In this document: piece by piece, positions 1 through 64,000 of the stretch
How positions within the stretch are numbered: the first letter of the stretch is position 1
Layout of the letters: every line of letters starts with the position of its first letter
NCBI RefSeq assembly: GCF_001428305.1
Contig: NZ_LMRZ01000006.1
Coordinates: 186,001-250,000 of the forward strand
DNA from: Janibacter sp. Soil728
Lineage (GTDB): Bacteria; Actinomycetota; Actinomycetes; Actinomycetales; Dermatophilaceae
DNA length: 64,000 nucleotides
Direction: 5' to 3'
Position numbers and translations under genes: made by a program
Notes under the pieces: model-generated
Databases searched by the model: none
Seen by the model: only the letters and a program-made list of their open reading frames with translations
What the model was told of the DNA's origin: nothing

Positions 1-106
1 CGACGTCGCCGATGCGCTTCAGACCGAGGCTGCGCAGCGTGTCCCGCTGGTTCTGCTTGCCGCCGATCTCGGAACGGGTCTGGATCACCTTGAGTCGAGC
101 CATCAT
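1..106 (-). CDS. rpmD: 50S ribosomal protein L30 (3' part cut by window edge)
   Basis: This is the N-terminal part of L30, a small protein of the large ribosomal subunit. The visible residues begin M(M)[16 protein letters not shown] and continue to LGLKRIGDV, which is typical of L30; the rest lies beyond base 1. Two ATG codons stand in tandem. The first (106-104) overlaps the rpsE stop as ATGA, and the second (103-101) gives the usual MARL start. The 4-bp overlap implies translational coupling to rpsE at the end of the spc operon. Confidence 0.9.
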
Positions 107-768
107 GCACCCGCCTTTGCCTTCTCGGCGGCCTCTGCGCGACCAGCAGCCTGGGCGCGCAGCATGGCTGCCGGGGCGACCTGGTCCAGGGGCAGACCGC
201 GGCGAGCCGCAACCTGCTCCGGACGCTCGAGACCCTGAAGGGCCGCGACTGCCGCGTGGACGATGTTGATCGCGTTGTCCGAGCCGAGGCTCTTGGACAG
301 CACGTCGTGGATGCCAGCAGCCTCCAGGACGGCGCGCACCGGACCACCGGCAATGACACCGGTACCCGGCGAGGCCGGACGGAGCATGACGACGCCGGCG
401 GCGGCCTCACCCTGGATGGGGTGCGGGATGGTGCCCTGGATGCGGGGGACGGTGAAGAAGTTCTTCTTCGCCTCCTCGACACCCTTGGCGATCGCCGCGG
501 GCACCTCCTTGGCCTTGCCGTAACCGACACCCACGGTGCCGTCACCGTCACCGACGACGACCAGGGCGGTGAAGCTGAAGCGACGACCACCCTTGACGAC
601 CTTGGAGACACGGTTGATGGTCACGACGCGCTCGATGAACTGGCTCTCGTTGCGGTCGCGGCCACCGCCACGGTTGTCACGACCACCGCGGTTGTCACCG
701 CTCTTGTTGCTGGAGCGCTCGTTGGTGCCTGCGGCACCGGCTGCGCCTCGACGCTGGGGTCCGGGCAT
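103..768 (-). CDS. rpsE: 30S ribosomal protein S5
   Basis: S5 is a small-subunit protein involved in decoding fidelity and mRNA unwinding. The protein has 221 residues. Residues 1-39 are a Gly/Arg/Asn-rich basic tail, as in many actinobacterial S5 proteins. The double-stranded-RNA-binding-like S5 domain follows (about 41-105, with [10 protein letters not shown] and [10 protein letters not shown]), then the C-terminal S5 domain with [13 protein letters not shown] and [10 protein letters not shown]. An Ala-rich tail closes it. It sits between rplR and rpmD in the conserved spc order, and its stop overlaps the rpmD start. Confidence 0.97.
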
Positions 769-802
769 CAGATGTTCCTCTTCTCGATGTTCTGGGCCTG
801 CA

Positions 803-1177
803 TCACAGGGTCAGGCCCCCTTCACGAGCGCCGTCCGCAATGGCAGCGACGCGACCGTGGTAGCGGTTGCCACCGCGGTCGAAGACGACGGCCTCGACGC
901 CAGTGGCCTTGGCGCGCTCAGCGATGAGCTCACCGACCTTCTTGGCCCGAGCGGTCTTGTCACCGTCGAGGGCACGCACATCGACCTCCATGGTCGACGC
1001 GGACGCAACGGTCTTGCCGACCGTGTCGTCGACGACCTGGACGAAGACGTGGCGGCTGCTGCGGCTGACGACCAGACGGGGCCGCACCGCGGTCCCGCTG
1101 ACCTTCTTGCGAAGACGCAGGTGGCGACGACCGCGCGCTGCGCTCTTGCCCTTGGCACGCTTGATGATCTTGGCCAT
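803..1177 (-). CDS. rplR: 50S ribosomal protein L18
   Basis: L18 binds 5S rRNA in the central protuberance of the large subunit. The 124-residue protein has a Lys/Arg-rich N-terminus (about residues 1-30), then [13 protein letters not shown] and FVQVVDD, and ends in the usual [19 protein letters not shown] block. Length is normal for the family. It lies 3 bp downstream of rplF and 34 bp upstream of rpsE, so cotranscription is near certain. Confidence 0.97.
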
Positions 1178-1180
1178 GGC

Positions 1181-1717
1181 TTACTTACCAGCCTTTCCGA
1201 CCTTGCGACGGATCTGCTCGCCCTCGTACCGGACACCCTTGCCCTTGTACGGGTCGGGCCGGCGGAGCTTGCGGATGTTGGCAGCCGTCTCGCCGACGAG
1301 CTGCTTGTCGATCCCCGCCACGCTCAGGCGCGTCGGGTTCTCGACATTGAAGCTGATCCCCTCAGGGGCCTCGATCACGATCGGGTGGCTGTACCCGAGA
1401 GCGAACTCCAGGGAGCCGCCCTTGTTCTGCACCCGGTAACCGGTGCCGTGGATCTCGAGCTTCTTCTCGTAGCCCTCGGTGACACCGACGACCATGTTGT
1501 TGATGAGGCTGCGGGTCAGCCCGTGCAGCGACCGCGACTCGCGCGCGTCGTTGGGGCGGGAGACCTCAACGCCGCTCTCGGTCTTGGCGACCGTGATCGG
1601 CTCGGTCACGATGACCTGCAGCTCGCCCTTGGGACCCTTGACCTTGACGGTCTGGCCCTCGATGGCGATGTCGACACCGCTGGGGATGGCGACCGGGAGT
1701 CGTCCAATACGCGACAT
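1181..1717 (-). CDS. rplF: 50S ribosomal protein L6
   Basis: L6 sits near the factor-binding region of the large subunit. The 178-residue protein starts [16 protein letters not shown], typical of L6. It has two repeated L6 domains (about 11-82 and 90-164) and carries the signature [14 protein letters not shown] near the C-terminus. ATG at 1717 gives the canonical start, 12 bp downstream of the rpsH stop. Nothing unusual is seen. Confidence 0.97.
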
Positions 1718-1729
1718 GTCTGCTTCCCC

Positions 1730-2128
1730 TTACCAGACGTAGGCGAGGACTTCCCCACCCACACCCTTGGTTGCGGCCTGCCGGTCGGTCAGGAGGCCAG
1801 AGGACGTGGAGATGATCGCCACGCCGAGGCCGCCGAGAACCTTCGGAAGGTTGGTGGACTTCGCGTACACGCGCAGACCGGGCTTGGACACCCGGCGCAC
1901 GCCCGCGATGGAACGCTCACGGTTGGGGCCGTACTTGAGGTTGATCGTCAGCGTCTGGCCAACGGTCGCCTCAGCGACCTCCCACCCCGCGATGAAACCC
2001 TCCGCCTGGAGGATGTCCGCGATGTGCGACTTGAGCTTGGAGTACGGCATGGAGACCTCGTCGTGGTGCGCCGAGTTGGCGTTCCGGACGCGGGTCAGCA
2101 TGTCCGCAATCGGGTCGGTCATGGTCAT
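1730..2128 (-). CDS. rpsH: 30S ribosomal protein S8
   Basis: S8 is a primary 16S rRNA binder and, in enterobacteria, the translational repressor of the spc operon. Whether it acts so here is not visible. The 132-residue protein starts [18 protein letters not shown], and its C-terminal signature region reads [17 protein letters not shown]. An alternative ATG two codons in would give [10 protein letters not shown] 130-bp gap to rpsN upstream is the largest internal gap of this operon besides the rpsQ-rplN one. Confidence 0.97.
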
Positions 2129-2258
2129 GGGCTCTGCCTGCCCCTTCTCACCGCGGTTTCCATCAGGACCTTCGGTGTCGTGGTGTTGAAACTTGAGTTC
2201 TGCTGCTGCTCGGAGCAGACGAGTCTGCGTGAGCGGGTCGAGCTCGTGCTCCGGGTGC

Positions 2259-2444
2259 TTACCAGGAGGACTTGGTCACGCCGGGAAGCTCGCCGCGGTG
2301 GGCCATCTCGCGAAGGCACACACGGCACAGGCCGAACTTGCGGTAGACCGAGTGGGGCCGGCCGCAACGCTGGCACCGCGTGTAACCGCGGACCTTGAAC
2401 TTCGGCTTCTTGTTCGCCTTGTTGATCAGGGCGGTCTTCGCCAT
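2259..2444 (-). CDS. rpsN: 30S ribosomal protein S14, type Z (zinc form)
   Basis: S14 belongs to the head of the small subunit. This is the short zinc-binding form: 61 residues with CQRCGRP and CRVCLRE supplying two CxxC pairs. Actinobacteria often carry a second, cysteine-free S14 elsewhere under zinc-uptake-regulator control; this copy sits at its standard place between rplE and rpsH. It starts [16 protein letters not shown] at an ATG one base downstream of the rplE stop. Confidence 0.96.
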
Positions 2445-2445
2445 G

Positions 2446-3021
2446 TCAGTTCTCCTTGAAGGGGAAGCCCAGCTGCTTCAGCAGCGCGCGGCCCTCGTCG
2501 TCATTCTTCGCGGTCGTGACCACGGTGATGTCCATACCTCGGACGCGATCGATCTTGTCCTGGTCGATCTCGTGGAACATCGACTGCTCGTTCAGACCGA
2601 AGGTGTAGTTGCCGTTGCCGTCGAACTGCTTCGGGCTCAGGCCGCGGAAGTCGCGGATGCGGGGCAGCGCGACCGACGTGAGCCGGTCGAGGAACTCCCA
2701 CATGCGCGCATTGCGCAGGGTGACGTGGCAACCGATCGGCATGCCCTCGCGCAGCTTGAACTGAGCGATGGACTTGCGGGCCTTGGTCACCTGCGGCTTC
2801 TGACCGGTGATGGCGGTCAGGTCGCGGATGGCGCCCTCGATCAGCTTGCTGTCCTTGGCGGCGTCACCGACGCCCATGTTGACGACGACCTTGACGACGC
2901 GGGGAACCTGCATCGCGTTGGCGAAGGCGAACTGCTCCTTGAGAGCAGGAACGATCTCGTCGGCGTACTTGGCCTTGAGGCGCGGGGCCTCGACGGCGGG
3001 GGTCTCGATGGTGTCAGTCAC
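2446..3021 (-). CDS. rplE: 50S ribosomal protein L5
   Basis: L5 binds 5S rRNA and contacts P-site tRNA. The frame stays open upstream to 3102, but the GTG at 3021 gives [16 protein letters not shown] and a 191-residue protein, close to the family length, right after the rplX stop (3025-3023). Family motifs include [23 protein letters not shown] and the C-terminal [15 protein letters not shown]. Using the longer frame would overlap 80 bp of rplX, so I prefer the GTG start. Confidence 0.95.
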
Positions 3022-3022
3022 T

Positions 3023-3361
3023 TCAGAGGTCCTTGCCCGAGCGGCCCGCGACGCGGGTGCGGCTCGCCTTGGTGCGACCGTCACGCTCGACGGTCTCGAC
3101 ACGGGTCCGGATACGGGTCGGCTTGTTGTCCTCAGGGTCGACGATGGCCACGTTGCTCACGTGGATCGGCGCCTCGGAGACGACCAGGCCGCCGGCCTGC
3201 CCGCCAAAGCCGGCCTTGGTGTGGCGGGTGACCCGCTGGACACCCTCGACCACGACGCGCTGGGTCTCGGTGTTGACCGAGATGACCTTGCCCTGCAGTC
3301 CCTTGTCCTTGCCGGACAGGACCTGGACGAGGTCGCCCTTCTTGATCTTGAGCTTAGCCAT
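3023..3361 (-). CDS. rplX: 50S ribosomal protein L24
   Basis: L24 is an assembly initiator of the large subunit. The 112-residue protein opens with [20 protein letters not shown], a KOW motif (about residues 6-33) with the conserved GKDKG turn, and continues through [13 protein letters not shown] and VSNVAIVDP. It lies 3 bp after rplN and its stop abuts the GTG start of rplE. Length and order are standard. Confidence 0.97.
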
Positions 3362-3364
3362 GGA

Positions 3365-3733
3365 TCAGATCACCTCCGGTGCGAGCGAGACGATCTTCAT
3401 GAACTTCTTGTCGCGCAGCTCGCGACCGACCGGGCCGAAGATGCGGGTCCCGCGAGGCTCGCCGTCAGCCTTGAGGATGACGGCAGCGTTCTCGTCGAAC
3501 TTGATGTAGGAACCGTCGTTACGACGACGCTCCTTCTTGGTACGAACGATGACCGCCTTGACGACGTCACCCTTCTTGACATTGCCACCGGGGATGGCGT
3601 CCTTGACGGTGGCGACGATCGTGTCGCCAACGCCGGCGTACCGGCGGCCGGAGCCGCCAAGCACACGGATGCACAGGATCTCCTTGGCACCGGTGTTGTC
3701 GGCGACGCGCAGTCGCGACTCCTGCTGGATCAC
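3365..3733 (-). CDS. rplN: 50S ribosomal protein L14
   Basis: L14 lies at the subunit interface of the large subunit. The 122-residue protein starts [19 protein letters not shown] with the family signature [18 protein letters not shown], and ends [10 protein letters not shown]. Its start codon is GTG at 3733. It is the first gene of the spc block: 108 bp separate it from rpsQ, and that gap contains a strong hairpin (3801-3830), so it may have its own promoter. Confidence 0.97.
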
Positions 3734-3800
3734 TTCTCACTCCTGTCGTCGTGCTGGTTCTCGCTCAGGGCGAGCCTGGCCGAACTGATGTGGTCTACAC

Positions 3801-3830
3801 GGGCGAAGGGGGCGTGTGCCCCCTTCGCTC
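3801..3830 (-). terminator. Hairpin between S10 and spc operons
   Basis: A GC-rich hairpin sits in the 108-bp gap between rpsQ and rplN. The arms GCGAAGGGGGC (3803-3813) and GCCCCCTTCGC (3818-3828) pair perfectly around a GTGT loop. No T-run follows. The arms carry the CGAAGGG/CCCTTCG heptamer found in other terminators of this window. I read it as a terminator or attenuator after rpsQ, matching the S10/spc boundary known from E. coli. Confidence 0.6.
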
Positions 3831-3841
3831 CGGGGTTGGCC

Positions 3842-4126
3842 TTACTTGGCCTTTTCGAGGATCTCGACGATGCGCCAGCGCTTGCTGGCAGACAGCGGTC
3901 GGGTCTCCATGATGACAACGTGGTCGCCGATACCGGCAGCGTTGTCCTCGTCGTGCGCCTTGACCTTGGAGGTCTTGCGGATGACCTTGCCGTACAGCGC
4001 GTGCTTGACGCGGTCCTCGACCTCGACGACAACAGTCTTGTCCATCTTGTCGCTGACGACGTAGCCGCGGCGCGACTTGCGGTCGTTACGGGTGGTCACG
4101 GTGTCTTCCTTCACGTTCTCGCTCAC
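3842..4126 (-). CDS. rpsQ: 30S ribosomal protein S17
   Basis: S17 is a primary 16S rRNA binder with an OB-fold. The 94-residue protein contains [20 protein letters not shown] and the signature [14 protein letters not shown]; it ends LVEILEKAK-like ([10 protein letters not shown]). It starts at GTG 4126, overlapping the rpmC stop by 4 bp (GTGA), so translation is probably coupled. It is the last gene of the S10 operon before the hairpin at 3801-3830. Confidence 0.96.
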
Positions 4127-4350
4127 TTGGACTCCCCGATCCCGAGCTCGCGCTCGCGCATCTCGGTGTAGATCCGGGCGATGTCCTTGCGGACCGCACG
4201 GAGGCGGCCGTGGTTCTCGAGCTGCCCGGTGGCCGACTGGAACCGGAGGTTGAACAGCTCCTCCTTGCCCTTGCGCAGCTCGTCGACCAGACGCTCGTCG
4301 GTCAACTCACGCAGCTCGACCGGAGCCAGGTCCTTGGATCCGACTGCCAT
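4123..4350 (-). CDS. rpmC: 50S ribosomal protein L29
   Basis: L29 sits by the polypeptide exit tunnel, where trigger factor and SRP dock. The 75-residue, mostly helical protein has the family core [20 protein letters not shown] followed by [18 protein letters not shown]. It starts at ATG 4350, sharing one base with the rplP stop, and overlaps rpsQ downstream by 4 bp. Confidence 0.96.
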
Positions 4351-4769
4351 CAGTTGCCACCACCCTCACGCACGACGAAGCGGCACTTCATCGGCAGCTT
4401 GTGCATCGCCAGGCGCATGGCCTCGCGAGCGGTCTCCTCGTCCACGCCGGAGATCTCGAACATGATCCGGCCGGGCTTGACGTTGGCCACCCACCACTCG
4501 GGCGAACCCTTACCGGAACCCATACGGGTCTCAGCCGGCTTCTTGGTGAGCGGACGGTCCGGGTAGATGTTGATCCAGACCTTGCCACCACGCTTCATGA
4601 AGCGCGTCATGGCGATACGAGCGGCCTCGATCTGGCGGTTGGTGACGTAGGCCGGCGAAAGTGCCTGGAGGCCGTAGTCACCGAAGGCGACGGTCGTGCC
4701 GCCCTTGGCCATACCGGAACGCTTGGGGTGGTGCTGCTTACGGTGCTTGACCCGTCGGGGGATCAACAT
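4350..4769 (-). CDS. rplP: 50S ribosomal protein L16
   Basis: L16 helps organise the A-site region and is essential for peptidyl transfer. The frame is open upstream to 4916, but [19 protein letters not shown] is the canonical L16 start (ATG at 4769). That gives 139 residues and places it 1 bp after the rpsC stop. Conserved blocks include [19 protein letters not shown] and [15 protein letters not shown]. The longer frame only reads through rpsC and is rejected. Confidence 0.97.
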
Positions 4770-4770
4770 C

Positions 4771-5598
4771 TCAGGACTCTCCCTCGGTCTTGGCCGGCGC
4801 CGAAGCAGCGGGAGCCTCCGCAGCGGGGGCCGCGGCCGAAGCCGGAGCCTCGTTGCGGTCGCCACCACGACGGGCGCGGGCGGGACGGTCGTCGCGGTCG
4901 CGACGCGGGCCACCACGGCCGCGGGGAGCTGCGGTCGCCTGCTGGGCCGCGAACTCCTTCTCGGTCATGTCGCCCTTGTAGATCCAGACCTTGACGCCGA
5001 TGCGACCGAAGGTCGTGCGGGCCTCGTAGAAGCCGTAGTCGATGTTCGCGCGGAGGGTGTGCAGCGGAACGCGACCCTCGCGGTAGAACTCGGACCGGGA
5101 CATCTCGGCACCACCGAGGCGGCCGGAGCACTGGATCCGGATGCCCTTGGCACCAGCGCGAAGGGAGGACTGCATCCCCTTGCGCATGGCGCGACGGAAG
5201 GTGACTCGAGCAGCAAGCTGCTCGGCGATGCCCTGGGCGACCAGCTGAGCCTCGATCTCGGGGTTCTTGACCTCGAGGATGTTCAGCTGCACCTGCTTGC
5301 CCGTGAGCTTCTCGAGCTCGCCGCGGATGCGGTCGGCCTCGGCGCCACGGCGACCGATGACGATCCCGGGACGCGCGGTGTGGATGTCCACACGCACGCG
5401 GTCACGGGTCCGCTCGATCTCGACGCGAGCGATACCGGCGCGCTCCATGCCCGTGGACATGAGCTTGCGGATCGCGACGTCTTCCTTGACGTAGTCGCGG
5501 TAGCGCTGACCCTCCTTGTTGGAGTCGGCGAACCAGCGGCTCTTGTGGTCGGTGGTGATGCCCAGACGGAAGCCGTGCGGGTTGATTTTCTGACCCAT
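4771..5598 (-). CDS. rpsC: 30S ribosomal protein S3
   Basis: S3 forms part of the mRNA entry channel. The 275-residue protein starts [20 protein letters not shown]. It has a KH domain (about 38-107, with [19 protein letters not shown]) and the C-terminal S3 domain to about residue 212. A low-complexity Arg/Gly then Ala/Pro-rich tail of about 60 residues follows, common in actinobacteria. An internal Ser-Leu-Arg near 5159 is written TCC-CTT-CGC, making a CCCTTCG heptamer (see findings). Confidence 0.97.
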
Positions 5599-6008
5599 CA
5601 GCGGGTCCCTCCCTTCGCGGCCTTCTCAGGCTTGCTCGTCACGAGGACGGTGATGTGGCTGGTGCGCTTGTTGATCCGGCCGGCGCGGCCCTGGGCCCGC
5701 GGACGGAAACGCTTCATCGTCGGACCCTCGTCGACGAAAGCCGTGGAGATGACGAGGTTGCGCTCGTCAAAGGGCTCCCCGGCCTCATCGGCCTTGACCC
5801 GCAGGTTGGCGATGGCGCTGTGCACGACCTTCAGGACCGGCTCAGCCGCCCCCTGGGGCGCGAACTGCAGAGTCGCGATCGCGGTCTGCGTGTCCTTGCC
5901 ACGGATCATGTTGACGACACGACGCGCCTTCTGGGGCGTGACGCGCAGGTTGCGCGCCGAGGCGCGGGCAGCCAACTGCTCCTGCTCGGTGATCTCGGTT
6001 GCAGGCAT
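5598..6008 (-). CDS. rplV: 50S ribosomal protein L22
   Basis: L22 lines the nascent-chain exit tunnel; its beta-hairpin contains the macrolide-resistance positions. The 136-residue protein has [18 protein letters not shown] and the signature [20 protein letters not shown]. Its ATG (6008) shares one base with the rpsS stop, and its stop shares one with the rpsC start. Tight packing shows a single transcript. Confidence 0.97.
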
Positions 6009-6289
6009 CAGCGACGACGTCCCTTCTTGTCGTCCTTCACGTGACCGCGGAAGGTGCGGGTCGGTGCGAACTCGCCGAACTTGTGGCCGACCATCGCCTC
6101 GGTGACGAACACCGGGACGTGCTTGCGGCCGTCGTGGACGGCGAAGGTGTGGCCGAGCATGTCCGGTGAGACCACCGAACGACGCGACCAGGTCTTGATG
6201 ACGTTCTTGGTGCCCGCTTCGTTCTGGACGTCGACCTTCTTCTGAAGGTGGTCGTCGATGAAGGGGCCCTTCTTCAAACTACGAGGCAT
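6008..6289 (-). CDS. rpsS: 30S ribosomal protein S19
   Basis: S19 lies in the head of the small subunit near the A and P sites. The 93-residue protein starts [20 protein letters not shown] and carries the signature [20 protein letters not shown]. Length is typical. It lies 14 bp downstream of rplB in the standard S10-operon order. Confidence 0.97.
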
Positions 6290-6303
6290 GTCCTAGGCTC
6301 CTA

Positions 6304-7140
6304 TCAGCGCTTCTTGCCGGTGCGGCGGCGACGGACGATGAGCTTGTCGCTCGCCTTCCCGGGACGCCGGGTACGACCCTCGGGCTTACCCCAGGGGGAG
6401 ACGGGGTGACGGCCACCGGAAGTCCGGCCCTCGCCACCACCGTGCGGGTGGTCGACCGGGTTCATGACGACACCACGGACGGTCGGGCGCTTGCCCTTCC
6501 AGCGCATGCGGCCGGCCTTGCCCCAGTTGATGTTCGACTGCTCGGCGTTGCCGACCTCGCCGATCGTGGCGCGGCAGCGCACGTCGACGCGACGGACCTC
6601 ACCGGAGGGCATACGCAGCGTGGCGTGAGGACCCTCCTTGGCGAGCAGCTGGATGCTGGCACCGGCAGAGCGGGCCATCTTGGCGCCACCACCGGGACGA
6701 AGCTCCACAGCGTGGATCGTCGTGCCGTTGGGGATGTTGCGCAGCGGCAGGTTGTTGCCCACCTTGATGTCGGCGGACGGGCCGTTCTCGATCACGGTGC
6801 CCTGCGCGAGCTTGTTCGGCGCCAGGATGTAGCGCTTCTCGCCGTCTGCGTAGTGCAGCAGCGCGATGCGGGCGGTGCGGTTGGGGTCGTACTCGATGTG
6901 AGCGACCTTGGCCGGAACGCCGTCCTTGTCGTGGCGACGGAAGTCGATGACGCGGTAGGCACGCTTGTGGCCACCACCGATGTGACGGGTGGTGATACGA
7001 CCGGTGGAGTTGCGGCCACCAGACTTGGTCAGCGGGCGGACCAGCGACTTCTCAGGCGTGGAGCGCGTGACCTCGACGAAGTCTGCGACAGAGCTGCCGC
7101 GACGACCCGGGGTTGTCGGCTTGTACTTACGGATACCCAT
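6304..7140 (-). CDS. rplB: 50S ribosomal protein L2
   Basis: L2 is a core 23S rRNA binder needed for subunit joining and peptidyl transfer. The start [20 protein letters not shown] at ATG 7140 gives 278 residues; the upstream open frame to 7275 overlaps rplW and is rejected. Conserved blocks are [20 protein letters not shown] and the C-terminal [20 protein letters not shown] with the catalytically important His. The gene follows rplW by 22 bp. Confidence 0.97.
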
Positions 7141-7162
7141 TGGTTCTTCCTTGTCCTCTCCG

Positions 7163-7480
7163 TCAGCCCTGGCCGCCGAAGATGTCGATCGTGCCCTCGC
7201 GGAGAGAGACGATCGCGCGCTTCGTGTCCTTGCGCTTACCGGTGCCGAACCGCGTGCGTCGGGTCTTGCCGACACGGTTCATGGTGTGGACGGAGTCGAC
7301 CTTGACGCCGAAGACCTGCTCGACGGCGATCTTGATCTCCGTCTTGTTGGCCCGCGGGTCGACGATGAAGGTGTACTTACCCTCGTCGAGCAGGCCGTAC
7401 GACTTCTCGGACACGACGGGACGAATCAGGATGTCGCGCGGGTCCTTGAGCTGGGACGCACTTGAAATGGACTTGTTCAC
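7163..7480 (-). CDS. rplW: 50S ribosomal protein L23
   Basis: L23 lies at the tunnel exit and anchors trigger factor and SRP. The 105-residue protein contains [20 protein letters not shown], then [20 protein letters not shown] and the C-terminal [19 protein letters not shown]. It starts at ATG 7480, overlapping the rplD stop by 4 bp (ATGA). Confidence 0.96.
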
Positions 7481-8130
7481 TTGCCCGTCTCCTCAGTGGT
7501 CTTGGGCTTGGGCCCGGCGAGGAAAGCCTCGAGAGCCGCCTGGGTGAAGACGATGTCGTCCGAGCACAGCACGTCGTACGTGTTGAGCTGGTCGGCAGCG
7601 AGCACGTGCACGTCGGCGAGGTTACGCACCGACTTCCACGCGGAGTCGTTGTCGCGCTCGATCACGATGAGCAGGTTCTTGCGCTCGCTGATCCCACCGA
7701 GGACGGTGGCGACGTTCTTGGTCGACGGGGTGTCCCCCTCGACGAGTGCGGTGAGCACGTGGATGCGACCGTTGCGCGCCCGGTCCGACAGGGCACCGCG
7801 CAGGGCGGCGGCCTTCATCTTCTTGGGGGTGCGCTGGGCGTAGTCACGCGGCTGCGGGCCGTGGACGACGCCACCGCCGGCGAACTGCGGTGCACGGGTC
7901 GAGCCCTGACGAGCGCGGCCGGTGCCCTTCTGGCGGTAAGGCTTGCGCCCACCGCCACGCACCTCGGCGCGGGTCTTGGTCGAGTGCGTACCCTGCCGCG
8001 CGGCGGCGAGCTGGGCGACGACGACCTGGTGGATCAACGGGACGTTGACTGCCACGTCGAAGATCTCGGCGGGCAGCTCGACACTGCCGGAGGCAGTGCC
8101 CTGAGGGCTGAGGATGTCGATGGTCGGCAC
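7477..8130 (-). CDS. rplD: 50S ribosomal protein L4
   Basis: L4 reaches the exit tunnel with an extended loop; in enterobacteria it also represses the S10 operon. The 217-residue protein has [20 protein letters not shown] and [19 protein letters not shown] (tunnel loop, about 60-95), and ends in the globular domain with [18 protein letters not shown]. The start codon is GTG at 8130, one base after the rplC stop. Confidence 0.97.
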
Positions 8131-8131
8131 G

Positions 8132-8788
8132 TCAGGCTCCCTTCACCGCGGAGCGGACGAGGACGACGCCGCCGCGGGGGCCGGGAACGGCACCCTTGAC
8201 GAGCAGAAGGCCCTTGTCAGCATCGACCGCGTGGATCGTGAGGTTCTGGGTGGTCTGGCGCACGCCGCCCATGCGGCCGGCCATGCGCATCCCCTTGAAA
8301 ACGCGACCCGGGGTGGCGCAGCCACCGATCGAGCCAGGCTTGCGGTGGTTGCGGTGGGCACCGTGGGAGGCGCCCACGCCGTGGAAGCCGTGACGCTTCA
8401 TGACGCCGGCGAAGCCCTTGCCCTTGGTGGTGCCGGTGACGTCGATCTCCTGTCCGTTCTCGAACAGCTCGACCGTCACCTCCTGGCCCAGGGAGTACTC
8501 GGAGGCGTCCGCGGTGCGGAGCTCGACGAGGTGGCGACGCGGGGTGGCACCGGCCTTGGCGAAGTGACCGCCCTTGGGCTGGTTCACCTTGCGGGGGTCG
8601 ATGGCGCCGTAAGCGATCTGCACGGCGTCGTACCCATCGGTCTCGACATTGCGGACCTGGGTGACGACGCACGGGCCAGCCTGGATGACGGTGACGGGGA
8701 CGAGGCGGTTCTCCGCGTCCCAGACCTGCGTCATACCGAGCTTTTCGCCGAGAACGCCCTTGACGGTCTTGGTGGCAGTAGTAGTCAT
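8132..8788 (-). CDS. rplC: 50S ribosomal protein L3
   Basis: L3 is an early assembly protein reaching the peptidyl-transferase centre. The 218-residue protein has the N-terminal [20 protein letters not shown], the signature [15 protein letters not shown], and [20 protein letters not shown] leading to [14 protein letters not shown]. Length is normal. It lies 11 bp downstream of rpsJ. Confidence 0.97.
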
Positions 8789-8799
8789 CTCGATGCGCC

Positions 8800-9108
8800 T
8801 CAGAGCTTGATCTCGATGTTGACGTCAGCCGGGAGGTCGAGACGCATCAGCGAGTCGACGGCCTTGGGCGTCGGGTCGATGATGTCGATGAGGCGCTTGT
8901 GGGTGCGCATCTCGAAGTGCTCGCGGCTGTCCTTGTACTTGTGCGGCGACCGGATGACGCAGAACACGTTCTTCTCCGTAGGCAGCGGCACTGGGCCGAC
9001 CACCGTCGCGCCGGCACGGGTCACGGTGTCGACGATCTTTCGCGCCGAGTTGTCGATGACCTCATGGTCATACGACTTCAACCGGATGCGGATCTTCTGT
9101 CCCGCCAT
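8800..9108 (-). CDS. rpsJ: 30S ribosomal protein S10
   Basis: S10 is a head protein of the small subunit and, with NusB, part of antitermination complexes. ATG at 9108 gives [20 protein letters not shown] and 102 residues, the usual length; the open frame to 9219 lies in the leader. The signature [20 protein letters not shown] is present. It is the first gene of the S10 operon, with a leader of roughly 270 nt upstream. Confidence 0.97.
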
Positions 9109-9387
9109 CTGTGTGTCCGTCTCTCTCTCGCCGTCTTGCCTGGTCTGTGTCGAGTGCCTGGTCTCCGACCCACGCGGTCGGGTGTGTCGCACCCGCTCCG
9201 CGGCCCGACGACGCGCCATATGGCAGGTCGTCGGTCTGGTCGTCGACCCGGATCGACCGGATCGTGCTGTGGTTCCGATGTGTCGCCCCGCCTGAAGCGG
9301 TTCGGTGCGTTGTCATCGGGATGGCGAAAACGCGAGCGACCGGGGCAAAACCGACCGTCGCGTCACCGCTCAACAAGCAACCTGAAC

Positions 9388-9417
9388 AGTGTGCCAGAGG
9401 CTGGCGCCCCAGTCCAA
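9388..9417 (-). promoter_or_regulatory. Candidate S10-operon promoter
   Basis: On the minus strand a -35-like TTGGAC (9417-9412) and a -10-like CACACT (9393-9388) are separated by 18 bp. That would give rpsJ a long leader of about 270 nt. The gene-free stretch 9109-9485 otherwise holds only the YihY terminator; I saw no known riboswitch or leader-peptide pattern in it. The assignment is by eye from sigma-70-like consensus. Confidence 0.4.
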
Positions 9418-9444
9418 ATCGGGGGCGGCGGTGCTTGACACGAG

Positions 9445-9473
9445 GACGAAGGGGGGAGGCTCCCCCCTTCGTC
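9445..9473 (-). terminator. Terminator of the YihY-family gene
   Basis: The arms GACGAAGGGGGGAG (9445-9458) and CTCCCCCCTTCGTC (9460-9473) form a perfect 14-bp inverted repeat around a single base (effective loop a few nt larger). It lies 13 bp past the stop at 9486. Both arms contain the CGAAGGG/CCCTTCG heptamer. Confidence 0.75.
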
Positions 9474-9485
9474 CCTCGGTTGTCG

Positions 9486-10577
9486 TCAGTCGCGGTCAGC
9501 GAGCTCCGCCGTGGACCTGCCCTGGTCCTGCAGCCCCTTGATCCGCAGCGAGCGGGCCTCTTCACGGACCTCGTCCTGGGCCTCGGCGGCAGCATCGGAC
9601 TTCGTCGTGTCGCGCAGGGGCAGCAGCAGGTCCTCCTCCGCGGCCATGCCGGCCTGCAGCTGGCGGGAGCGCTCGATCTCGGAGTCGACCTCGGCGCCGA
9701 GCAGCAGCACGTTGTTGAGGATCCACAGCCACAGGAGGAAGACGATGACGCCGGCGAGCGAGCCGTAGGTCTTGTTGTACGAGCTGAAGTTGGAGACGTA
9801 GAAGCCGAAGGCCACCGAGGCGAGGATCGCGACGAGGATCGCGATCGCCGCACCGGGCGTCAGCCAGCGGAACTTCGGCTGGCGCACGTTGGGCGTCGCC
9901 CAGTAGAGCAGTCCGACCATGAAGATGACGACGAGCAGGATGACCGGCCACTTGGCGAGGTTCCAGGTCATGACGGCCGCGTCGCCGAGACCGATCGCGT
10001 CACCGATGGCACGAGCCAGCTCACCGCTGACGGCGACCGACAGGATGATGGCCGCGGCCAGGACGAGCAGGATCGCGGTGACCACCAGCTGCATCGGGCG
10101 CAGCTTGATGAAGCCGCGACCCTCGGGCACCTCGTAGATCTTGTTGAGCGCGCGGCCGAATGCCCCGACGTACCCGGACGCCGACCACAGGGCGCCGGCG
10201 AGACCGACGACGAGACCGACACCCGCGGCCGGCGAGTTGACCATCTGGTCCAGCGGGCCCTCCAGCGTCGAGCCGACGCTGCCTGTCCCGAGCTGGTCGA
10301 GCACGTCGAGGATCGTCGACTTGGTCCTCTCCGGGTCTCCCACCAGGCCGAGGATGGAGACGAGGGCGAGCAGTGCCGGGAAGATCGACAGGACGGAGAA
10401 GTAGGTGAGCGCGGCGGCGAGGTCGGTGCAGCCGTCCGCGCTGAACTCCTTGATCGCCCGCTTGAAGGCGAAGGTCCAGCTGCGCCGCTTGAGCTGACGA
10501 AGGGAGGGCTTGACCTCCTCGTCGAGCCCCGCGCGTTCCGGGGCGGCGTCGATCTGCGTGGTGTCGTCGGTGGCCAT
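9486..10577 (-). CDS. YihY/virulence factor BrkB family membrane protein
   Basis: An inner-membrane protein of the YihY/BrkB family, whose biochemical role is not settled. ATG at 10577 (MATDDTTQID) gives 363 residues; the frame continues to 10619. After a charged N-terminus (about 1-45) come DLAAALTYFSVLSIFPALLA, VGLVVGLAGALWSASGYV with the family GAFGRALNKIYEVPEGR block, and about six hydrophobic segments. A charged C-terminal tail (about 300-363) is probably cytoplasmic. It appears monocistronic, with its own terminator and a divergent ABC remnant upstream. Confidence 0.9.
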   Translation of the reverse strand: MATDDTTQIDAAPERAGLDEEVKPSLRQLKRRSWTFAFKRAIKEFSADGCTDLAAALTYFSVLSIFPALLALVSILGLVGDPERTKSTILDVLDQLGTGSVGSTLEGPLDQMVNSPAAGVGLVVGLAGALWSASGYVGAFGRALNKIYEVPEGRGFIKLRPMQLVVTAILLVLAAAIILSVAVSGELARAIGDAIGLGDAAVMTWNLAKWPVILLVVIFMVGLLYWATPNVRQPKFRWLTPGAAIAILVAILASVAFGFYVSNFSSYNKTYGSLAGVIVFLLWLWILNNVLLLGAEVDSEIERSRQLQAGMAAEEDLLLPLRDTTKSDAAAEAQDEVREEARSLRIKGLQDQGRSTAELADRD

Positions 10578-10682
10578 GCTGCGGGCTCTCCCCCGTGGTC
10601 GGCTGCGGCGGTCGTCCACACCCTAGGCCAGCACCCCCCTCGTGCGTGGCGCAAACACGTGGGTACGAGCGGGGGGAACGAC

Positions 10683-11126
10683 GTGGCAGACGGGCAGGTG
10701 GTCGCGACCGAGCGACTGACCAAGCAACACTCCGGCGTGACGGCGCTCGACGAGCTTTCCCTCGAGATCAGTCCGGGCATCACCGGCGTGGTGGGCGCGG
10801 ACGATCTCTGCGGTGGCCTGGACCGGGCCGTCACGCTGCTCGCGATCGGGGTGAATCGCAGCGTCACCGGCTGCCTGCTCCACTGGCTCGCCTGGGAGGC
10901 GCTGCTCACCACGGCCCTGAGGCCGGCTCAGTACCTGTCAGCCCGGGCGTACGGCGGGAGCGTCACGCACGCGGCGATGGGGCTGGACGCGCATCCCGCC
11001 ACGTGGTTCGCGGTGGTTGCTGCGGTGGTCGTGCTCGTTGCTGGTGCGGCGCTTGCCGGGTGGAGGCTGGCGCGGGTGGTGATCTCCGAGGTGCAGCCCA
11101 GACGACGAACGGCCCGGAGTCCGTGA
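10683..11126 (+). pseudogene. Fused remnant of an ABC transporter (ATPase start joined to permease end)
   Basis: GTG at 10683 follows a purine-rich GGGGGAA site and opens 147 residues. The first 40 (VVATERLTKQHSGVTALDEL then ISPGITGVVGADD) resemble the start of an ABC ATPase, but the expected Walker A (GPNGAGKST-like) is missing just where the similarity stops. The rest, LLHWLAWEALLTTALRPAQY plus a hydrophobic segment and basic tail, looks like the end of an ABC-2 permease. I infer a deletion that joined an ATPase gene to its permease partner. Codons GTT, GCT, CTT, CGA and AGA are commoner than in neighbours. It may or may not be translated. Confidence 0.5.
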
Positions 11127-11138
11127 GGACTCCGGGCC
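11111..11138. terminator. Bidirectional terminator between convergent genes
   Basis: The arms GGCCCGGAGTCC (11111-11122) and GGACTCCGGGCC (11127-11138) form a perfect 12-bp stem with a GTGA loop that contains the stop codon of the upstream remnant. It lies between two convergent genes and could serve both. Confidence 0.7.
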
Positions 11139-11157
11139 ATTCGACACGTTCGGACTA

Positions 11158-11706
11158 TCAGGCGCAGAGCGCGACCGATGTCGTCCCGAGGACCGGCAGG
11201 GTCGCCGAGATGATGGTGTACGCCTGGGTGGCAGAGGACCCATCGATCGTGAAGGTGGCGTCCTGGGCGACGGCGACGTTCGCGAGGTTGCGCGGGAACA
11301 CCTGAATGGTGACGCTCTGCCCCTCCACGAGGGGCGCGGTCAGGTGGCCGGTGGTCGCGGTGTCGAAGAGGACGCCGACGCTGGCGTTGAGGTCGTTCAG
11401 CGGGGTCACGAAGACTCCAGCGAGACCGCCGCGGTCCACCGTGAAGGTCGTGTCCGTCGGGACGGTGCAGCCGCTACCAGCCGGGTTGGTGACGGTGAAC
11501 GTCAACTGCTGGGCATCCGCCGTCGGCAGCTGGATCACGGGGGGACAGTTCGCCGTCACGACGAGGGTGCCCGGCGCGCACACCGCGATCGGCGAGGCGG
11601 CGAGAGCCGGAGCGGCAGCGGCGACGGAGACGGCGGGGACGGCCCAGGCGGCCCCCTTCGCGATGGAGCGGCGGGACGGGCCCGAGGCGGTGAGATCCTT
11701 CGTCAC
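11158..11706 (-). CDS. Secreted protein with Tat-like signal, function unknown
   Basis: GTG at 11706 opens a 182-residue protein. The N-terminus SRRSIAKGAAWAVPAVSVAA is a twin-arginine-type signal (RR at about residues 12-13, hydrophobic stretch to about 35, cleavage plausible after ALAAS). The mature part is Thr/Val-rich with many short beta-like stretches, four Cys, and no metal or catalytic motif that I recognise. It resembles the exported, surface-associated beta-sandwich proteins common in Micrococcales, but I assign no function. It appears monocistronic and convergent with the ABC remnant. Confidence 0.75.
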   Translation of the reverse strand: MTKDLTASGPSRRSIAKGAAWAVPAVSVAAAAPALAASPIAVCAPGTLVVTANCPPVIQLPTADAQQLTFTVTNPAGSGCTVPTDTTFTVDRGGLAGVFVTPLNDLNASVGVLFDTATTGHLTAPLVEGQSVTIQVFPRNLANVAVAQDATFTIDGSSATQAYTIISATLPVLGTTSVALCA

Positions 11707-11883
11707 GTGACGGTTCTTTCTGCGGACAGGCGCTGCAGACGGTGCGCCGCACTCGGTCGCGACGGCGCGATGACGGGTCCTCCCCGGTGGCGGTCTCCCT
11801 GTCGAACCCGCCACGAGCGACCTTAGAGTTTCCTGAACAGACCACGACCAAATGCCTGCAAAAGGACTAGGCGCTCGTGACCA

Positions 11884-12462
11884 TCAGCCGACCCACCCGC
11901 GCACGGTGAGCGTCCGCAGCAGACCGTCACGCGTCCCTGTCCCCCGGTGGCCGGCCTTCGCCCGGATGTTGGCGATGTGCACCTTGAGCGTCCGTTCGCT
12001 CATCCCGAGCCGCGTCGCCACCTCGGCCCGGGTCCCATCAGCCCACTGCACCAGATACGCCTGCGCCACCTCGCGCTCCCGGCCGGTCAGGGCCCCCACC
12101 GGCGCCTCGCACCCCGGCCACGCAACCCGCTGACCGTCCTGCACCTGGCGGACCACGGCCACCAGCTCGCGAGGCGCGTGGAGCAGGGTGACGTACGCCG
12201 ACGCCCCCGCATCACGCAGCGCCGCCACGCGCGGCACGGGCAGGGTCCCGCCCCAGACGATGGTGGGCAGCTCCCCCCTTCGCCTCGCCTCGAGCACGTG
12301 GAGGTCGTCCGCCCCCACCAGCTCTGCCACGAGCAGGCCCTGCGCCGCCGCCGGGTCGTCGACGACCTCGGCCGAGATGCCGTACTCGGCCAGCACCCCG
12401 GCCACGGCGTCGGCGTGCAGGCACCACGGTGACCACACGGCGACGGCGGGCGATGAGGGCAT
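11884..12462 (-). CDS. LuxR-family transcriptional regulator with degenerate receiver-like N-terminus
   Basis: ATG at 12462 gives 192 residues; no better start lies within the 16 bp to the divergent gene. The C-terminal part (about 128-192) is a LuxR/FixJ helix-turn-helix: LTGREREVAQAYLVQWADGT, then AEVATRLGMSERTLKVHIAN. The N-terminal 115 residues have receiver-like length and alternation, but I cannot place a phospho-acceptor Asp in the usual spot. It is probably a DNA-binding regulator not controlled by classical phosphorylation. It is paired head to head with a second regulator of similar build. Confidence 0.85.
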   Translation of the reverse strand: MPSSPAVAVWSPWCLHADAVAGVLAEYGISAEVVDDPAAAQGLLVAELVGADDLHVLEARRRGELPTIVWGGTLPVPRVAALRDAGASAYVTLLHAPRELVAVVRQVQDGQRVAWPGCEAPVGALTGREREVAQAYLVQWADGTRAEVATRLGMSERTLKVHIANIRAKAGHRGTGTRDGLLRTLTVRGWVG

Positions 12463-12478
12463 GGGAGCATCGTGCCCG

Positions 12479-13141
12479 ATGAGCACCCGCCTGCGTCTGG
12501 ACCTCGTGCACACCTCCCCGGTGGTGTCCACGGCGCTGCGCCACGCGCTGAGCTCTGGACCACGGCCCGTCCACGTCACGACGAGCGTCCACGCATGGTC
12601 GGACTTCCAACGGGAGTGGGACTTCGCCGGTGACGTCGTCGTGCTGGACGCCCTGCTCGACGACCACGTACCGCTCCCCCTCAAGGTGCGCGCCCTCACC
12701 CGCTTGGGCTCGCACACAGTCGTCCTCGGGCCGGGCCGGCCCACCCCGTCCGCGCGCCGCTGTGGCGCCGAGGGGGCCGTGGCCTGGATCGAGCCGACGG
12801 CCGGCCTCGCCGCCACCGCCGAGGCGATCCGCCAGATCGCGCTGGGCAGCCCACCACCAGACACGCGCATCGAGCCCGCCGACCCTCCACTGGCCCACCT
12901 CACCGACCGCGAGCTGCAGGTGCTCGCCCTCTACGTCACCGCCCGCGGCCACACCCCCGCGCACCTGGGGCAGGTGCTCTCCCTTCGCACCGAGACGATC
13001 CGCAGCCACCTGGAGCGGGGACGAGCGCGCTACCGGGCCGCGGGGGTCCCGACCAACAACCGCGCTGCGCTGCGCCGCGCGTTGGTCGTCGACGGCTGGG
13101 CGCTCGAGCAGCAGGTGTGGATCGACGCGGGGCGGCCCTGA
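12479..13141 (+). CDS. LuxR-family transcriptional regulator (divergent partner)
   Basis: ATG at 12479 gives 220 residues. The C-terminal HTH (about 135-205) reads LTDRELQVLALYVTARGHTP followed by LSLRTETIRSHLERGRARYR. The N-terminal half is receiver-like; VVVLDALLDD (about residue 55) offers an Asp at the end of a hydrophobic strand, a possible phospho-acceptor equivalent. Only 16 bp separate this gene from its divergent partner, so the promoters must overlap the opposite coding starts. No sensor kinase gene is adjacent. Downstream lies a tandem repeat cluster. Confidence 0.85.
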   Translation: MSTRLRLDLVHTSPVVSTALRHALSSGPRPVHVTTSVHAWSDFQREWDFAGDVVVLDALLDDHVPLPLKVRALTRLGSHTVVLGPGRPTPSARRCGAEGAVAWIEPTAGLAATAEAIRQIALGSPPPDTRIEPADPPLAHLTDRELQVLALYVTARGHTPAHLGQVLSLRTETIRSHLERGRARYRAAGVPTNNRAALRRALVVDGWALEQQVWIDAGRP

Positions 13142-13149
13142 GGACACCC

Positions 13150-13312
13150 TTCGAGACGCTTGCTGCGCAAGCTCCTCAGGGAGCGTGGAGACGGCGCAAG
13201 CTCCTCAGGGAGCGTGGAGACGGCGCTGGCGCGCCTCCTCGGGGAGCGTGGAGACGGCGCAAGCTCCTCAGGGAGCGTGAGGACGGCGCTGGCGCGCCTC
13301 CTCGGGGAGCGG
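13150..13312. repeat. Intergenic tandem repeat cluster, two interleaved unit types
   Basis: The cluster opens with a 30-bp element beginning TTCGAGACGCTTGCTGCGCA (13150-13179), followed by head-to-tail units. Type a (29 bp, core AAGCTCCTCAGGGAGCGTG) occurs at 13165-13193, 13194-13222 and 13257-13285. Type b (34 bp, core GCGCTGGCGCGCCTCCTCGG) occurs at 13223-13256 and, shorter, at 13286-13312. The order is a-a-b-a-b. Type a contains a small hairpin, GCTCC-TCAG-GGAGC. It lies between a regulator gene and the tuf terminator. A related element is at 30023-30052. Confidence 0.85.
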
Positions 13313-13318
13313 ACACGA

Positions 13319-13358
13319 CGAAGGGCCCGCCTCCCCTGACGGGGAGACGGGCCCTTCG
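13319..13358 (-). terminator. tuf (str operon) terminator
   Basis: The stem pairs CGAAGGGCCCG (13319-13329) with CGGGCCCTTCG (13348-13358), and inside it CTCCCC (13331-13336) with GGGGAG (13341-13346), around a TGAC loop. It starts 27 bp past the tuf stop and has inverted CGAAGGG heptamers at its base. Confidence 0.8.
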
Positions 13359-13385
13359 TGGTTGCTGACCGAGGTCAGCCCAGGA

Positions 13386-14582
13386 TCACTTGAGGATCTT
13401 GGTGACGCGACCGGCGCCGACGGTGCGGCCACCCTCGCGGATGTTGAACTTCAGGCCCTCTTCCATGGCGATCGGCTGGATGAGCGAGACCTTCATGTCG
13501 GTGTTGTCGCCGGGCATGACCATCTCGGTGCCCTCGGGCAGCGTGACGACGCCGGTGACGTCGGTGGTCCGGAAGTAGAACTGCGGACGGTAGGAGTCGT
13601 AGAACGGCGTGTGACGGCCACCCTCCTCCTTCGACAGGATGTAGACCTGCGCGTCGAACTCGGTGTGCGGGGTGATCGAGCCCGGCTTGCAGATGACCTG
13701 CCCGCGCTCGACGTCCTCGCGCTTGGTGCCACGAAGCAGCAGACCGACGTTCTCACCGGCGCGACCCTCGTCGAGCAGCTTGCGGAACATCTCGATGCCC
13801 GTGACGGTGGTCTTGGTCGCGGGACCCTCGTGGATGCCGACGATCTCGATGTCCTCGTTGACGTTGAGGATGCCGCGCTCGATACGACCGGTGACGACGG
13901 TTCCACGACCGGTGATCGTGAAGACGTCCTCGACGGGCATCATGAACGGCTTGTCCAGGTCGCGCACCGGCTCGGGGATGTACGAGTCGACAGCGTCCAT
14001 GAGCTCCATGATCGACTCGCCCCACTTGGCGTCGCCCTCGAGCGCCTTGAGCGCCGAGACCTTGACCACGGGGACGTCGTCGCCCGGGAACTCGTAGGAG
14101 GACAGCAGTTCGCGGACCTCCATCTCGACGAGCTCCATGATCTCCTCGTCGTCCACCATGTCGGCCTTGTTGAGGGCAACGACGATGAAGGGGACGCCGA
14201 CCTGGCGGGCCAGGAGCACGTGCTCCTTGGTCTGCGGCATGGGGCCGTCGGTGGCGGCGACCACGAGGATCGCGCCGTCCATCTGAGCCGCACCGGTGAT
14301 CATGTTCTTCACGTAGTCAGCGTGACCGGGGCAGTCGACGTGCGCGTAGTGACGCGACTCCGTCTGGTACTCGATGTGCGAGATCGAGATCGTGATCCCA
14401 CGAGCCTTCTCTTCGGGAGCCTTGTCGATCGTGTCGAACGCCGAGGCCTCGTTGAGGTCGGGGAGCTTGTCGTGCAGCACGCGGGAGATCGCGGCAGTCA
14501 GCGTCGTCTTGCCATGGTCGATGTGACCGATGGTGCCGATGTTGACGTGCGGCTTGCTCCGCTCGAACTTTGCCTTCGCCAC
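13386..14582 (-). CDS. tuf: Translation elongation factor Tu
   Basis: EF-Tu delivers aminoacyl-tRNA to the ribosome as a GTP complex. The 398-residue protein has the P-loop GHIDHGKTT, the switch-[15 protein letters not shown], and NKAD for guanine specificity in the G domain (about 1-205), followed by beta-barrel domains 2 and 3 (ending [12 protein letters not shown]). The start is GTG at 14582, with a strong GAGGAGG site 7-8 nt upstream. It closes the str operon; the 111-bp gap from fusA has no clear hairpin. Confidence 0.98.
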
Positions 14583-14693
14583 TGTTGTGTCCTCCTCAGG
14601 ACGTCATCTTCGTTACGCCTTATCCCGGCAGGGTGGCGTCGATTCTTGGGTTGTTGGGATGTTCCGCGTCGGGACCGACGGTAATGCTACCGG

Positions 14694-16811
14694 TCACTCG
14701 CCCCGGATCTTCTTGATGATCTCCTCGGCGACAGCCTTGGGGACCTCTGCATAGGAGTCGAACTCCATGGAGTAGTTCGCACGGCCCTGGGTCTTCGACC
14801 GCAGGTCGCCGACGTAGCCGAACATCTCGGACAGCGGGACGAGGCCGGTGACGACCTTGGCTCCGCTGACGTCCTCCATGGACTGGATCTGGCCACGACG
14901 CGAGTTGATGTCGCCGATGACGTCGCCCATGTAGTCCTCGGGGGTACGCACCTCGACCTTCATCATCGGCTCCATGAGCACCGGGTCGGCCTTGCGGGCG
15001 GCCTCCTTGAAGGCCATCGAGCCGGCGATCTTGAACGCCATCTCCGAGGAGTCGACGTCGTGGTAGGCGCCATCGAGCAGCGTCGCCTTGACGCCAACGA
15101 CGGGGTAGCCGGCCAGCACGCCGTACTGCATGGCGTCCTTGATGCCCGCGTCGACGCTGGGGATGTACTCACGCGGGATGCGACCACCGGTGACGGCGTT
15201 CTTGAACTCGTACATCTCGCCGTCTTCGTTCTCGGGCATCGGCTCGAAGCGCAGCTGCACCTTGGCGAACTGACCGGAACCACCGGTCTGCTTCTTGTGC
15301 GTGTAGTCGAGCTTGTCGACGGTCTTGCGGATCGTCTCGCGGTAGGCCACCTGCGGCTTGCCGATGTTGGCCTCGACCTTGAACTCACGCTTCATCCGGT
15401 CGACGAAGACGTCCAGGTGGAGCTCGCCCATGCCGGCGATGATCGTCTGACCGGTCTCCTCGTCGAGGGAGACCTGGAAGGTCGGGTCCTCGGCGACGAG
15501 ACGCTGGATGGCGCCACCCAGCTTTTCCTGGTCGCCCTTGGTCTTGGGCTCGATGGCGACCTGGATGACCGGGGCGGGGAAGGACATCGACTCGAGGATG
15601 ACCGGGTTGGCGACGTCACACAGGGTGTCACCCGTGGTGGTCTCCTTGAGGCCGATGACCGCGTAGATGTGACCGGCCATGGCCTCACCGACCGGGTTCT
15701 CCTTGTTGGCGTGCATCTGGAAGAGCTTGCCGATGCGCTCCTTCTTGCCCTTGGTCGAGTTCAGGACCTGGGTACCCGGGTCGAGACGACCGGAGTAGAC
15801 GCGGATGAAGGTCAGCGTCCCGAAGAAGGGGTGCGACGCGATCTTGAACGCCAGAGCCGAGAAGGGCTCGTCGGTGCTCGGCTTGCGCAGCACGACCTCG
15901 TCCTCGTTGCCGGGCGCGTGGCCCTCCATGGCAGCGACGTCGAGCGGGCTGGGCAGGTAGTCGCGCACCGCGTCGAGCACGGGCTGGACGCCACGGTTCT
16001 TGAAGGCGGAACCACAGAAGATCGGGTAGAGCTCGGAGTTGACCGTGAGCTTGCGGATGCCCGCCTTCAGCTCTTCGTTGGTCAGCTCCTCGCCACCGAG
16101 GTACTTCTCCATGAGCTCGTCGTCGGACTCGGCGACGCGCTCGACGATGCGGTTGCGGTAGTCCGCAGCCTTGGCCTGCAGGTCCTCGGGGATCTCGTGG
16201 GTCTCGTAGGAGGCTCCCAGGGTGACGTCACCCTTGGAGTCACCGGGCCACACGAGCGCCTTCATCTGGATGAGGTCGACGACCCCGACGAAGTCGTTCT
16301 CGGCACCGATCGGCAGCTGCATGACCAGCGGCTCCGCGCCGAGGCGGTCCTTGATCGTGTCGATGGTGAAGTAGAAGTCGGCGCCCAGCTTGTCCATCTT
16401 GTTGACGAAGGCGATGCGGGGGACGTCGTACTTGTCCGCCTGACGCCAGACCGTCTCGGACTGGGGCTCGACGCCCTCCTTGCCGTCGAAGACGGCGACT
16501 GCGCCGTCGAGGACGCGCAGGGACCGCTCGACCTCGACCGTGAAGTCGACGTGCCCGGGGGTGTCGATGATGTTGATCTGGGTGTCATCCCAGAAGGAGG
16601 TGACCGCGGCGGACGTGATCGTGATGCCGCGCTCCTTCTCCTGCTCCATCCAGTCGGTCGTGGAGGCACCGTCGTGCGTCTCGCCCAGCTTGTGGTTGAC
16701 GCCGGTGTAGAAAAGGATGCGCTCAGTCGTCGTCGTCTTGCCGGCGTCGATGTGCGCCATGATGCCGATGTTGCGGACCTTGGTCAGGTCCGTCAGGACG
16801 TCCTGTGCCAC
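14694..16811 (-). CDS. fusA: Translation elongation factor G
   Basis: EF-G drives translocation and, with RRF, ribosome recycling. The 705-residue protein begins [20 protein letters not shown] and carries [13 protein letters not shown] (P-loop), DTPGHVDFT (G3) and NKMDK (G4). Domains II-V follow; domain IV includes [14 protein letters not shown] and domain V contains [14 protein letters not shown]. Length is normal. It sits 88 bp downstream of rpsG, with a hairpin in the gap. Confidence 0.98.
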
Positions 16812-16862
16812 TCGTTATCTCATCTCGCTCGTTGCGGTCGTGTCTGCCCGGGAGGGCGGTGG

Positions 16863-16894
16863 GGTCGGGGCCACCAAGGGTGGCGGCCCCGACC
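16863..16894 (-). terminator. Intra-operon hairpin between rpsG and fusA
   Basis: The arms GGTCGGGGCC (16863-16872) and GGCCCCGACC (16885-16894) pair perfectly over 10 bp; the loop can add ACC/GGT pairs. It lies in the 88-bp gap after rpsG. It has no T-run and may be a partial terminator, a processing site or an mRNA-stability element that sets the rpsLG to fusA-tuf ratio. Confidence 0.4.
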
Positions 16895-16899
16895 TGCTG

Positions 16900-17370
16900 T
16901 CACCAGCGGTAGTGCGCGAAGGCCTTGTTGGACTCGGCCATCTTGTGCGTGTCCTCGCGACGCTTGACCGCGGCACCCAGGCCGTTGCTCGCGTCGAGGA
17001 TCTCGTTCATGAGGCGCTCGGTCATCGTCTTCTCACGACGCTGACGCGAGTACCCGACGAGCCAACGCAGCGACAGGGTCGTCGCGCGGCCGGGCTTGAC
17101 CTCGATCGGCACCTGGTAGGTCGCACCACCGACGCGGCGGGACTTGACCTCCAGGGACGGACGGACGTTGTCCAGGGCGCGCTTGAGCGTCTGGACGGGG
17201 TCGGTGCCGGTCTTCTCACGAACGCCCTCGAGCGCGTCGTAGACGATGGCCTCGGCGATGGACTTCTTGCCATCGAGGAGAATCTTGTTGACCAGCTGGG
17301 TCACCAGAGGGGACTGGTAGACCGGGTCGATGACGAGAGGCCGCTTCGGGGCGGGACCCTTGCGAGGCAT
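16900..17370 (-). CDS. rpsG: 30S ribosomal protein S7
   Basis: S7 nucleates head assembly of the small subunit; in E. coli it represses the str operon. The 156-residue protein starts [20 protein letters not shown] and contains [20 protein letters not shown] and the C-terminal [20 protein letters not shown]. Its ATG shares one base with the rpsL stop, so coupling is expected. Confidence 0.98.
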
Positions 17371-17744
17371 TACTTCTTCTCCTTCTTGGCGCCGTAGCGG
17401 CTGCGGGCCTGCTGACGACCCTTGACACCCTGGGTGTCGAGGGACCCGCGGACGATCTTGTAACGGACACCGGGGAGGTCCTTCACTCGGCCACCACGCA
17501 CGAGCACGATGGAGTGCTCCTGCAGGTTGTGACCGACGCCCGGGATGTAGGCGGTGACCTCGATGCCACTCGTCAGGCGCACGCGGGCGACCTTACGAAG
17601 GGCAGAGTTCGGCTTCTTGGGCGTGGTCGTGTACACGCGAGTGCACACTCCACGGCGCTGCGGCGAGCCCTTGAGGGCAGGCGTGGCGGCCTTGGACGGC
17701 TTGTCCTGCCGGCCCTTGCGCACCAGCTGGTTGATGGTAGGCAA
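17370..17744 (-). CDS. rpsL: 30S ribosomal protein S12
   Basis: S12 lies at the decoding centre and is the streptomycin-resistance locus. The 124-residue protein keeps both classical lysine blocks ([16 protein letters not shown] and [18 protein letters not shown]), so no resistance substitution is evident. The start codon is TTG at 17744: [15 protein letters not shown] begins there, with GGAG about 7 nt upstream and no ATG or GTG giving the right N-terminus. It heads the str operon. Confidence 0.97.
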
Positions 17745-17983
17745 CCTGTGTCTCCGTACGTCGTTGATGTTGTCTGCACCGGGCGGGTGGACCCGACCGA
17801 TACTCCTTGGATGCCATCCGCGACCCCCGCACTCGGGTGTGTCGCTGATGGTGCTCCCCCCTGCACTCCCCTGCGTGATCGACTCGGATCACGCCAGGGC
17901 GCCCGGCGAGAGGTGCGAAGGAGGTCATCACTGACCCTCTTCGACGCGCGTCACGGCACAGCCATGCCACGCACGCTGATCAA

Positions 17984-18012
17984 CGATACCGGCGTCCCCC
18001 GCAGCGTCACAA
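17984..18012 (-). promoter_or_regulatory. Candidate str-operon promoter
   Basis: On the minus strand TTGTGA (18012-18007) and TATCGT (17989-17984) are 17 bp apart, fitting a sigma-70-like promoter. It lies about 240 nt upstream of rpsL. The rest of the gene-free stretch 17745-18056 shows no other feature that I can support. Assigned by eye. Confidence 0.4.
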
Positions 18013-18056
18013 ATCGGTATCCCTGTCCGCCCTCGGCGCGGCGGCGTGACCTGCCC

Positions 18057-18587
18057 TCAGACGAGGCGGTCGAAGGCGTCGGCGTACCTGAAGTCGCCGG
18101 CCATCTCGGGCCGCCAGGCCCGCAGCGTCAGGGCCTGGAAGTAGCGATCCTCCCACTCCCCCGGGGAGCTGATGCCCAGGCTCGACGCCGGGACGAAGCC
18201 GAAGAACCCGTAGTACTCCGGGTCACCGAGGAGCACCACGGCAGGCTCTGCGGCCTGCTCGGCGCTGGCGACGACGGACATGACGAGCGCCGCACCGATG
18301 CCCTGCTGCTGGTGGTCGGGTCGCACCGAGATCGGACCGAGCCCCACCGACGGCGCACCGTCGATGCTCGCGCGGCTGCAGACCACGTGGCCGACGACCT
18401 CGCCGTCCAGCTCGGCGACGAAGGTCAGCCCGTCGATGACCGAGCCATCGGTGCGCAGGCCGCGCAGCAGCTCACGCTCGACGGACTCCCTTCGTCCCTG
18501 TGGGATGCCGAAGGCGGCGTCGTGGAGCTCCTGCGTCGGGAGGGCGTCGTGCGGGCTCTCCCGGCGGATGATGAGGTCGTCGCGCAT
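18057..18587 (-). CDS. GNAT family N-acetyltransferase
   Basis: A 176-residue acyltransferase of the GNAT fold, which transfers an acetyl group from acetyl-CoA; the substrate is unknown. The acetyl-CoA-binding motif A is VRPDHQQQGIGAALVMSVVA (about 88-107). C-terminal to it LLGDPEYYGFFGFVPASSLG is typical of the YhbS-like subgroup. Its ATG (18587) shares a base with the stop of the small membrane protein upstream, so the two form an operon. One Arg-Arg pair near 18488 is CGA-AGG, forming a CGAAGGG heptamer. Confidence 0.88.
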   Translation of the reverse strand: MRDDLIIRRESPHDALPTQELHDAAFGIPQGRRESVERELLRGLRTDGSVIDGLTFVAELDGEVVGHVVCSRASIDGAPSVGLGPISVRPDHQQQGIGAALVMSVVASAEQAAEPAVVLLGDPEYYGFFGFVPASSLGISSPGEWEDRYFQALTLRAWRPEMAGDFRYADAFDRLV

Positions 18588-18868
18588 CAGTACCTGTCCG
18601 TGATCCAGTGGCTGTTGCCGCTCAGGAAGGCCCCGAGGTAGACGGCGGCCACGATGAGCAGGACGACGGTCACGATGGTCGCGTCGCTGCGGGAGCGGCG
18701 GGCGAAGGTGGTCACCGCGGCAGCCGCGAGGACCAGCGCCAGCAGCTTGGACACACCCCCGGGCTTGAGCAGCAGCACGAGTGCACCGACGGCGAGGACC
18801 GCGCCGAGCGTCCAGCGCGCCGCGGTGGCCCGCACCGACATCGGCTGGTCACGTTCGTCCCCGGTCAT
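18587..18868 (-). CDS. Small two-helix membrane protein, hypothetical
   Basis: ATG at 18868 (MTGDERDQPMSVRATAARWT) gives 93 residues; the frame is open to 18964, but that part overlaps the HU terminator. Two or three hydrophobic segments (about 18-34, 36-50 and 62-80) predict a small integral membrane protein, with a short polar tail GNSHWITDRY. It resembles actinobacterial DUF3017-like proteins in size and layout, but I do not claim that family. It is coupled to the GNAT gene by a 1-bp stop/start overlap. Confidence 0.7.
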   Translation of the reverse strand: MTGDERDQPMSVRATAARWTLGAVLAVGALVLLLKPGGVSKLLALVLAAAAVTTFARRSRSDATIVTVVLLIVAAVYLGAFLSGNSHWITDRY

Positions 18869-18908
18869 GGGCACATCCTCCCTCATCGACACTCTGGTCC
18901 GTGCACGA

Positions 18909-18949
18909 CGAAGGGGGTCGGTCGCCATGACGGCGACCGACCCCCTTCG
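18909..18949 (-). terminator. hup terminator
   Basis: The 18-bp arms CGAAGGGGGTCGGTCGCC (18909-18926) and GGCGACCGACCCCCTTCG (18932-18949) pair perfectly around ATGAC. It lies 16 bp past the hup stop. Inverted CGAAGGG heptamers form the base of the stem. Confidence 0.85.
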
Positions 18950-18964
18950 TGCTGGTACGGACAA

Positions 18965-19240
18965 TCAGCCCTTGGCCGCGGCCTTGAGGGCGCTGCCGGC
19001 GGACAGCTTGGCGGCGTAGCCACCGGGGATGGTCATCTCGGCGCCGGTCTGCGGGTTGCGGCCCTTGCGCTCGGCACGCTCGACGCGCTCGAGGCTGAAG
19101 AAACCGGGGACGGTGACCTTCTCGCCCTTGGCGACGTTCTCGGACAGGACCGCCTGGAGGGCGGTGATGACCTCGGAAGCCGCGGAGGCGGACACACCGG
19201 CCTTCTCGGCGACGGCGCTGGCGAGCTCAGACTTGTTCAT
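18965..19240 (-). CDS. hup: HU family DNA-binding protein
   Basis: A histone-like nucleoid protein that bends DNA non-specifically. ATG at 19240 gives 91 residues, starting MNKSELASAVAEKAGVSASA. The beta-arm region carries the family RKGRNPQTG motif (about 56-64) followed by EMTIPGGYAAKLSAG. This is the short form without a Lys/Ala-rich tail. The frame upstream to 19378 lies in the promoter region and is not used. It is monocistronic, with its own terminator. Confidence 0.95.
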   Translation of the reverse strand: MNKSELASAVAEKAGVSASAASEVITALQAVLSENVAKGEKVTVPGFFSLERVERAERKGRNPQTGAEMTIPGGYAAKLSAGSALKAAAKG

Positions 19241-19419
19241 GTGGGATCTCCATCTGTGAAGTTCGTAGGTCGAACAAGGCCAATCAACCACGAACACGGG
19301 GCCCCCGTCGACTTGATCCCCGGCGTGTTTCCCTTGATTTTCCGGCGATCTTCGGCGTGTCGCCCTCAGAGCGACCACATCCGTCCCGTTGGCCCCACCC
19401 TCGGGATGTCACCACATGA

Positions 19420-19461
19420 CGAAGGGGGGTGCCACCGCAGTCGCGGTGGCACCCCCCTTCG
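19420..19461 (-). terminator. rpoBC terminator
   Basis: A perfect 19-bp stem: CGAAGGGGGGTGCCACCGC (19420-19438) pairs with GCGGTGGCACCCCCCTTCG (19443-19461) around an AGTC loop, 17 bp past the rpoC stop. It carries an inverted heptamer pair. Confidence 0.87.
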
Positions 19462-19478
19462 CTCGTGGAGGAGTCGGC

Positions 19479-23357
<3,879 letters not shown>

Positions 23358-23496
23358 GATGTGCTTCCTTCTCTCGTTCTCGAGGATGACTCGATAAGTT
23401 CTGTTGTCCGTGCAGTGGCGATGTGCCACCAGCACGGACTATGGGGAGGAGCGGACCGGGGTCCCGCGAAGCAGTGTCCGCGGGGACCCCGGACCG

Positions 23497-26400
23497 TTAG
23501 ACCTCCTCGACGCTGCTCGGCTCGCGCCGGGACAGGTCGATGCCGAGCTCTTCCGCAGCGCGGAAGACATCGTCTTCGCTGTCGCGCATCTCGATGGTGC
23601 CGCCCTCGGAGTTGAGGACCTCCACGTTGAGGCAGAGGGACTGCATCTCCTTGATGAGCACCTTGAAGGACTCCGGGATCCCGGGCTCCGGGATGTTCTC
23701 GCCCTTGACGATGGCCTCGTAGACCTTGACGCGACCGGTCACGTCGTCGGACTTGATCGTCAGGAGCTCCTGGAGCGCGTAGGAGGCGCCGTAGGCCTCG
23801 AGGGCCCACACCTCCATCTCGCCGAAGCGCTGACCACCGAACTGGGCCTTACCACCGAGCGGCTGCTGGGTGATCATCGAGTACGGCCCGGTGCTGCGCG
23901 CGTGGATCTTGTCGTCCACGAGGTGGTGCAGCTTCAGGATGTACATGTACCCGACGGACACCGGGGCCGGGTACGGGTCACCGGTGCGGCCGTCGAACAG
24001 GTTGGCCTTGCCGGAGCGGTCGATCAGGCGAACGCCGTCACGCGTGGGCGTCGTCGAGTCGAGCAGACCCGCGATCTCGTGCTCGTCGGCACCGTCGAAG
24101 ACGGGGCTGGCGACACGGGTGTCGGCCGGAGCCTCACGCGCATCCTGCGGGATCATCTTCGCCCAGTCAGGGTTGCCGTCGATCTTCCACCCGCGGCTGG
24201 CGGCCCAGCCCAGGTGCAGCTCCATGATCTGGCCGATGTTCATTCGACCGGGGACACCGAGCGGGTTGAGGATGACGTCGACCGGCGTGCCGTCCTCCAT
24301 GAAGGGCATGTCCTCGACCGGGAGGATCTTGGAGATGACGCCCTTGTTGCCGTGGCGGCCGGCAAGCTTGTCACCGTCGGTGATCTTGCGCTTGTTGGCC
24401 ACGTAGACGCGGACGAGCTGGTTGACGCCCGGGGGCAGCTCATCGCCCTCGTCCTTGTCGAAGACCTTGACCGCGATGACGGTCCCGGTCTCGCCGTGAG
24501 GCACCTTCATCGACGTGTCGCGGACCTCGCGGGCCTTCTCACCGAAGATGGCGCGCAGGAGGCGCTCCTCCGGGGTCAGCTCGGTCTCACCCTTGGGCGT
24601 GACCTTGCCGACGAGCAGGTCGCCGTCGCGGACCTCGGCGCCGATGCGGATGATCCCGCGCTCGTCGAGGTCGGCGAGGACCTCCTCGGAGACATTGGGG
24701 ATGTCCCGGGTGATCTCCTCCGGGCCGAGCTTGGTGTCGCGGGCGTCGACCTCGTGCTCCTCGATGTGGATCGAGGAGAGGACGTCGTCCTGCACCAGAC
24801 GCTGGCTGAGGATGATCGCGTCCTCGTAGTTGTAGCCCTCCCAGGGCATGAACGCGACGAGCAGGTTGCGACCCAGCGCCATCTCGCCACCATCGGTGGC
24901 GGGACCATCGGCGATGAGCTGACCGACCTCGACGCGCTGTCCCTCGGAGACCATGACGCGCTGGTTGTAGCTGTTGCCCTGGTTGGACCGGCTGAACTTC
25001 ATCATCTTGTAGGTCTTGCTGCCGCCCTCGTCCTGGGTGACGGTGACGAGCTCAGCAGAGACCTCGGTGACGACGCCGGCCTTCTCGGCACGGACCACGT
25101 CACCCGAGTCGAGCGCGGCGCGGTACTCCATGCCGGTGCCCACGTAGGGAGCCTCGGCCTGGACCAACGGGACGGCCTGACGCTGCATGTTGGCGCCCAT
25201 GAGCGCACGGTTGGCATCGTCGTGCTCGAGGAAGGGGATCATCGCAGTCGCGGCCGAGACCATCTGGCGCGGCGAGACGTCCATGTAGTCGACGTCCTCG
25301 GCGGGGATCTGGTCGACCTCGCCACCCTTGGTGCGGGCGAGGACGCGCTCCTCGGCGAAGTTGCCGTCGTCGAGCAGGACGGCGTTGGCCTGGGCGACCA
25401 CGACCTTGTCCTCCTCGTCCGCGGAGATGTAGTCGATGTCGTCAGTGACGCGACCGTCCACGACCTTGCGGTACGGGGTCTCGATGAAGCCGAAGGGGTT
25501 GATCCGCCCGTAGGACGCGAGCGAGCCGATCAGACCGATGTTGGGACCCTCAGGGGTCTCGATCGGGCACATGCGGCCGTAGTGCGACGGGTGGACGTCA
25601 CGGACCTCCATCTGCGCGCGGTCACGGGAGATACCACCCGGGCCCAGCGCGTTGAGGCGACGCTTGTGCGTCAGCCCGGACAGGGGGTTGTTCTGGTCCA
25701 TGAACTGCGACAGCTGGCTGGTCCCGAAGAACTCCTTGATGGAGGCGACGACCGGCCGGATGTTGATCAGGGTCTGCGGCGTGATGGCCTCGACGTCCTG
25801 GGTGGTCATCCGCTCGCGGACGACCCGCTCCATGCGGGAGAGACCCGTACGAACCTGGTTCTGGATGAGCTCGCCGACATTGCGCACCCGGCGGTTGCCG
25901 AAGTGGTCGATGTCGTCGGTCTCGACCGGCACCTCGAAGGGCTCACCGTCACGCACACCCGGCAGGGTGCGCTGGTCCGCGTGCAGCGCGACCAGGTACT
26001 TCAGGGTCGCGACGATGTCCTCGAGCGTGAGCACGGACGAGCTGAGCTCGGCCTCGAGACCCAGCTTGCGGTTGATCTTGTAACGACCAACCTTGGCCAG
26101 GTCATAGCGCTTGGGGTTGAAGTAGAGGTTGTCGAGCAGGTTCTGCGCGGCCTCACGGGTCGGCGGCTCGCCGGGGCGCAGCTTGCGGTAGATGTCGAGC
26201 AGCGCGGCGTCCTGCTCTTCGACCGTGTCCTTCTCGAGGGTGGCGCGCATCGAGTCGAACTCGCCGAACTCCTCGAGGATCTCGGCGGTGGTCATGCCCA
26301 GGGCCTTGAGCAGCACGGTGACCGACTGCTTGCGCTTGCGGTCGACGCGCACGCCGACGAGGTCGCGCTTGTCGACCTCGAACTCGAGCCAGGCACCCCG

Positions 26401-26979
26401 GCTCGGGATGATCTTGGTCGAGTAGATGTCCTTGTCGGACGTCTTGTCGGCGCTGCGCTCGAAGTAGACGCCCGGGCTGCGGACGAGCTGCGAGACGACG
26501 ACGCGCTCGGTGCCGTTGATGATGAAGGTGCCCCGCGGGGTCATGAGCGGGAAGTCGCCCATGAAGACCGTCTGGCTCTTGATCTCGCCGGTCTCGGCGT
26601 TCATGAACTCGGCCGTGACGAACAGGGGTGCGGAGTAGGTCTGGTCCCGCTCCTTGCACTCGTCGACGGTGTACTTGGGCTCTTCGAAGCGGCTCTCCCT
26701 GAAGGAGAGGCTCATCGAGCCGGAGAAGTCCTCGATCGGGGAGATCTCCTCGAAGATCTCCTCCAGTCCAGGACGCTCGGGGACGTCACGTCGACCGGCA
26801 TCCAGAGCAGCGGCAACGCGCTCCTGCCACTTCTCGTTTCCGAGGAGCCAGTCAAAGCTCTCGGTCTGCAAGGCCAGGAGGTCGGGGACCTCCAGAGGCT
26901 CGCGGATCTTCGCGAAGGACAGACGGCCTGAAGCCGTCCGTGCGGTGGACATCGGGGAAGCGGTGCGCGAGGCAGCCAA
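23497..26979 (-). CDS. rpoB: DNA-directed RNA polymerase subunit beta
   Basis: The beta subunit of RNA polymerase, 1160 residues. Canonical blocks include [59 protein letters not shown] and the C-terminal [18 protein letters not shown]. The start could be ATG 26979, or 26952 ([16 protein letters not shown]). The rifampicin pocket reads [13 protein letters not shown]: residue 443 is Asn (AAC, 25653-25651) where most bacteria have Ser (E. coli Ser531), while the Asp516 and His526 equivalents are conserved. This position is a classical resistance site. It is the only rpoB in the window. Confidence 0.98.
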
Positions 26980-27125
26980 GGATGGATCCTTCCACGGGCC
27001 TTGAGGGTCGGGCGGCGCTGCGGGGCTCCCGGTCGAACTCCGTCAGGTACTCAACACACCTCGGCACTGAGGGGATTCGAGCGTTCAGACGGAGTCACGG
27101 CAGGACTAAGGCAGCGCAAAGCGAC

Positions 27126-27156
27126 AGCATAGTCGCAGACACGCACGAGTGTCCAA
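27126..27156 (-). promoter_or_regulatory. Candidate rpoBC promoter
   Basis: On the minus strand TTGGAC(A) begins at 27156 and TATGCT lies at 27131-27126, with 18-19 bp between. It lies about 150 nt upstream of rpoB within the 361-bp divergent region 26980-27340 shared with the phospholipase D gene. I see nothing else assignable in that region. By eye only. Confidence 0.45.
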
Positions 27157-27340
27157 CCCGGTCGGGCCAGCGGCGCGACGGGTGGTCAACGGCGCTCTTG
27201 CCACAGACGGTGACGGCGCCGGATCATTCGACGCCATGAGAATGGATCACGAGAGCGGCGACGTCAAGGCCCCTGCTCGGCGGGTCGCAACCTCACCCCA
27301 CCCGATGGGACCTCCCTTCGTCTCGCCCTAGGGTGTGGCC

Positions 27341-28597
27341 ATGGAGATCCGCGCCGTCCGCCGCCGTCGTCGTCGCCGCGACGCCCGTCGCGTGGTGCGT
27401 CGGGTTGCAGTCGGCGCCCTGACCACCCAGCTGGCCACTGTCGCAGGACTGCTCGTCTTCGACAGCGTGCGACGCAAGGACCGCCCCGACCAGGAGTTCC
27501 CCCACCGTCATGGCGAGCCCGTGCCGGTCGACGGGGGCGACGTGCGCATCTACACCTTCGGCGAGCACCTCTTCGAGGACATGCTCGCGGACATCCGGGC
27601 GGCAACCGATCGGGTCTACTTCGAGACCTACATCTGGAAGGGCGATGCCGTCGGACGCCGCTTCCGTCAGGCCCTGATCGATGCCCACGAGCGCGGTGTC
27701 GAGGTCTACATCGTCTTCGACACCTTCGCCAACCTCGTCGTCCCCAAGGACTTCTACGCGGGCCTCCCGACGGGCATCCACGTCAAGCGCCATCCTCTCG
27801 TCACCGGCGGCGCGAAGTTCCTCTTCCCGAGCCACTGGGGCCGCAACCACCGCAAGCTGCTCGTCGTCGACCAGACGGCGGCCTACCTCGGTGGCTACAA
27901 CATCGGCCAGGACTACGCCAACCGCTGGCGAGACACCCACGCGCGCTACAGCGGCGACATGGTGGTCGAGCTGGAGAACACCTTCGTCGACTACTGGAAC
28001 CACTACGGCGGCCGGCCAGCCCTCCCCCAGCCGGCTCGGCGCACCTGGAGCCGCGAGATGCGGGTGCACCGCAACCTGCCGGCCGACATGGTCTACCCGA
28101 TCCGCAACATGTACCTGGAGGCGATCGACCGGGCCGACACGCGCGTCTGGCTCACGACGGCCTACCTGATCCCCGACGACGCCTTCGTCCGCAGCCTCGT
28201 GCAGGCCGCCCAGCGCGGGGTCGACGTACGCCTGATCGTCCCCCACTTCAGCAACCACATCGTGGCCGACTGGCTCAGCCGGGTGACCTACGAGCGCCTG
28301 CTGAAGGGGGGCGTGCGGCTGCTGCGCTTCGAGAACGCCATGGTGCACGCCAAGACCGCCACGATCGACGGCATCTGGTCGACGATCGGCACGGCCAACA
28401 TCGACCGGCTGAGCCTCGCGGGCAACTACGAGGTCAACATGGAGATCCTGGACGCCGCCGTCGCACGGCGCATGGAGGAGATCTTCGACCTCGACTCCGG
28501 CAACTGCACCGAGCTGACGCTCGACGAGTGGACTCGGCGTCCGCTGGCCGCTCGCGTCTCCGAGGGCATCCTCTCCCCCTGGCGTCCGCTGCTCTGA
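27341..28597 (+). CDS. Phospholipase D / cardiolipin synthase-like protein
   Basis: ATG at 27341 gives 418 residues; GTG at 27335 is an alternative. A strongly basic N-terminus precedes one membrane segment (about 23-40). Two HKD motifs mark the phospholipase D superfamily: HRKLLVVD with His170 and HAKTATID with His336, each followed by the usual GGYNIG or GTANID turn. The layout (N-terminal anchor, two PLD domains) fits bacterial cardiolipin synthases, which condense phosphatidylglycerol, but substrate specificity cannot be read from sequence. It is transcribed divergently from rpoB and convergently to rplL, so it interrupts the usual rplL-rpoB adjacency. Confidence 0.9.
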   Translation: MEIRAVRRRRRRRDARRVVRRVAVGALTTQLATVAGLLVFDSVRRKDRPDQEFPHRHGEPVPVDGGDVRIYTFGEHLFEDMLADIRAATDRVYFETYIWKGDAVGRRFRQALIDAHERGVEVYIVFDTFANLVVPKDFYAGLPTGIHVKRHPLVTGGAKFLFPSHWGRNHRKLLVVDQTAAYLGGYNIGQDYANRWRDTHARYSGDMVVELENTFVDYWNHYGGRPALPQPARRTWSREMRVHRNLPADMVYPIRNMYLEAIDRADTRVWLTTAYLIPDDAFVRSLVQAAQRGVDVRLIVPHFSNHIVADWLSRVTYERLLKGGVRLLRFENAMVHAKTATIDGIWSTIGTANIDRLSLAGNYEVNMEILDAAVARRMEEIFDLDSGNCTELTLDEWTRRPLAARVSEGILSPWRPLL

Positions 28598-28614
28598 CGG
28601 GAGCGGCACGACGA

Positions 28615-28654
28615 CGAAGGGCGGGTCGCACCGTGAGGTGCGACCCGCCCTTCG
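28615..28654. terminator. Bidirectional terminator between the PLD gene and rplL
   Basis: A perfect 18-bp stem: CGAAGGGCGGGTCGCACC (28615-28632) with GGTGCGACCCGCCCTTCG (28637-28654), loop GTGA. It lies between two convergent stops (28597 and 28687). Inverted heptamers form its base. Confidence 0.85.
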
Positions 28655-28686
28655 GCAGATCAGTGCCCGTCAGAGACGGGCGAGGA

Positions 28687-29070
28687 TCACTTGAGCTCGA
28701 CGGAGGCGCCGGCGCCCTCGAGGGCCTCCTTGGCCTTCGCGGCAGCGTCCTTGTCGACCTTCTCGAGGACGGGCTTGGGGGCGCCGTCAACGAGGTCCTT
28801 GGCCTCCTTGAGACCGAGGCTCGTGAGCGCGCGGACCTCCTTGATGACCTGGATCTTCTTGTCGCCGGCGGCGGTCAGGATGACGTCGAACTCGTCCTGC
28901 TCCTCCTCGGCGGCGGCCTCGCCACCAGCGGCGGCGGGGGCAGCAGCGGCAACCGGGGCCGCGGCGGTGACCTCGAAGGTCTCCTCGAACTGCTTCACGA
29001 ACTCGGAGAGCTCGATGAGGGTCATTTCCTTGAAGGCCTCAAGGAGCTCGTCGGTGCTGAGCTTCGCCAT
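28687..29070 (-). CDS. rplL: 50S ribosomal protein L7/L12
   Basis: The stalk protein that recruits GTPase factors. ATG at 29070 gives 127 residues: an N-terminal dimerisation helix region ([20 protein letters not shown]), an Ala/Glu-rich hinge (about 36-62), and a C-terminal domain with [20 protein letters not shown] and [12 protein letters not shown]. The frame upstream to 29157 overlaps rplJ and is rejected. Cotranscribed with rplJ. Confidence 0.97.
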
Positions 29071-29140
29071 GATGGGCGTCCTTTCTGCAAACGTTGTGCC
29101 GTGAGTGGCGTGTGTGTACTGCGGTCTGAGGCGGACTGCC

Positions 29141-29746
29141 TCAGGCCTCGTCGCCACCCTCGGGGGTGGACTCGGTGGTGGACGCGGCCTCGGCTGCGTC
29201 CTCCGGGGCGTCGGTCGAGACCGGGCCCTGCTCCTCGACCTTCGCGCGCAGTGCGTCGACGACCCGAGCGGTCTGCGACAGCGGCGCGTTGAAGAGGTAT
29301 GCGGCCTGGGTGAGCTGAGCCTTCATGGCCCCAGCAAGCTTGCCCAGGAGAACCTCGCGCGACTCAAGCTTCGCGAGCTTCTCGATGTCCTCCGGCGTGA
29401 GCGGGTTCCCGTCCAGGAGCCCACCCTTGATCACCAGGAGGGGGTTGTCCTTGGCGAAGTCACGCAGACCCTTCGCGGCCTCGACGGGGTCGCCCTCGAC
29501 GAAGGCGATCGCGTTGGGGCCGACGAGCTGGCCCTCGAAGGCGGACTCGACGCCCGCCTCCTTGGCAGCGCGTTCGGTCAGCGTGTTCTTCACCACGGAG
29601 TAGGTGGCGTTGCCACGGAGCTTGCTTCGCAGCTCTCCGAGCTGCGCCACGGTCAGACCGCGGTACTCCGTGATCACGGCCGCGGTCGACGTGCGGAACT
29701 TGTCCGCCATGTCGGCAATGACGGCGTCCTTCTCGGCGTTCGCCAT
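29141..29746 (-). CDS. rplJ: 50S ribosomal protein L10
   Basis: L10 anchors L7/L12 dimers on 23S rRNA and usually represses its own operon by binding the mRNA leader. ATG at 29746 gives 201 residues: [39 protein letters not shown]-like core ([17 protein letters not shown]) and a C-terminal acidic Glu/Thr/Ala tail. Upstream lies a leader with an attenuator hairpin and T-run (29789-29820), consistent with autogenous control. Confidence 0.96.
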
Positions 29747-29788
29747 GCGGGCCTCCCTTCTCATGTGGTGCCACCGGGGCCCGAGACG

Positions 29789-29820
29789 AAAAAAGGAGCC
29801 CCGCGCAGGCACGGGACTCC
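29789..29820 (-). promoter_or_regulatory. L10-leader attenuator (intrinsic terminator with T-run)
   Basis: On the minus strand GGAGTCCCG (29820-29812) pairs with CGGGGCTCC (29803-29795; one G-U) around an 8-nt loop and is followed at once by six T (29794-29789). This is the only classical U-tract terminator I found in the window. It lies about 45 nt before the rplJ start, in a leader of about 190 nt. Position and form match L10 leaders, where L10(L12) binding controls rplJL. The kink-turn L10 site itself was not resolved by eye. Confidence 0.7.
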
Positions 29821-29940
29821 AGGACGCACTCCACGAAGGAGGCGTCGGTGTCAGTGTCCTGCGCTGGTCGCCCGCATTCGCGGAACCTTGGGTCATCTCT
29901 GCGAGCAGCGATGACAACCGGCGGTCAATGGTCGTTGGTC

Positions 29941-29970
29941 AGCGTACGGCAGCAGCGCCGCACCGACCAA
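29941..29970 (-). promoter_or_regulatory. Candidate rplJL promoter
   Basis: On the minus strand TTGGTC (29970-29965) and TACGCT (29946-29941) are separated by 18 bp. This fits a sigma-70-like promoter just downstream of the rplKA terminator, and would make a leader of about 190 nt containing the attenuator. By eye. Confidence 0.45.
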
Positions 29971-29985
29971 ATCGTGGACGACGAA

Positions 29986-30017
29986 GGGGGCTGCCTCCCT
30001 CGCGGGAAGCAGCCCCC
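29986..30017 (-). terminator. rplKA terminator
   Basis: The arms GGGGGCTGC (29986-29994) and GCAGCCCCC (30009-30017) pair over 9 bp. After one mismatch TCCC/GGGA adds 4 bp around a 4-nt loop. A single CGAAGGG heptamer (29982-29988) overlaps one arm. It lies past the rplA stop (30080), separated from it by a repeat element. Confidence 0.7.
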
Positions 30018-30022
30018 TCGGC

Positions 30023-30052
30023 TTCGAGACGCTTGCTTCGCAAGCTCCTCAG
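30023..30052. repeat. Dispersed 30-bp palindromic element, second copy
   Basis: The element begins TTCGAGACGCTTGCTTCGCA and ends AGCTCCTCAG. It differs by one base (TTC for TGC) from the element at 13150-13179. Its core GCTTGC-TTC-GCAAGC is a perfect inverted repeat. It lies between the rplA stop and the rplKA terminator hairpin. It resembles intergenic palindromic elements that I know from Micrococcales genomes. Confidence 0.75.
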
Positions 30053-30079
30053 CCAGCGTGGTGCTGGGTGATCGTCAGA

Positions 30080-30820
30080 TCAGGCGCCGGTGACCGAGTC
30101 GACGGCCACCGGGGTGGCCTCGTCGAGCAGGTTCTTGACGCGCGTGCTGTCGAGCTGGATGCCCGGGCCCATGGTCGTGCTCAGCACGGCCTTGGTGATG
30201 TAGCGGCCCTTGGAGGCGGAGGGCTTGAGGCGAAGGATCTCCTCGAGCGCGCTCTGGTAGTTCTCGACCAGCTTGGTCTCGTCGAAGCTCGCCTTGCCGA
30301 TGATGAAGTGCAGGTTGGCGTGCTTGTCGTTGCGGAACTCGATCTTGCCGCCCTTGATGTCCGTGACGGCCTTGGCCGTGTCCATCGTGACGGTGCCGGT
30401 CTTGGGGTTCGGCATGAGGCCGCGGGGGCCGAGGACCTTGCCGAGACGACCGACCTTGCCCATGAGGTCCGGGGTGGCGACGACGGCGTCGAAGTCCATC
30501 CACCCGCCCTGGATCTTCTCGAGCAGGTCGTCCGAACCCACGTAGTCGGCGCCGGCCTCACGGGCGGCGTCGGCCTTGTCGCCGTTGGCGAAGACGAGGA
30601 CGCGGGCGGTCTTGCCCGTGCCGTGCGGCAGGTTGACCGTGCCGCGGACCATCTGGTCGGCCTTGCGGGGGTCGATGCCGAGGCGGAAGACGACCTCGAC
30701 GGTCTCGTCGTAGGACGTCTTGGCGCTGTCCTTGGCGAGGCGGATGGCCTCGAGGGGGGCGTAGGCCAGGTCGGCGTCGATCTTCTCTGCCGCGGCGCGG
30801 TAGCTCTTGCTGCGCTTCAT
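30080..30820 (-). CDS. rplA: 50S ribosomal protein L1
   Basis: L1 forms the mobile L1 stalk at the E site and, in other bacteria, represses the rplKA operon. The 246-residue protein starts [20 protein letters not shown]. It contains [20 protein letters not shown] and the signature [20 protein letters not shown] (about 120-140), and ends [16 protein letters not shown]. It is the last gene of rplKA. Confidence 0.98.
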
Positions 30821-30891
30821 GTGCTGCTCCTTGGTGGTGGTGGAGATGTGGTCGGGGCCAGCGCTGGCCCTCCCACGGGTGGTGCGTCGGG

Positions 30892-31329
30892 TCAGATGCC
30901 CGGCGTCTCGATACCCATCTGACGAGCGGTGCCGGCGATGATCTTCATCGCGGCGTCGATGTCGTGGGCGTTGAGGTCAGGCATCTTGGTCTCGGCGATT
31001 TCCTTGACCTGGTCCTTGGTCAGCGAGCCGACCTTGGTCTTGTGCGGCTCGCCCGAGGCCTTCTTGACCCCAGCCGCCTTCTTGATGAGCTCAGCGGCCG
31101 GCGGGGTCTTGGTGATGAAGGTGAACGAGCGGTCTTCGTAGACCGTGATCTCGACCGGCACGACATTGCCGCGCATGTCCGCCGTGGCGTCGTTGTACGC
31201 CTTGACGAACTCCATGATGTTGACGCCGTGCTGGCCGAGGGCCGGGCCGACGGGCGGGGCCGGGGTGGCGGCACCTGCCTGGATCTGGAGCTTGATGTAG
31301 CCGGAGACCTTCTTGCTCTTCGGGGGCAT
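30892..31329 (-). CDS. rplK: 50S ribosomal protein L11
   Basis: L11 forms the GTPase-associated centre with L10; it is the thiopeptide and RelA-related target. The 145-residue protein starts [20 protein letters not shown]. It has [20 protein letters not shown], the conserved Pro-rich thiostrepton region, and the C-terminal [14 protein letters not shown]. It lies 86 bp downstream of nusG. Confidence 0.97.
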
Positions 31330-31415
31330 GCGGTGTTCCTACTTCCTGTTGGTGGGCCGACGCCTTGGGCGATGACCCGGTTGCATGAGGTGCCGCCGAT
31401 CGGCGGCACCGACCA

Positions 31416-32300
31416 TCAGATCTTGGCGACCTGGTGGAAGCCGAGCTCGACCGGGGTCTCCCGGCCGAAGATGGAGACGAGGACCTTCAACTTCTGGCTC
31501 TCCGGGATGATCTCGGAGATCGAGGCGGGCATCGTCTCGAAGGGGCCGTCCATGACCGTGACCGACTCGCCGATCTCGAAGTCGACGTCCATCGCGGCAG
31601 CGGACGAACCGCCCTGGGCGGGTGCGCCACCGGCAGTGGCAGCGGCGGGCTTCTCGAGATCGGCGGGCTTGATCATCGTGAAGACCTCGTCGAGGCTCAG
31701 CGGCACCGGGTCGTGGGCGTTGCCGACGAAGCCGGTGACGCCGGGGGTGTGACGCACGGCGCCCCAGGACTCGTCGGTCAGGTCCATGCGCACGAGGACG
31801 TACCCGGGCATGCGCGGCTGCTTGCGCACCTTCTTCTGGCCGGCCTTGATCTCGGTGACCTCGTCGATGGTGACGGCCACCTCGAAGATGTAGTCCTCCA
31901 TGTCGAGGTTCGCGACACGGGTCTCGAGATTGTGCTTCACGCGGTTCTCGTAGCCCGCGTAGGTGTGGATGACGTACCAGTCGCCGAACTTGGTGGCCAG
32001 GTCGTCCTTGAAGGCCTTGACCGGGTCCTCGGCGTCCTCGGGCAGGATGTCGCCGTCCTCGTCCATGTCGGACTGGGCCTCGACGTCTGCGTCTGCGTCG
32101 GCCTCGGGGGCGTCCTCGTCAGCGACCTGCTCGGCAGCCGCCTCCTCGAGGGCCTCGTCGGCGGCGCGGGCGTCGTCGGCCTCCTGGGCAGAAGGGAGGT
32201 CTGCCGGCGGCTGCGCGGCGTACTCGGCCTGCTCGGCGGCGGCGACGCTCGAGGTGCCCTCATTTTCCTGGGGCTCGGGGGTCTGGGCCTGCTCGGACAT
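31416..32300 (-). CDS. nusG: Transcription termination/antitermination protein NusG
   Basis: NusG binds RNA polymerase and modulates pausing, Rho termination and translation coupling. ATG at 32300 gives 294 residues. The first 100 form an acidic Glu/Ala/Asp-rich extension, common in actinobacteria. The NGN domain follows ([20 protein letters not shown], about 107-225, with the [11 protein letters not shown] motif), then the KOW domain ([19 protein letters not shown]). A 30-residue Ala/Gly-rich linker joins the two. It is encoded 70 bp downstream of secE. Confidence 0.97.
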
Positions 32301-32370
32301 GACCTGATTCCTCACTTCGACTACTACGACGGCGCAGGTGCGCGCCCGGACTGCGGTTGGTACAGCGGCG

Positions 32371-32643
32371 TCAGCCGCCGAACACCCAGAGCACGCCACG
32401 GGTGAACACGGCGTCCAGGCCAGCGACGATGAGCATCATCACGGCCACGAAGACGATGACGACGAGCGTGTAGTTGACCAGCTCGGACCGCGTCGGTCGG
32501 ACGACCTTGCGGAGCTCGTCGAGCACCTGGGCCATGAAGAGGCCGATCGACCCGAAGAAGCGAGAGATCGGGTTGCCGCCCTTCGGCCCGCGCCGCGCGT
32601 TGGTCGGCTGCGCTCCGAGCTGGCTCACGTCATCTCTTCTCAT
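32371..32643 (-). CDS. secE: Preprotein translocase subunit SecE
   Basis: SecE clamps SecY in the Sec translocon. The reading frame has 90 residues from ATG 32643; GTG at 32628 (VSQLGAQP) with AGAAGAG upstream is an equally good start (85 residues). The conserved amphipathic segment [19 protein letters not shown] precedes a single membrane helix (about 60-82, [20 protein letters not shown]). It lies just downstream of tRNA-Trp and upstream of nusG, the usual actinobacterial order. Confidence 0.95.
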
Positions 32644-32681
32644 CCGGGATCACCTGGCTGCGCAACGGGTGTCGTGCAACG

Positions 32682-32754
32682 CAGGGCAGGAGGGACTCGA
32701 ACCCCCAACCGCCGGTTTTGGAGACCGGTGCTCTACCAATTGAGCCACTGCCCT
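32682..32754 (-). tRNA. tRNA-Trp (CCA)
   Basis: The 73-nt cloverleaf begins AGGGCAG and ends CTGCCCT plus discriminator G. The anticodon loop CTCCAAA holds CCA, and the T-loop reads GGTTCGAGT. It is encoded immediately upstream of secE, its standard neighbour. A CCCTTCG heptamer overlaps its 5' end. Confidence 0.96.
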
Positions 32755-32905
32755 TCGGGAAGCCCTGGTCGGGGCGGCTTCCCGGGCCGACTTCACCCTT
32801 CGTCTCCTACATGCGGGCATGACGGAGAGTCTGGTCGAAGTCAACCGAGGAGCAACACTACGTCACGAAGGGCCCACACCGCGAACCAGCCGAAGGTGGA
32901 AGACT

Positions 32906-34216
32906 GTGCCCGTGACTTCGACGAACGCAGCTCGCCCCCTGTCCGACCTCAGCGCGGAGGAGCTCGACGCCCTCGCGTCGACCCAACGTGAGGCCCACGC
33001 GGCGCAGGCCGCCAAGGGCACCAAGCTCGATGTCACGCGCGGCAAGCCGAGCGCGGCCCAGCTCGACCTCGCCGACGCGATGCTCTCCCTTCCCTCTGCG
33101 ACGAAGGACCGGGCCGGTACCGACGTGCGCAACTACGGCGGCCTGTCCGGTCTGGCCGAGCTGCGCGAGATCTTCGCCGAGCTGCTCTGGGTCGAGCCCG
33201 ACCAGATCGTCGCGGGCGGCAACTCCTCGCTGACGATGATGCGTGACGTCCTCGTCGACCTGCTCCTCTTCGGCGCGATCGACTCCCTTCGCCCGTGGGC
33301 GAAGGAGGAGAAGGTCACCTTCATCTGCCCCGTCCCCGGCTACGACCGCCACTTCGGGCTCCTCGAGGACCTCGGGATCACCATGATCACCGTCCCCATG
33401 ACCGACGAGGGCCCCGACGCCGAGGAGGTCGCCCGACTCGCGGCCTCCGACCCGTCGATCAAGGGCATGTGGGTCGTCCCGACCTACGCCAACCCGACCG
33501 GCTCCGTCGTCACCCAGGAGATCGCCAGCCGTCTGGCCGCGATGGAGACCGCCGCCCCCGACTTCAAGATCTTCTGGGACAACGCCTACGCGGTCCACCA
33601 CCTCACCGAGGACGAGACCAAGAGCGCGGACGTCATCAGCCTCGCCTCCGCAGCCGGCCACCCGCACCGCGCGATCATGTTCGCCTCGACCTCCAAGATC
33701 ACCTGGGCCGGCGCGGGCGTGGCCTTCCTGGCCTCCTCCGTGGAGCAGGTCGCCTGGTACCTGGAGCACCTCGGCAAGGGCTCGATCGGCCCGGACAAGG
33801 TCAACCAGCTGCGCCACGTGGAGTTCTTCGGTGACGCCGAGGGCGTGCGGGCCCACATGCGGCGGCACGCCGGGATCATCGCCCCCAAGTTCGCCGAGGT
33901 GGACCGCGTGCTCACCGAGCGTCTGGGCGGTCTGGGCATCGCGACGTGGAACCGACCGACCGGCGGCTACTTCGTCAACCTCGACGTCCTGCCCGGCACC
34001 GCCTCGCGCGTCGTCGCGCTGGCCAAGGAGGCCGGCCTCTCGCTGACGCCCGCCGGGGCCTCCTTCCCCCACGGCGACGACCCGCAGGACACCAACATCC
34101 GGCTGGCGCCGACCATGCCGCCGATGTCCGAGCTCACCGAGGCCATGGAGACGGTCGCCGCCTGCGTCCTGATCGCCGCGGCCGAAAAGCTGGGCGGAAG
34201 CCCGACGAAGGAGTGA
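32906..34216 (+). CDS. PLP-dependent aminotransferase (aspartate/alanine aminotransferase-like)
   Basis: GTG at 32906, 5-6 nt after a GGTGGA site, gives 436 residues; GTG 32912 is an alternative. The start LDVTRGKPSAAQLDLADAM is diagnostic of a class-I-related aminotransferase family found in actinobacteria and some firmicutes (MocR-type aminotransferase Pfam group). Visible PLP-site elements are NPTGSVVTQE, FWDNAYAVHHL and the Schiff-base Lys264 in STSKITWAGAG. It probably transfers amino groups between aspartate or a similar donor and 2-oxoglutarate; exact substrate inferred. It is followed 2 bp later by a DUF5709 gene. Confidence 0.88.
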   Translation: MPVTSTNAARPLSDLSAEELDALASTQREAHAAQAAKGTKLDVTRGKPSAAQLDLADAMLSLPSATKDRAGTDVRNYGGLSGLAELREIFAELLWVEPDQIVAGGNSSLTMMRDVLVDLLLFGAIDSLRPWAKEEKVTFICPVPGYDRHFGLLEDLGITMITVPMTDEGPDAEEVARLAASDPSIKGMWVVPTYANPTGSVVTQEIASRLAAMETAAPDFKIFWDNAYAVHHLTEDETKSADVISLASAAGHPHRAIMFASTSKITWAGAGVAFLASSVEQVAWYLEHLGKGSIGPDKVNQLRHVEFFGDAEGVRAHMRRHAGIIAPKFAEVDRVLTERLGGLGIATWNRPTGGYFVNLDVLPGTASRVVALAKEAGLSLTPAGASFPHGDDPQDTNIRLAPTMPPMSELTEAMETVAACVLIAAAEKLGGSPTKE

Positions 34217-34218
34217 CC

Positions 34219-34725
34219 ATGTCCGAGCGCGAAGACCTTGACACCGACCTGACGAGCTACAGCCTCGACGACGAGGACCAGCTGCAGCCCGGCGACAGCC
34301 TCATGGGGGACGGGACCGGGCAGGAGGACGCGCTCGACGCCGGGTACTCACCGCCGGACTCCGCCCGGGGGTCCTACGCCCATGGCGTGACAGCAGCAGA
34401 GCAGCAGGTCAACGAGTCGATCGACGAGCGCCTGAAGCAGGAGCAGCCCGACCCCGCGACCGACGAGGAGGACCCGGGGCGTCGCGGCTCCGACCGGGTC
34501 GGCGGCGACGACCCCGACTCCATCGCGGCCGAGGACGACTGGATCGGCGACAGCGAGGTCGGCGACGCCCGCGCAGGGCGGCTCGTCAGCCCCGACGAGG
34601 GCAGCCACGAGGACCGCGATGACCAGGCCTGGGGCCGCGACGTGGGTGTCGACGGCGGCGCCGCCTCCGCCGAGGAGGCGGCCGTCCACATCATCGGCAA
34701 CGACGACAACGGGGACTCCGCCTGA
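34219..34725 (+). CDS. DUF5709-like acidic protein
   Basis: A 168-residue, strongly acidic, probably disordered protein starting MSEREDLDTDLTSYSLDDED. It has the repeated-looking blocks EDQLQPGDSL, DALDAGYSPPDSARG, RLKQEQPD and GRLVSPDEGSHED that I associate with DUF5709, a family widespread in Actinobacteria. No enzyme motif or membrane segment is seen and the function is unknown. It starts 2 bp after the aminotransferase stop, and its own stop overlaps the likely adenosine deaminase start. Confidence 0.8.
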   Translation: MSEREDLDTDLTSYSLDDEDQLQPGDSLMGDGTGQEDALDAGYSPPDSARGSYAHGVTAAEQQVNESIDERLKQEQPDPATDEEDPGRRGSDRVGGDDPDSIAAEDDWIGDSEVGDARAGRLVSPDEGSHEDRDDQAWGRDVGVDGGAASAEEAAVHIIGNDDNGDSA

Positions 34726-35771
34726 GCGCCGCGGCCCGGGACCTGAGGGCACTGCCCAAGGCGCACCTGCACCTGCACTTCACGGGGTCCATGCGGGTCG
34801 AGACCGTGCGCGACATGGCACTCGGCCACGGGATGCGGCTGCCGGACTCCCTTCGCGGCGCCTATCCCCCACGGCTGTCCGCCGCTGACGAACGCGGATG
34901 GTTCCGCTTCCAGCGTCTCTACGACGCCGCACGACACTGCGTGCGCGGTGAGGCCGACATGCGGCGCATCGTGCGTGAGGCGGCGCTGGACGACGGCGCC
35001 GAGGGGTCGCGCTGGCTGGAGATCCAGGTCGACCCGACGTCGTACGCCCCCTTCGTCGGGGGGATCACGCCCGCGATGGAGATCGTGCTCGACGAGGCGC
35101 GCTCGGTGAACGCGACCGCGGACGAGACCGGCTCGGCCCGTGTTGGCGTCCTCATGGCCGCCAGCCGCATCCGCCACCCGCTCGAGGCCCGCACGCTCGC
35201 CCGGTTGGCGGCCCAGCACGCCGGGCGCGGCCCGGAGGGCGTCCTGGGCTTCGGTTTGTCCAATGACGAGCGGCGCGGCTTCACACCGGACTTCGCGCAG
35301 GCCTTCCGCATCGCGGAGCGAGCCGGGCTGGCACTCGTCCCCCACTCCGGGGAGCTCCTCGGTCCCGACTCCGTCGCCGAGACGCTCGAGGTGCTCCGAC
35401 CCGACCGCCTCGGCCACGGCGTACGCAGTGTGGAGGACCCGCGCGTGCTGGACGCGATCGTCGAGGCCGGGGTCGCTCTCGAGGTCTGCCCCGGGTCCAA
35501 TGTCTCCCTCGGCGTCTACCGCGAGGCACCCGACGTGCCGCTGCGCACCCTCGTCGAGGCAGGCGCGACCATCGCGCTCGGTGCCGACGACCCCCTCCTC
35601 TTCGACTCGCGGCTGCTCGACCAGTACGAGACGGCACGCACGGTCCACGGTCTCGACGACGCCGAGATCGCGAGGCTGGCACGTGATTCCTTCCGGGCGA
35701 GCCGGGCACCGCAGGTCGTCGTGGACGCGGCGATGGCGGACATCGACGCGTGGCTGGCCGCCCCCGCCTGA
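34722..35771 (+). CDS. add: Adenosine deaminase family protein, apparent CTG start
   Basis: A zinc hydrolase that deaminates adenosine to inosine (adenosine or a close analogue). The metal motif KAHLHLHFTGS lies upstream of the first ATG (34791), and the frame has no ATG, GTG or TTG that includes it. The best start is CTG at 34722, overlapping the previous stop as CTGA, with GGGG 7 nt upstream. This gives 349 residues with His17 and His19 in HxH. Other catalytic blocks are VPHSGE, RLGHGVR, CPGSNV and GADDPLLF. The next CTG codons (34743, 34752) are alternatives. Probably cotranscribed with the DUF5709 and aminotransferase genes. Confidence 0.85.
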   Translation: MSAAARDLRALPKAHLHLHFTGSMRVETVRDMALGHGMRLPDSLRGAYPPRLSAADERGWFRFQRLYDAARHCVRGEADMRRIVREAALDDGAEGSRWLEIQVDPTSYAPFVGGITPAMEIVLDEARSVNATADETGSARVGVLMAASRIRHPLEARTLARLAAQHAGRGPEGVLGFGLSNDERRGFTPDFAQAFRIAERAGLALVPHSGELLGPDSVAETLEVLRPDRLGHGVRSVEDPRVLDAIVEAGVALEVCPGSNVSLGVYREAPDVPLRTLVEAGATIALGADDPLLFDSRLLDQYETARTVHGLDDAEIARLARDSFRASRAPQVVVDAAMADIDAWLAAPA

Positions 35772-35915
35772 CCCGCCCATCCGGCGTGCGAGCGGCAAGA
35801 CCGCAGATTGTGTGGCGTTCATCCTGCGGGGCGGCGATCCTTCTGCCACCATCGGGCCCAACGCGCGCGGATTCCCTGCCGCCGCGTCACGTCACACAGG
35901 CACAAAGGAGTGCAC

Positions 35916-37412
35916 ATGACCACCCGCATGAGGCCCCGCACGGCCCGTCTCGCGGCCACCGCCGCGATCCTCGGGCTCGGCGTGATCGGCGCCCAGTCCG
36001 CCACCGGCGCGACCCAGGACGAGCCGACCTCGACACCCGTACCCATCTCGACCCCCGAGGGCCAGGTGTCGAGCTATGTCATCAACACCACGACCGCCAA
36101 CCCCGGTCAGGTCCGCAAGGCCGAAAGAGCGGTGACCGCCGCCGGCGGCGTCGTGGTGCAGTCCTGGCCGCAGATCGGCGTCGTCGTCGCCCACTCGACC
36201 GCAGCCGACTTCCGCACCGCCGTGGCAGCCAAGGCCAACAACGCCATCGAGTCCGTCGGGCCGACCCGCTCCGTCGCAGTCAGCGAGGGCACTCCTGAGA
36301 GCGTCCAAGCCCCATGGGGACCGGGCAAGGGCCAGCTGAAGACGTCCGTCACCAAGAAGGGCGACATCTCCGAGGGCACGGCCGCGACCACGACCGACCC
36401 GCGCGAGGGCGAGCAGTGGGACATGCAGATGATCAACGTGCCGCAGGCGCACACGATCACGACCGGTTCTCCTGACGTCACCGTCGGCGTCCTCGACTCC
36501 GGCATCGACCCCGACCACCCGGACCTGGTCAACCAGATCGACCGGGCCAACTCGGTCGGCTGCACCAATGCCGGCCAACCCGCGACCGGCGAGGACGCGT
36601 GGGCCCCGACGACGAGCGACCACGGCACCCACGTCGCCGGCACGATCGGCGCCGAACGCAACGGCGTCGGCATCGTCGGCATCGCACCCGGAGCCAAGAT
36701 GGCCTCGGTCAAGGTGGTCAACGACGACGGGTTCATCTACCCCGAGTACGCGGTCTGCGGCTTCATGGAGGCCGGCCTCAAGGGCATGGACGTCACCAAC
36801 AACAGCTATTACGTCGACCCCTTCGAGTTCTGGTGCGGTGACCAGCCGGAGCAGGCACCCGCTCTGGAGGCGGTGCGTCGTGCCGTCGAGTGGTCGACCG
36901 ACCAGGGCGCCGTGCACGTCGCGGCTGCGGGCAACAGCGCGTACGACCTGTCGGACAAGACGACCAACGACTCCAGCCCCAATGACGCCGAGGTGCAGAC
37001 CGATCGCGTCATCAACAGCTCGTGCAAGGACATCCCGACCGAGCTGGACGACGTCCTGACCGTGTCCTCCATCGACCGTCAGGGCGCTCTGTCGTACTTC
37101 TCCAACCGTGGCCTCGGCTCGATCGACGTGGCGGCACCCGGCAGCTCCATCCTGTCGACCGTCGTCAGGAACAACGGCTACGGGACCAAGAGCGGCACCT
37201 CGATGGCGTCGCCGCACGTCGCTGGGGTCGCTGCCCTGATGAAGTCCGCGCACCCGACGTGGGGCCCGGACAGGATCGCCGGTGAGCTGCGCTCCCAGGC
37301 CACGGACACCCCGTGCTCGACGACCACCCGTGGCGCCGAGTGCGTCGGTACCCCGCAGGAGAACTCCTACTACGGCGACGGCATCGTCGACGCCTACGCG
37401 GCGGTCCGCTGA
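35916..37412 (+). CDS. Secreted S8 (subtilisin-like) serine protease
   Basis: A 498-residue precursor. ATG 35916 follows an ideal AAAGGAG site. Residues 1-29 form a Sec-type signal (TARLAATAAILGLGVIGAQS). A pro-region (about 30-170) resembles an inhibitor-type propeptide. The catalytic domain carries Asp194 in VLDSGIDPDHPD, His236 in HGTHVAGTI and Ser429 in GTSMASPHVAG, plus AAAGNS for the oxyanion Asn. Several Cys suggest disulfides outside the cell. It is monocistronic with its own terminator. Confidence 0.93.
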   Translation: MTTRMRPRTARLAATAAILGLGVIGAQSATGATQDEPTSTPVPISTPEGQVSSYVINTTTANPGQVRKAERAVTAAGGVVVQSWPQIGVVVAHSTAADFRTAVAAKANNAIESVGPTRSVAVSEGTPESVQAPWGPGKGQLKTSVTKKGDISEGTAATTTDPREGEQWDMQMINVPQAHTITTGSPDVTVGVLDSGIDPDHPDLVNQIDRANSVGCTNAGQPATGEDAWAPTTSDHGTHVAGTIGAERNGVGIVGIAPGAKMASVKVVNDDGFIYPEYAVCGFMEAGLKGMDVTNNSYYVDPFEFWCGDQPEQAPALEAVRRAVEWSTDQGAVHVAAAGNSAYDLSDKTTNDSSPNDAEVQTDRVINSSCKDIPTELDDVLTVSSIDRQGALSYFSNRGLGSIDVAAPGSSILSTVVRNNGYGTKSGTSMASPHVAGVAALMKSAHPTWGPDRIAGELRSQATDTPCSTTTRGAECVGTPQENSYYGDGIVDAYAAVR

Positions 37413-37426
37413 CCGGACGCGCACGG

Positions 37427-37470
37427 ATGACGAGGGGCCACGGTCGATGTCGACCGTGGCCCCTCGTCAT
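37427..37470. terminator. Terminator between the protease gene and murB
   Basis: A 21-bp perfect inverted repeat: ATGACGAGGGGCCACGGTCG (27-46) onward, with arms 37427-37447 and 37450-37470 and a 2-nt centre. It lies between convergent stops (37412 and 37490). Its base is CGAGGGG, a variant of the usual heptamer. Confidence 0.8.
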
Positions 37471-37489
37471 GGTGAAGGGAGTCCGGCGG

Positions 37490-38563
37490 CTACAGCGCGT
37501 GGCCGACGAAGACCGGCTCGTTGACGAGCGTGACGCCGAAGGCCTCATGCACCCCGTCGCGCACCTCGCGGGCGAGAGCGGCGACATCGCCGGCCGTGGC
37601 GCTGCCACGGTTGGTCACCGCGAGCGTGTGCTTGGTCGACAACGCGGCCGGCCCCGGCATCCGGTGCCCCTTGCCGAAGCCCGCCTTGTCGATGAGCCAG
37701 GCGGCGCTCGTCTTGGACTGCCCCTCCCCTGCCGGGAAGATCGGCGGGACCGGCCCAGCGGGACCGAGTCGCCGGGCGGCCCGCTCCACGAGGGCGTCCA
37801 TCTGTGCCGAGGGGAGGATCGGGTTGGTGAAGAAGGAACCACAGCTCCACGTGTCGTGGTCGCTCTCGTCGAGGACCATGCCGCGGTTGCCGCGCTGGAC
37901 GAGCACGGCCTCGCGGGCCGCTGCGAGCGGCACCTGCTCCCCCTGCTCGACGCCGAGCTGGCGGGCCAGGTCGGCGTAGGCCACGGGCTCGGACAGCCCA
38001 CCGCGCCCCAGCTCGAAGGTCACCTCGAGGACGACGTGGCGTCCCGACTGCTTGAAGAGCGAGTGCCGGTAGGTGAACTCGCACTGCGCGTTGTCGAAGC
38101 TGACCTGCTGCTGCTCCTGACGGTCCCAGACGAGCACCCGGGTGATGGTCTGCGCGACCTCCTGCCCGTAGGCACCCACGTTCTGCACCGGGGTCGCTCC
38201 GGCCAGCCCGGGGATCCCGGACAGGGCCTCGACACCCGACCAGCCCTCGGCCACAGCACGTGCGACGACCTCGTCCCAGACCTCGCCGGCCGCGACCGTG
38301 ACGATGACCCGGTCCTCGTCCTGGGACTCGACGCGCACCCCCTTCGTCGCGATGCGCACTACGGTGCCGCGGAAGCCCTCGTCCGCGATGACCAGGTTGG
38401 AGCCACCCGACAGGACCAGAAGGGGGGTCCCCGCCCAGTCCGCGGAACGCACGGCGTCGACGATCTCGTCACGGGTCTCAGCGGTGACGAGGGTGTCGGC
38501 CGGTCCGCCGACACGCATGGTGGTGAGCGGCGCCAGCGAGGCGCCGTGCGAGGTGGTCGCCAT
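37490..38563 (-). CDS. murB: UDP-N-acetylmuramate dehydrogenase
   Basis: MurB reduces UDP-GlcNAc-enolpyruvate to UDP-MurNAc with NADPH and FAD in peptidoglycan synthesis. ATG at 38563 gives 357 residues. Visible motifs are TTMRVGGPAD, LVLSGGSNLVIAD (FAD), LSGIPGLAGATPVQNVGAYG, EFTYRHSLFK, CGSFFTNPIL with the catalytic Ser, and KTSAAWLIDKAGFGKG. Its start overlaps the HadB-like stop by one base, so it is last in the rpmG-hadA-hadB-murB transcript. Confidence 0.96.
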   Translation of the reverse strand: MATTSHGASLAPLTTMRVGGPADTLVTAETRDEIVDAVRSADWAGTPLLVLSGGSNLVIADEGFRGTVVRIATKGVRVESQDEDRVIVTVAAGEVWDEVVARAVAEGWSGVEALSGIPGLAGATPVQNVGAYGQEVAQTITRVLVWDRQEQQQVSFDNAQCEFTYRHSLFKQSGRHVVLEVTFELGRGGLSEPVAYADLARQLGVEQGEQVPLAAAREAVLVQRGNRGMVLDESDHDTWSCGSFFTNPILPSAQMDALVERAARRLGPAGPVPPIFPAGEGQSKTSAAWLIDKAGFGKGHRMPGPAALSTKHTLAVTNRGSATAGDVAALAREVRDGVHEAFGVTLVNEPVFVGHAL

Positions 38564-38997
38564 CAGTCGAGCTGGACGACGGCGCGACAGCGACCGAGGA
38601 CCTTGTCGCCGCCGCAGGTCACGGTCAGCTCGACGGTCGCCTGCTTGCTCTCGGGGTCGGTCTTGGTGACCTTGCCCGTGACCTCGAGCTGGGCGCCTCC
38701 GTCGTGGGGGACGACGACCGGCTTGGTGAAGCGGGTGCCGTAGTCGATCACCCGGCCGGCGTCGCCGACCCAGTCGGTGACGACCTGGACGGCGGCGCCC
38801 ATGCTCCACATGCCGTGGGCGATGACATCGGGCAGCCCGACTGCCTTCGCGGTGCGCTCGTCCCAGTGGATGACATTGCGGTCGCCGGAGGCACCCGCGT
38901 AGTGCACGAGGTGAGCCCTGGTGACGGGGATCGAGCGCTCCGGAAGGGCCTCCCCTTCGCTCACCTGCGAAAACTGACGCACGGTCTGCTCGCTCAT
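38563..38997 (-). CDS. MaoC-like (3R)-hydroxyacyl dehydratase subunit (HadB-like)
   Basis: A hot-dog-fold dehydratase/hydratase. ATG 38997 (MSEQTVRQFS) with GGAGGGG 7 nt upstream gives 144 residues; GTG 39003 is an alternative. The hydratase motif is YAGASGDRNVIHWDERTAKA, followed by DVIAHGMWSMGAA. In mycobacteria HadB pairs with HadA or HadC in FAS-II elongation. Here it overlaps the HadA-like gene, so a HadAB heterodimer is likely. Its role in a probable non-mycolate organism is open. Confidence 0.88.
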   Translation of the reverse strand: MSEQTVRQFSQVSEGEALPERSIPVTRAHLVHYAGASGDRNVIHWDERTAKAVGLPDVIAHGMWSMGAAVQVVTDWVGDAGRVIDYGTRFTKPVVVPHDGGAQLEVTGKVTKTDPESKQATVELTVTCGGDKVLGRCRAVVQLD

Positions 38998-38999
38998 GC

Positions 39000-39446
39000 T
39001 CACTCCCCTCCTCGCACGACGATCGTCGACAGGCTCGTCGCGACCGGCTGGTCCTGGGCGTCGATGATCTCGCTGCGCATGGTCACCATCTGGTGGCCGC
39101 CGGCCGCGCGGATCGCGTCGATGTGCAGGACGCCTCGCAGCTCGTCCCCCGCCACGATCGGCCGGTGGTGGGCGAAGCGCTGCTCTCCGTGGACGACGCG
39201 GGTGTAGTCGACCCCGGCCTCGGGGTCCGCCACGAACTGGGCGTCGGTGCGCTGCCCGGGAATCACCGCGAAGGTGGGCGGGGCCACCAGGTCGGCGTAA
39301 CCGGCGGCACGGGCGGCCTCGACGTCGTGGTGGATCGGGTCGACGGCGCCCACCGCGTCAGCGAAGTCGCGGATGTGCTCACGCCCGACGGCGAAGGGCG
39401 GGGTCGGGTCGTAGCTGCGCCCCTGGAAGTCCTCGTTCACGGCCAT
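39000..39446 (-). CDS. MaoC N-terminal-like dehydratase subunit (HadA-like)
   Basis: A 148-residue FAS1-like dehydratase (MaoC_dehydratase_N type) that lacks the catalytic hydratase dyad in its usual form: AVGAVDPIHHDVEAARAAGY then LVAPPTFAVIPGQ, typical of HadA or HadC. It is expected to bind the acyl chain while HadB supplies catalysis. It lies downstream of rpmG as in mycobacterial rpmG2-hadABC, but no third hadC follows; murB does. Confidence 0.88.
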   Translation of the reverse strand: MAVNEDFQGRSYDPTPPFAVGREHIRDFADAVGAVDPIHHDVEAARAAGYADLVAPPTFAVIPGQRTDAQFVADPEAGVDYTRVVHGEQRFAHHRPIVAGDELRGVLHIDAIRAAGGHQMVTMRSEIIDAQDQPVATSLSTIVVRGGE

Positions 39447-39481
39447 GGAGCCAGTGTAGGCAGGAGCAGTGCATACGACGA

Positions 39482-39511
39482 GCGGCCGCCGAGCAGATGC
39501 TCGGCGGCCGC
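39482..39511 (-). terminator. Hairpin after rpmG
   Basis: The 14-bp arms GCGGCCGCCGAGCA (39482-39495) and TGCTCGGCGGCCGC (39498-39511) form a perfect inverted repeat 26 bp past the rpmG stop. It would end rpmG transcripts, fully or partly, before hadA. Confidence 0.65.
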
Positions 39512-39536
39512 GTCGTGGTGGTGCGGGGTGCTGGAC

Positions 39537-39707
39537 TCAGCGGGTCTCGCGGTGCGGGGTGTGCGCGCGGCACCGGTTGCAGAACTTCGCGAGCTCGATG
39601 CGGTCCGGGGTGTTGCGGCGGTTCTTCTTGGTGATGTAGTTCCGCTCCTTGCACTCCGTGCACGCCAGGGTGATCTTGGGACGGACGTCGGCGCTCTTGG
39701 ATGCCAC
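39537..39707 (-). CDS. rpmG: 50S ribosomal protein L33 (zinc form)
   Basis: A 56-residue large-subunit protein: GTG at 39707, [20 protein letters not shown], then [20 protein letters not shown], with CTEC and CNRC pairs that bind zinc. It ends HTPHRETR. Order tRNA-Thr, tRNA-Met, rpmG, hadA, hadB is the usual actinobacterial one. The start is GTG; no ATG fits. Confidence 0.95.
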
Positions 39708-39876
39708 GGTAAGAACCTGCTCTCAGACACTTCGGGTGGTACTCGCCTGCGCCGGTCTGCGCTGGGCGGGAGGTGCGTGTGGTGCTGCAGCCCTAGGGCA
39801 CAGCACGGCGACGCACAAGAATAGTCCACGGGACGCCTCCACCGGAAATCGGCGGCTCGTTCTCCGCGGCACTGCG

Positions 39877-39950
39877 TAGCGGGAGCGGGACTCGATCCCG
39901 CGACCTCACGATTATGAGTCGTGCGCTCTAACCAGCTGAGCTACCCCGCC
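39877..39950 (-). tRNA. tRNA-Met (CAT)
   Basis: The 74-nt cloverleaf starts GGCGGGG and its anticodon loop CTCATAA holds CAT. The T-stem/loop is GCGGG-ATCGAGT-CCCGC. A G-U pair closes the acceptor at position 1-72, not the C-A mismatch of initiator tRNA. A position next to tRNA-Thr and rpmG supports elongator Met over Ile2. Confidence 0.93.
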
Positions 39951-39987
39951 GTGACGACCGACCCACGCCAGGCGCCGGTCGAACGAG

Positions 39988-40060
39988 AGCCCCCTGTCGG
40001 AATCGAACCGACGACCTCTTCCTTACCATGGAAACGCTCTACCGACTGAGCTAAGGGGGC
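39988..40060 (-). tRNA. tRNA-Thr (GGT)
   Basis: The 73-nt cloverleaf begins GCCCCCT and ends AGGGGGC plus T. The anticodon loop ATGGTAA holds GGT, and the T-loop is GGTTCGATT. It is encoded 37 bp upstream of tRNA-Met on the same strand. Confidence 0.95.
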
Positions 40061-40130
40061 GGGGTCCACCGAGTGCTTCGCAGCGCTTCGGTGAACAACC
40101 TCGGGAGAGATTACACGGCAGAGTGCCCGG

Positions 40131-40568
40131 TCATGAAATCGGGCCGGTGACGAGCTCCTCGAGGGATGCCCGCAGGGCCTGAGGGACCGCCGACGGACGC
40201 CGGGTGACGGCGTCGACGAACACGTGCGCGGAGGTCGCGAGCGCCACCAGCTCACCGTCGCTGGCCCGCACGAGCGCGCACTCCCACCGCACGCTCGAGC
40301 GCCCGACGGACAGCGCCCGCAGCCCGACCTCGAAGACGTCCGGGTAGGACATCTCGGCGAGGTAGCGGCAGCCCGTCTCCGGGATGAGGTTGATCGTGTC
40401 GCCGCCCTGCGCCACGTCGAAGTCGTGCGCCTTGAGCCAGTTGTTGATGGTCGTGTCCATCACCGAGTAGTGCACGGCGTTGTTGACGTGACCGAACTGG
40501 TCGTTGTCGCTCCACCGGGTGGGGACGCTCACCCAGTGCGGATAGAGGTCACGCTCGAGGTCGCTCAT
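40131..40568 (-). CDS. Acyl-CoA thioesterase (4HBT hot-dog family)
   Basis: A 145-residue hot-dog thioesterase starting MSDLERDLYPHWVSVPTRWS. The 4HBT-type motif RWSDNDQFGHVNNAVHYSVM (Asp/Asn cluster) and RYLAEMSYPDVFEVGLRALS fit acyl-CoA hydrolases. ATG 40568 (GGA about 8 nt upstream) is preferred; ATG 40577 is possible. It starts within 2 bp of the glycosylase stop, so the two genes are coupled, though their functions are unrelated. Confidence 0.88.
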   Translation of the reverse strand: MSDLERDLYPHWVSVPTRWSDNDQFGHVNNAVHYSVMDTTINNWLKAHDFDVAQGGDTINLIPETGCRYLAEMSYPDVFEVGLRALSVGRSSVRWECALVRASDGELVALATSAHVFVDAVTRRPSAVPQALRASLEELVTGPIS

Positions 40569-40569
40569 G

Positions 40570-41196
40570 TCAGACATCCTGCACCGGCGCGCCGTCCGGT
40601 CGCCACACACCCGACGAGCCGCGCCGGTGGCTGTCCAGCAGGTGCGTGTCGACGACGCCGACGGCTTCCATGAGGGCATGGGCCGTCGTCGGGCCGACGA
40701 AGGCGAAGCCGCGCCTCTTCAGCTCCTTGGCCAGGGCCTTGGACTCCTCGGAGGTCGTCGGGACGTCGGCGAAGGTCCGTGGCATGGGGGTGCGCGCCGG
40801 ACGGAAGGACCAGACGAGGTCCGGCAGTCCACCATCGTCACGAAGGGAGAGGGTCGCGCCGGCATTGCGGATCGTCGCCTCCACCTTGGCCCGGTTGCGC
40901 ACGATCCCGGCGTCAGCCATGAGCCGCTCGACGTCCCGCTCGTCGTAGGCGGCGACCCGGTCGGGGTCGAAGCCGTCGAAGGCCGCCCGGAAGTTCTCCC
41001 GTTTGCGCAGGATCGTCGCCCAGGACAGCCCGGACTGGAAGGCCTCGAGGCTCAGCCGCTCGAAGAGCCCACGCTCGTCGCGCACGGGCATGCCCCACTC
41101 GGTGTCGTAGTACTCCCGCAGCAGGTCACCATGGGCTCCGCGTCCGTCAGCCCATGCCGGCCTCGCCAGCCCGTCCTCGCCCACGGTCACGTCCAT
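40570..41196 (-). CDS. tag: DNA-3-methyladenine glycosylase I-like protein lacking zinc-snap ligands
   Basis: A base-excision repair enzyme family. ATG 41196 gives 208 residues; GTG 41214 is an alternative. Family blocks are YYDTEWGMPVRDERGLFERL, LEAFQSGLSWATILRKRENF, DAGIVRNRAKVEA, DLVWSF, KRRGFAFVGPTTAHALMEAV. E. coli Tag ties its ends with Zn via Cys4, His17, His175 and Cys179. Here three of these are replaced (RPAW for RCGW, EYYD for AYHD, Ser in HLLDSH), leaving one His. The fold is probably retained without zinc. Confidence 0.88.
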   Translation of the reverse strand: MDVTVGEDGLARPAWADGRGAHGDLLREYYDTEWGMPVRDERGLFERLSLEAFQSGLSWATILRKRENFRAAFDGFDPDRVAAYDERDVERLMADAGIVRNRAKVEATIRNAGATLSLRDDGGLPDLVWSFRPARTPMPRTFADVPTTSEESKALAKELKRRGFAFVGPTTAHALMEAVGVVDTHLLDSHRRGSSGVWRPDGAPVQDV

Positions 41197-41243
41197 GCCT
41201 GCATCGTGCCCCACGGCGCCGTGCCAGGTGCGAGCATGTGCGC

Positions 41244-41987
41244 ATGAAGATCATTGCCTCGTACAGCATCAAGGGTGGGGTGGGGAAGACGACCGCCGCA
41301 GCCAACCTCGCCTGGCTCGCCGCGAGCGAGGGGCGGCGCGTCCTGCTGTGGGACCTCGACCCTCAGGGCGGCTCCACCTGGCTCTTCAAGGTCAAACCCA
41401 AGGTGAAGGGGGGCGGCGAGGCGCTCGTGGCCGGCAAGCTCGATCTGGCCGACGCGATCAAGTCGAGCGACTTCGACAACCTCGACGTGCTGCCCTCCGA
41501 CTTCTCCTACCGCAACCTCGACCTGCTGCTCGATGCCGAGAAGAAGCCGACGCGCACGCTGGGTCAGCTGCTCGACGGCTTGTCCAAGAAGTACGACCTC
41601 GTGGTCCTCGACTGCGCCCCGAGCGTCTCCCTCGTGTCGGAGAGCATCGTCCGCGCGGCCGACCTCGTCCTCGCCCCGGTCATGCCCTCGCCCCTGTCGA
41701 TGCGCACCCTGGACCAGCTGCGCGAGTTCATCGACGACACCAAGGGCAAGTCGCCGAAGCTGCTCGCCTTCCTGTCGATGGTCGATCGCCGCCGGCGACT
41801 GCACAAGGACCTCGTCGAGGAGCTCCCCGGCTCACGCCCTGATGTCGCCAAGACCTTCATCCCGGCGGCGAGCGCGGTGGAGCAGATGGGCGTGCACCGT
41901 GCTCCGATCGTCCAGTGGCAGCCGCGCTCGGCAGCGGCCATCGCCTATCAGGACCTGTGGCGCGAGGTGCGCAAGCGCCTGAAGTGA
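41244..41987 (+). CDS. ParA family ATPase (orphan)
   Basis: A 247-residue P-loop ATPase of the ParA/MinD/Soj type starting MKIIASYSIKGGVGKTTAAA with the deviant Walker A KGGVGKTT. WDLDPQGGSTW (switch I) and VVLDCAPSVSLVSESIVRAA (Walker B) follow. No N-terminal DNA-binding domain and no ParB partner gene lie nearby, so it is unlikely to be the chromosome-segregation Soj. It may position another cargo or regulate a process. Monocistronic. Confidence 0.9.
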   Translation: MKIIASYSIKGGVGKTTAAANLAWLAASEGRRVLLWDLDPQGGSTWLFKVKPKVKGGGEALVAGKLDLADAIKSSDFDNLDVLPSDFSYRNLDLLLDAEKKPTRTLGQLLDGLSKKYDLVVLDCAPSVSLVSESIVRAADLVLAPVMPSPLSMRTLDQLREFIDDTKGKSPKLLAFLSMVDRRRRLHKDLVEELPGSRPDVAKTFIPAASAVEQMGVHRAPIVQWQPRSAAAIAYQDLWREVRKRLK

Positions 41988-42102
41988 CCTCGGCCACGAC
42001 CGCGGAGCGGGCCCGGGTGTGACCTGACCAATCCGACCTCGCCGTCGGCGACGAACACTGGTCACAGGTCCGCGACGCGGACCAGCGACAAGGGAGTCCG
42101 CC

Positions 42103-42762
42103 ATGAAGTTCCGCCTGATCAGTCTCGCCGCCGTCGTCACCGCCTCGACCTTCGCGGCCGCCGGCGCCGCAGTCGCCGCGCACGACACCAACCCGTCCGC
42201 GAAGGTCGCGTCCTACTCCTACGGGCTGACCGCCGTCCAGGCCGGCAGCGTGCCCGGCTCTGCGGCCCAGGGCAGCACCCGCATCACGTCCTTGCCCAAC
42301 GGCAAGGTCCGCGTCCAGGTCACGGCTGATGGACTCGCACCCGGGCTCCCCCACGCGATGCACCTGCACGGCGTCGACGGCCCCGAGAAGGACATGGCCT
42401 GCCCCGGGTCGACTGCCGACGCGGACGGCGACGGCTACGTCTCCGTGCCCGAGGGCGCCCCCTTCTACGGCGGCATCCTCGCCTCCCTGACCACGAGCGG
42501 CCCGACCGACGCCGGCCACGCCCTGGACCTGGCCCACTTCGCCACCGCCGACGAGGACGGCCGTCTGGAGTACAGCCGCACCTTCACCAACGCCAGCGCG
42601 CTGGCCAACGCCGACACCGTGCAGGTCGTCGTCCACGGCATCGACGTCAACGGCAGCGGGACCTACGACCTCGCGGGTGCGGGCGAGGCTCCCCTCGTGC
42701 CCGGCTCGGGCGTCCCCTTCGAGGCGACCATGCCCGTGCTGTGCGGGGGTGTCGCCAACTGA
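42103..42762 (+). CDS. Secreted CHRD/Cu-Zn SOD-like domain protein
   Basis: A 219-residue exported protein with a clear Sec signal (MKFRLISLAAVVTASTFAAA, to about residue 26). The mature part has a beta-rich domain with PHAMHLHG, the kind of His triad seen at metal sites of superoxide-dismutase-like and CHRD domains, plus DLAHFATADEDG and VQVVVHGIDVNGSG. I cannot confirm a complete Cu/Zn site, so no enzymatic activity is claimed. It starts after an AAGGGAG site and has its own terminator. Confidence 0.78.
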   Translation: MKFRLISLAAVVTASTFAAAGAAVAAHDTNPSAKVASYSYGLTAVQAGSVPGSAAQGSTRITSLPNGKVRVQVTADGLAPGLPHAMHLHGVDGPEKDMACPGSTADADGDGYVSVPEGAPFYGGILASLTTSGPTDAGHALDLAHFATADEDGRLEYSRTFTNASALANADTVQVVVHGIDVNGSGTYDLAGAGEAPLVPGSGVPFEATMPVLCGGVAN

Positions 42763-42800
42763 CCCGCGCACTGCGGCCGCCACAGCCCCACACCTCATGA

Positions 42801-42834
42801 CGAAGGCCCCCGGGATGATTCCCGGGGGCCTTCG
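42801..42834. terminator. Terminator between the secreted protein gene and tRNA-Tyr
   Basis: CGAAGGCCCCCGGG (42801-42814) pairs with CCCGGGGGCCTTCG (42821-42834), and A/T pairs extend both ends. It lies 39 bp past the upstream stop and 11 bp from the 3' end of the opposing tRNA gene, so it may act both ways. It carries the one-base variant CGAAGGC instead of CGAAGGG. Confidence 0.8.
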
Positions 42835-42844
42835 TGCACGTGGG

Positions 42845-42927
42845 TGGCAGGTGAAGGATTCGAACCTTCGTAGGGATAACCCGACGGATTTACAGTCCGT
42901 TTCCATTGGCCGCTCGGACAACCTGCC
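42845..42927 (-). tRNA. tRNA-Tyr (GTA)
   Basis: An 83-nt class II tRNA: acceptor GGCAGGT/ACCTGCC, anticodon GTA in CTGTAAA, a long variable arm (GGGTTATCCC), and T-loop GGTTCGAAT. It is encoded opposite to yajQ. Confidence 0.95.
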
Positions 42928-43007
42928 GTGTGCGTCTGGAAGGATAGCAAGCAGACCACCCTCTCGCGCAATTCCCAGCACAACCTCCCCGAAGGAGCCC
43001 GCAGGAC

Positions 43008-43502
43008 ATGGCCAACAGCAGCTTCGACATCGTCAGCAAGGTCGACCGCCAGGAGGTCGACAACGCGCTCAACCAGACCGCCAAGGAGGTCTCCCAGCGC
43101 TACGACTTCAAGAACGTCGGAGCGTCCATCGAGTGGAGTGGCGACAACATCGTCATCAAGGCCAACTCGGCCGAGCGCGTGCTCGCCGTCGTCGACGCCT
43201 TCGAGTCCAAGCTCATCCGTCGTGGCGTCTCGTTGAAGAACATCGACTTCGGTGAGAAGGAGCCACAGCTCTCCGGCAAGGAGTACATCCTCTCGGGGCC
43301 CACCAAGGAGGGCATCGACCAGGACAACGCGAAGAAGATCTCCAAGATCATCCGCGACGAGGGACCCAAGGGGATCAAGCCGCAGATCCAGGGCGACGAG
43401 CTGCGGGTCACCGGCAAGTCGCGCGACGAGCTCCAGGAGATCATCGCGCTGCTCAAGGGCAAGGACCTGGACGTGGCGCTGCAGTTCGTCAACTACCGCT
43501 GA
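43008..43502 (+). CDS. YajQ family nucleotide-binding protein
   Basis: A 164-residue member of the YajQ/UPF0234 family; a Xanthomonas homologue binds cyclic di-GMP. It starts [20 protein letters not shown]. The family blocks [20 protein letters not shown] and [20 protein letters not shown] are intact, and it ends ALQFVNYR. It has two ferredoxin-like halves. Cytoplasmic and monocistronic. Confidence 0.95.
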
Positions 43503-43509
43503 CCGACGA

Positions 43510-43551
43510 CGAACCGGCCGTGGCGACCTCGTGGTCACCACGGCCGGTTCG
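43510..43551. terminator. Terminator between yajQ and the MFS gene
   Basis: CGAACCGGCCGTGG (43510-43523) pairs with CCACGGCCGGTTCG (43538-43551), with an inner GACC/GGTC stem around TCGT. It lies between convergent stops (43502 and 43585). Confidence 0.78.
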
Positions 43552-43584
43552 CCGTCTCGGCCGCGCCGGGCCGGCCGGCAGACG

Positions 43585-44931
43585 TCACACGGCGGGGATC
43601 GCCTCGACCTCGGGCTCCTCCTCGGCGCGCGTGCGGTCGTGCCGGGCGAGCGTCCTGCCCAGCAGGGGCACGCAGAGCAGCCCGAGCAGGGTCGCCGCGA
43701 CGAGCACCCACAGGCCGGAGGACGGCGATCCGGTCGCCTCCTCGGTCAGGCCGAAGGCGTAGGGCCCGACGAAGCCACCGGTGAGCCCGATGGTGTTGAC
43801 GAAGGCCAGGCCGGCCGCAGCCGCCACGCCACCGAGTCGTGCCATGAGCACGGACCAGTAGAGCGGCTGCACGCCGACGATGAAGAGCATCGTCACGCTG
43901 AGGATGACCATCTTGGCCACCGGGTTGTCGACCGCGATGAAGACGAGCGCGAAGACGATGGCCGCGGCCGTCGTGATGGCGATGAGCGGCACCTCGCGCC
44001 CCGGGTTGCGCCTGAGGATCCGGGGCACGACGAGGACCCCGACGACGGCACCGATGCCGACGACACCCGAGATGAGCCCGATCATGAAGCTGTCGGTCAC
44101 GTCCATCGCCTCGACGATCGAGGGGACGAAGAAGATGACGCCGTACGTGGCGATCTGGTTCATGAAGTAGATCGCGGCGACGGTCAGCAGGAAGGGCTTG
44201 GACATCGCATTGCGGATGATCGCCCCGGGGCTCTCGACGTGCGCCTCCTCCCCCACGGCGCGGCGGGTGAGCTCCGCGGCCTCGTCGGCGTCGAGCCAGC
44301 TCGCCTTGGCCGGCGAGTTGGGCAGCACGAAGAAGATGAAGATGCCGAGCAGGACGGTCGGGATGCCCTCGAGGACGAAGAGCCACTGCCAGCCCTGCAG
44401 GCCCGCGACACCGTCCAGCTTCATCAGCGCACCACCGATGGGGTTGGCGACGATGAAGGCCACCGACGACGCGGTGAGGATGAGGCCGACGACCGTCGCG
44501 CGGTCCTTCTGGGCGAACCACGTCGTGATGAGGTACATGATCCCCGGGTAGAGGCCAGCCTCGGCCGCACCGAGGAGCAGGCGCAGGACGTAGAAGACCG
44601 TCGGGCTGGAGACGAACATCATCGCCATCGTGATCAGGCCCCAGGTGACGGCGATGCGGCTGATCCACACCTTCGCCCCGACCTTGTGCAGCACCAGGTT
44701 GCTCGGCACCTCCAGCGCGGCGTAGGTGATGAAGAACAGGCCTGCTCCGAGCCCGTAGGCGGCCGCGTCGATGCCGGCATCCAGCTCGAGCGAGGTCTTG
44801 GCCAGACCCACATTGGTCCGGTCGACGAAGGCCATGAAGTAGGCGGCCATCAGCACGGGCACGAGGCGCACGAAGGCCTTCTTCGTCGCCCGCGCGTGCA
44901 GGCGGTCCGACGCCGTTGTCGGTGAGGTCAT
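43585..44931 (-). CDS. MFS transporter, anion:cation symporter type
   Basis: A 448-residue, about 12-helix transporter. The pattern VDRTNVGLAKTSLELDAGID, GLFFITYAALEVPSNLVLHK and GAAEAGLYPGIMYLITTWFA is typical of the anion:cation symporter group (tartrate, 4-hydroxyphenylacetate, phthalate and similar organic acids). Substrate is not readable. The cytoplasmic loop after helix 6 and the acidic C-tail are normal. It is divergent from an acyl-CoA ligase; the shared promoter region holds two operator-like palindromes, so it may import a substrate of the catabolic island. Confidence 0.9.
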   Translation of the reverse strand: MTSPTTASDRLHARATKKAFVRLVPVLMAAYFMAFVDRTNVGLAKTSLELDAGIDAAAYGLGAGLFFITYAALEVPSNLVLHKVGAKVWISRIAVTWGLITMAMMFVSSPTVFYVLRLLLGAAEAGLYPGIMYLITTWFAQKDRATVVGLILTASSVAFIVANPIGGALMKLDGVAGLQGWQWLFVLEGIPTVLLGIFIFFVLPNSPAKASWLDADEAAELTRRAVGEEAHVESPGAIIRNAMSKPFLLTVAAIYFMNQIATYGVIFFVPSIVEAMDVTDSFMIGLISGVVGIGAVVGVLVVPRILRRNPGREVPLIAITTAAAIVFALVFIAVDNPVAKMVILSVTMLFIVGVQPLYWSVLMARLGGVAAAAGLAFVNTIGLTGGFVGPYAFGLTEEATGSPSSGLWVLVAATLLGLLCVPLLGRTLARHDRTRAEEEPEVEAIPAV

Positions 44932-44946
44932 CTGGGTCTCCCATAT

Positions 44947-44985
44947 TTGAATGACGATTCAAGTCATATTTGAACTTGGATTCAT
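44947..44985. promoter_or_regulatory. Tandem operator-like sites TTGAA-N6-TTCAA
   Basis: Site 1, TTGAATGACGATTCAA (44947-44962), is fully palindromic in its arms; site 2, TTGAACTTGGATTCAT (44970-44985), matches all but the last base. Their centres are 23 bp apart. They lie in the AT-richer divergent region between the MFS gene and the acyl-CoA ligase. The same motif recurs at 60154 and 63321-63358. Confidence 0.65.
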
Positions 44986-45006
44986 ATACGTGTCAAGGGA
45001 CACATT

Positions 45007-45022
45007 CCGACCGGTTGGTCGG
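45007..45022. promoter_or_regulatory. Palindrome CCGACC-N4-GGTCGG, likely TetR operator
   Basis: CCGACCGGTTGGTCGG (45007-45022) lies 12 bp upstream of the ligase start. Many TetR-family repressors use CCGACC/GGTCGG half-sites, and a TetR gene is the second gene of this transcript. Autoregulation is inferred. Confidence 0.55.
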
Positions 45023-45034
45023 TAGCCTGCACAG

Positions 45035-46705
45035 ATGGCCGACGCGACCACCCCGAAGACCCTGTCAGCACTGCCCTTCGCCTGCTCCGAGGCCTTCGGC
45101 GAGGCGCCCGCCCAGGCCTCCCGCCGGGCGGACGGGACGTGGCCGACCGTCTCGTTCCGCGAGATGGGCACCGTCGTCGACGAGCTGGCCCGTGGCCTCA
45201 TCGCACTGGGCATGGTCCCCGGCGACCGGGTCGCCGTGCTCGCCGACACCCGACCGGAGTGGATGCAGGTCGCCTACGCGATCGCGGCCGGCGGCGGGAT
45301 CATCGTGCCGATCTACGCGACCAACAGCCCCGAGGAGTGCCACTGGGTCCTCGAGGACTCGGGAGCGCGGATCGTGGTCTGCGAGGACGCCGCCCAGGTC
45401 GCCAAGGTGCGAGGCGTGGCCGACGACCTCGACGCGCTCACCCACGTCCTGGCCATCGACCCGGTCCCCGACGAGATCGACCTCGCGGGCCTGCGGTCCC
45501 GGGGGCGACAGGTGCCCGCGACCGAGCGCGCAGCCCGGACCGACGCCGTGGACGCCGGCGACGTCGCCGTCATCATCTACACCTCGGGCACGACCGGCCG
45601 CCCCAAGGGGTGCGTGCTCACCCACGACAACCTCATGTCCTGCGCCCGGCAGACCGCAGAGCTCGGCATCGTGACGAGCGAGGACTCCACCTATCTCTTC
45701 CTGCCGCTGGCGCACGTCTACGCGCAGACGCAGAATGTCACCGCCCACGCCCTCGGCAGCTGCGTCTCCTACGCCTCCGCCGGCCCGGCACAGGTCATGC
45801 AGGACCTCGCCGAGGTGCGGCCCACCTGCTTCCCCTCCGTCCCGCGGATCTACGAGAAGGTCCACGCCGCCTTCGCCGGGGCACCGCGCACCGACGCGGT
45901 CCTCGCCCGCGTGCGCGGCGCCTTCGGCGGCCGGATCCGGGTGGCGATCTCGGGTGCTGCCCCCATCGCCGGCGAGGTCCTCGAGTTCTTCCATGCCGCC
46001 GGGGTACCCGTCTACGAGGGTTATGGCCTGAGCGAGTCCACCGCCTTCGGCACGGTGAACCTGCCGGACGCCACCCGCCTCGGGACCATCGGCCGTCCCA
46101 TGCCCTTCGGCGAGGTGCGGGTCGCCGACGACGGCGAGCTGCAGCTGCGCGGGCCGCACGTCTTCGCCGGGTACTGGCGCAACCCCGAGGCGACGGCCGC
46201 CTCCTTCACCGACGACGGCTGGCTGCGCACCGGCGACATCGGCGAGATCGACGCCGACGGCTACGTGCGGATCACCGGTCGGATCAAGGACATCATCATC
46301 ACCTCGGGCGGCAAGAACATCGCGCCCGCCGTCTTCGAGAACGAGCTGCGGCAGTCCCCCTTCGTGTCGCACGTCGTCATGCACGGTGACCGGAGGCCCT
46401 ACCCCGTCGCCCTGATCACGCTCGACCAGGACCAGGTCGGCCCGTGGGCGCGCGAGGAGGGCCTGCCCGACGACCCGGCCGGGCTCAGCGAGCACCCACG
46501 GCTGCTGGAGCGCATCCAGGCGGACGTCGACGCGGCCAACGCGCACCTGGCCCGGGTCGAGCAGGTCAAGCGCTTCGCGGTCCTGCCCACGGACTTCTCC
46601 CCCGAGACCGGCGAGCTCACCGTGACGCTCAAGCTGCGCCGCTCGGTCGTCGAGTCCCGCTACGCGCACGTCCTCGATGCCCTCTACGCGACGACCGATT
46701 CGTAG
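45035..46705 (+). CDS. AMP-dependent acyl-CoA synthetase (long-chain fatty-acid type)
   Basis: A 556-residue adenylate-forming enzyme that activates a carboxylic acid to its CoA thioester. Core motifs are IIYTSGTTGRPKGCVLTH (P-loop-like), GYGLSESTAFG, and LRTGDIGEIDADGYVRITGR with IKDIIITSGGKNIAP. The form with GGKNIAP and a long C-terminal part is that of FadD15-like long-chain enzymes. It is followed 10 bp later by a TetR gene and preceded by a palindrome, which suggests acyl-responsive control. Chain-length specificity is not visible. Confidence 0.92.
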   Translation: MADATTPKTLSALPFACSEAFGEAPAQASRRADGTWPTVSFREMGTVVDELARGLIALGMVPGDRVAVLADTRPEWMQVAYAIAAGGGIIVPIYATNSPEECHWVLEDSGARIVVCEDAAQVAKVRGVADDLDALTHVLAIDPVPDEIDLAGLRSRGRQVPATERAARTDAVDAGDVAVIIYTSGTTGRPKGCVLTHDNLMSCARQTAELGIVTSEDSTYLFLPLAHVYAQTQNVTAHALGSCVSYASAGPAQVMQDLAEVRPTCFPSVPRIYEKVHAAFAGAPRTDAVLARVRGAFGGRIRVAISGAAPIAGEVLEFFHAAGVPVYEGYGLSESTAFGTVNLPDATRLGTIGRPMPFGEVRVADDGELQLRGPHVFAGYWRNPEATAASFTDDGWLRTGDIGEIDADGYVRITGRIKDIIITSGGKNIAPAVFENELRQSPFVSHVVMHGDRRPYPVALITLDQDQVGPWAREEGLPDDPAGLSEHPRLLERIQADVDAANAHLARVEQVKRFAVLPTDFSPETGELTVTLKLRRSVVESRYAHVLDALYATTDS

Positions 46706-46715
46706 ACTCCGCCCC

Positions 46716-47312
46716 ATGGCCACGCAGCCGAGGACCCGCATCTCGGGGGCGAGCGTCCCGGACCTCGTGCTCGCCGCCGCCACGCGGCTCTTCGCCCAGC
46801 AGGGCTTCGAGGCCACCTCGGTGCAGCAGATCGTCGACGCGGCGGGCGTGACCAAGGGCGCGATGTACCACTACTTCTCGTCCAAGGACGAGCTGCTCAC
46901 GGCCAGCTACCGCCAGCTGCTCGACCGCCAGCTGGAGCACCTCGTCGAGATCTCCGGGCGCGACCTGCCCGTCGTCGAGCGCCTGCGGCTGATCGCCGAG
47001 GTCCTCGTGCTCACGACCCTGGCCGACCTCGATCGGGCCACGGCCTTCCACAACTCGATGCACCTGCTCAGGGCGCCCTCGCGCACGACGATCCGCGAGC
47101 AGCGACGCACCTTCCGGCGCACCTTCGAGGACGTCGTCCGGGAGGGCATCGCCTCGGGTGAGCTGCGCGAGGACCTGTCGGTGGACCTCGTGATGTTCAA
47201 CTTCATGGGCGCCATCGGGTACCTGACCGTGTGGTTCACCCCCGACGGCCCCCGCACACCGGACGAGGTCGCGAGCGCCTACGGCGACATGCTCATCGCC
47301 GCGCTCGTCTGA
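46716..47312 (+). CDS. TetR/AcrR family transcriptional regulator
   Basis: A 198-residue TetR repressor. The N-terminal HTH (about 14-60) reads ATSVQQIVDAAGVTKGAMYH then YFSSKDELL. The C-terminal ligand domain is helical and of the size common among acyl-CoA-responsive regulators. ATG 46716 is preferred to an upstream in-frame ATG inside the ligase gene. Cotranscribed with the ligase. Probable targets are the CCGACC palindrome upstream and possibly the TTGAA-N6-TTCAA sites; the second is only a hypothesis. Confidence 0.92.
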   Translation: MATQPRTRISGASVPDLVLAAATRLFAQQGFEATSVQQIVDAAGVTKGAMYHYFSSKDELLTASYRQLLDRQLEHLVEISGRDLPVVERLRLIAEVLVLTTLADLDRATAFHNSMHLLRAPSRTTIREQRRTFRRTFEDVVREGIASGELREDLSVDLVMFNFMGAIGYLTVWFTPDGPRTPDEVASAYGDMLIAALV

Positions 47313-47324
47313 CCGCGCCCCGCG

Positions 47325-48998
47325 TCAGCCTCGCGCCGCGACGACCTCGCCCGCGCGAGCGAGCAGCTCGGCCTTGCGGATCTTGCCCGTGTCGGTCATC
47401 GGGAAGTCCTCGACCACCTCGACGAGCGGCACCTTGTAGGTCGCCATCTGCCCGCTGGCCCAGGCCTCGAGGTCGGCGGGGGTGGCGCCCCCTTCGCCCA
47501 GGCTGACGAAGGCGACGGGTCGCTGCCCGCTGTCCTCGTCCTCGGCCGGCACCACCGCGACGGACGCGATGTCGGGGTGGCCGGCGAGGATCATCTCGAC
47601 CTCGGCCGGGAAGACGCTCATCCCCTTGACCTTGATGAGGTCCTTGCTGCGGGCGAGGTAGTGCAGGCACCCGTCGTCGTCGAGGTAGCCGGTGTCACCG
47701 GTGTGCAGCCAGCCGTCACGCAGCTGCTCGGCGCTGGCGGCCGGGTTGCGCCAGTAGCGGGTCATGATCGACGGGCTGCGCAGGAGGATCTCGCCGGACT
47801 CGCCGAAGCCCATCGGCTCGGCGGTCGCCGGGTCGACGACGACCACGTCGGTGCCGGGCACGGGCAGGCCGCAGAAGACCGGCTCGCTGAGCAGGTCGTG
47901 GTCGCCCTCGTGGAAGCCGTAGGGCACGACGTCGACGGTGTGGCTCTCGGTCATGCCGTAGGAGCCCTCACGCAGGACCGACCCCGCGCCGACCGCCTCG
48001 GACCAGCGGCGCCGCACGTCGGGCGTGAGCTTGCGGACGAAGGACATCGCCATGGGTGCGGTGAAGGAGGTCAGGTCGCGCTCGGCGATCCCCGGCAGCG
48101 CGAGGATGTCGAGGTAGCTCTCGACCGTGGCGGCGGTCATCGTCACCCGGTGGCGCTCGACGAGGTCGACGACGGTGGCCGCCTCCCAGCGCTCGAGGAG
48201 CACGGTCGTGCCACCCATGACGAGCGGGATGAGGATGCCCAGGTCCTCCCCCGCGATCCAGAAGACCGGGATGAAGCACAGCGAGACGATCTCGGTGCCG
48301 ACGAGCCCGTTGGCCCCCGCCGCGCTGACCGCCGTGTAGACCATGTGCCGCTGGGTGTGCTCGCAGCCCTTGGGCAGACCGGTGGTGCCTCCGGTGTAGT
48401 TGAGCGCGGCGAGCGCCTCGAGGTCACGCGCCGGCTCGACGAGGGGCTGCGCCGTCACGGTGTCGGACCAACGCACCACCTCGACCCCCGCGACGGAGGG
48501 AAGGGGGTCCCCCTCACCTCCCAGGACCACCACCGTGCGAACCCGGGTCTGCGCCGCTGCGTCGCAGAGGCGTTGCGCCAGAGGGGCGCTCGTGACCACG
48601 ACGCTGGCGTCGCTGTCGCCGAGCTCGTGCACGAGCTCGGCGTGCTGGAACATCGGGTTGATCGGGACGTGCACGCAGCCGGCCCGCAGCGTGCCGAGGA
48701 AGGCCACGACGAACTCGGGGACATTGCCCAGGTGGACACCGACGCGATCGCCGGGGGCCACCCCCTTCGCCCGCAGCCAGCCGGCCCACCGCGCGTGGCG
48801 GTCGGCGAGCTCGCGGTAGCTGGTGACGACGTCGTCGTGGACGACGGCCGCACGCTCGGGCTGGCGCCGTGCCCACTCGTCCAGGTACTCCGGGACGGCG
48901 CGCTCCCCGAGGGGGTGGACGACGTCACGAGGCAGGCCCGCGGGGCGCACCCGCTCCTGCCGTCGCCGGATCTCGTCGAGGTGCTGGGTCAGGTCCAT
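47325..48998 (-). CDS. AMP-dependent acyl-CoA synthetase
   Basis: A 557-residue class I adenylate-forming enzyme. It has ALNYTGGTTGLPKGCEHTQR (P-loop variant with GG), YGMTESHTVD, and WLHTGDTGYLDDDGCLHYLA with RSKDLIKVKGMSVFPAEVEM; the C-terminal MTDTGKIRKAEL holds the catalytic Lys. It starts 15 bp after the carboxylase stop and is the last gene of the long catabolic run. Converges on the TetR gene. Substrate unknown; context suggests a fatty or branched acid. Confidence 0.9.
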   Translation of the reverse strand: MDLTQHLDEIRRRQERVRPAGLPRDVVHPLGERAVPEYLDEWARRQPERAAVVHDDVVTSYRELADRHARWAGWLRAKGVAPGDRVGVHLGNVPEFVVAFLGTLRAGCVHVPINPMFQHAELVHELGDSDASVVVTSAPLAQRLCDAAAQTRVRTVVVLGGEGDPLPSVAGVEVVRWSDTVTAQPLVEPARDLEALAALNYTGGTTGLPKGCEHTQRHMVYTAVSAAGANGLVGTEIVSLCFIPVFWIAGEDLGILIPLVMGGTTVLLERWEAATVVDLVERHRVTMTAATVESYLDILALPGIAERDLTSFTAPMAMSFVRKLTPDVRRRWSEAVGAGSVLREGSYGMTESHTVDVVPYGFHEGDHDLLSEPVFCGLPVPGTDVVVVDPATAEPMGFGESGEILLRSPSIMTRYWRNPAASAEQLRDGWLHTGDTGYLDDDGCLHYLARSKDLIKVKGMSVFPAEVEMILAGHPDIASVAVVPAEDEDSGQRPVAFVSLGEGGATPADLEAWASGQMATYKVPLVEVVEDFPMTDTGKIRKAELLARAGEVVAARG

Positions 48999-49013
48999 GT
49001 GCGCTCCCTTGCG

Positions 49014-52000
49014 TCACCAGGTGTCGATGTAGCGGGCCGGCCGCTCGGCCGGGACCGCGCCCGCCATGGCCGTGAGGATCCAGCGGCGGGTGTCCACCGG
49101 GTCGATGACGTCGTCGAGCTCGACGACCGCGGCGGCGTTGACCGCACGGCCCCGCTCGTAGAGGTCGTCGAGCAGCCACTGCTCGAGCGCACGACGCTCC
49201 GTCGGGTCGGCCACCGCCTCGAGCTCCCGGCGGAAGCCGAGCCGGACCGCGCCCTCGAGGCCCATGCCACCCACCTCGCCGGTCGGCCACGCCAATGTCG
49301 CGGCGGGCCGGTGGAAGCTGCCCGCCGCCATGGCCTGCGCGCCGAGCCCGTAGGCCTTGCGCAGGACGACGGTGACGATCGGCACCCGCAGGTGCGCGCC
49401 GATGACGAAGAGCCGGGCGAAGTGGCGCACGGTCGCCGTGCGCTCGTGGTCCGGGCCGACCATGAAGCCCGGGGTGTCGCACAGGGACACCACGGGCAGT
49501 CCGTGGGCGTCGCACAGCTGGAGGAAGCGGGCGAGCTTGTCGGCCGCCGGGGCGTCGATGGCGCCGCCGAGGTGGCGCGGGTTGTTGGCGACCAGGCCCA
49601 TCGGTCGGCCCTCGATGCGCACGAGGGCGGTGACGACACCGGGCGCGAAGCCAGCGCGCAGCTCGAGGACGGAGTCCTCGTCGGCGAGCGTGTCGATCGC
49701 CGCGTGGATGTCGTAGGCGCGCACCCTGCTCTCCGGCACCACGTGGCGCAGTGCCCGCTGGTCGGCCGCGGTCCACTCGTCGTGGACGCCCTGGAAGTAG
49801 CCGAGGTAGCGCCTGGCCACCGCGACGGCATCGGCCTCGTCGTCGACGACCACGTCGACGACGCCGTTGCTCCCCTGGACCTCGATCGGCCCGACCTCCT
49901 CGGGGGCGAAGACGCCGAGGCCGCCGCCCTCGATCATCGCCGGACCGCCCATGCCGATCGTCGAGTCACGCGTGGCGATGATGACGTCGCAGCAGCCGAG
50001 CAGGGCCGCGTTGCCCGCGAAGCAGCGCCCCGCGGCGATGCCGACCGTCGGGACGAGCCCGCTGAGGCGGCCCATCGTCGCGAAGGTCGGCACGTCGAGC
50101 CCGCTGGCCACCGTGGTGTCGGTGTCGCCGGGGCGACCGCCACCCCCTTCGGCGAAGAGGACGACGGGCAGGCGCTGCCGCTCGGCGATCTCGAGCAGGC
50201 GGTCGGTCTTCTTGTGGTTGAGGTAGCCCTGCGTGCCCGCCAGGACCGTGTAGTCGTAGGCCAGGACGGCGCACCGCGTGTCCTGCGCCGGCACCGAGGT
50301 GATCCGCCCGATCCCGGTGACGATGCCGTCGGCCGGGGTGGTGGCGATGAGCTCCTCCTCGCTGCGGCGGGCCCGCTGCGCGGCGACCGCGAGGCCTCCG
50401 TACTCGACGAAGCTGCCCTCGTCGACGAGGTCGGCGATGTTTTCCCGCGACGTCCGGTGCCCGCGGGCATGGCGCTTGGCCACCGCCTCGGGGCGCGCCT
50501 CGTCGAGACGCCGGTCGCGACGTTCGAGCAGGCGGGTCAGGTCGGGTCGCTCCGCGCCGAGGTCGGGGCCGTCGTCCACCGCACCGGCGGTCTCCTGCTC
50601 CGACGAAGGGAGCAGCCGCACCAGGAGGTCGTCCGGCGAGGTGCTCGCCCCGGGTCGGGTCCGCACGGACGTGACGGTGCCGGAGACGGGGGCCGGGACG
50701 AGGTGCTCCATCTTCATCGCCTCGACGACGACGAGCGGGGTGCCGGCGGTGACCTGCTGGCCCTCCTCGACGAGCACGGCGACGACGCTGCCGGCCATCT
50801 CGGAGCGGACCTCGCCGCCCTCGTCGGTCGGGGTCGTGGCCTGCGTGAGGCCGGCGTCGTCGAACCACCGGGTCGTGAGCTGCCAGCCCGCGAGGTCCTC
50901 GTGCTCGAGGAGGGCCCGCAGCACGGGCAGGTTGGTCTCGACCCCACCGATGCTGCACTCGGCCGCGGCCAGGCGCGCCTTGTCGAGGGCGCCGGTGAGC
51001 CCGCCGTGGCTGTGGGTGATGACCTTGGCGACGAGCGAGTCGAAGGAGCCGTCGACGCGGGTGCCCTCGACGAGATGGGTGTCGACGCGAACCCCCGGGC
51101 CGGTCGGCAGCGCGAGACCGGCGACGACCCCGTGCGCCGGCAGTGCCTCACCGCTGCTGCCCGTGCGCTCGGCCGCGATGCGCAGCTCGACGGCGCAGCC
51201 GGTGACGGTCGGCGGGGTCCCGAGGCCGAGGTCCGCGAGCTCGTGACCCTGCGCGATCCGCAGCTGGGTGAGGACGAGGTCGACACCGGTGACCATCTCG
51301 GTGACCGGGTGCTCGACCTGCAGGCGCGGGTTGACCTCGATGAACCACCACCGGGTCGGGTCATCGGCGTCGAGGAGGAACTCGACGGTGGCGAGCCCGC
51401 GGTACCCGCTGCCCTCGACCAGACGGATCGCCGCGGCGTGCAGGTCCGTGCGCACCCCCTGCGGCAGGTCGGGAGCCGGGGCGATCTCGAGGACCTTCTG
51501 GAAGCGCCGCTGGACCGTGCAGTCACGCTCGCCCAGATGGGTGACCGCGCCGGTCGCGTCGGCCACGACCTGGACCTCGACGTGCCGCGCCCGCTCGACG
51601 TACAGCTCGGCGAAGAGCGCGCCGGAGCCGAAGCTGCGCTCCGCCTCGGAGCGGGCGCGCTCCCACGGCTCGACGAGCGAGGCGCCGGCGGGCACGGCGC
51701 GCATGCCGCGGCCGCCACCGCCGGCCGCCGCCTTGACCATCACGCCGGCCGGGAGCTGCTCCCGCGCGAAGGCCGCGGCCTCCTCCTCGGTGACACCGAC
51801 GGGCGTGGCCGGCAGGACCGGCACGCCCACCCGCTCGGCGGCCGCGCGGGCACTGCCCTTGTCGCCGAAGAGCTCGAGGAGGTCGGCGTCGGGGCCGACG
51901 AAGGTCACGCCGGCCTCGACGCAGGCCCGGGCGAGGACCGGGCTCTCGCTGAGGAAGCCGTATCCCGGGTGGAGCAGCCCGCACCCGTGCTCGGTCGCCC

Positions 52001-52202
52001 CCGCTAGGAGGGAGGCGGCGTCCAGGTAGGCCGCCGCCCCCTCGCCGGGGAGCACGTGGACGCCGGTCGCCAGGCGGGCCGCCGACGAGTCGGCCTCCGC
52101 GCGGGTGACGGCGACGACGACGTCGAGGCCGGCCTCCCGGGCCGCCCGCACGATGCGGACGGCGATCTCACCACGGTTGGCGACGAAGACGGACTCGGGC
52201 AC
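49014..52202 (-). CDS. Single-chain biotin-dependent acyl-CoA carboxylase (BC-BCCP-CT fusion)
   Basis: GTG 52202 (GAGGAG 5 nt upstream) starts 1062 residues. Domains in order: biotin carboxylase (1 to about 440; ANRGEIAVRIVRAAREAG, ATP-grasp GGGGRGM, EVNPRLQVEHPVTEM); a linker; biotin carrier (about 460-535) with biotinyl Lys497 in VVEAMKMEH; then a carboxyltransferase (about 560-1062; DEGSFVEYGG, CDTPGFMVGPDHERT). All three activities in one chain match the homohexameric long-chain acyl-CoA carboxylase described from mycobacteria. It would carboxylate an acyl-CoA at the alpha position; substrate is inferred. Confidence 0.93.
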   Translation of the reverse strand: MPESVFVANRGEIAVRIVRAAREAGLDVVVAVTRAEADSSAARLATGVHVLPGEGAAAYLDAASLLAGATEHGCGLLHPGYGFLSESPVLARACVEAGVTFVGPDADLLELFGDKGSARAAAERVGVPVLPATPVGVTEEEAAAFAREQLPAGVMVKAAAGGGGRGMRAVPAGASLVEPWERARSEAERSFGSGALFAELYVERARHVEVQVVADATGAVTHLGERDCTVQRRFQKVLEIAPAPDLPQGVRTDLHAAAIRLVEGSGYRGLATVEFLLDADDPTRWWFIEVNPRLQVEHPVTEMVTGVDLVLTQLRIAQGHELADLGLGTPPTVTGCAVELRIAAERTGSSGEALPAHGVVAGLALPTGPGVRVDTHLVEGTRVDGSFDSLVAKVITHSHGGLTGALDKARLAAAECSIGGVETNLPVLRALLEHEDLAGWQLTTRWFDDAGLTQATTPTDEGGEVRSEMAGSVVAVLVEEGQQVTAGTPLVVVEAMKMEHLVPAPVSGTVTSVRTRPGASTSPDDLLVRLLPSSEQETAGAVDDGPDLGAERPDLTRLLERRDRRLDEARPEAVAKRHARGHRTSRENIADLVDEGSFVEYGGLAVAAQRARRSEEELIATTPADGIVTGIGRITSVPAQDTRCAVLAYDYTVLAGTQGYLNHKKTDRLLEIAERQRLPVVLFAEGGGGRPGDTDTTVASGLDVPTFATMGRLSGLVPTVGIAAGRCFAGNAALLGCCDVIIATRDSTIGMGGPAMIEGGGLGVFAPEEVGPIEVQGSNGVVDVVVDDEADAVAVARRYLGYFQGVHDEWTAADQRALRHVVPESRVRAYDIHAAIDTLADEDSVLELRAGFAPGVVTALVRIEGRPMGLVANNPRHLGGAIDAPAADKLARFLQLCDAHGLPVVSLCDTPGFMVGPDHERTATVRHFARLFVIGAHLRVPIVTVVLRKAYGLGAQAMAAGSFHRPAATLAWPTGEVGGMGLEGAVRLGFRRELEAVADPTERRALEQWLLDDLYERGRAVNAAAVVELDDVIDPVDTRRWILTAMAGAVPAERPARYIDTW

Positions 52203-52231
52203 GGGTACTCCTCGTGGTGGGTGGCGGTGGG

Positions 52232-53428
52232 TCAGAAGATCTCGAAGAGGCCAGCGGCTCCCTGGCCACCACCGATGCACATGGTGACCACGCCGTACTT
52301 CGCGCCGCGACGCTTGCCCTCGATGAGGACGTGACCGGCCATGCGCGCACCGCTCATGCCGTAGGGGTGGCCGATCGAGATCGCGCCACCGTTGACGTTG
52401 TACTTCGCCGGGTCGATGCCCAGGTGGTCGCGGCAGTAGAGCGCCTGGACCGCGAAGGCCTCGTTGAGCTCCCACAGGCCGATGTCGTCGACGCTGAGCC
52501 CGTGCTGCTTCAGCAGCTTCGGCACCGCGGCAATGGGACCAATGCCCATCTCGTCCGGCTCGACGCCGGCGACGGCCATCCCGCGGAAGGCACCGAGCGG
52601 GGTCAGGCCACGACGCGAGGCCTCGGCGGCCTCCATGATCACGGCGGCGGAGGCGCCGTCGGACAGCTGCGAGGCATTGCCGGCGGTGATCGAGAAGCCC
52701 TCCGTGCCGTCCTTGGCCAGGACGGGGTTGAGCTTGGACAGGTCGGCGAGGACCGTGCCGGGGCGGTTGCCCTCGTCCTTGGCGAGGGTGACCTCCTTCG
52801 AGCTGACCTCACCGGTGGCCTTGTCCTTGACGAGCATCGTCGACGTCAGGGGCACGATCTCGTCGTCGAAGGCGCCGGCCTCCTGCCCTGCGGCCGTGCG
52901 GCGCTGGGACTCGAGCGCGTACTCGTCCTGCTGCTCGCGGCTGACGCCGTAGCGCTTGGCGACGACCTCGGCCGTCTCGAGCATCGACATGTAGGTCGCC
53001 GACACGTGCTCCACGAGCCAGGGGTCCTGGGCTCGGTAGGTGTTCATGTGCTCGTTCTGCACCAACGAGATCGACTCGACGCCACCGCCGACGGCGATGT
53101 CCATGCCGTCGAAGAGGACCTGCTTGGACGCGGTCGCGATGGCCATGAGGCCGCTCGCGCACTGGCGGTCGACGGACATGCCGGCGACGGACACCGGCAG
53201 GCCGGCGCGCAGCGCGGCCTGGCGTCCGATGTTCATGGCCGTGGCACCCTGCTGGAGGGCGGCGCCGACGACGACGTCCTCGATCTGGGCGCCCTCGACA
53301 CCGGCGCGCTCGACCGCGTGACGGATCGCGTGGCCGATGAGCTCCTGGGGCTGGGTGTCGTTGAAGGCGCCGCGGTAGGCGCGGCCGATCGGGGTACGGG
53401 CGGTGGAGACGATGACTGCTTCGCGCAT
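52232..53428 (-). CDS. Acetyl-CoA C-acyltransferase (thiolase)
   Basis: A 398-residue degradative-type thiolase that cleaves 3-ketoacyl-CoA. The active-site Cys lies in DRQCASGLMAIATA, His in GHPYGMSGARMAGH, and the second Cys in TMCIGGGQGAAGLFE. ATG 53428 follows GGAG by 5 nt. It starts 45 bp after the small ACAD gene and ends 29 bp before the carboxylase. Together with the ACADs it completes a beta-oxidation set, except for a 3-hydroxyacyl-CoA dehydrogenase, a role one of the SDRs could fill. Confidence 0.95.
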   Translation of the reverse strand: MREAVIVSTARTPIGRAYRGAFNDTQPQELIGHAIRHAVERAGVEGAQIEDVVVGAALQQGATAMNIGRQAALRAGLPVSVAGMSVDRQCASGLMAIATASKQVLFDGMDIAVGGGVESISLVQNEHMNTYRAQDPWLVEHVSATYMSMLETAEVVAKRYGVSREQQDEYALESQRRTAAGQEAGAFDDEIVPLTSTMLVKDKATGEVSSKEVTLAKDEGNRPGTVLADLSKLNPVLAKDGTEGFSITAGNASQLSDGASAAVIMEAAEASRRGLTPLGAFRGMAVAGVEPDEMGIGPIAAVPKLLKQHGLSVDDIGLWELNEAFAVQALYCRDHLGIDPAKYNVNGGAISIGHPYGMSGARMAGHVLIEGKRRGAKYGVVTMCIGGGQGAAGLFEIF

Positions 53429-53473
53429 GGTCACTCCTGGTGGTCGAAGGGGGTGTGGGGTCGAGTCTGTCGG

Positions 53474-54598
53474 TCAGCTGGCGGGCAGGTCCACGAGGAC
53501 CGCCAGGTCGCTGCGGTGGCGGTCGGGCGTGCCGAGGGCGAGCTGGTCGGCCTTGGCCCGCTTGAGCCGGGTGTGCACGGGCGCCTCCCAGGTCATCCCG
53601 ATGCCGCCGTGCAGCTGCAGGGCCTCCTCCGCGGCGCGGACGGCCGCGTCGGAGCAGAAGGCCTGGGCCACGGCCTGGGCGATCTGCTGCTCCGCTGCTC
53701 CCTGAGGTGCGACGGAGTGGGTCCCACGCGCCGCGTGGGCGCCTCGAAGGTCGCCGTCGGCGAGCGTGCCGGCAGCCTGTCGGGCCGCCGCCTGTGCGCT
53801 CACGAGCAGCAGGTAGAGGTCGGCCAGGCGGTGCTTGATCGCCTGGAAGGAGCCGATCGGGCGGGCGAACTGCACCCGCGTCTTGGCGTACTCCACGGTC
53901 GTCTCGAGGCACCACTGGGCCAGGCCCAGCTGCTCGGACGCGAGCAGCGCGGCGCCCGCCGCGAGCGCGGCGTCGACGGCCGCCTCGGCCCCTGCGCCAG
54001 AGGCGATCTCGTCCCCCTGGCCGGTCACGGTCACGCGGGCGAGCGGACGGGTCATGTCGAGGGAGACGATCGGCTCGAGCTCGACCTCGTCACGGCCGTA
54101 CGCGCGAAGGGAGGTCCCTCCCCCTTCGCCAGTGGTGGGGACGAGGAAGAGGTCGGCACCCAGCGCACCGGCGACCGGCTCCGCACTCCCCGACACCGCC
54201 GACCAGGCACCTCGACGGGCGGTCCAGGGCAGCACGAGGACCGCGGTGCGCTCGCCAGAGGCGAGCGTCGGCAGGTGCTGCTCGTCCCCCGCCTGGAGCA
54301 GAGCGGTCGTCGCGATGACGGCGCTGGTGAGGAAAGGCACGGGTGCGACCGCACGGCCGAGCTCCTCGAGGACGACGGCCGCCTCCCGTGCGCCCGCGCC
54401 GACGCCGCCGAGCGACTCGGGGACGAGCAGACCGGCCAGGCCGAGCTGACCGGCGAGCGCCTGCCACAGCGCGCTCACGTCGGTGTCCGGCTCGTCGTAG
54501 AGGCGGGCAGGCAGACCCTCGTCGAGGGAACGCTGCAGGGTCGAGCGGACGCTGGAGCGCAGCGACTCCTCGACATCGGTGTAGAGGAGATCGGTCAT
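53474..54598 (-). CDS. Acyl-CoA dehydrogenase, small subunit type
   Basis: A 374-residue ACAD-fold flavoprotein starting [20 protein letters not shown]. It keeps ARPIGSFQAIKHRLADLYLL and the C-terminal ALQLHGGIGMTWEAPVHTRL. The middle beta-domain is Ala-rich and divergent. It overlaps the 395-residue ACAD gene upstream by 4 bp (ATGA). In actinobacteria such overlapping short ACAD pairs often form alpha2-beta2 heterotetramers in which one subunit lacks the catalytic Glu; this one looks like the non-catalytic partner. Inference from layout. GAA-GGG-GGA-GGG codons near 54122 stand out. Confidence 0.88.
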   Translation of the reverse strand: MTDLLYTDVEESLRSSVRSTLQRSLDEGLPARLYDEPDTDVSALWQALAGQLGLAGLLVPESLGGVGAGAREAAVVLEELGRAVAPVPFLTSAVIATTALLQAGDEQHLPTLASGERTAVLVLPWTARRGAWSAVSGSAEPVAGALGADLFLVPTTGEGGGTSLRAYGRDEVELEPIVSLDMTRPLARVTVTGQGDEIASGAGAEAAVDAALAAGAALLASEQLGLAQWCLETTVEYAKTRVQFARPIGSFQAIKHRLADLYLLLVSAQAAARQAAGTLADGDLRGAHAARGTHSVAPQGAAEQQIAQAVAQAFCSDAAVRAAEEALQLHGGIGMTWEAPVHTRLKRAKADQLALGTPDRHRSDLAVLVDLPAS

Positions 54599-55782
54599 CG
54601 CGGCACGTCCTTGAAGGGGATGCCCTTGTCGGGGCGGTGGTCCGGGGGCAGGCCGAGCACGCGCTCGGCGACGATGTTGCGCATGATCTCGCTGGTGCCA
54701 CCCTCGATCGAGTTGCCCTTGGCGCGCAGGTAGCGGAAGCCTGGGCCGTGGCCGAGGAAGGAGCCGCCCTCGGGGCGGACCATCGTCCAGTCGTGGTAGG
54801 TCAGGCCCTCCTCGGGAGCGAGCTCGAGAGCGAACCCCGTGACCTGCTGGGCCTGCTGGGCGAAGGCCAGCTTCATCGCCGAGCTCTCGGGCCCGGGCTG
54901 TCCGGCCTCGAGGCCCTGCCGCAGCCGCTCGCCGGCGAGGCGGGTCACCTCGGTCTCGACCCACCACTGCATGAGCTCGGTGTGGTTGCCGGGCGTGCGC
55001 ACGGAGGGATCGGTGCGCCAGCGCTCGGTGACCAGACCGATCTGGCCGGCCTCGCGGTCGTTGCCGGCGCTGATGGCGACCCGCTCGTTGTTGAGCGTCG
55101 TCGTCGCGACCTTCCACCCCTCGCCGACGGTGCCCACACGGTTGTGGTCGGGGACGCGCACCCCGGTGAGGAAGACCTCGTTGAACTCGGCCTCGCCCGT
55201 GATCTGACGAAGGGGGCGGATCTCGATCCCCGGGTCCCTCATGTCGACGAGGAAGTAGGTCAGACCCGCGTGCTTGGGCACCGAGGTGTCCGTGCGGGCG
55301 ACGAGGATGGCGAAGTCGGCGTTGTGCGCGCCGGAGGTCCACACCTTCTGACCGTCGACGACCCACTCGTCACCGTCCGGGACCGCGCGGGTGGCGACGG
55401 CCGCCAGGTCGGAGCCGGCACCGGGCTCGCTGAAGAGCTGGCACCAGATCTCGGTGCAGGCGAAGAGCGGCCGCAGGTAGCGCTCCTGCAGCTCCTGGGA
55501 GCCGAAGGCCAAGATCGTGGGCGCGGCCATGCCGAGCCCGATCGAGTTGCGTGCGAAGTCCGGTCGCGGTGCGCCGGCGGCCTCGAGCCGCTCGTCGACC
55601 TCGACCTGACGGCCACGAGAGAGACCCAGGCCCCCACGGCCCTGCGGGAAGTGGACCCACGCGAGGCCTGCGTCGTACTGGGCGCCAAGAAATATGGCAG
55701 GGGGTGTCGTCTCGGGGTCGTGGCTCGCGAGGAGGTCGTCGACCCGCTGCTGCAGGTCAGGACTCTGCTGCTGATCAGACAT
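54595..55782 (-). CDS. Acyl-CoA dehydrogenase, probable catalytic subunit of a heteromer
   Basis: A 395-residue FAD-dependent dehydrogenase that makes 2-enoyl-CoA. Motifs are [14 protein letters not shown] (FAD/substrate loop), [30 protein letters not shown] and the C-terminal [20 protein letters not shown] typical of catalytic FadE subunits. It overlaps the small ACAD gene downstream by ATGA and the larger ACAD gene upstream by 8 bp. A CTT-CGT Leu-Arg near 55208 forms another CCCTTCG. Confidence 0.92.
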
Positions 55783-56992
55783 GTGTCGTCCTCCGTCGGA
55801 TCTCGTGGCGGGCCAGCGCATTCTTGTGGACCTCGTCGGGGCCGTCGGCGAAGCGCAGGGTACGCACCTGGGCGTACCACTCGGCGACCGGGAAGTCCTG
55901 GCTCAGTCCGCCGGCACCGTGGACCTGGACGGCCTTGTCGAGGATCCACTCGACGGTCGCCGGCGCGGCGATCTTGATCGCCTGGATCTCCGTGTGGGCG
56001 CCCTTGTTGCCGACTGTGTCCATCAGCCAGGCGGCCTTGAAGGTGAGCAGCCGCAGCTGCTCGATCCGCACGCGCGACTCCGCGATCCAGTCACGGATCA
56101 CGCCTTGCTCCGACAAGGGCTTGCCGAAGGCGACGCGGCTGGCTGCGCGGTCGATCATCAGCTCCAGCGAACGCTCGGCGATGCCGATCAGGCGCATGCA
56201 GTGGTGGATGCGACCGGGGCCGAGCCGGGCCTGGGCGATGGCGAAGCCGCTGCCCTCCTCGCCGATGAGGTTGCTCACCGGGACCCGCACGTCGGTGAAG
56301 TCGATCTCGGCGTGGCCGCCGTGGTCCCGGTCGTCGTACCCGAAGACCTTCATCCCGCGACGCACGTCCACACCGGGGGTGTCCCGCGGCACGAGGATCA
56401 TCGACTGCTGCTTGTGACGATCTGCCGAGGGGTCCGTCTTGCCCATGAGGATGAGCACCTTGGCATTGGGGTTCATCGCGCCGGAGATGTACCACTTGCG
56501 GCCGTTGATGACGTACTCGTCACCATCGCGCACGATCGAGGTCTCGATGTTGGTCGCGTCGGAGCTGGCCACCCGCGGCTCGGTCATGGCGAAGGCCGAG
56601 CGGATCTCGCCGGCGAGCAGGGGCTGGAGCCACTGCTCCTTCTGCTCGTCGGTGCCGAACATGTTCAGCACCTCCATGTTGCCGGTGTCCGGCGCCGCGC
56701 AGTTGGTCGCCACGGGGGCGATGTGCAGGCTGCGCCCGAGGATCTCGCACAGCGGCGCGTACTGCAGGTTGGTCAGGCCGGCGCCGTCCTCACCGGGGAG
56801 GAAGAGGTTCCACAGACCCTGGCTGCGCGCAGCCTCCTTGGCCGGCTCGATGATCGGCGGCGGCGACCAGCGGTCGGGGGCGGTGTCGATCTGCTCCTGG
56901 AATGTCGCCTCGATGGGGTAGACGTGCTCGTCCATGAAGGCGGTGAGCTGCTCTTGCAGCTCGGTGGTCCTGGCGTCCAGCGTGAAGTCCAC
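55775..56992 (-). CDS. Acyl-CoA dehydrogenase
   Basis: A full-length ACAD of 405 residues from GTG 56992 ([20 protein letters not shown]), GGGAG 6 nt upstream. Blocks include [44 protein letters not shown]-like [17 protein letters not shown], and [20 protein letters not shown]. It fits the actinobacterial FadE subgroup acting on branched or medium chains, but specificity is not readable. It ends 8 bp inside the next ACAD gene, so the operon is tightly packed. Confidence 0.92.
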
Positions 56993-57008
56993 GGGTCGCT
57001 CCCTTCGC

Positions 57009-58532
57009 TCAGGTGGTGGGGGTGGCGGCCCGGGCGGGCCGCTCACCGGTGCTCGCGATGTCGCTCCGGTCGATCCCCCGCTTGAGGATCTTGCCGGTCG
57101 GTCCCTTGGGCAGCTCCTCGACGAGCCGGTAGATCCGGGGGACCTTGTAGGCCGCGAGCCGCTCCTCGAGCCAGGCGCGCAGCACCGTCGGCTCGATGGT
57201 GCTGCCGGGCTGCGGCGTGATGACGGCGGCGATCTCCTCGCCGAGCCGCTCGTCGGGGACGCCGATGACCGCGACCTCCCGGATGTCGGGGTGGCTGTAG
57301 AGGACCTCCTCGATCTCACGCGGGTAGACGTTGTAGCCGCCGCGGATGACGAGGTCCTTCTTGCGGTCGACGATCCACAGGTCGCCGTCCCCGTCCATCC
57401 GGCCGATGTCGCCGGTGAGGAACCACTCGCCGTGGCGCACGGCCTCGGTGGCCTCGGGCCGCCTCCAGTACTCACGCATGACGAAGGGGCCGCTGATCGC
57501 CACCTCGCCGACCTCGCCGACGGGCAGCTGGGCGCGGTCCTCGTCGAGGATCGCCAGCTTGCTCCCGGGCAGGGCCCGCCCGACGCTCATCTCCTTGCAG
57601 GGGAAGATCGCGCGGTTGAAGGTCGACGCGCCCGCCGTCTCGCTCAGGCCGTAGCCGTCGAGGACGACGGCGCCGAAGCGCTCGCGGAAGGCCTTGGCGA
57701 TCTGCAGGGGAAGCGCGGCGCCGCCCGAGCAGGCCAGGCGCAGGTGCGAGAGGTCCTGCGCGGTGACGTCCGTGTCGGCGTGCAACATGGCGTTCCACAT
57801 CGTCGGCACGCCCGCGAGCCCGGTGAGCTGCTGCTCGGCTGCCATCCGCAGCAGCGCTGCCGGGTCGAAGGGACGCAGCAGGGACAGCGACCCGCCCGCG
57901 CTGTAGGCCGTGAACATCACGGCCGACTGACCGAAGACGTGGAAGAGGGGAAGGGCGGTGCCCATCCGGTCCTGTGGCGTCAGGTCGAGTGCCTCGGCCA
58001 GGGCCTCACCGCAGGCGAGCAGGTTGCCGTGGGTGAGGACCGCGCCCTTGGGGGCGCCGGTCGTGCCGGAGGTGTAGAGCAGCACGGCTGCGTCGGCGGT
58101 GTCGACGGCGACCGGCTCGGGTCCGGCGCCGGGCACGACGCAGCCGGGCTCGAGGAGCCACAGGTCGAACCCCTCCGCCGCCGCGGTGGCGGTGACTGCC
58201 TCGGAGCCCTCGTGCCAGCCGAGCGCGAAGGAGCAGCCGGCGTCACGGACGAAGTGCTCGAGCTCGCGTCGGGTGCACAGCGGGTTGACCGTCACCGCGG
58301 TCGCGCCGAGCGCGAGGACCGCGTGGTAGGTCAGGACGAATTCGGCGCTCGTCGGCACGACGACGAGGACGCGGTCGCCCGCACGCACTCCCCGCCCGGC
58401 CAGCTGGGCGGCAGCGGCGCGGATGTCGTCGCGCAGCTGCGCGAAGGTCCACGAGCGCTCTCCCTCGCGCAGGGCCAACGCGTCAGGTGTCTCGTCGGCC
58501 CAGCTCCAGATCAGGCTGGTGCCGTTGGTCAT
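57009..58532 (-). CDS. AMP-dependent acyl-CoA ligase
   Basis: A 507-residue fatty acyl or aromatic acyl-CoA ligase. It has [50 protein letters not shown] with [20 protein letters not shown], and the C-terminal [12 protein letters not shown] with the catalytic Lys. ATG 58532 overlaps the SDR stop by 4 bp; a longer open frame to 59150 runs through the SDR gene and is rejected. It is one of two ligases in the operon, so two acid substrates or steps are possible. Confidence 0.92.
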
Positions 58533-59347
58533 CGCACGTCCCCCTTCAGCTGGCGCTGGTAGCGCTGCATGCCGTGGATCCAGCGGTCCTGGTCGTCGAC
58601 CTTGCGGCGCAGGAACTCGCGCACGTGGGTGTGCGGCGTGACGAGGAAGGTGCCCTCGGCGACGGCGGCAAGCACCTGGTCGGCGACATCGCGCGGGGCG
58701 AGCACCTCGCCGGCCTGCGTGACCGCGGCAGCGGCGACCTTGCCGCCCTCGCCCCCTCCCGACGTCATGCCCGAGCGGAGCATGTCGGTGTCGACACCCA
58801 TCGGGCACAGGCAGCTGACCCCGACGCCGTCGTCGCCGTAGGTGACGGCGAGCCACTCGGCGAATCCGACCGCGCCGTGCTTGGTCACCGAGTAGGTGGC
58901 CGAGCCGATCTGGGTGAGCAGGCCTGCGGCAGAGGCGGTGGAGACGAAGTAACCGCTCCCCCGCTCGACCCAGCCCGGGACGAGCTGGCGGGCCGCCCGC
59001 ACGTGGGCGAGGAGGTTGACGTCCAGGGCGAGCTGCCACTGGTCGTCGGTGGCCGCGAGGCCGGAGCCGTCGCCGACACCGGCGTTGGCGAAGAAGATGT
59101 CGACCGGGCCGAAGTGCTCCTCGGCTGCCGCGATCATCGCGGCGATGCACTCCTCGCTCGAGGCGTCACCGGCCACGGCGACGGCGCCGATCCGCTCGGC
59201 GGTGGCCGTCAGGCGCTGCTCGTCGATGTCGGAGACGACGACCCGGGCACCCGCCTCGAGCAGGGCCTCGGCGAGTGCCGCGCCGATGCCCCCGGCAGCG
59301 CCGGTGACCACGGCGACCTTGTCCTTGACCTGCATCGCGGTGGCCAT
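58529..59347 (-). CDS. Short-chain dehydrogenase/reductase
   Basis: A 272-residue NAD(P)-dependent SDR. The Rossmann motif is VVTGAAGGIGAALAEALLEA, NAG is in FFANAGVGDGSG, and the catalytic Tyr/Lys in TYSVTKHGAVGFAEW. The acidic residue after beta-2 (VVSDIDE) suggests NAD(H). Start ATG 59347 (MATAMQVKDK) shares a base with the upstream stop; ATG 59335 is possible. It may oxidise a 3-hydroxyacyl or alcohol intermediate. Confidence 0.92.
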   Translation of the reverse strand: MATAMQVKDKVAVVTGAAGGIGAALAEALLEAGARVVVSDIDEQRLTATAERIGAVAVAGDASSEECIAAMIAAAEEHFGPVDIFFANAGVGDGSGLAATDDQWQLALDVNLLAHVRAARQLVPGWVERGSGYFVSTASAAGLLTQIGSATYSVTKHGAVGFAEWLAVTYGDDGVGVSCLCPMGVDTDMLRSGMTSGGGEGGKVAAAAVTQAGEVLAPRDVADQVLAAVAEGTFLVTPHTHVREFLRRKVDDQDRWIHGMQRYQRQLKGDVR

Positions 59348-60108
59348 CAGTCGCAGGGCCCGCCGGCGACGTAGAGCACCTGACCGGTCGTGAAGCCGGC
59401 GCCCTCGCTGACGAAGAAGGACACGGCGTGGGCGATGTCCTCGGGTCGACCGGTGCGGGCCACCGCTGCCTGCGTGGAGGCGGCGGACTTGAGGTCGTCG
59501 AAGCTGATGCCGATGCGGGCCGCGGTCTCGGCGGTCATCTCGGTCTCGATGAATCCGGGAGCGATGGCATTGGCGGTCACGCCGAACTTGCCGAGCTCGA
59601 TGGCCAGGGTCTTGGTGAAGCCCTGCATGCCGGCCTTGGCGGCCGAGTAGTTGGTCTGGCCGCGGTTGCCCTGGGCCGACGTCGACGACAGGTTGACGAT
59701 GCGTCCGTACCGCTCCTGGGTCATGAAGGCCTGGCAGGCCTTGGTCATGAGGAAGGCGCCGCGCAGGTGGACCGCCATGACGGCGTCCCAGTCCTCGACG
59801 CTCATCTTGAAGATGAGGTTGTCGCGGATGATGCCGGCGTTGTTGACCAGCACGGTCGGCGTGCCGAGCTCGTCGGCGATCCGCCGGACGGCCGCCTCGA
59901 CCTGCTCGGCATCGGAGACGTCGGCGCCGACGGCCAGGGCCCGGCCCCCGGCCGCGGTGATCTCCTCGACGACCGGCGCGCAGGCCGACTCGTCGAGATC
60001 GAGGACGGCGACGGCCATGCCGTCGGTCGCGAGACGGCGCGCGACACCTGCGCCGATGCCTCGGGCCGCGCCGGTGACGACGGCGACGCGTTGCTGGTCA
60101 TTGGTCAT
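59347..60108 (-). CDS. FabG-like 3-oxoacyl reductase / 3-hydroxyacyl dehydrogenase (SDR)
   Basis: A 253-residue SDR: VVTGAARGIGAGVARRLATD, LVNNAGIIRDNLIFKMSVED, NLSSTSAQGN, and TNYSAAKAGMQGFTKTLAIE with the YxxxK pair. NAGIIRDNL is the FabG/acetoacetyl-CoA-reductase signature. It is the first gene of the nine-gene minus-strand run. An operator-like palindrome (60154-60169) lies 46 bp upstream. Direction of the reaction in vivo is inferred from catabolic context. Confidence 0.93.
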   Translation of the reverse strand: MTNDQQRVAVVTGAARGIGAGVARRLATDGMAVAVLDLDESACAPVVEEITAAGGRALAVGADVSDAEQVEAAVRRIADELGTPTVLVNNAGIIRDNLIFKMSVEDWDAVMAVHLRGAFLMTKACQAFMTQERYGRIVNLSSTSAQGNRGQTNYSAAKAGMQGFTKTLAIELGKFGVTANAIAPGFIETEMTAETAARIGISFDDLKSAASTQAAVARTGRPEDIAHAVSFFVSEGAGFTTGQVLYVAGGPCD

Positions 60109-60153
60109 GTGAGAGCTCCTGTGATCTCGACTGCCGGAACACTTCGAACATAC

Positions 60154-60169
60154 TTGAACCCGGCTTCAA
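60154..60169. promoter_or_regulatory. Operator-like site TTGAA-N6-TTCAA
   Basis: TTGAACCCGGCTTCAA, flanked by C and G to make CTTGAA/TTCAAG, lies in the 108-bp divergent region between the fabG-like operon (start 60108) and the MaoC gene (start 60217), nearly midway. Same motif as at 44947 and 63343. Confidence 0.65.
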
Positions 60170-60216
60170 GTTCAACTAGGTTCGAGCCAACCCGCACATG
60201 ACCGAAGGAGCTCATC

Positions 60217-60687
60217 GTGACCCAGACCGCCCAGCACCGCCCCACCTCCGTCCAGGACCTCAAGGACCTCGTCGGCGTCGAGCTCGGACCCACCGAGTGG
60301 CATGTCGTCGACCAGACCAAGATCGACGGTTTCGCCGACATCACGGGCGACCACCAGTGGATCCACGTCGACCCCGCCAAGGCGGCGGACTCCCCCTTCG
60401 GCTCGACGATCGCGCACGGGCTCTACAGCCTCTCGCGCACGCCGGCCTTCTTCGAGGAGCTGATGGCCTTCGACGGCTTCACCCACTCGCTCAACTACGG
60501 CTACGACCGCATCCGCTTCATCCACCCGCTGCCGGTCGACTCACGGATCCGCATGCGCGCCGAGGTCACGCAGGTCGAGGAGACCTCCCCCGGCCAGGTC
60601 AACGTCGTGACCAAGCTGACCGTCGAGGCCGACGGCATCGACAAGCCGATCGTGGTGGCCAACTCGATCGGCCGCTTCAGCGTCTGA
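60217..60687 (+). CDS. MaoC family enoyl-CoA hydratase/dehydratase
   Basis: A 156-residue hot-dog hydratase starting MTQTAQHRPTSVQDLKDLVG. The hydratase motif KIDGFADITGDHQWIHVDPA with Asp and His, followed by STIAHGLYSLSRTPAFF, is intact. It probably hydrates 2-enoyl-CoA to (R)-3-hydroxyacyl-CoA, matching a FabG-like partner. Divergent from the catabolic operon and under the same palindrome. Monocistronic, with its own hairpin. Confidence 0.92.
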   Translation: MTQTAQHRPTSVQDLKDLVGVELGPTEWHVVDQTKIDGFADITGDHQWIHVDPAKAADSPFGSTIAHGLYSLSRTPAFFEELMAFDGFTHSLNYGYDRIRFIHPLPVDSRIRMRAEVTQVEETSPGQVNVVTKLTVEADGIDKPIVVANSIGRFSV

Positions 60688-60698
60688 CCCCTGACACC

Positions 60699-60746
60699 GA
60701 TCTGCCCAGGCACGCTCGCGTCGGTGCGAGTGTGCCTGGGCAGATC
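60699..60746. terminator. Terminator between MaoC and thioesterase genes
   Basis: GATCTGCCCAGGCAC (60699-60713) pairs with GTGCCTGGGCAGATC (60732-60746); one mismatch, then CTCGC/GCGAG extend it inward. It lies between convergent stops (60687 and 60791). Confidence 0.78.
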
Positions 60747-60790
60747 TCTTGGGTCCGGACCCGGGAGACGTCACCACCCGGGCGAAGGGG

Positions 60791-61297
60791 TCAGCGGCGT
60801 ACGCCGATCGCGCCGCTCAGCGGGAGCTGCCAGGTCAGGTCGCGGTGGGCGGCGACCGCCTCGTCGATGCGGTCGGCGATGTCCGCGGGGAAGGGGGTGG
60901 CTCGCCGCGCGACGAGGTCGACGTGCCCCTCGAGCACCTCGAGCGTGTTGGCGATCTGCCCGGTGGTGCGGTTGACGACGACGGAGATGCCGTGGAAGAC
61001 CTTGTCCCCTCGGTCCAGCCACCGCACGTGCGCCGAGAGCTCCTCACCGATGTGCACCTCGTGGAGGAAGCGCAGGTGCTGCTCCATGCTGAAGACACCC
61101 AGCCGACGGCTCGAGCGATAGGTCTCGTCGACCCCCATCCGCAGCAGGGCCGCCTCGGCGGCACGGATGTGCAGACCGTAGAAGTGGGCGACGTTGACGT
61201 GGCCGTTGCCGTCCTCCCACTCCGAGCCTGCGACGACCCGGACGGACTCCGGGATCTGCGCGATCTCCTCGACGCCGGGAAGCTGGTCGACGCTCAT
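60791..61297 (-). CDS. Acyl-CoA thioesterase-like protein
   Basis: A 168-residue hot-dog thioesterase starting MSVDQLPGVEEIAQIPESVR. WEDGNGHVNVAHFYGLHIRA (4HBT-type Asp/His region) and GVFSMEQHLRFLHEVHIGEE mark the fold. It resembles carnitine-CoA or acyl-CoA thioesterases of the YbgC-like group. Its ATG overlaps the MDR stop by 4 bp, so it is the last gene of a three-gene minus-strand operon. Substrate unknown. Confidence 0.85.
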   Translation of the reverse strand: MSVDQLPGVEEIAQIPESVRVVAGSEWEDGNGHVNVAHFYGLHIRAAEAALLRMGVDETYRSSRRLGVFSMEQHLRFLHEVHIGEELSAHVRWLDRGDKVFHGISVVVNRTTGQIANTLEVLEGHVDLVARRATPFPADIADRIDEAVAAHRDLTWQLPLSGAIGVRR

Positions 61298-62247
61298 GGC
61301 ACCAGCACGACCTTGCCGGTGACGGTGCGCCCCTCGAGCGACGCGATCGCCGTGGCAGCGTCCTCGAGCGGGTGGGTCGCGCCGACGATCGGCCGGAGAG
61401 CTCCGCTGCGCAGGTGCGGCAGCATCGCCGCCCATTCCTTGCCCACGTGGCCGGGACGCGACATCGCGAAGGCTCCCCAGCCGACACCGACGACCGAGAC
61501 GTTGTTGAGCAGCAGCCGGTTGACCTTGACCTCCGGGATCGACCCGGCGGTGAAGCCGATGACGAGGAGCCGGCCGTGCTCGCGCAGGGTCCGCAGCGAG
61601 TCGGTGAAGCGGTCACCGCCGACCGGGTCGACGACGATGTCGACGCTGGCCTTGCCGACCGCCTCGAGGAAGCCGTCGGCCATGACGACCTCGTCCGCCC
61701 CTGCGGCCCGGGCGATCTCCCCCTTCGCCTCGGTGGAGACGACCCCGATGACCTTGCTCGCACCGAAGGCCTTGGCCATCTGGATGGCCGCGGTCCCGAT
61801 GCCGCCGGCAGCGCCGTGGACGAGGACGGTCTCGCCCTCGACCAGGCCACCCCGCTCGACGAGCGCGAAGTAGACGGTCGCGTAGTTGAAGGTGAAGGAC
61901 GCGGCCTCCTCGAAGGAGACCTCGTCGGGGAGGGCGAAGGTCAGGTCGGGTCGGGCGAGCGCCTTCTCGGCGAAGCCGCCGAGAAGGGTCAGCGCGGCGA
62001 CCCGGTCGCCGACCGACAGACCGCTGCCCTCGGGGGCGGCGGAGACGATGCCGGCGACCTCGGCCCCCGGGACGAAGGGGAGGTCCGGCTTCACCTGGTA
62101 GAGCCCCCGGGTCTGCAGCAGCTCGGGGAAGGCGACCCCGGCGGCCTTGACGTCGATCGTCACCAGCCGGTCGTCGGAGGGGTCGGAGATCTCGACGACC
62201 TCCACGGCCTCGGGGCCGTCGAGGGAGGAGATGTGGATGGCACGCAT
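61294..62247 (-). CDS. Zinc-independent MDR oxidoreductase (quinone/enoyl reductase type)
   Basis: A 317-residue medium-chain reductase: N-terminal MRAIHISSLDGPEAVEVVEI, FVPGAEVAGIV, and cofactor site VLVHGAAGGIGTAAIQMAKA. No structural or catalytic zinc Cys pattern is present, so it belongs with NADPH:quinone or enoyl reductases. The upstream open frame to 62868 is an artefact. It follows the second MDR gene by 20 bp. Confidence 0.92.
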   Translation of the reverse strand: MRAIHISSLDGPEAVEVVEISDPSDDRLVTIDVKAAGVAFPELLQTRGLYQVKPDLPFVPGAEVAGIVSAAPEGSGLSVGDRVAALTLLGGFAEKALARPDLTFALPDEVSFEEAASFTFNYATVYFALVERGGLVEGETVLVHGAAGGIGTAAIQMAKAFGASKVIGVVSTEAKGEIARAAGADEVVMADGFLEAVGKASVDIVVDPVGGDRFTDSLRTLREHGRLLVIGFTAGSIPEVKVNRLLLNNVSVVGVGWGAFAMSRPGHVGKEWAAMLPHLRSGALRPIVGATHPLEDAATAIASLEGRTVTGKVVLVP

Positions 62248-62267
62248 GGTGGTTCCCTTCGAGATAC

Positions 62268-63269
62268 TCACAGCTGGAGGAGGAGCTTGCCGGTGTTGAC
62301 CCCGTCGAAGAGGCCGAGCAGGGCGTCGGGGAAGGCGGCGATGCCGCCCTCGAGGATGGTCTCGGTGGCCTCGAAGCGGCCCTCGCCGATCAGCTCGGAG
62401 ATACCGGTGATGGCCTCGGGGTACCGGTCGGCGTAGTCCATGACGACGAAGCCTTGCATGCTGGCGCGGAAGACGAGCAGGGCCATGTAGCGGCGCGGGC
62501 CCTCGGCCAGGGTCTCGTCGTTGTAGGTCGAGATGGCACCGCAGATGACGACCCGGGCGCCCTGCGCGAGGTTGGCCAGGGCGGCATCGAGCAGCTCGCC
62601 GCCGACGTTGTCGAAGTACACGTCGACCCCGTCGGGCGCGGCCTTGCGCACCTGGCGCAGCAGGTCGCCCTCGCGGCGGTCGATCACCTCGTCGAGGCCG
62701 AGCTCGCGCAACCAGGCGACCTTGTCCGGACCGCCTGCGACGCCGATGACCCGGCAGCCCTTGGCCTTGGCCAGCTGGGCGACGGTGCTGCCGACGGCAC
62801 CGGCCGCGGCCGAGACGAGCACGGTGTCGCCGGGCTTGGCCCGACCGACGTCCTCGAGGCCGAACCACGCGGTCATGCCCGGCATGCCGAGGGCACCGAG
62901 CCAGGTGCTCATCGGGGCGACGTCGAGGTCGAGGTGCGCCACCCCCTTCCCGCTGGAGATGGCGTACTCACACACTCCGAAGGTCCCGCTCACGACGTCA
63001 CCGACGGCGAAGTCGTCGTGCTGCGAGGCGATGACCGTGCCGGCACCGAAGGCCCGCATGACGGCGCCGATCTTCACCGGCGGGAGGTAGGAGCGCACGT
63101 CGTTGAGCCAGCCGCGCATGGCCGGGTCGAGGGAGACCTGCTGCATCTCGACGAGGAACTCGCCCGGACCGGGGTCGGGCACCTCCGTCGTGGCGAGCTC
63201 CCAGGTGCTGGCGTCGGGGCGGCCCTGGGGGCGGGCGGCGAGGCGGATCTCCTGCGAGGTCCGGGTCAT
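62268..63269 (-). CDS. NADP-dependent MDR oxidoreductase (leukotriene/curcumin reductase type)
   Basis: A 333-residue medium-chain reductase from ATG 63269 (AGGAG 6 nt upstream). It has MQQVSLDPAMRGWLNDVRSY, typical of the prostaglandin/curcumin-reductase family, GMPGMTAWFGL, and the NADPH site VLVSAAAGAVGSTVAQLAKA, followed by YFDNVGGELLDAAL. It reduces alpha,beta-unsaturated carbonyls in characterised relatives. First gene of the MDR-MDR-thioesterase operon, downstream of the double operator at 63321-63358. Confidence 0.92.
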   Translation of the reverse strand: MTRTSQEIRLAARPQGRPDASTWELATTEVPDPGPGEFLVEMQQVSLDPAMRGWLNDVRSYLPPVKIGAVMRAFGAGTVIASQHDDFAVGDVVSGTFGVCEYAISSGKGVAHLDLDVAPMSTWLGALGMPGMTAWFGLEDVGRAKPGDTVLVSAAAGAVGSTVAQLAKAKGCRVIGVAGGPDKVAWLRELGLDEVIDRREGDLLRQVRKAAPDGVDVYFDNVGGELLDAALANLAQGARVVICGAISTYNDETLAEGPRRYMALLVFRASMQGFVVMDYADRYPEAITGISELIGEGRFEATETILEGGIAAFPDALLGLFDGVNTGKLLLQL

Positions 63270-63320
63270 GGGGTGCTCCTGATGCTCGGGTCGGCGCTGA
63301 CGTGGCCACCATCCCACAAC

Positions 63321-63358
63321 GTGAATCAGGGTTCAACTACTCTTGAACCCTGATTCAA
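63321..63358. promoter_or_regulatory. Paired operator-like sites forming a 15-bp inverted repeat
   Basis: TGAATCAGGGTTCAA (63322-63336) and TTGAACCCTGATTCA (63343-63357) are exact reverse complements with 6 bp between, and each is itself a TTGAA-N6-TTCAA-type palindrome (the first with one mismatch, GTGAA). Site centres are 22 bp apart. They lie between the MDR gene (start 63269) and the SDR gene (start 63403). Confidence 0.7.
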
Positions 63359-63402
63359 GTGCGGCTACGGTCAGGGGAACACACACCGAGCGAAGGACCA
63401 CC

Positions 63403-64000
63403 ATGGACATCCCTGCCCTCTTCTCCCTCGACGGACGCGTCGCCCTCGTGACCGGCGGCTCCCGCGGCATCGGCCGGATGATCACCGAGGGCCTGCTCAG
63501 CCAGGGCGCGACGGTCTACATCACCGCCCGCAAGGAGGAGGCCTGCCGCGCGACGGCCACCGAGCTGTCCGAGCAGTTCGGCGAAGGGCGTTGTGTCGCA
63601 CTGCCCGGCGACGTCTCGACGACCGCCGGCATCGCCTCCCTGCTCGAGGCCTTCGGCGAGCACGAGAGCCACCTCGACATCCTCGTCAACAACGCGGGCG
63701 CGGCCTGGGGCGAGTCCTTCGACACCTTCCCCGAGAGCGGGTGGGACAAGGTCATGGACCTCAACGTCAAGGCGCCGTTCTTCCTCACCCAGGCCGCCAA
63801 GGGACTGCTGCTCGCCGGCCGTGAGCGCGGTGGCCACCTCGCCAAGGTCATCAACATCGCGTCGATCGACGGGCTCTCGCTCAACCCGATGGAGACGTAC
63901 TCGTACCACGCGAGCAAGGCGGGCGTCGTGCACCTCACCAAGCGGATGGCGGTCACGCTCGCGCCCGAGGGCATCATCGTCAGCGCGATCGCTCCCGGTG
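63403..64000 (+). CDS. Short-chain dehydrogenase/reductase (3' end beyond window)
   Basis: The first 199 residues of an [54 protein letters not shown], then [10 protein letters not shown] and [18 protein letters not shown] with the catalytic Tyr/Lys. SMART-like residues place it near actinobacterial 3-oxoacyl reductase/RhlG-like proteins. Start ATG 63403 follows GAAGGA. GAA-GGG-CGT codons at 63582 form a heptamer. Divergent from the MDR operon and under the paired palindromes. Confidence 0.9.

Follow-up and report, generated by a model that had tools for sequence, protein, structure and literature searches.

Initiation at CUG is rare in bacteria. According to the accessible text of one study it accounts for 0.024% of bacterial starts and has 0.86% of the efficiency of AUG (PMC11497404). 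Switches to CUG were counted as 2, 1 and 1 from 61,358 AUG, 5,080 GUG and 2,468 UUG ancestral starts in the accessible text of another, i.e. 4 in total among 68,906 (PMC5622118). In selections performed in M. smegmatis CTG was not enriched as an initiator even with a Shine-Dalgarno (SD) sequence (PMC4633059), nor was it enriched among the Ribo-RET initiation footprints of M. tuberculosis (PMC9094748), as stated in the accessible parts of these two papers. Coupling of termination and reinitiation is known from gene pairs that overlap as ATGA or TGATG (accessible text of PMC6728339 and PMC10666635). CTG is not mentioned in the main text of the former and neither CTG nor CUG in that of the latter; likewise, CUG does not occur in the main text of PMC12548453, which reviewed translational coupling in 2025.

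The locus described here lies in a window of 64,000 nucleotides, the whole stretch of Janibacter sp. Soil728 DNA that was analysed, which spans G000:C6:186001-250000 (Table 1). A DUF5709 protein gene is followed by an adenosine deaminase (ADA) gene, for which an earlier note on this DNA had proposed a CTG start overlapping the upstream TGA as CTGA, behind a well-placed GGGG. The coordinates of the two codons and of the GGGG agree with this proposal, and the junction reads GGGGACTCCGC-CTGA-GCGCC. The CTG is in frame with the first ATG, 69 nt further on. The note had also claimed that no ATG, GTG or TTG precedes the metal-binding motif in this frame, and indeed none was present among the 47 open codons that lie ahead of HLHLH, back to the in-frame stop. 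The CTGA alone is not unusual: of the 350 TGA-ending genes called in 440 kb of this genome, 219 have a C directly ahead of the stop, more than any other base. What sets the ADA junction apart is the lack of any ordinary start nearby.

Table 1. Features of the DUF5709-ADA junction, in window positions, and of the second candidate gene, in contig and (in brackets) locus positions.
Feature	Position	Strand	Remarks
DUF5709 protein gene, 168 aa	34219..34725	+	PF18970, 78.6 bits; ATG 34219 is the predicted start
GGGG, SD-like, within the DUF5709 tail	34711..34714	+	7 nt before the CTG
CTG, proposed ADA start codon	34722..34724	+	CTG in 16/16 Janibacter species
TGA stop of the DUF5709 gene	34723..34725	+	shares two bases with the CTG
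Adenosine deaminase (ADA), 349 aa from the CTG	34722..35771	+	PF00962, NF006849, TIGR01430
HLHLH with HxH motif, upstream of the first ATG	34764..34778	+	aligned to LHLH of 3rys_A
First in-frame ATG, internal Met 24	34791..34793	+	start given by the ORF lister
mazG-like gene, apparent CTG start on a CTGA overlap	G000:C4:145446-146216 (L274:5446-6216)		MazG PF03819, 68.7 bits

By profile the product is an adenosine deaminase, and the deamination of adenosine is its predicted activity. Translated from the CTG, the protein scored 274.3 bits with PF00962, covering profile positions 1-321 of 330, 558.6 with NF006849 (cutoff 494) and 257.0 with TIGR01430 (cutoff 216.55). When translated from ATG 34791, the PF00962 match began at profile position 14 and the first 13 positions were missing. 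The NF006849 score of this shorter protein was 510.9, still above the cutoff, so that a truncation would not fail this family test. Residues 2-7 from the CTG are SAAARD, and most of the solved ADA chains among the matches listed align from query residue 8-12. In the alignment with one solved chain, 3rys_A, the LHLH of the query stood on the LHLH of that chain. The HxH residues, which we take to be metal ligands of the ADA family, are part of the protein only if translation begins before 34791. An ORF lister using ATG, GTG and TTG began the gene exactly there and returned a protein without HLHLH, so that both the truncation by automated callers and the loss of the motif, as anticipated in the earlier note, were reproduced with this lister.

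We compared 16 Janibacter species including this strain, 7 of which are listed as single-contig assemblies. ADA was found in all 16 genomes. In every species CTGA stood in the ADA frame at the junction and formed the end of the DUF5709 gene, and no ATG, GTG or TTG was present within 100 nt before HLHLH. In 11 species, this strain among these, no canonical start existed anywhere back to the in-frame stop, and in the remaining five (L008, L010, L011, L012 and L015) the nearest one was an in-frame GTG that falls within the DUF5709 gene, 129-147 nt upstream of the motif. The distance from CTG to HLHLH was 42 nt in 13 species and 45, 51 and 57 nt in L011, L015 and L016, respectively; since all these length changes are multiples of three, the reading frame is kept. 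An alignment of starts in relatives had been proposed as a check, and its outcome extends the reading of CTG as the ADA start from one strain to the genus. A sequencing or assembly error that conceals an ordinary start, which the earlier note had named as an objection, would be the first thought if only one genome were available. As the assemblies of 16 species agree on CTGA at this position, we regard the probability of such an error as negligible. An argument from the conserved C to selection was weakened on its own account: since C so often precedes TGA in this genome and the species compared are relatives, a conserved C tells little by itself.

The codons between the CTG and the first ATG were analysed for coding constraint, with positions counted from the first base of HLHLH. 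HLHLHFTGS changed only synonymously (pN 0.0, pS 0.29) in the 13 species that share the same leader length. The 13 codons after the CTG gave a pN of 0.122 and a pS of 0.371 in the same species, i.e. a ratio of 0.33, as compared to 1.3 and 2.7 in the other frames. For positions -27 to +26 in all 16 species the values were 0.022 and 0.35 (ratio 0.064; other frames 10.0 and 7.1). The first six codons after the CTG were mildly constrained (0.222 / 0.377, pN/pS 0.59). The Arg at -27 was kept in all species and the Asp at -24 in 15 of them. We concluded that the codons before ATG 34791 evolve as protein and that ribosomes therefore read them in the ADA frame, from about -27 onward at the least.

These data bear on whether ADA starts elsewhere. 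ATG 34791 is the first canonical start, and two further CTG codons are widely kept in the leader, CTG 34743 (-21) in 15 of the 16 species (CTC in L006) and CTG 34752 (-12) in 13 (CTC in L005 and L032, CTT in L010); the upstream in-frame GTG is available in five species. A start at ATG 34791, the second objection named in the earlier note, is contradicted by the synonymous-only change of HLHLHFTGS ahead of it and by the HxH motif, which would be lost. Each of the two later CTGs is absent from one or more species, whereas the overlap CTG is invariant in all 16, and the conserved Arg and Asp lie ahead of the CTG at -21. We rejected both the ATG and the later CTGs on these grounds. The upstream GTG is missing in 11 species, where no canonical codon exists. 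In L004, in which the ADA frame reads TGA CGC CTG, the start cannot be further upstream, because the in-frame TGA stands just before the CTG. Altogether we consider a start at any of these other codons improbable, and initiation at the overlap CTG remains the preferred reading.

In the Janibacter species the DUF5709 protein has a conserved GAASAEEAAVH region, followed by a tail that is hypervariable in length and sequence. This tail closes with Ala, Asp, Arg, Ile, Ser or Leu, in each case encoded by a codon that ends in C. A programmed -1 frameshift at this codon, with the CTG read as Leu, would produce a DUF5709-ADA fusion instead of a separately initiated ADA. The geometry fits, as ribosomes stepping back by one base on the final sense codon would continue with CTG AGC, and in L004 such a shift would be possible only at that point, since the -1 frame is closed just before the CTG. 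No conserved slippery sequence was seen by eye, the last residue and the preceding bases vary, and GTG occupies the same junction in other genera, where no shift is needed. We rejected the fusion for the lack of a conserved slippery site and judge it to be rather unlikely compared with a CTG start.

The genome of this strain encodes a second ADA-family protein, 32% identical, and at least one further ADA-family match was present in every one of the 16 Janibacter genomes examined. The loss of this ADA might perhaps be tolerated, and the gene could have lost its start and be a silent pseudogene, or be expressed only by very leaky initiation. The ADA frame of G004 would be in line with this, as it is split into two overlapping matches. 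ADA was nearly full-length and without internal stops in 15 of the 16 species, with the motif intact and, in the 14 other than this strain, 79-94% identity to it; together with the low pN/pS at the 5' end of ADA this makes a lost start very improbable. The split matches in G004 (L032, L033; G004:C59) are perhaps due to an assembly error or a young frameshift.

Relative to the CTG, a G was present at -11 in all 16 Janibacter species and at -8 in 14. SD duplex energies were calculated with what we assume to be the 16S tail sequence. Before the 16 Janibacter CTGs the mean was -7.17, and for 392 starts called in 440 kb of this genome by the custom gene caller that also served for the genome scan it was -5.71 (p 0.10). 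At 125 TGA stops that have a called start no more than 20 nt away the mean energy was -6.01. At 225 TGA stops without a start nearby it was -3.28, and the comparison with the CTGs gave p 2e-7, a value that is too small because the 16 CTGs are related. The SD before the CTG is thus no weaker than before canonical starts. It was weak in two of the 16 species, L006 (-4.5) and L007 (-3.5).

The one initiator tRNA gene that was matched by pattern in this genome is not of the CUG-tolerant type, in which the three G-C pairs of the anticodon stem are altered. Its anticodon stem-loop reads CCGGG-CTCATAA-CCCGG, with an ordinary G-C run, and a relaxed initiator tRNA was rejected as the cause on the basis of this ordinary stem.

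In a wider comparison 186 genomes of the family were searched, and ADA was detected at E values up to 1e-90 in 175, 16 of which were the Janibacter genomes. From the 159 non-Janibacter genomes, loci were taken from 135 (24 were left out) and 134 could be parsed, L186 having no motif. The DUF5709-ADA junction was GTGA in 24 and CTGA in 12 of the 134 loci. Six of the latter had no canonical start within about 100 nt (G027, G120, G121, G128, G130 and G189) and the remaining six had a canonical start downstream. CTGA behind genes other than DUF5709 was found in three loci, one of them without a canonical start (G205), so that a canonical start was located downstream in 8 of the 15 CTGA junctions outside Janibacter. 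Neither a canonical start within 100 nt ahead of the motif nor an NTGA overlap with a called gene was present in G129 (L216/L250) and G177 (L234/L251). An absent start is therefore not always explained by CTGA, because L216 and L234 have neither. The rest of the 134 loci had canonical ADA starts. When the 16 Janibacter loci were included, 25 of 150 loci were without a canonical start and 23 of these 25 had a CTGA gene junction, compared to 8 of the 125 loci with a canonical start. As GTGA and CTGA both occur across the family, GTG and CTG alternate at one and the same DUF5709-ADA junction. The ADA of G108 (genus code g18) starts at GTGA, not CTGA.

The ADA tree was calculated by a quick method from 59 chosen proteins, with the fragmentary G004 omitted, and 18 of its 55 inner branches were open. 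On this tree the CTG state cannot be explained with fewer than 7 changes, and 5 of them are forced by well-supported branches; the minimum of 7 counts L250 (G129) as CTG, where an in-frame CTGA stands at -48 and no called gene ends. The CTG start thus appears to have arisen several times. Janibacter and the neighbour genus g64 grouped together (support 94, not starred). In G122, which belongs to g64 (L265/L137), no DUF5709 motif was found in the 600 nt upstream of ADA, and ADA has a GTG 5 nt after the TAG of the preceding reading frame.

A scan of 840 kb of this genome covered 440 kb with 392 genes and 40 CTGA overlaps and another 400 kb with 342 genes and 26 CTGA overlaps. The custom gene caller requires some canonical start, and CTG genes without any would be missed by it. 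Two CTGA overlaps stood out in the 840 kb by the coding signal before the first canonical start, namely ADA with +4.2 over 23 codons and a mazG-like gene with +15.6 over 77 codons. For the mazG protein no NCBIfam model matched at its cutoff. The gene ahead of it, whose stop it overlaps, encodes a SurA_N-like lipoprotein (PF13624 match below the gathering score). In the 16 Janibacter species the apparent mazG overlap was CTGA in 14 and GTGA in two (G001 and G003), as judged from a comparison of the stretch between 90 nt ahead of an anchor motif and 45 nt behind it, with the upstream genes inferred; the anchor was missing at L302, L308, L311, L313, L315 and L316, all outside Janibacter. Seven of the 14 species with CTGA had no canonical start close by, including G011, in which a GTG precedes the CTG by 45 nt, and seven had a GTG two codons on. 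We conclude that mazG is probably a second CTG-started gene in this genome, and a weaker case than ADA. Among overlaps with a long leader, the one that ranked next in score was a CTGA at about 30895 on the minus strand of the window (G000:C6:216895), where the 25 codons ahead of the first canonical start gave a weak coding signal of +2.4.

With high probability these observations are best explained by a functional-looking ADA that is made by CUG initiation coupled to the termination of the upstream gene. The comparisons across the genus point to the CUG as the ADA start, and the stop-start coupling and the fMet at this codon would be expected by analogy with known biology. Methionine is incorporated at CUG start codons. 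Having ended DUF5709 at the UGA, next to the SD-like purine run in the DUF5709 tail, ribosomes would move back by one base to the overlapping CUG and begin ADA there, by reinitiation or by a fresh initiation, in which ordinary fMet-tRNA is the most likely initiator. A ribosome held at the stop may offset the weak codon and lead to a low ADA level tied to that of DUF5709. Either the choice of start codon is relaxed at such junctions, or very little ADA is made. A low output would be permitted, as every Janibacter genome has a further ADA-family match.

We tentatively suggest, at somewhat less than even chance, that stop-start overlaps in these high-GC actinobacteria may accept any NTG, the ribosome being held by termination and the SD. 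CUG and GUG would then be nearly interchangeable there, and the overlap base would drift with the last upstream codon. If this were true, there would be a hidden class of CUG-started genes, which would be cut short by callers that accept ATG, GTG and TTG only; among the 66 CTGA overlaps in 840 kb, two would belong to it, namely ADA and, probably, mazG. For ADA this blind spot would mean that part of the active site is lost and the family cutoff is still passed. The CTGA and GTGA versions of one junction form a natural series for testing whether reinitiation relaxes the choice of start codon. Throughout a genus, a metabolic enzyme appears to have no other start available than a codon reported as about 1% as efficient as AUG (PMC11497404, accessible text).

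CUG starts and stop-start coupling are each already known, and their conserved combination at this junction is apparently undescribed; a search that left the subscription literature mostly outside yielded no account of a CUG start that is shared by a whole genus and alternates with GUG where it overlaps a TGA. Compared with the adenosine deaminases of NF006849 (PRK09358.1-5), the protein is alike in its full-length match above the cutoff, and the start codon, GTG or ATG in relatives and CTG here, is the sole difference examined. An M1-like altered initiator tRNA, as in the accessible text of PMC11497404, has a change in the stem, whereas the single tRNA gene found here has an ordinary stem. 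The junction resembles the coupled ATGA and TGATG pairs, as far as these are described in the accessible text of PMC6728339 and PMC10666635, in its 4-nt overlap, the SD within the upstream gene and two adjacent genes on the same strand, and it differs in having CTG in place of ATG, GTG or TTG. If the CTG is the start, ADA overlaps the upstream stop on the same strand in all 16 Janibacter species. With the rare bacterial CUG starts reported in the accessible parts of PMC11497404 and PMC5622118 the locus would share the initiation at CUG behind an SD. It differs from them in that the CUG is kept throughout the genus and in a neighbouring lineage, and in that it is located at a stop overlap, where it alternates with GUG.
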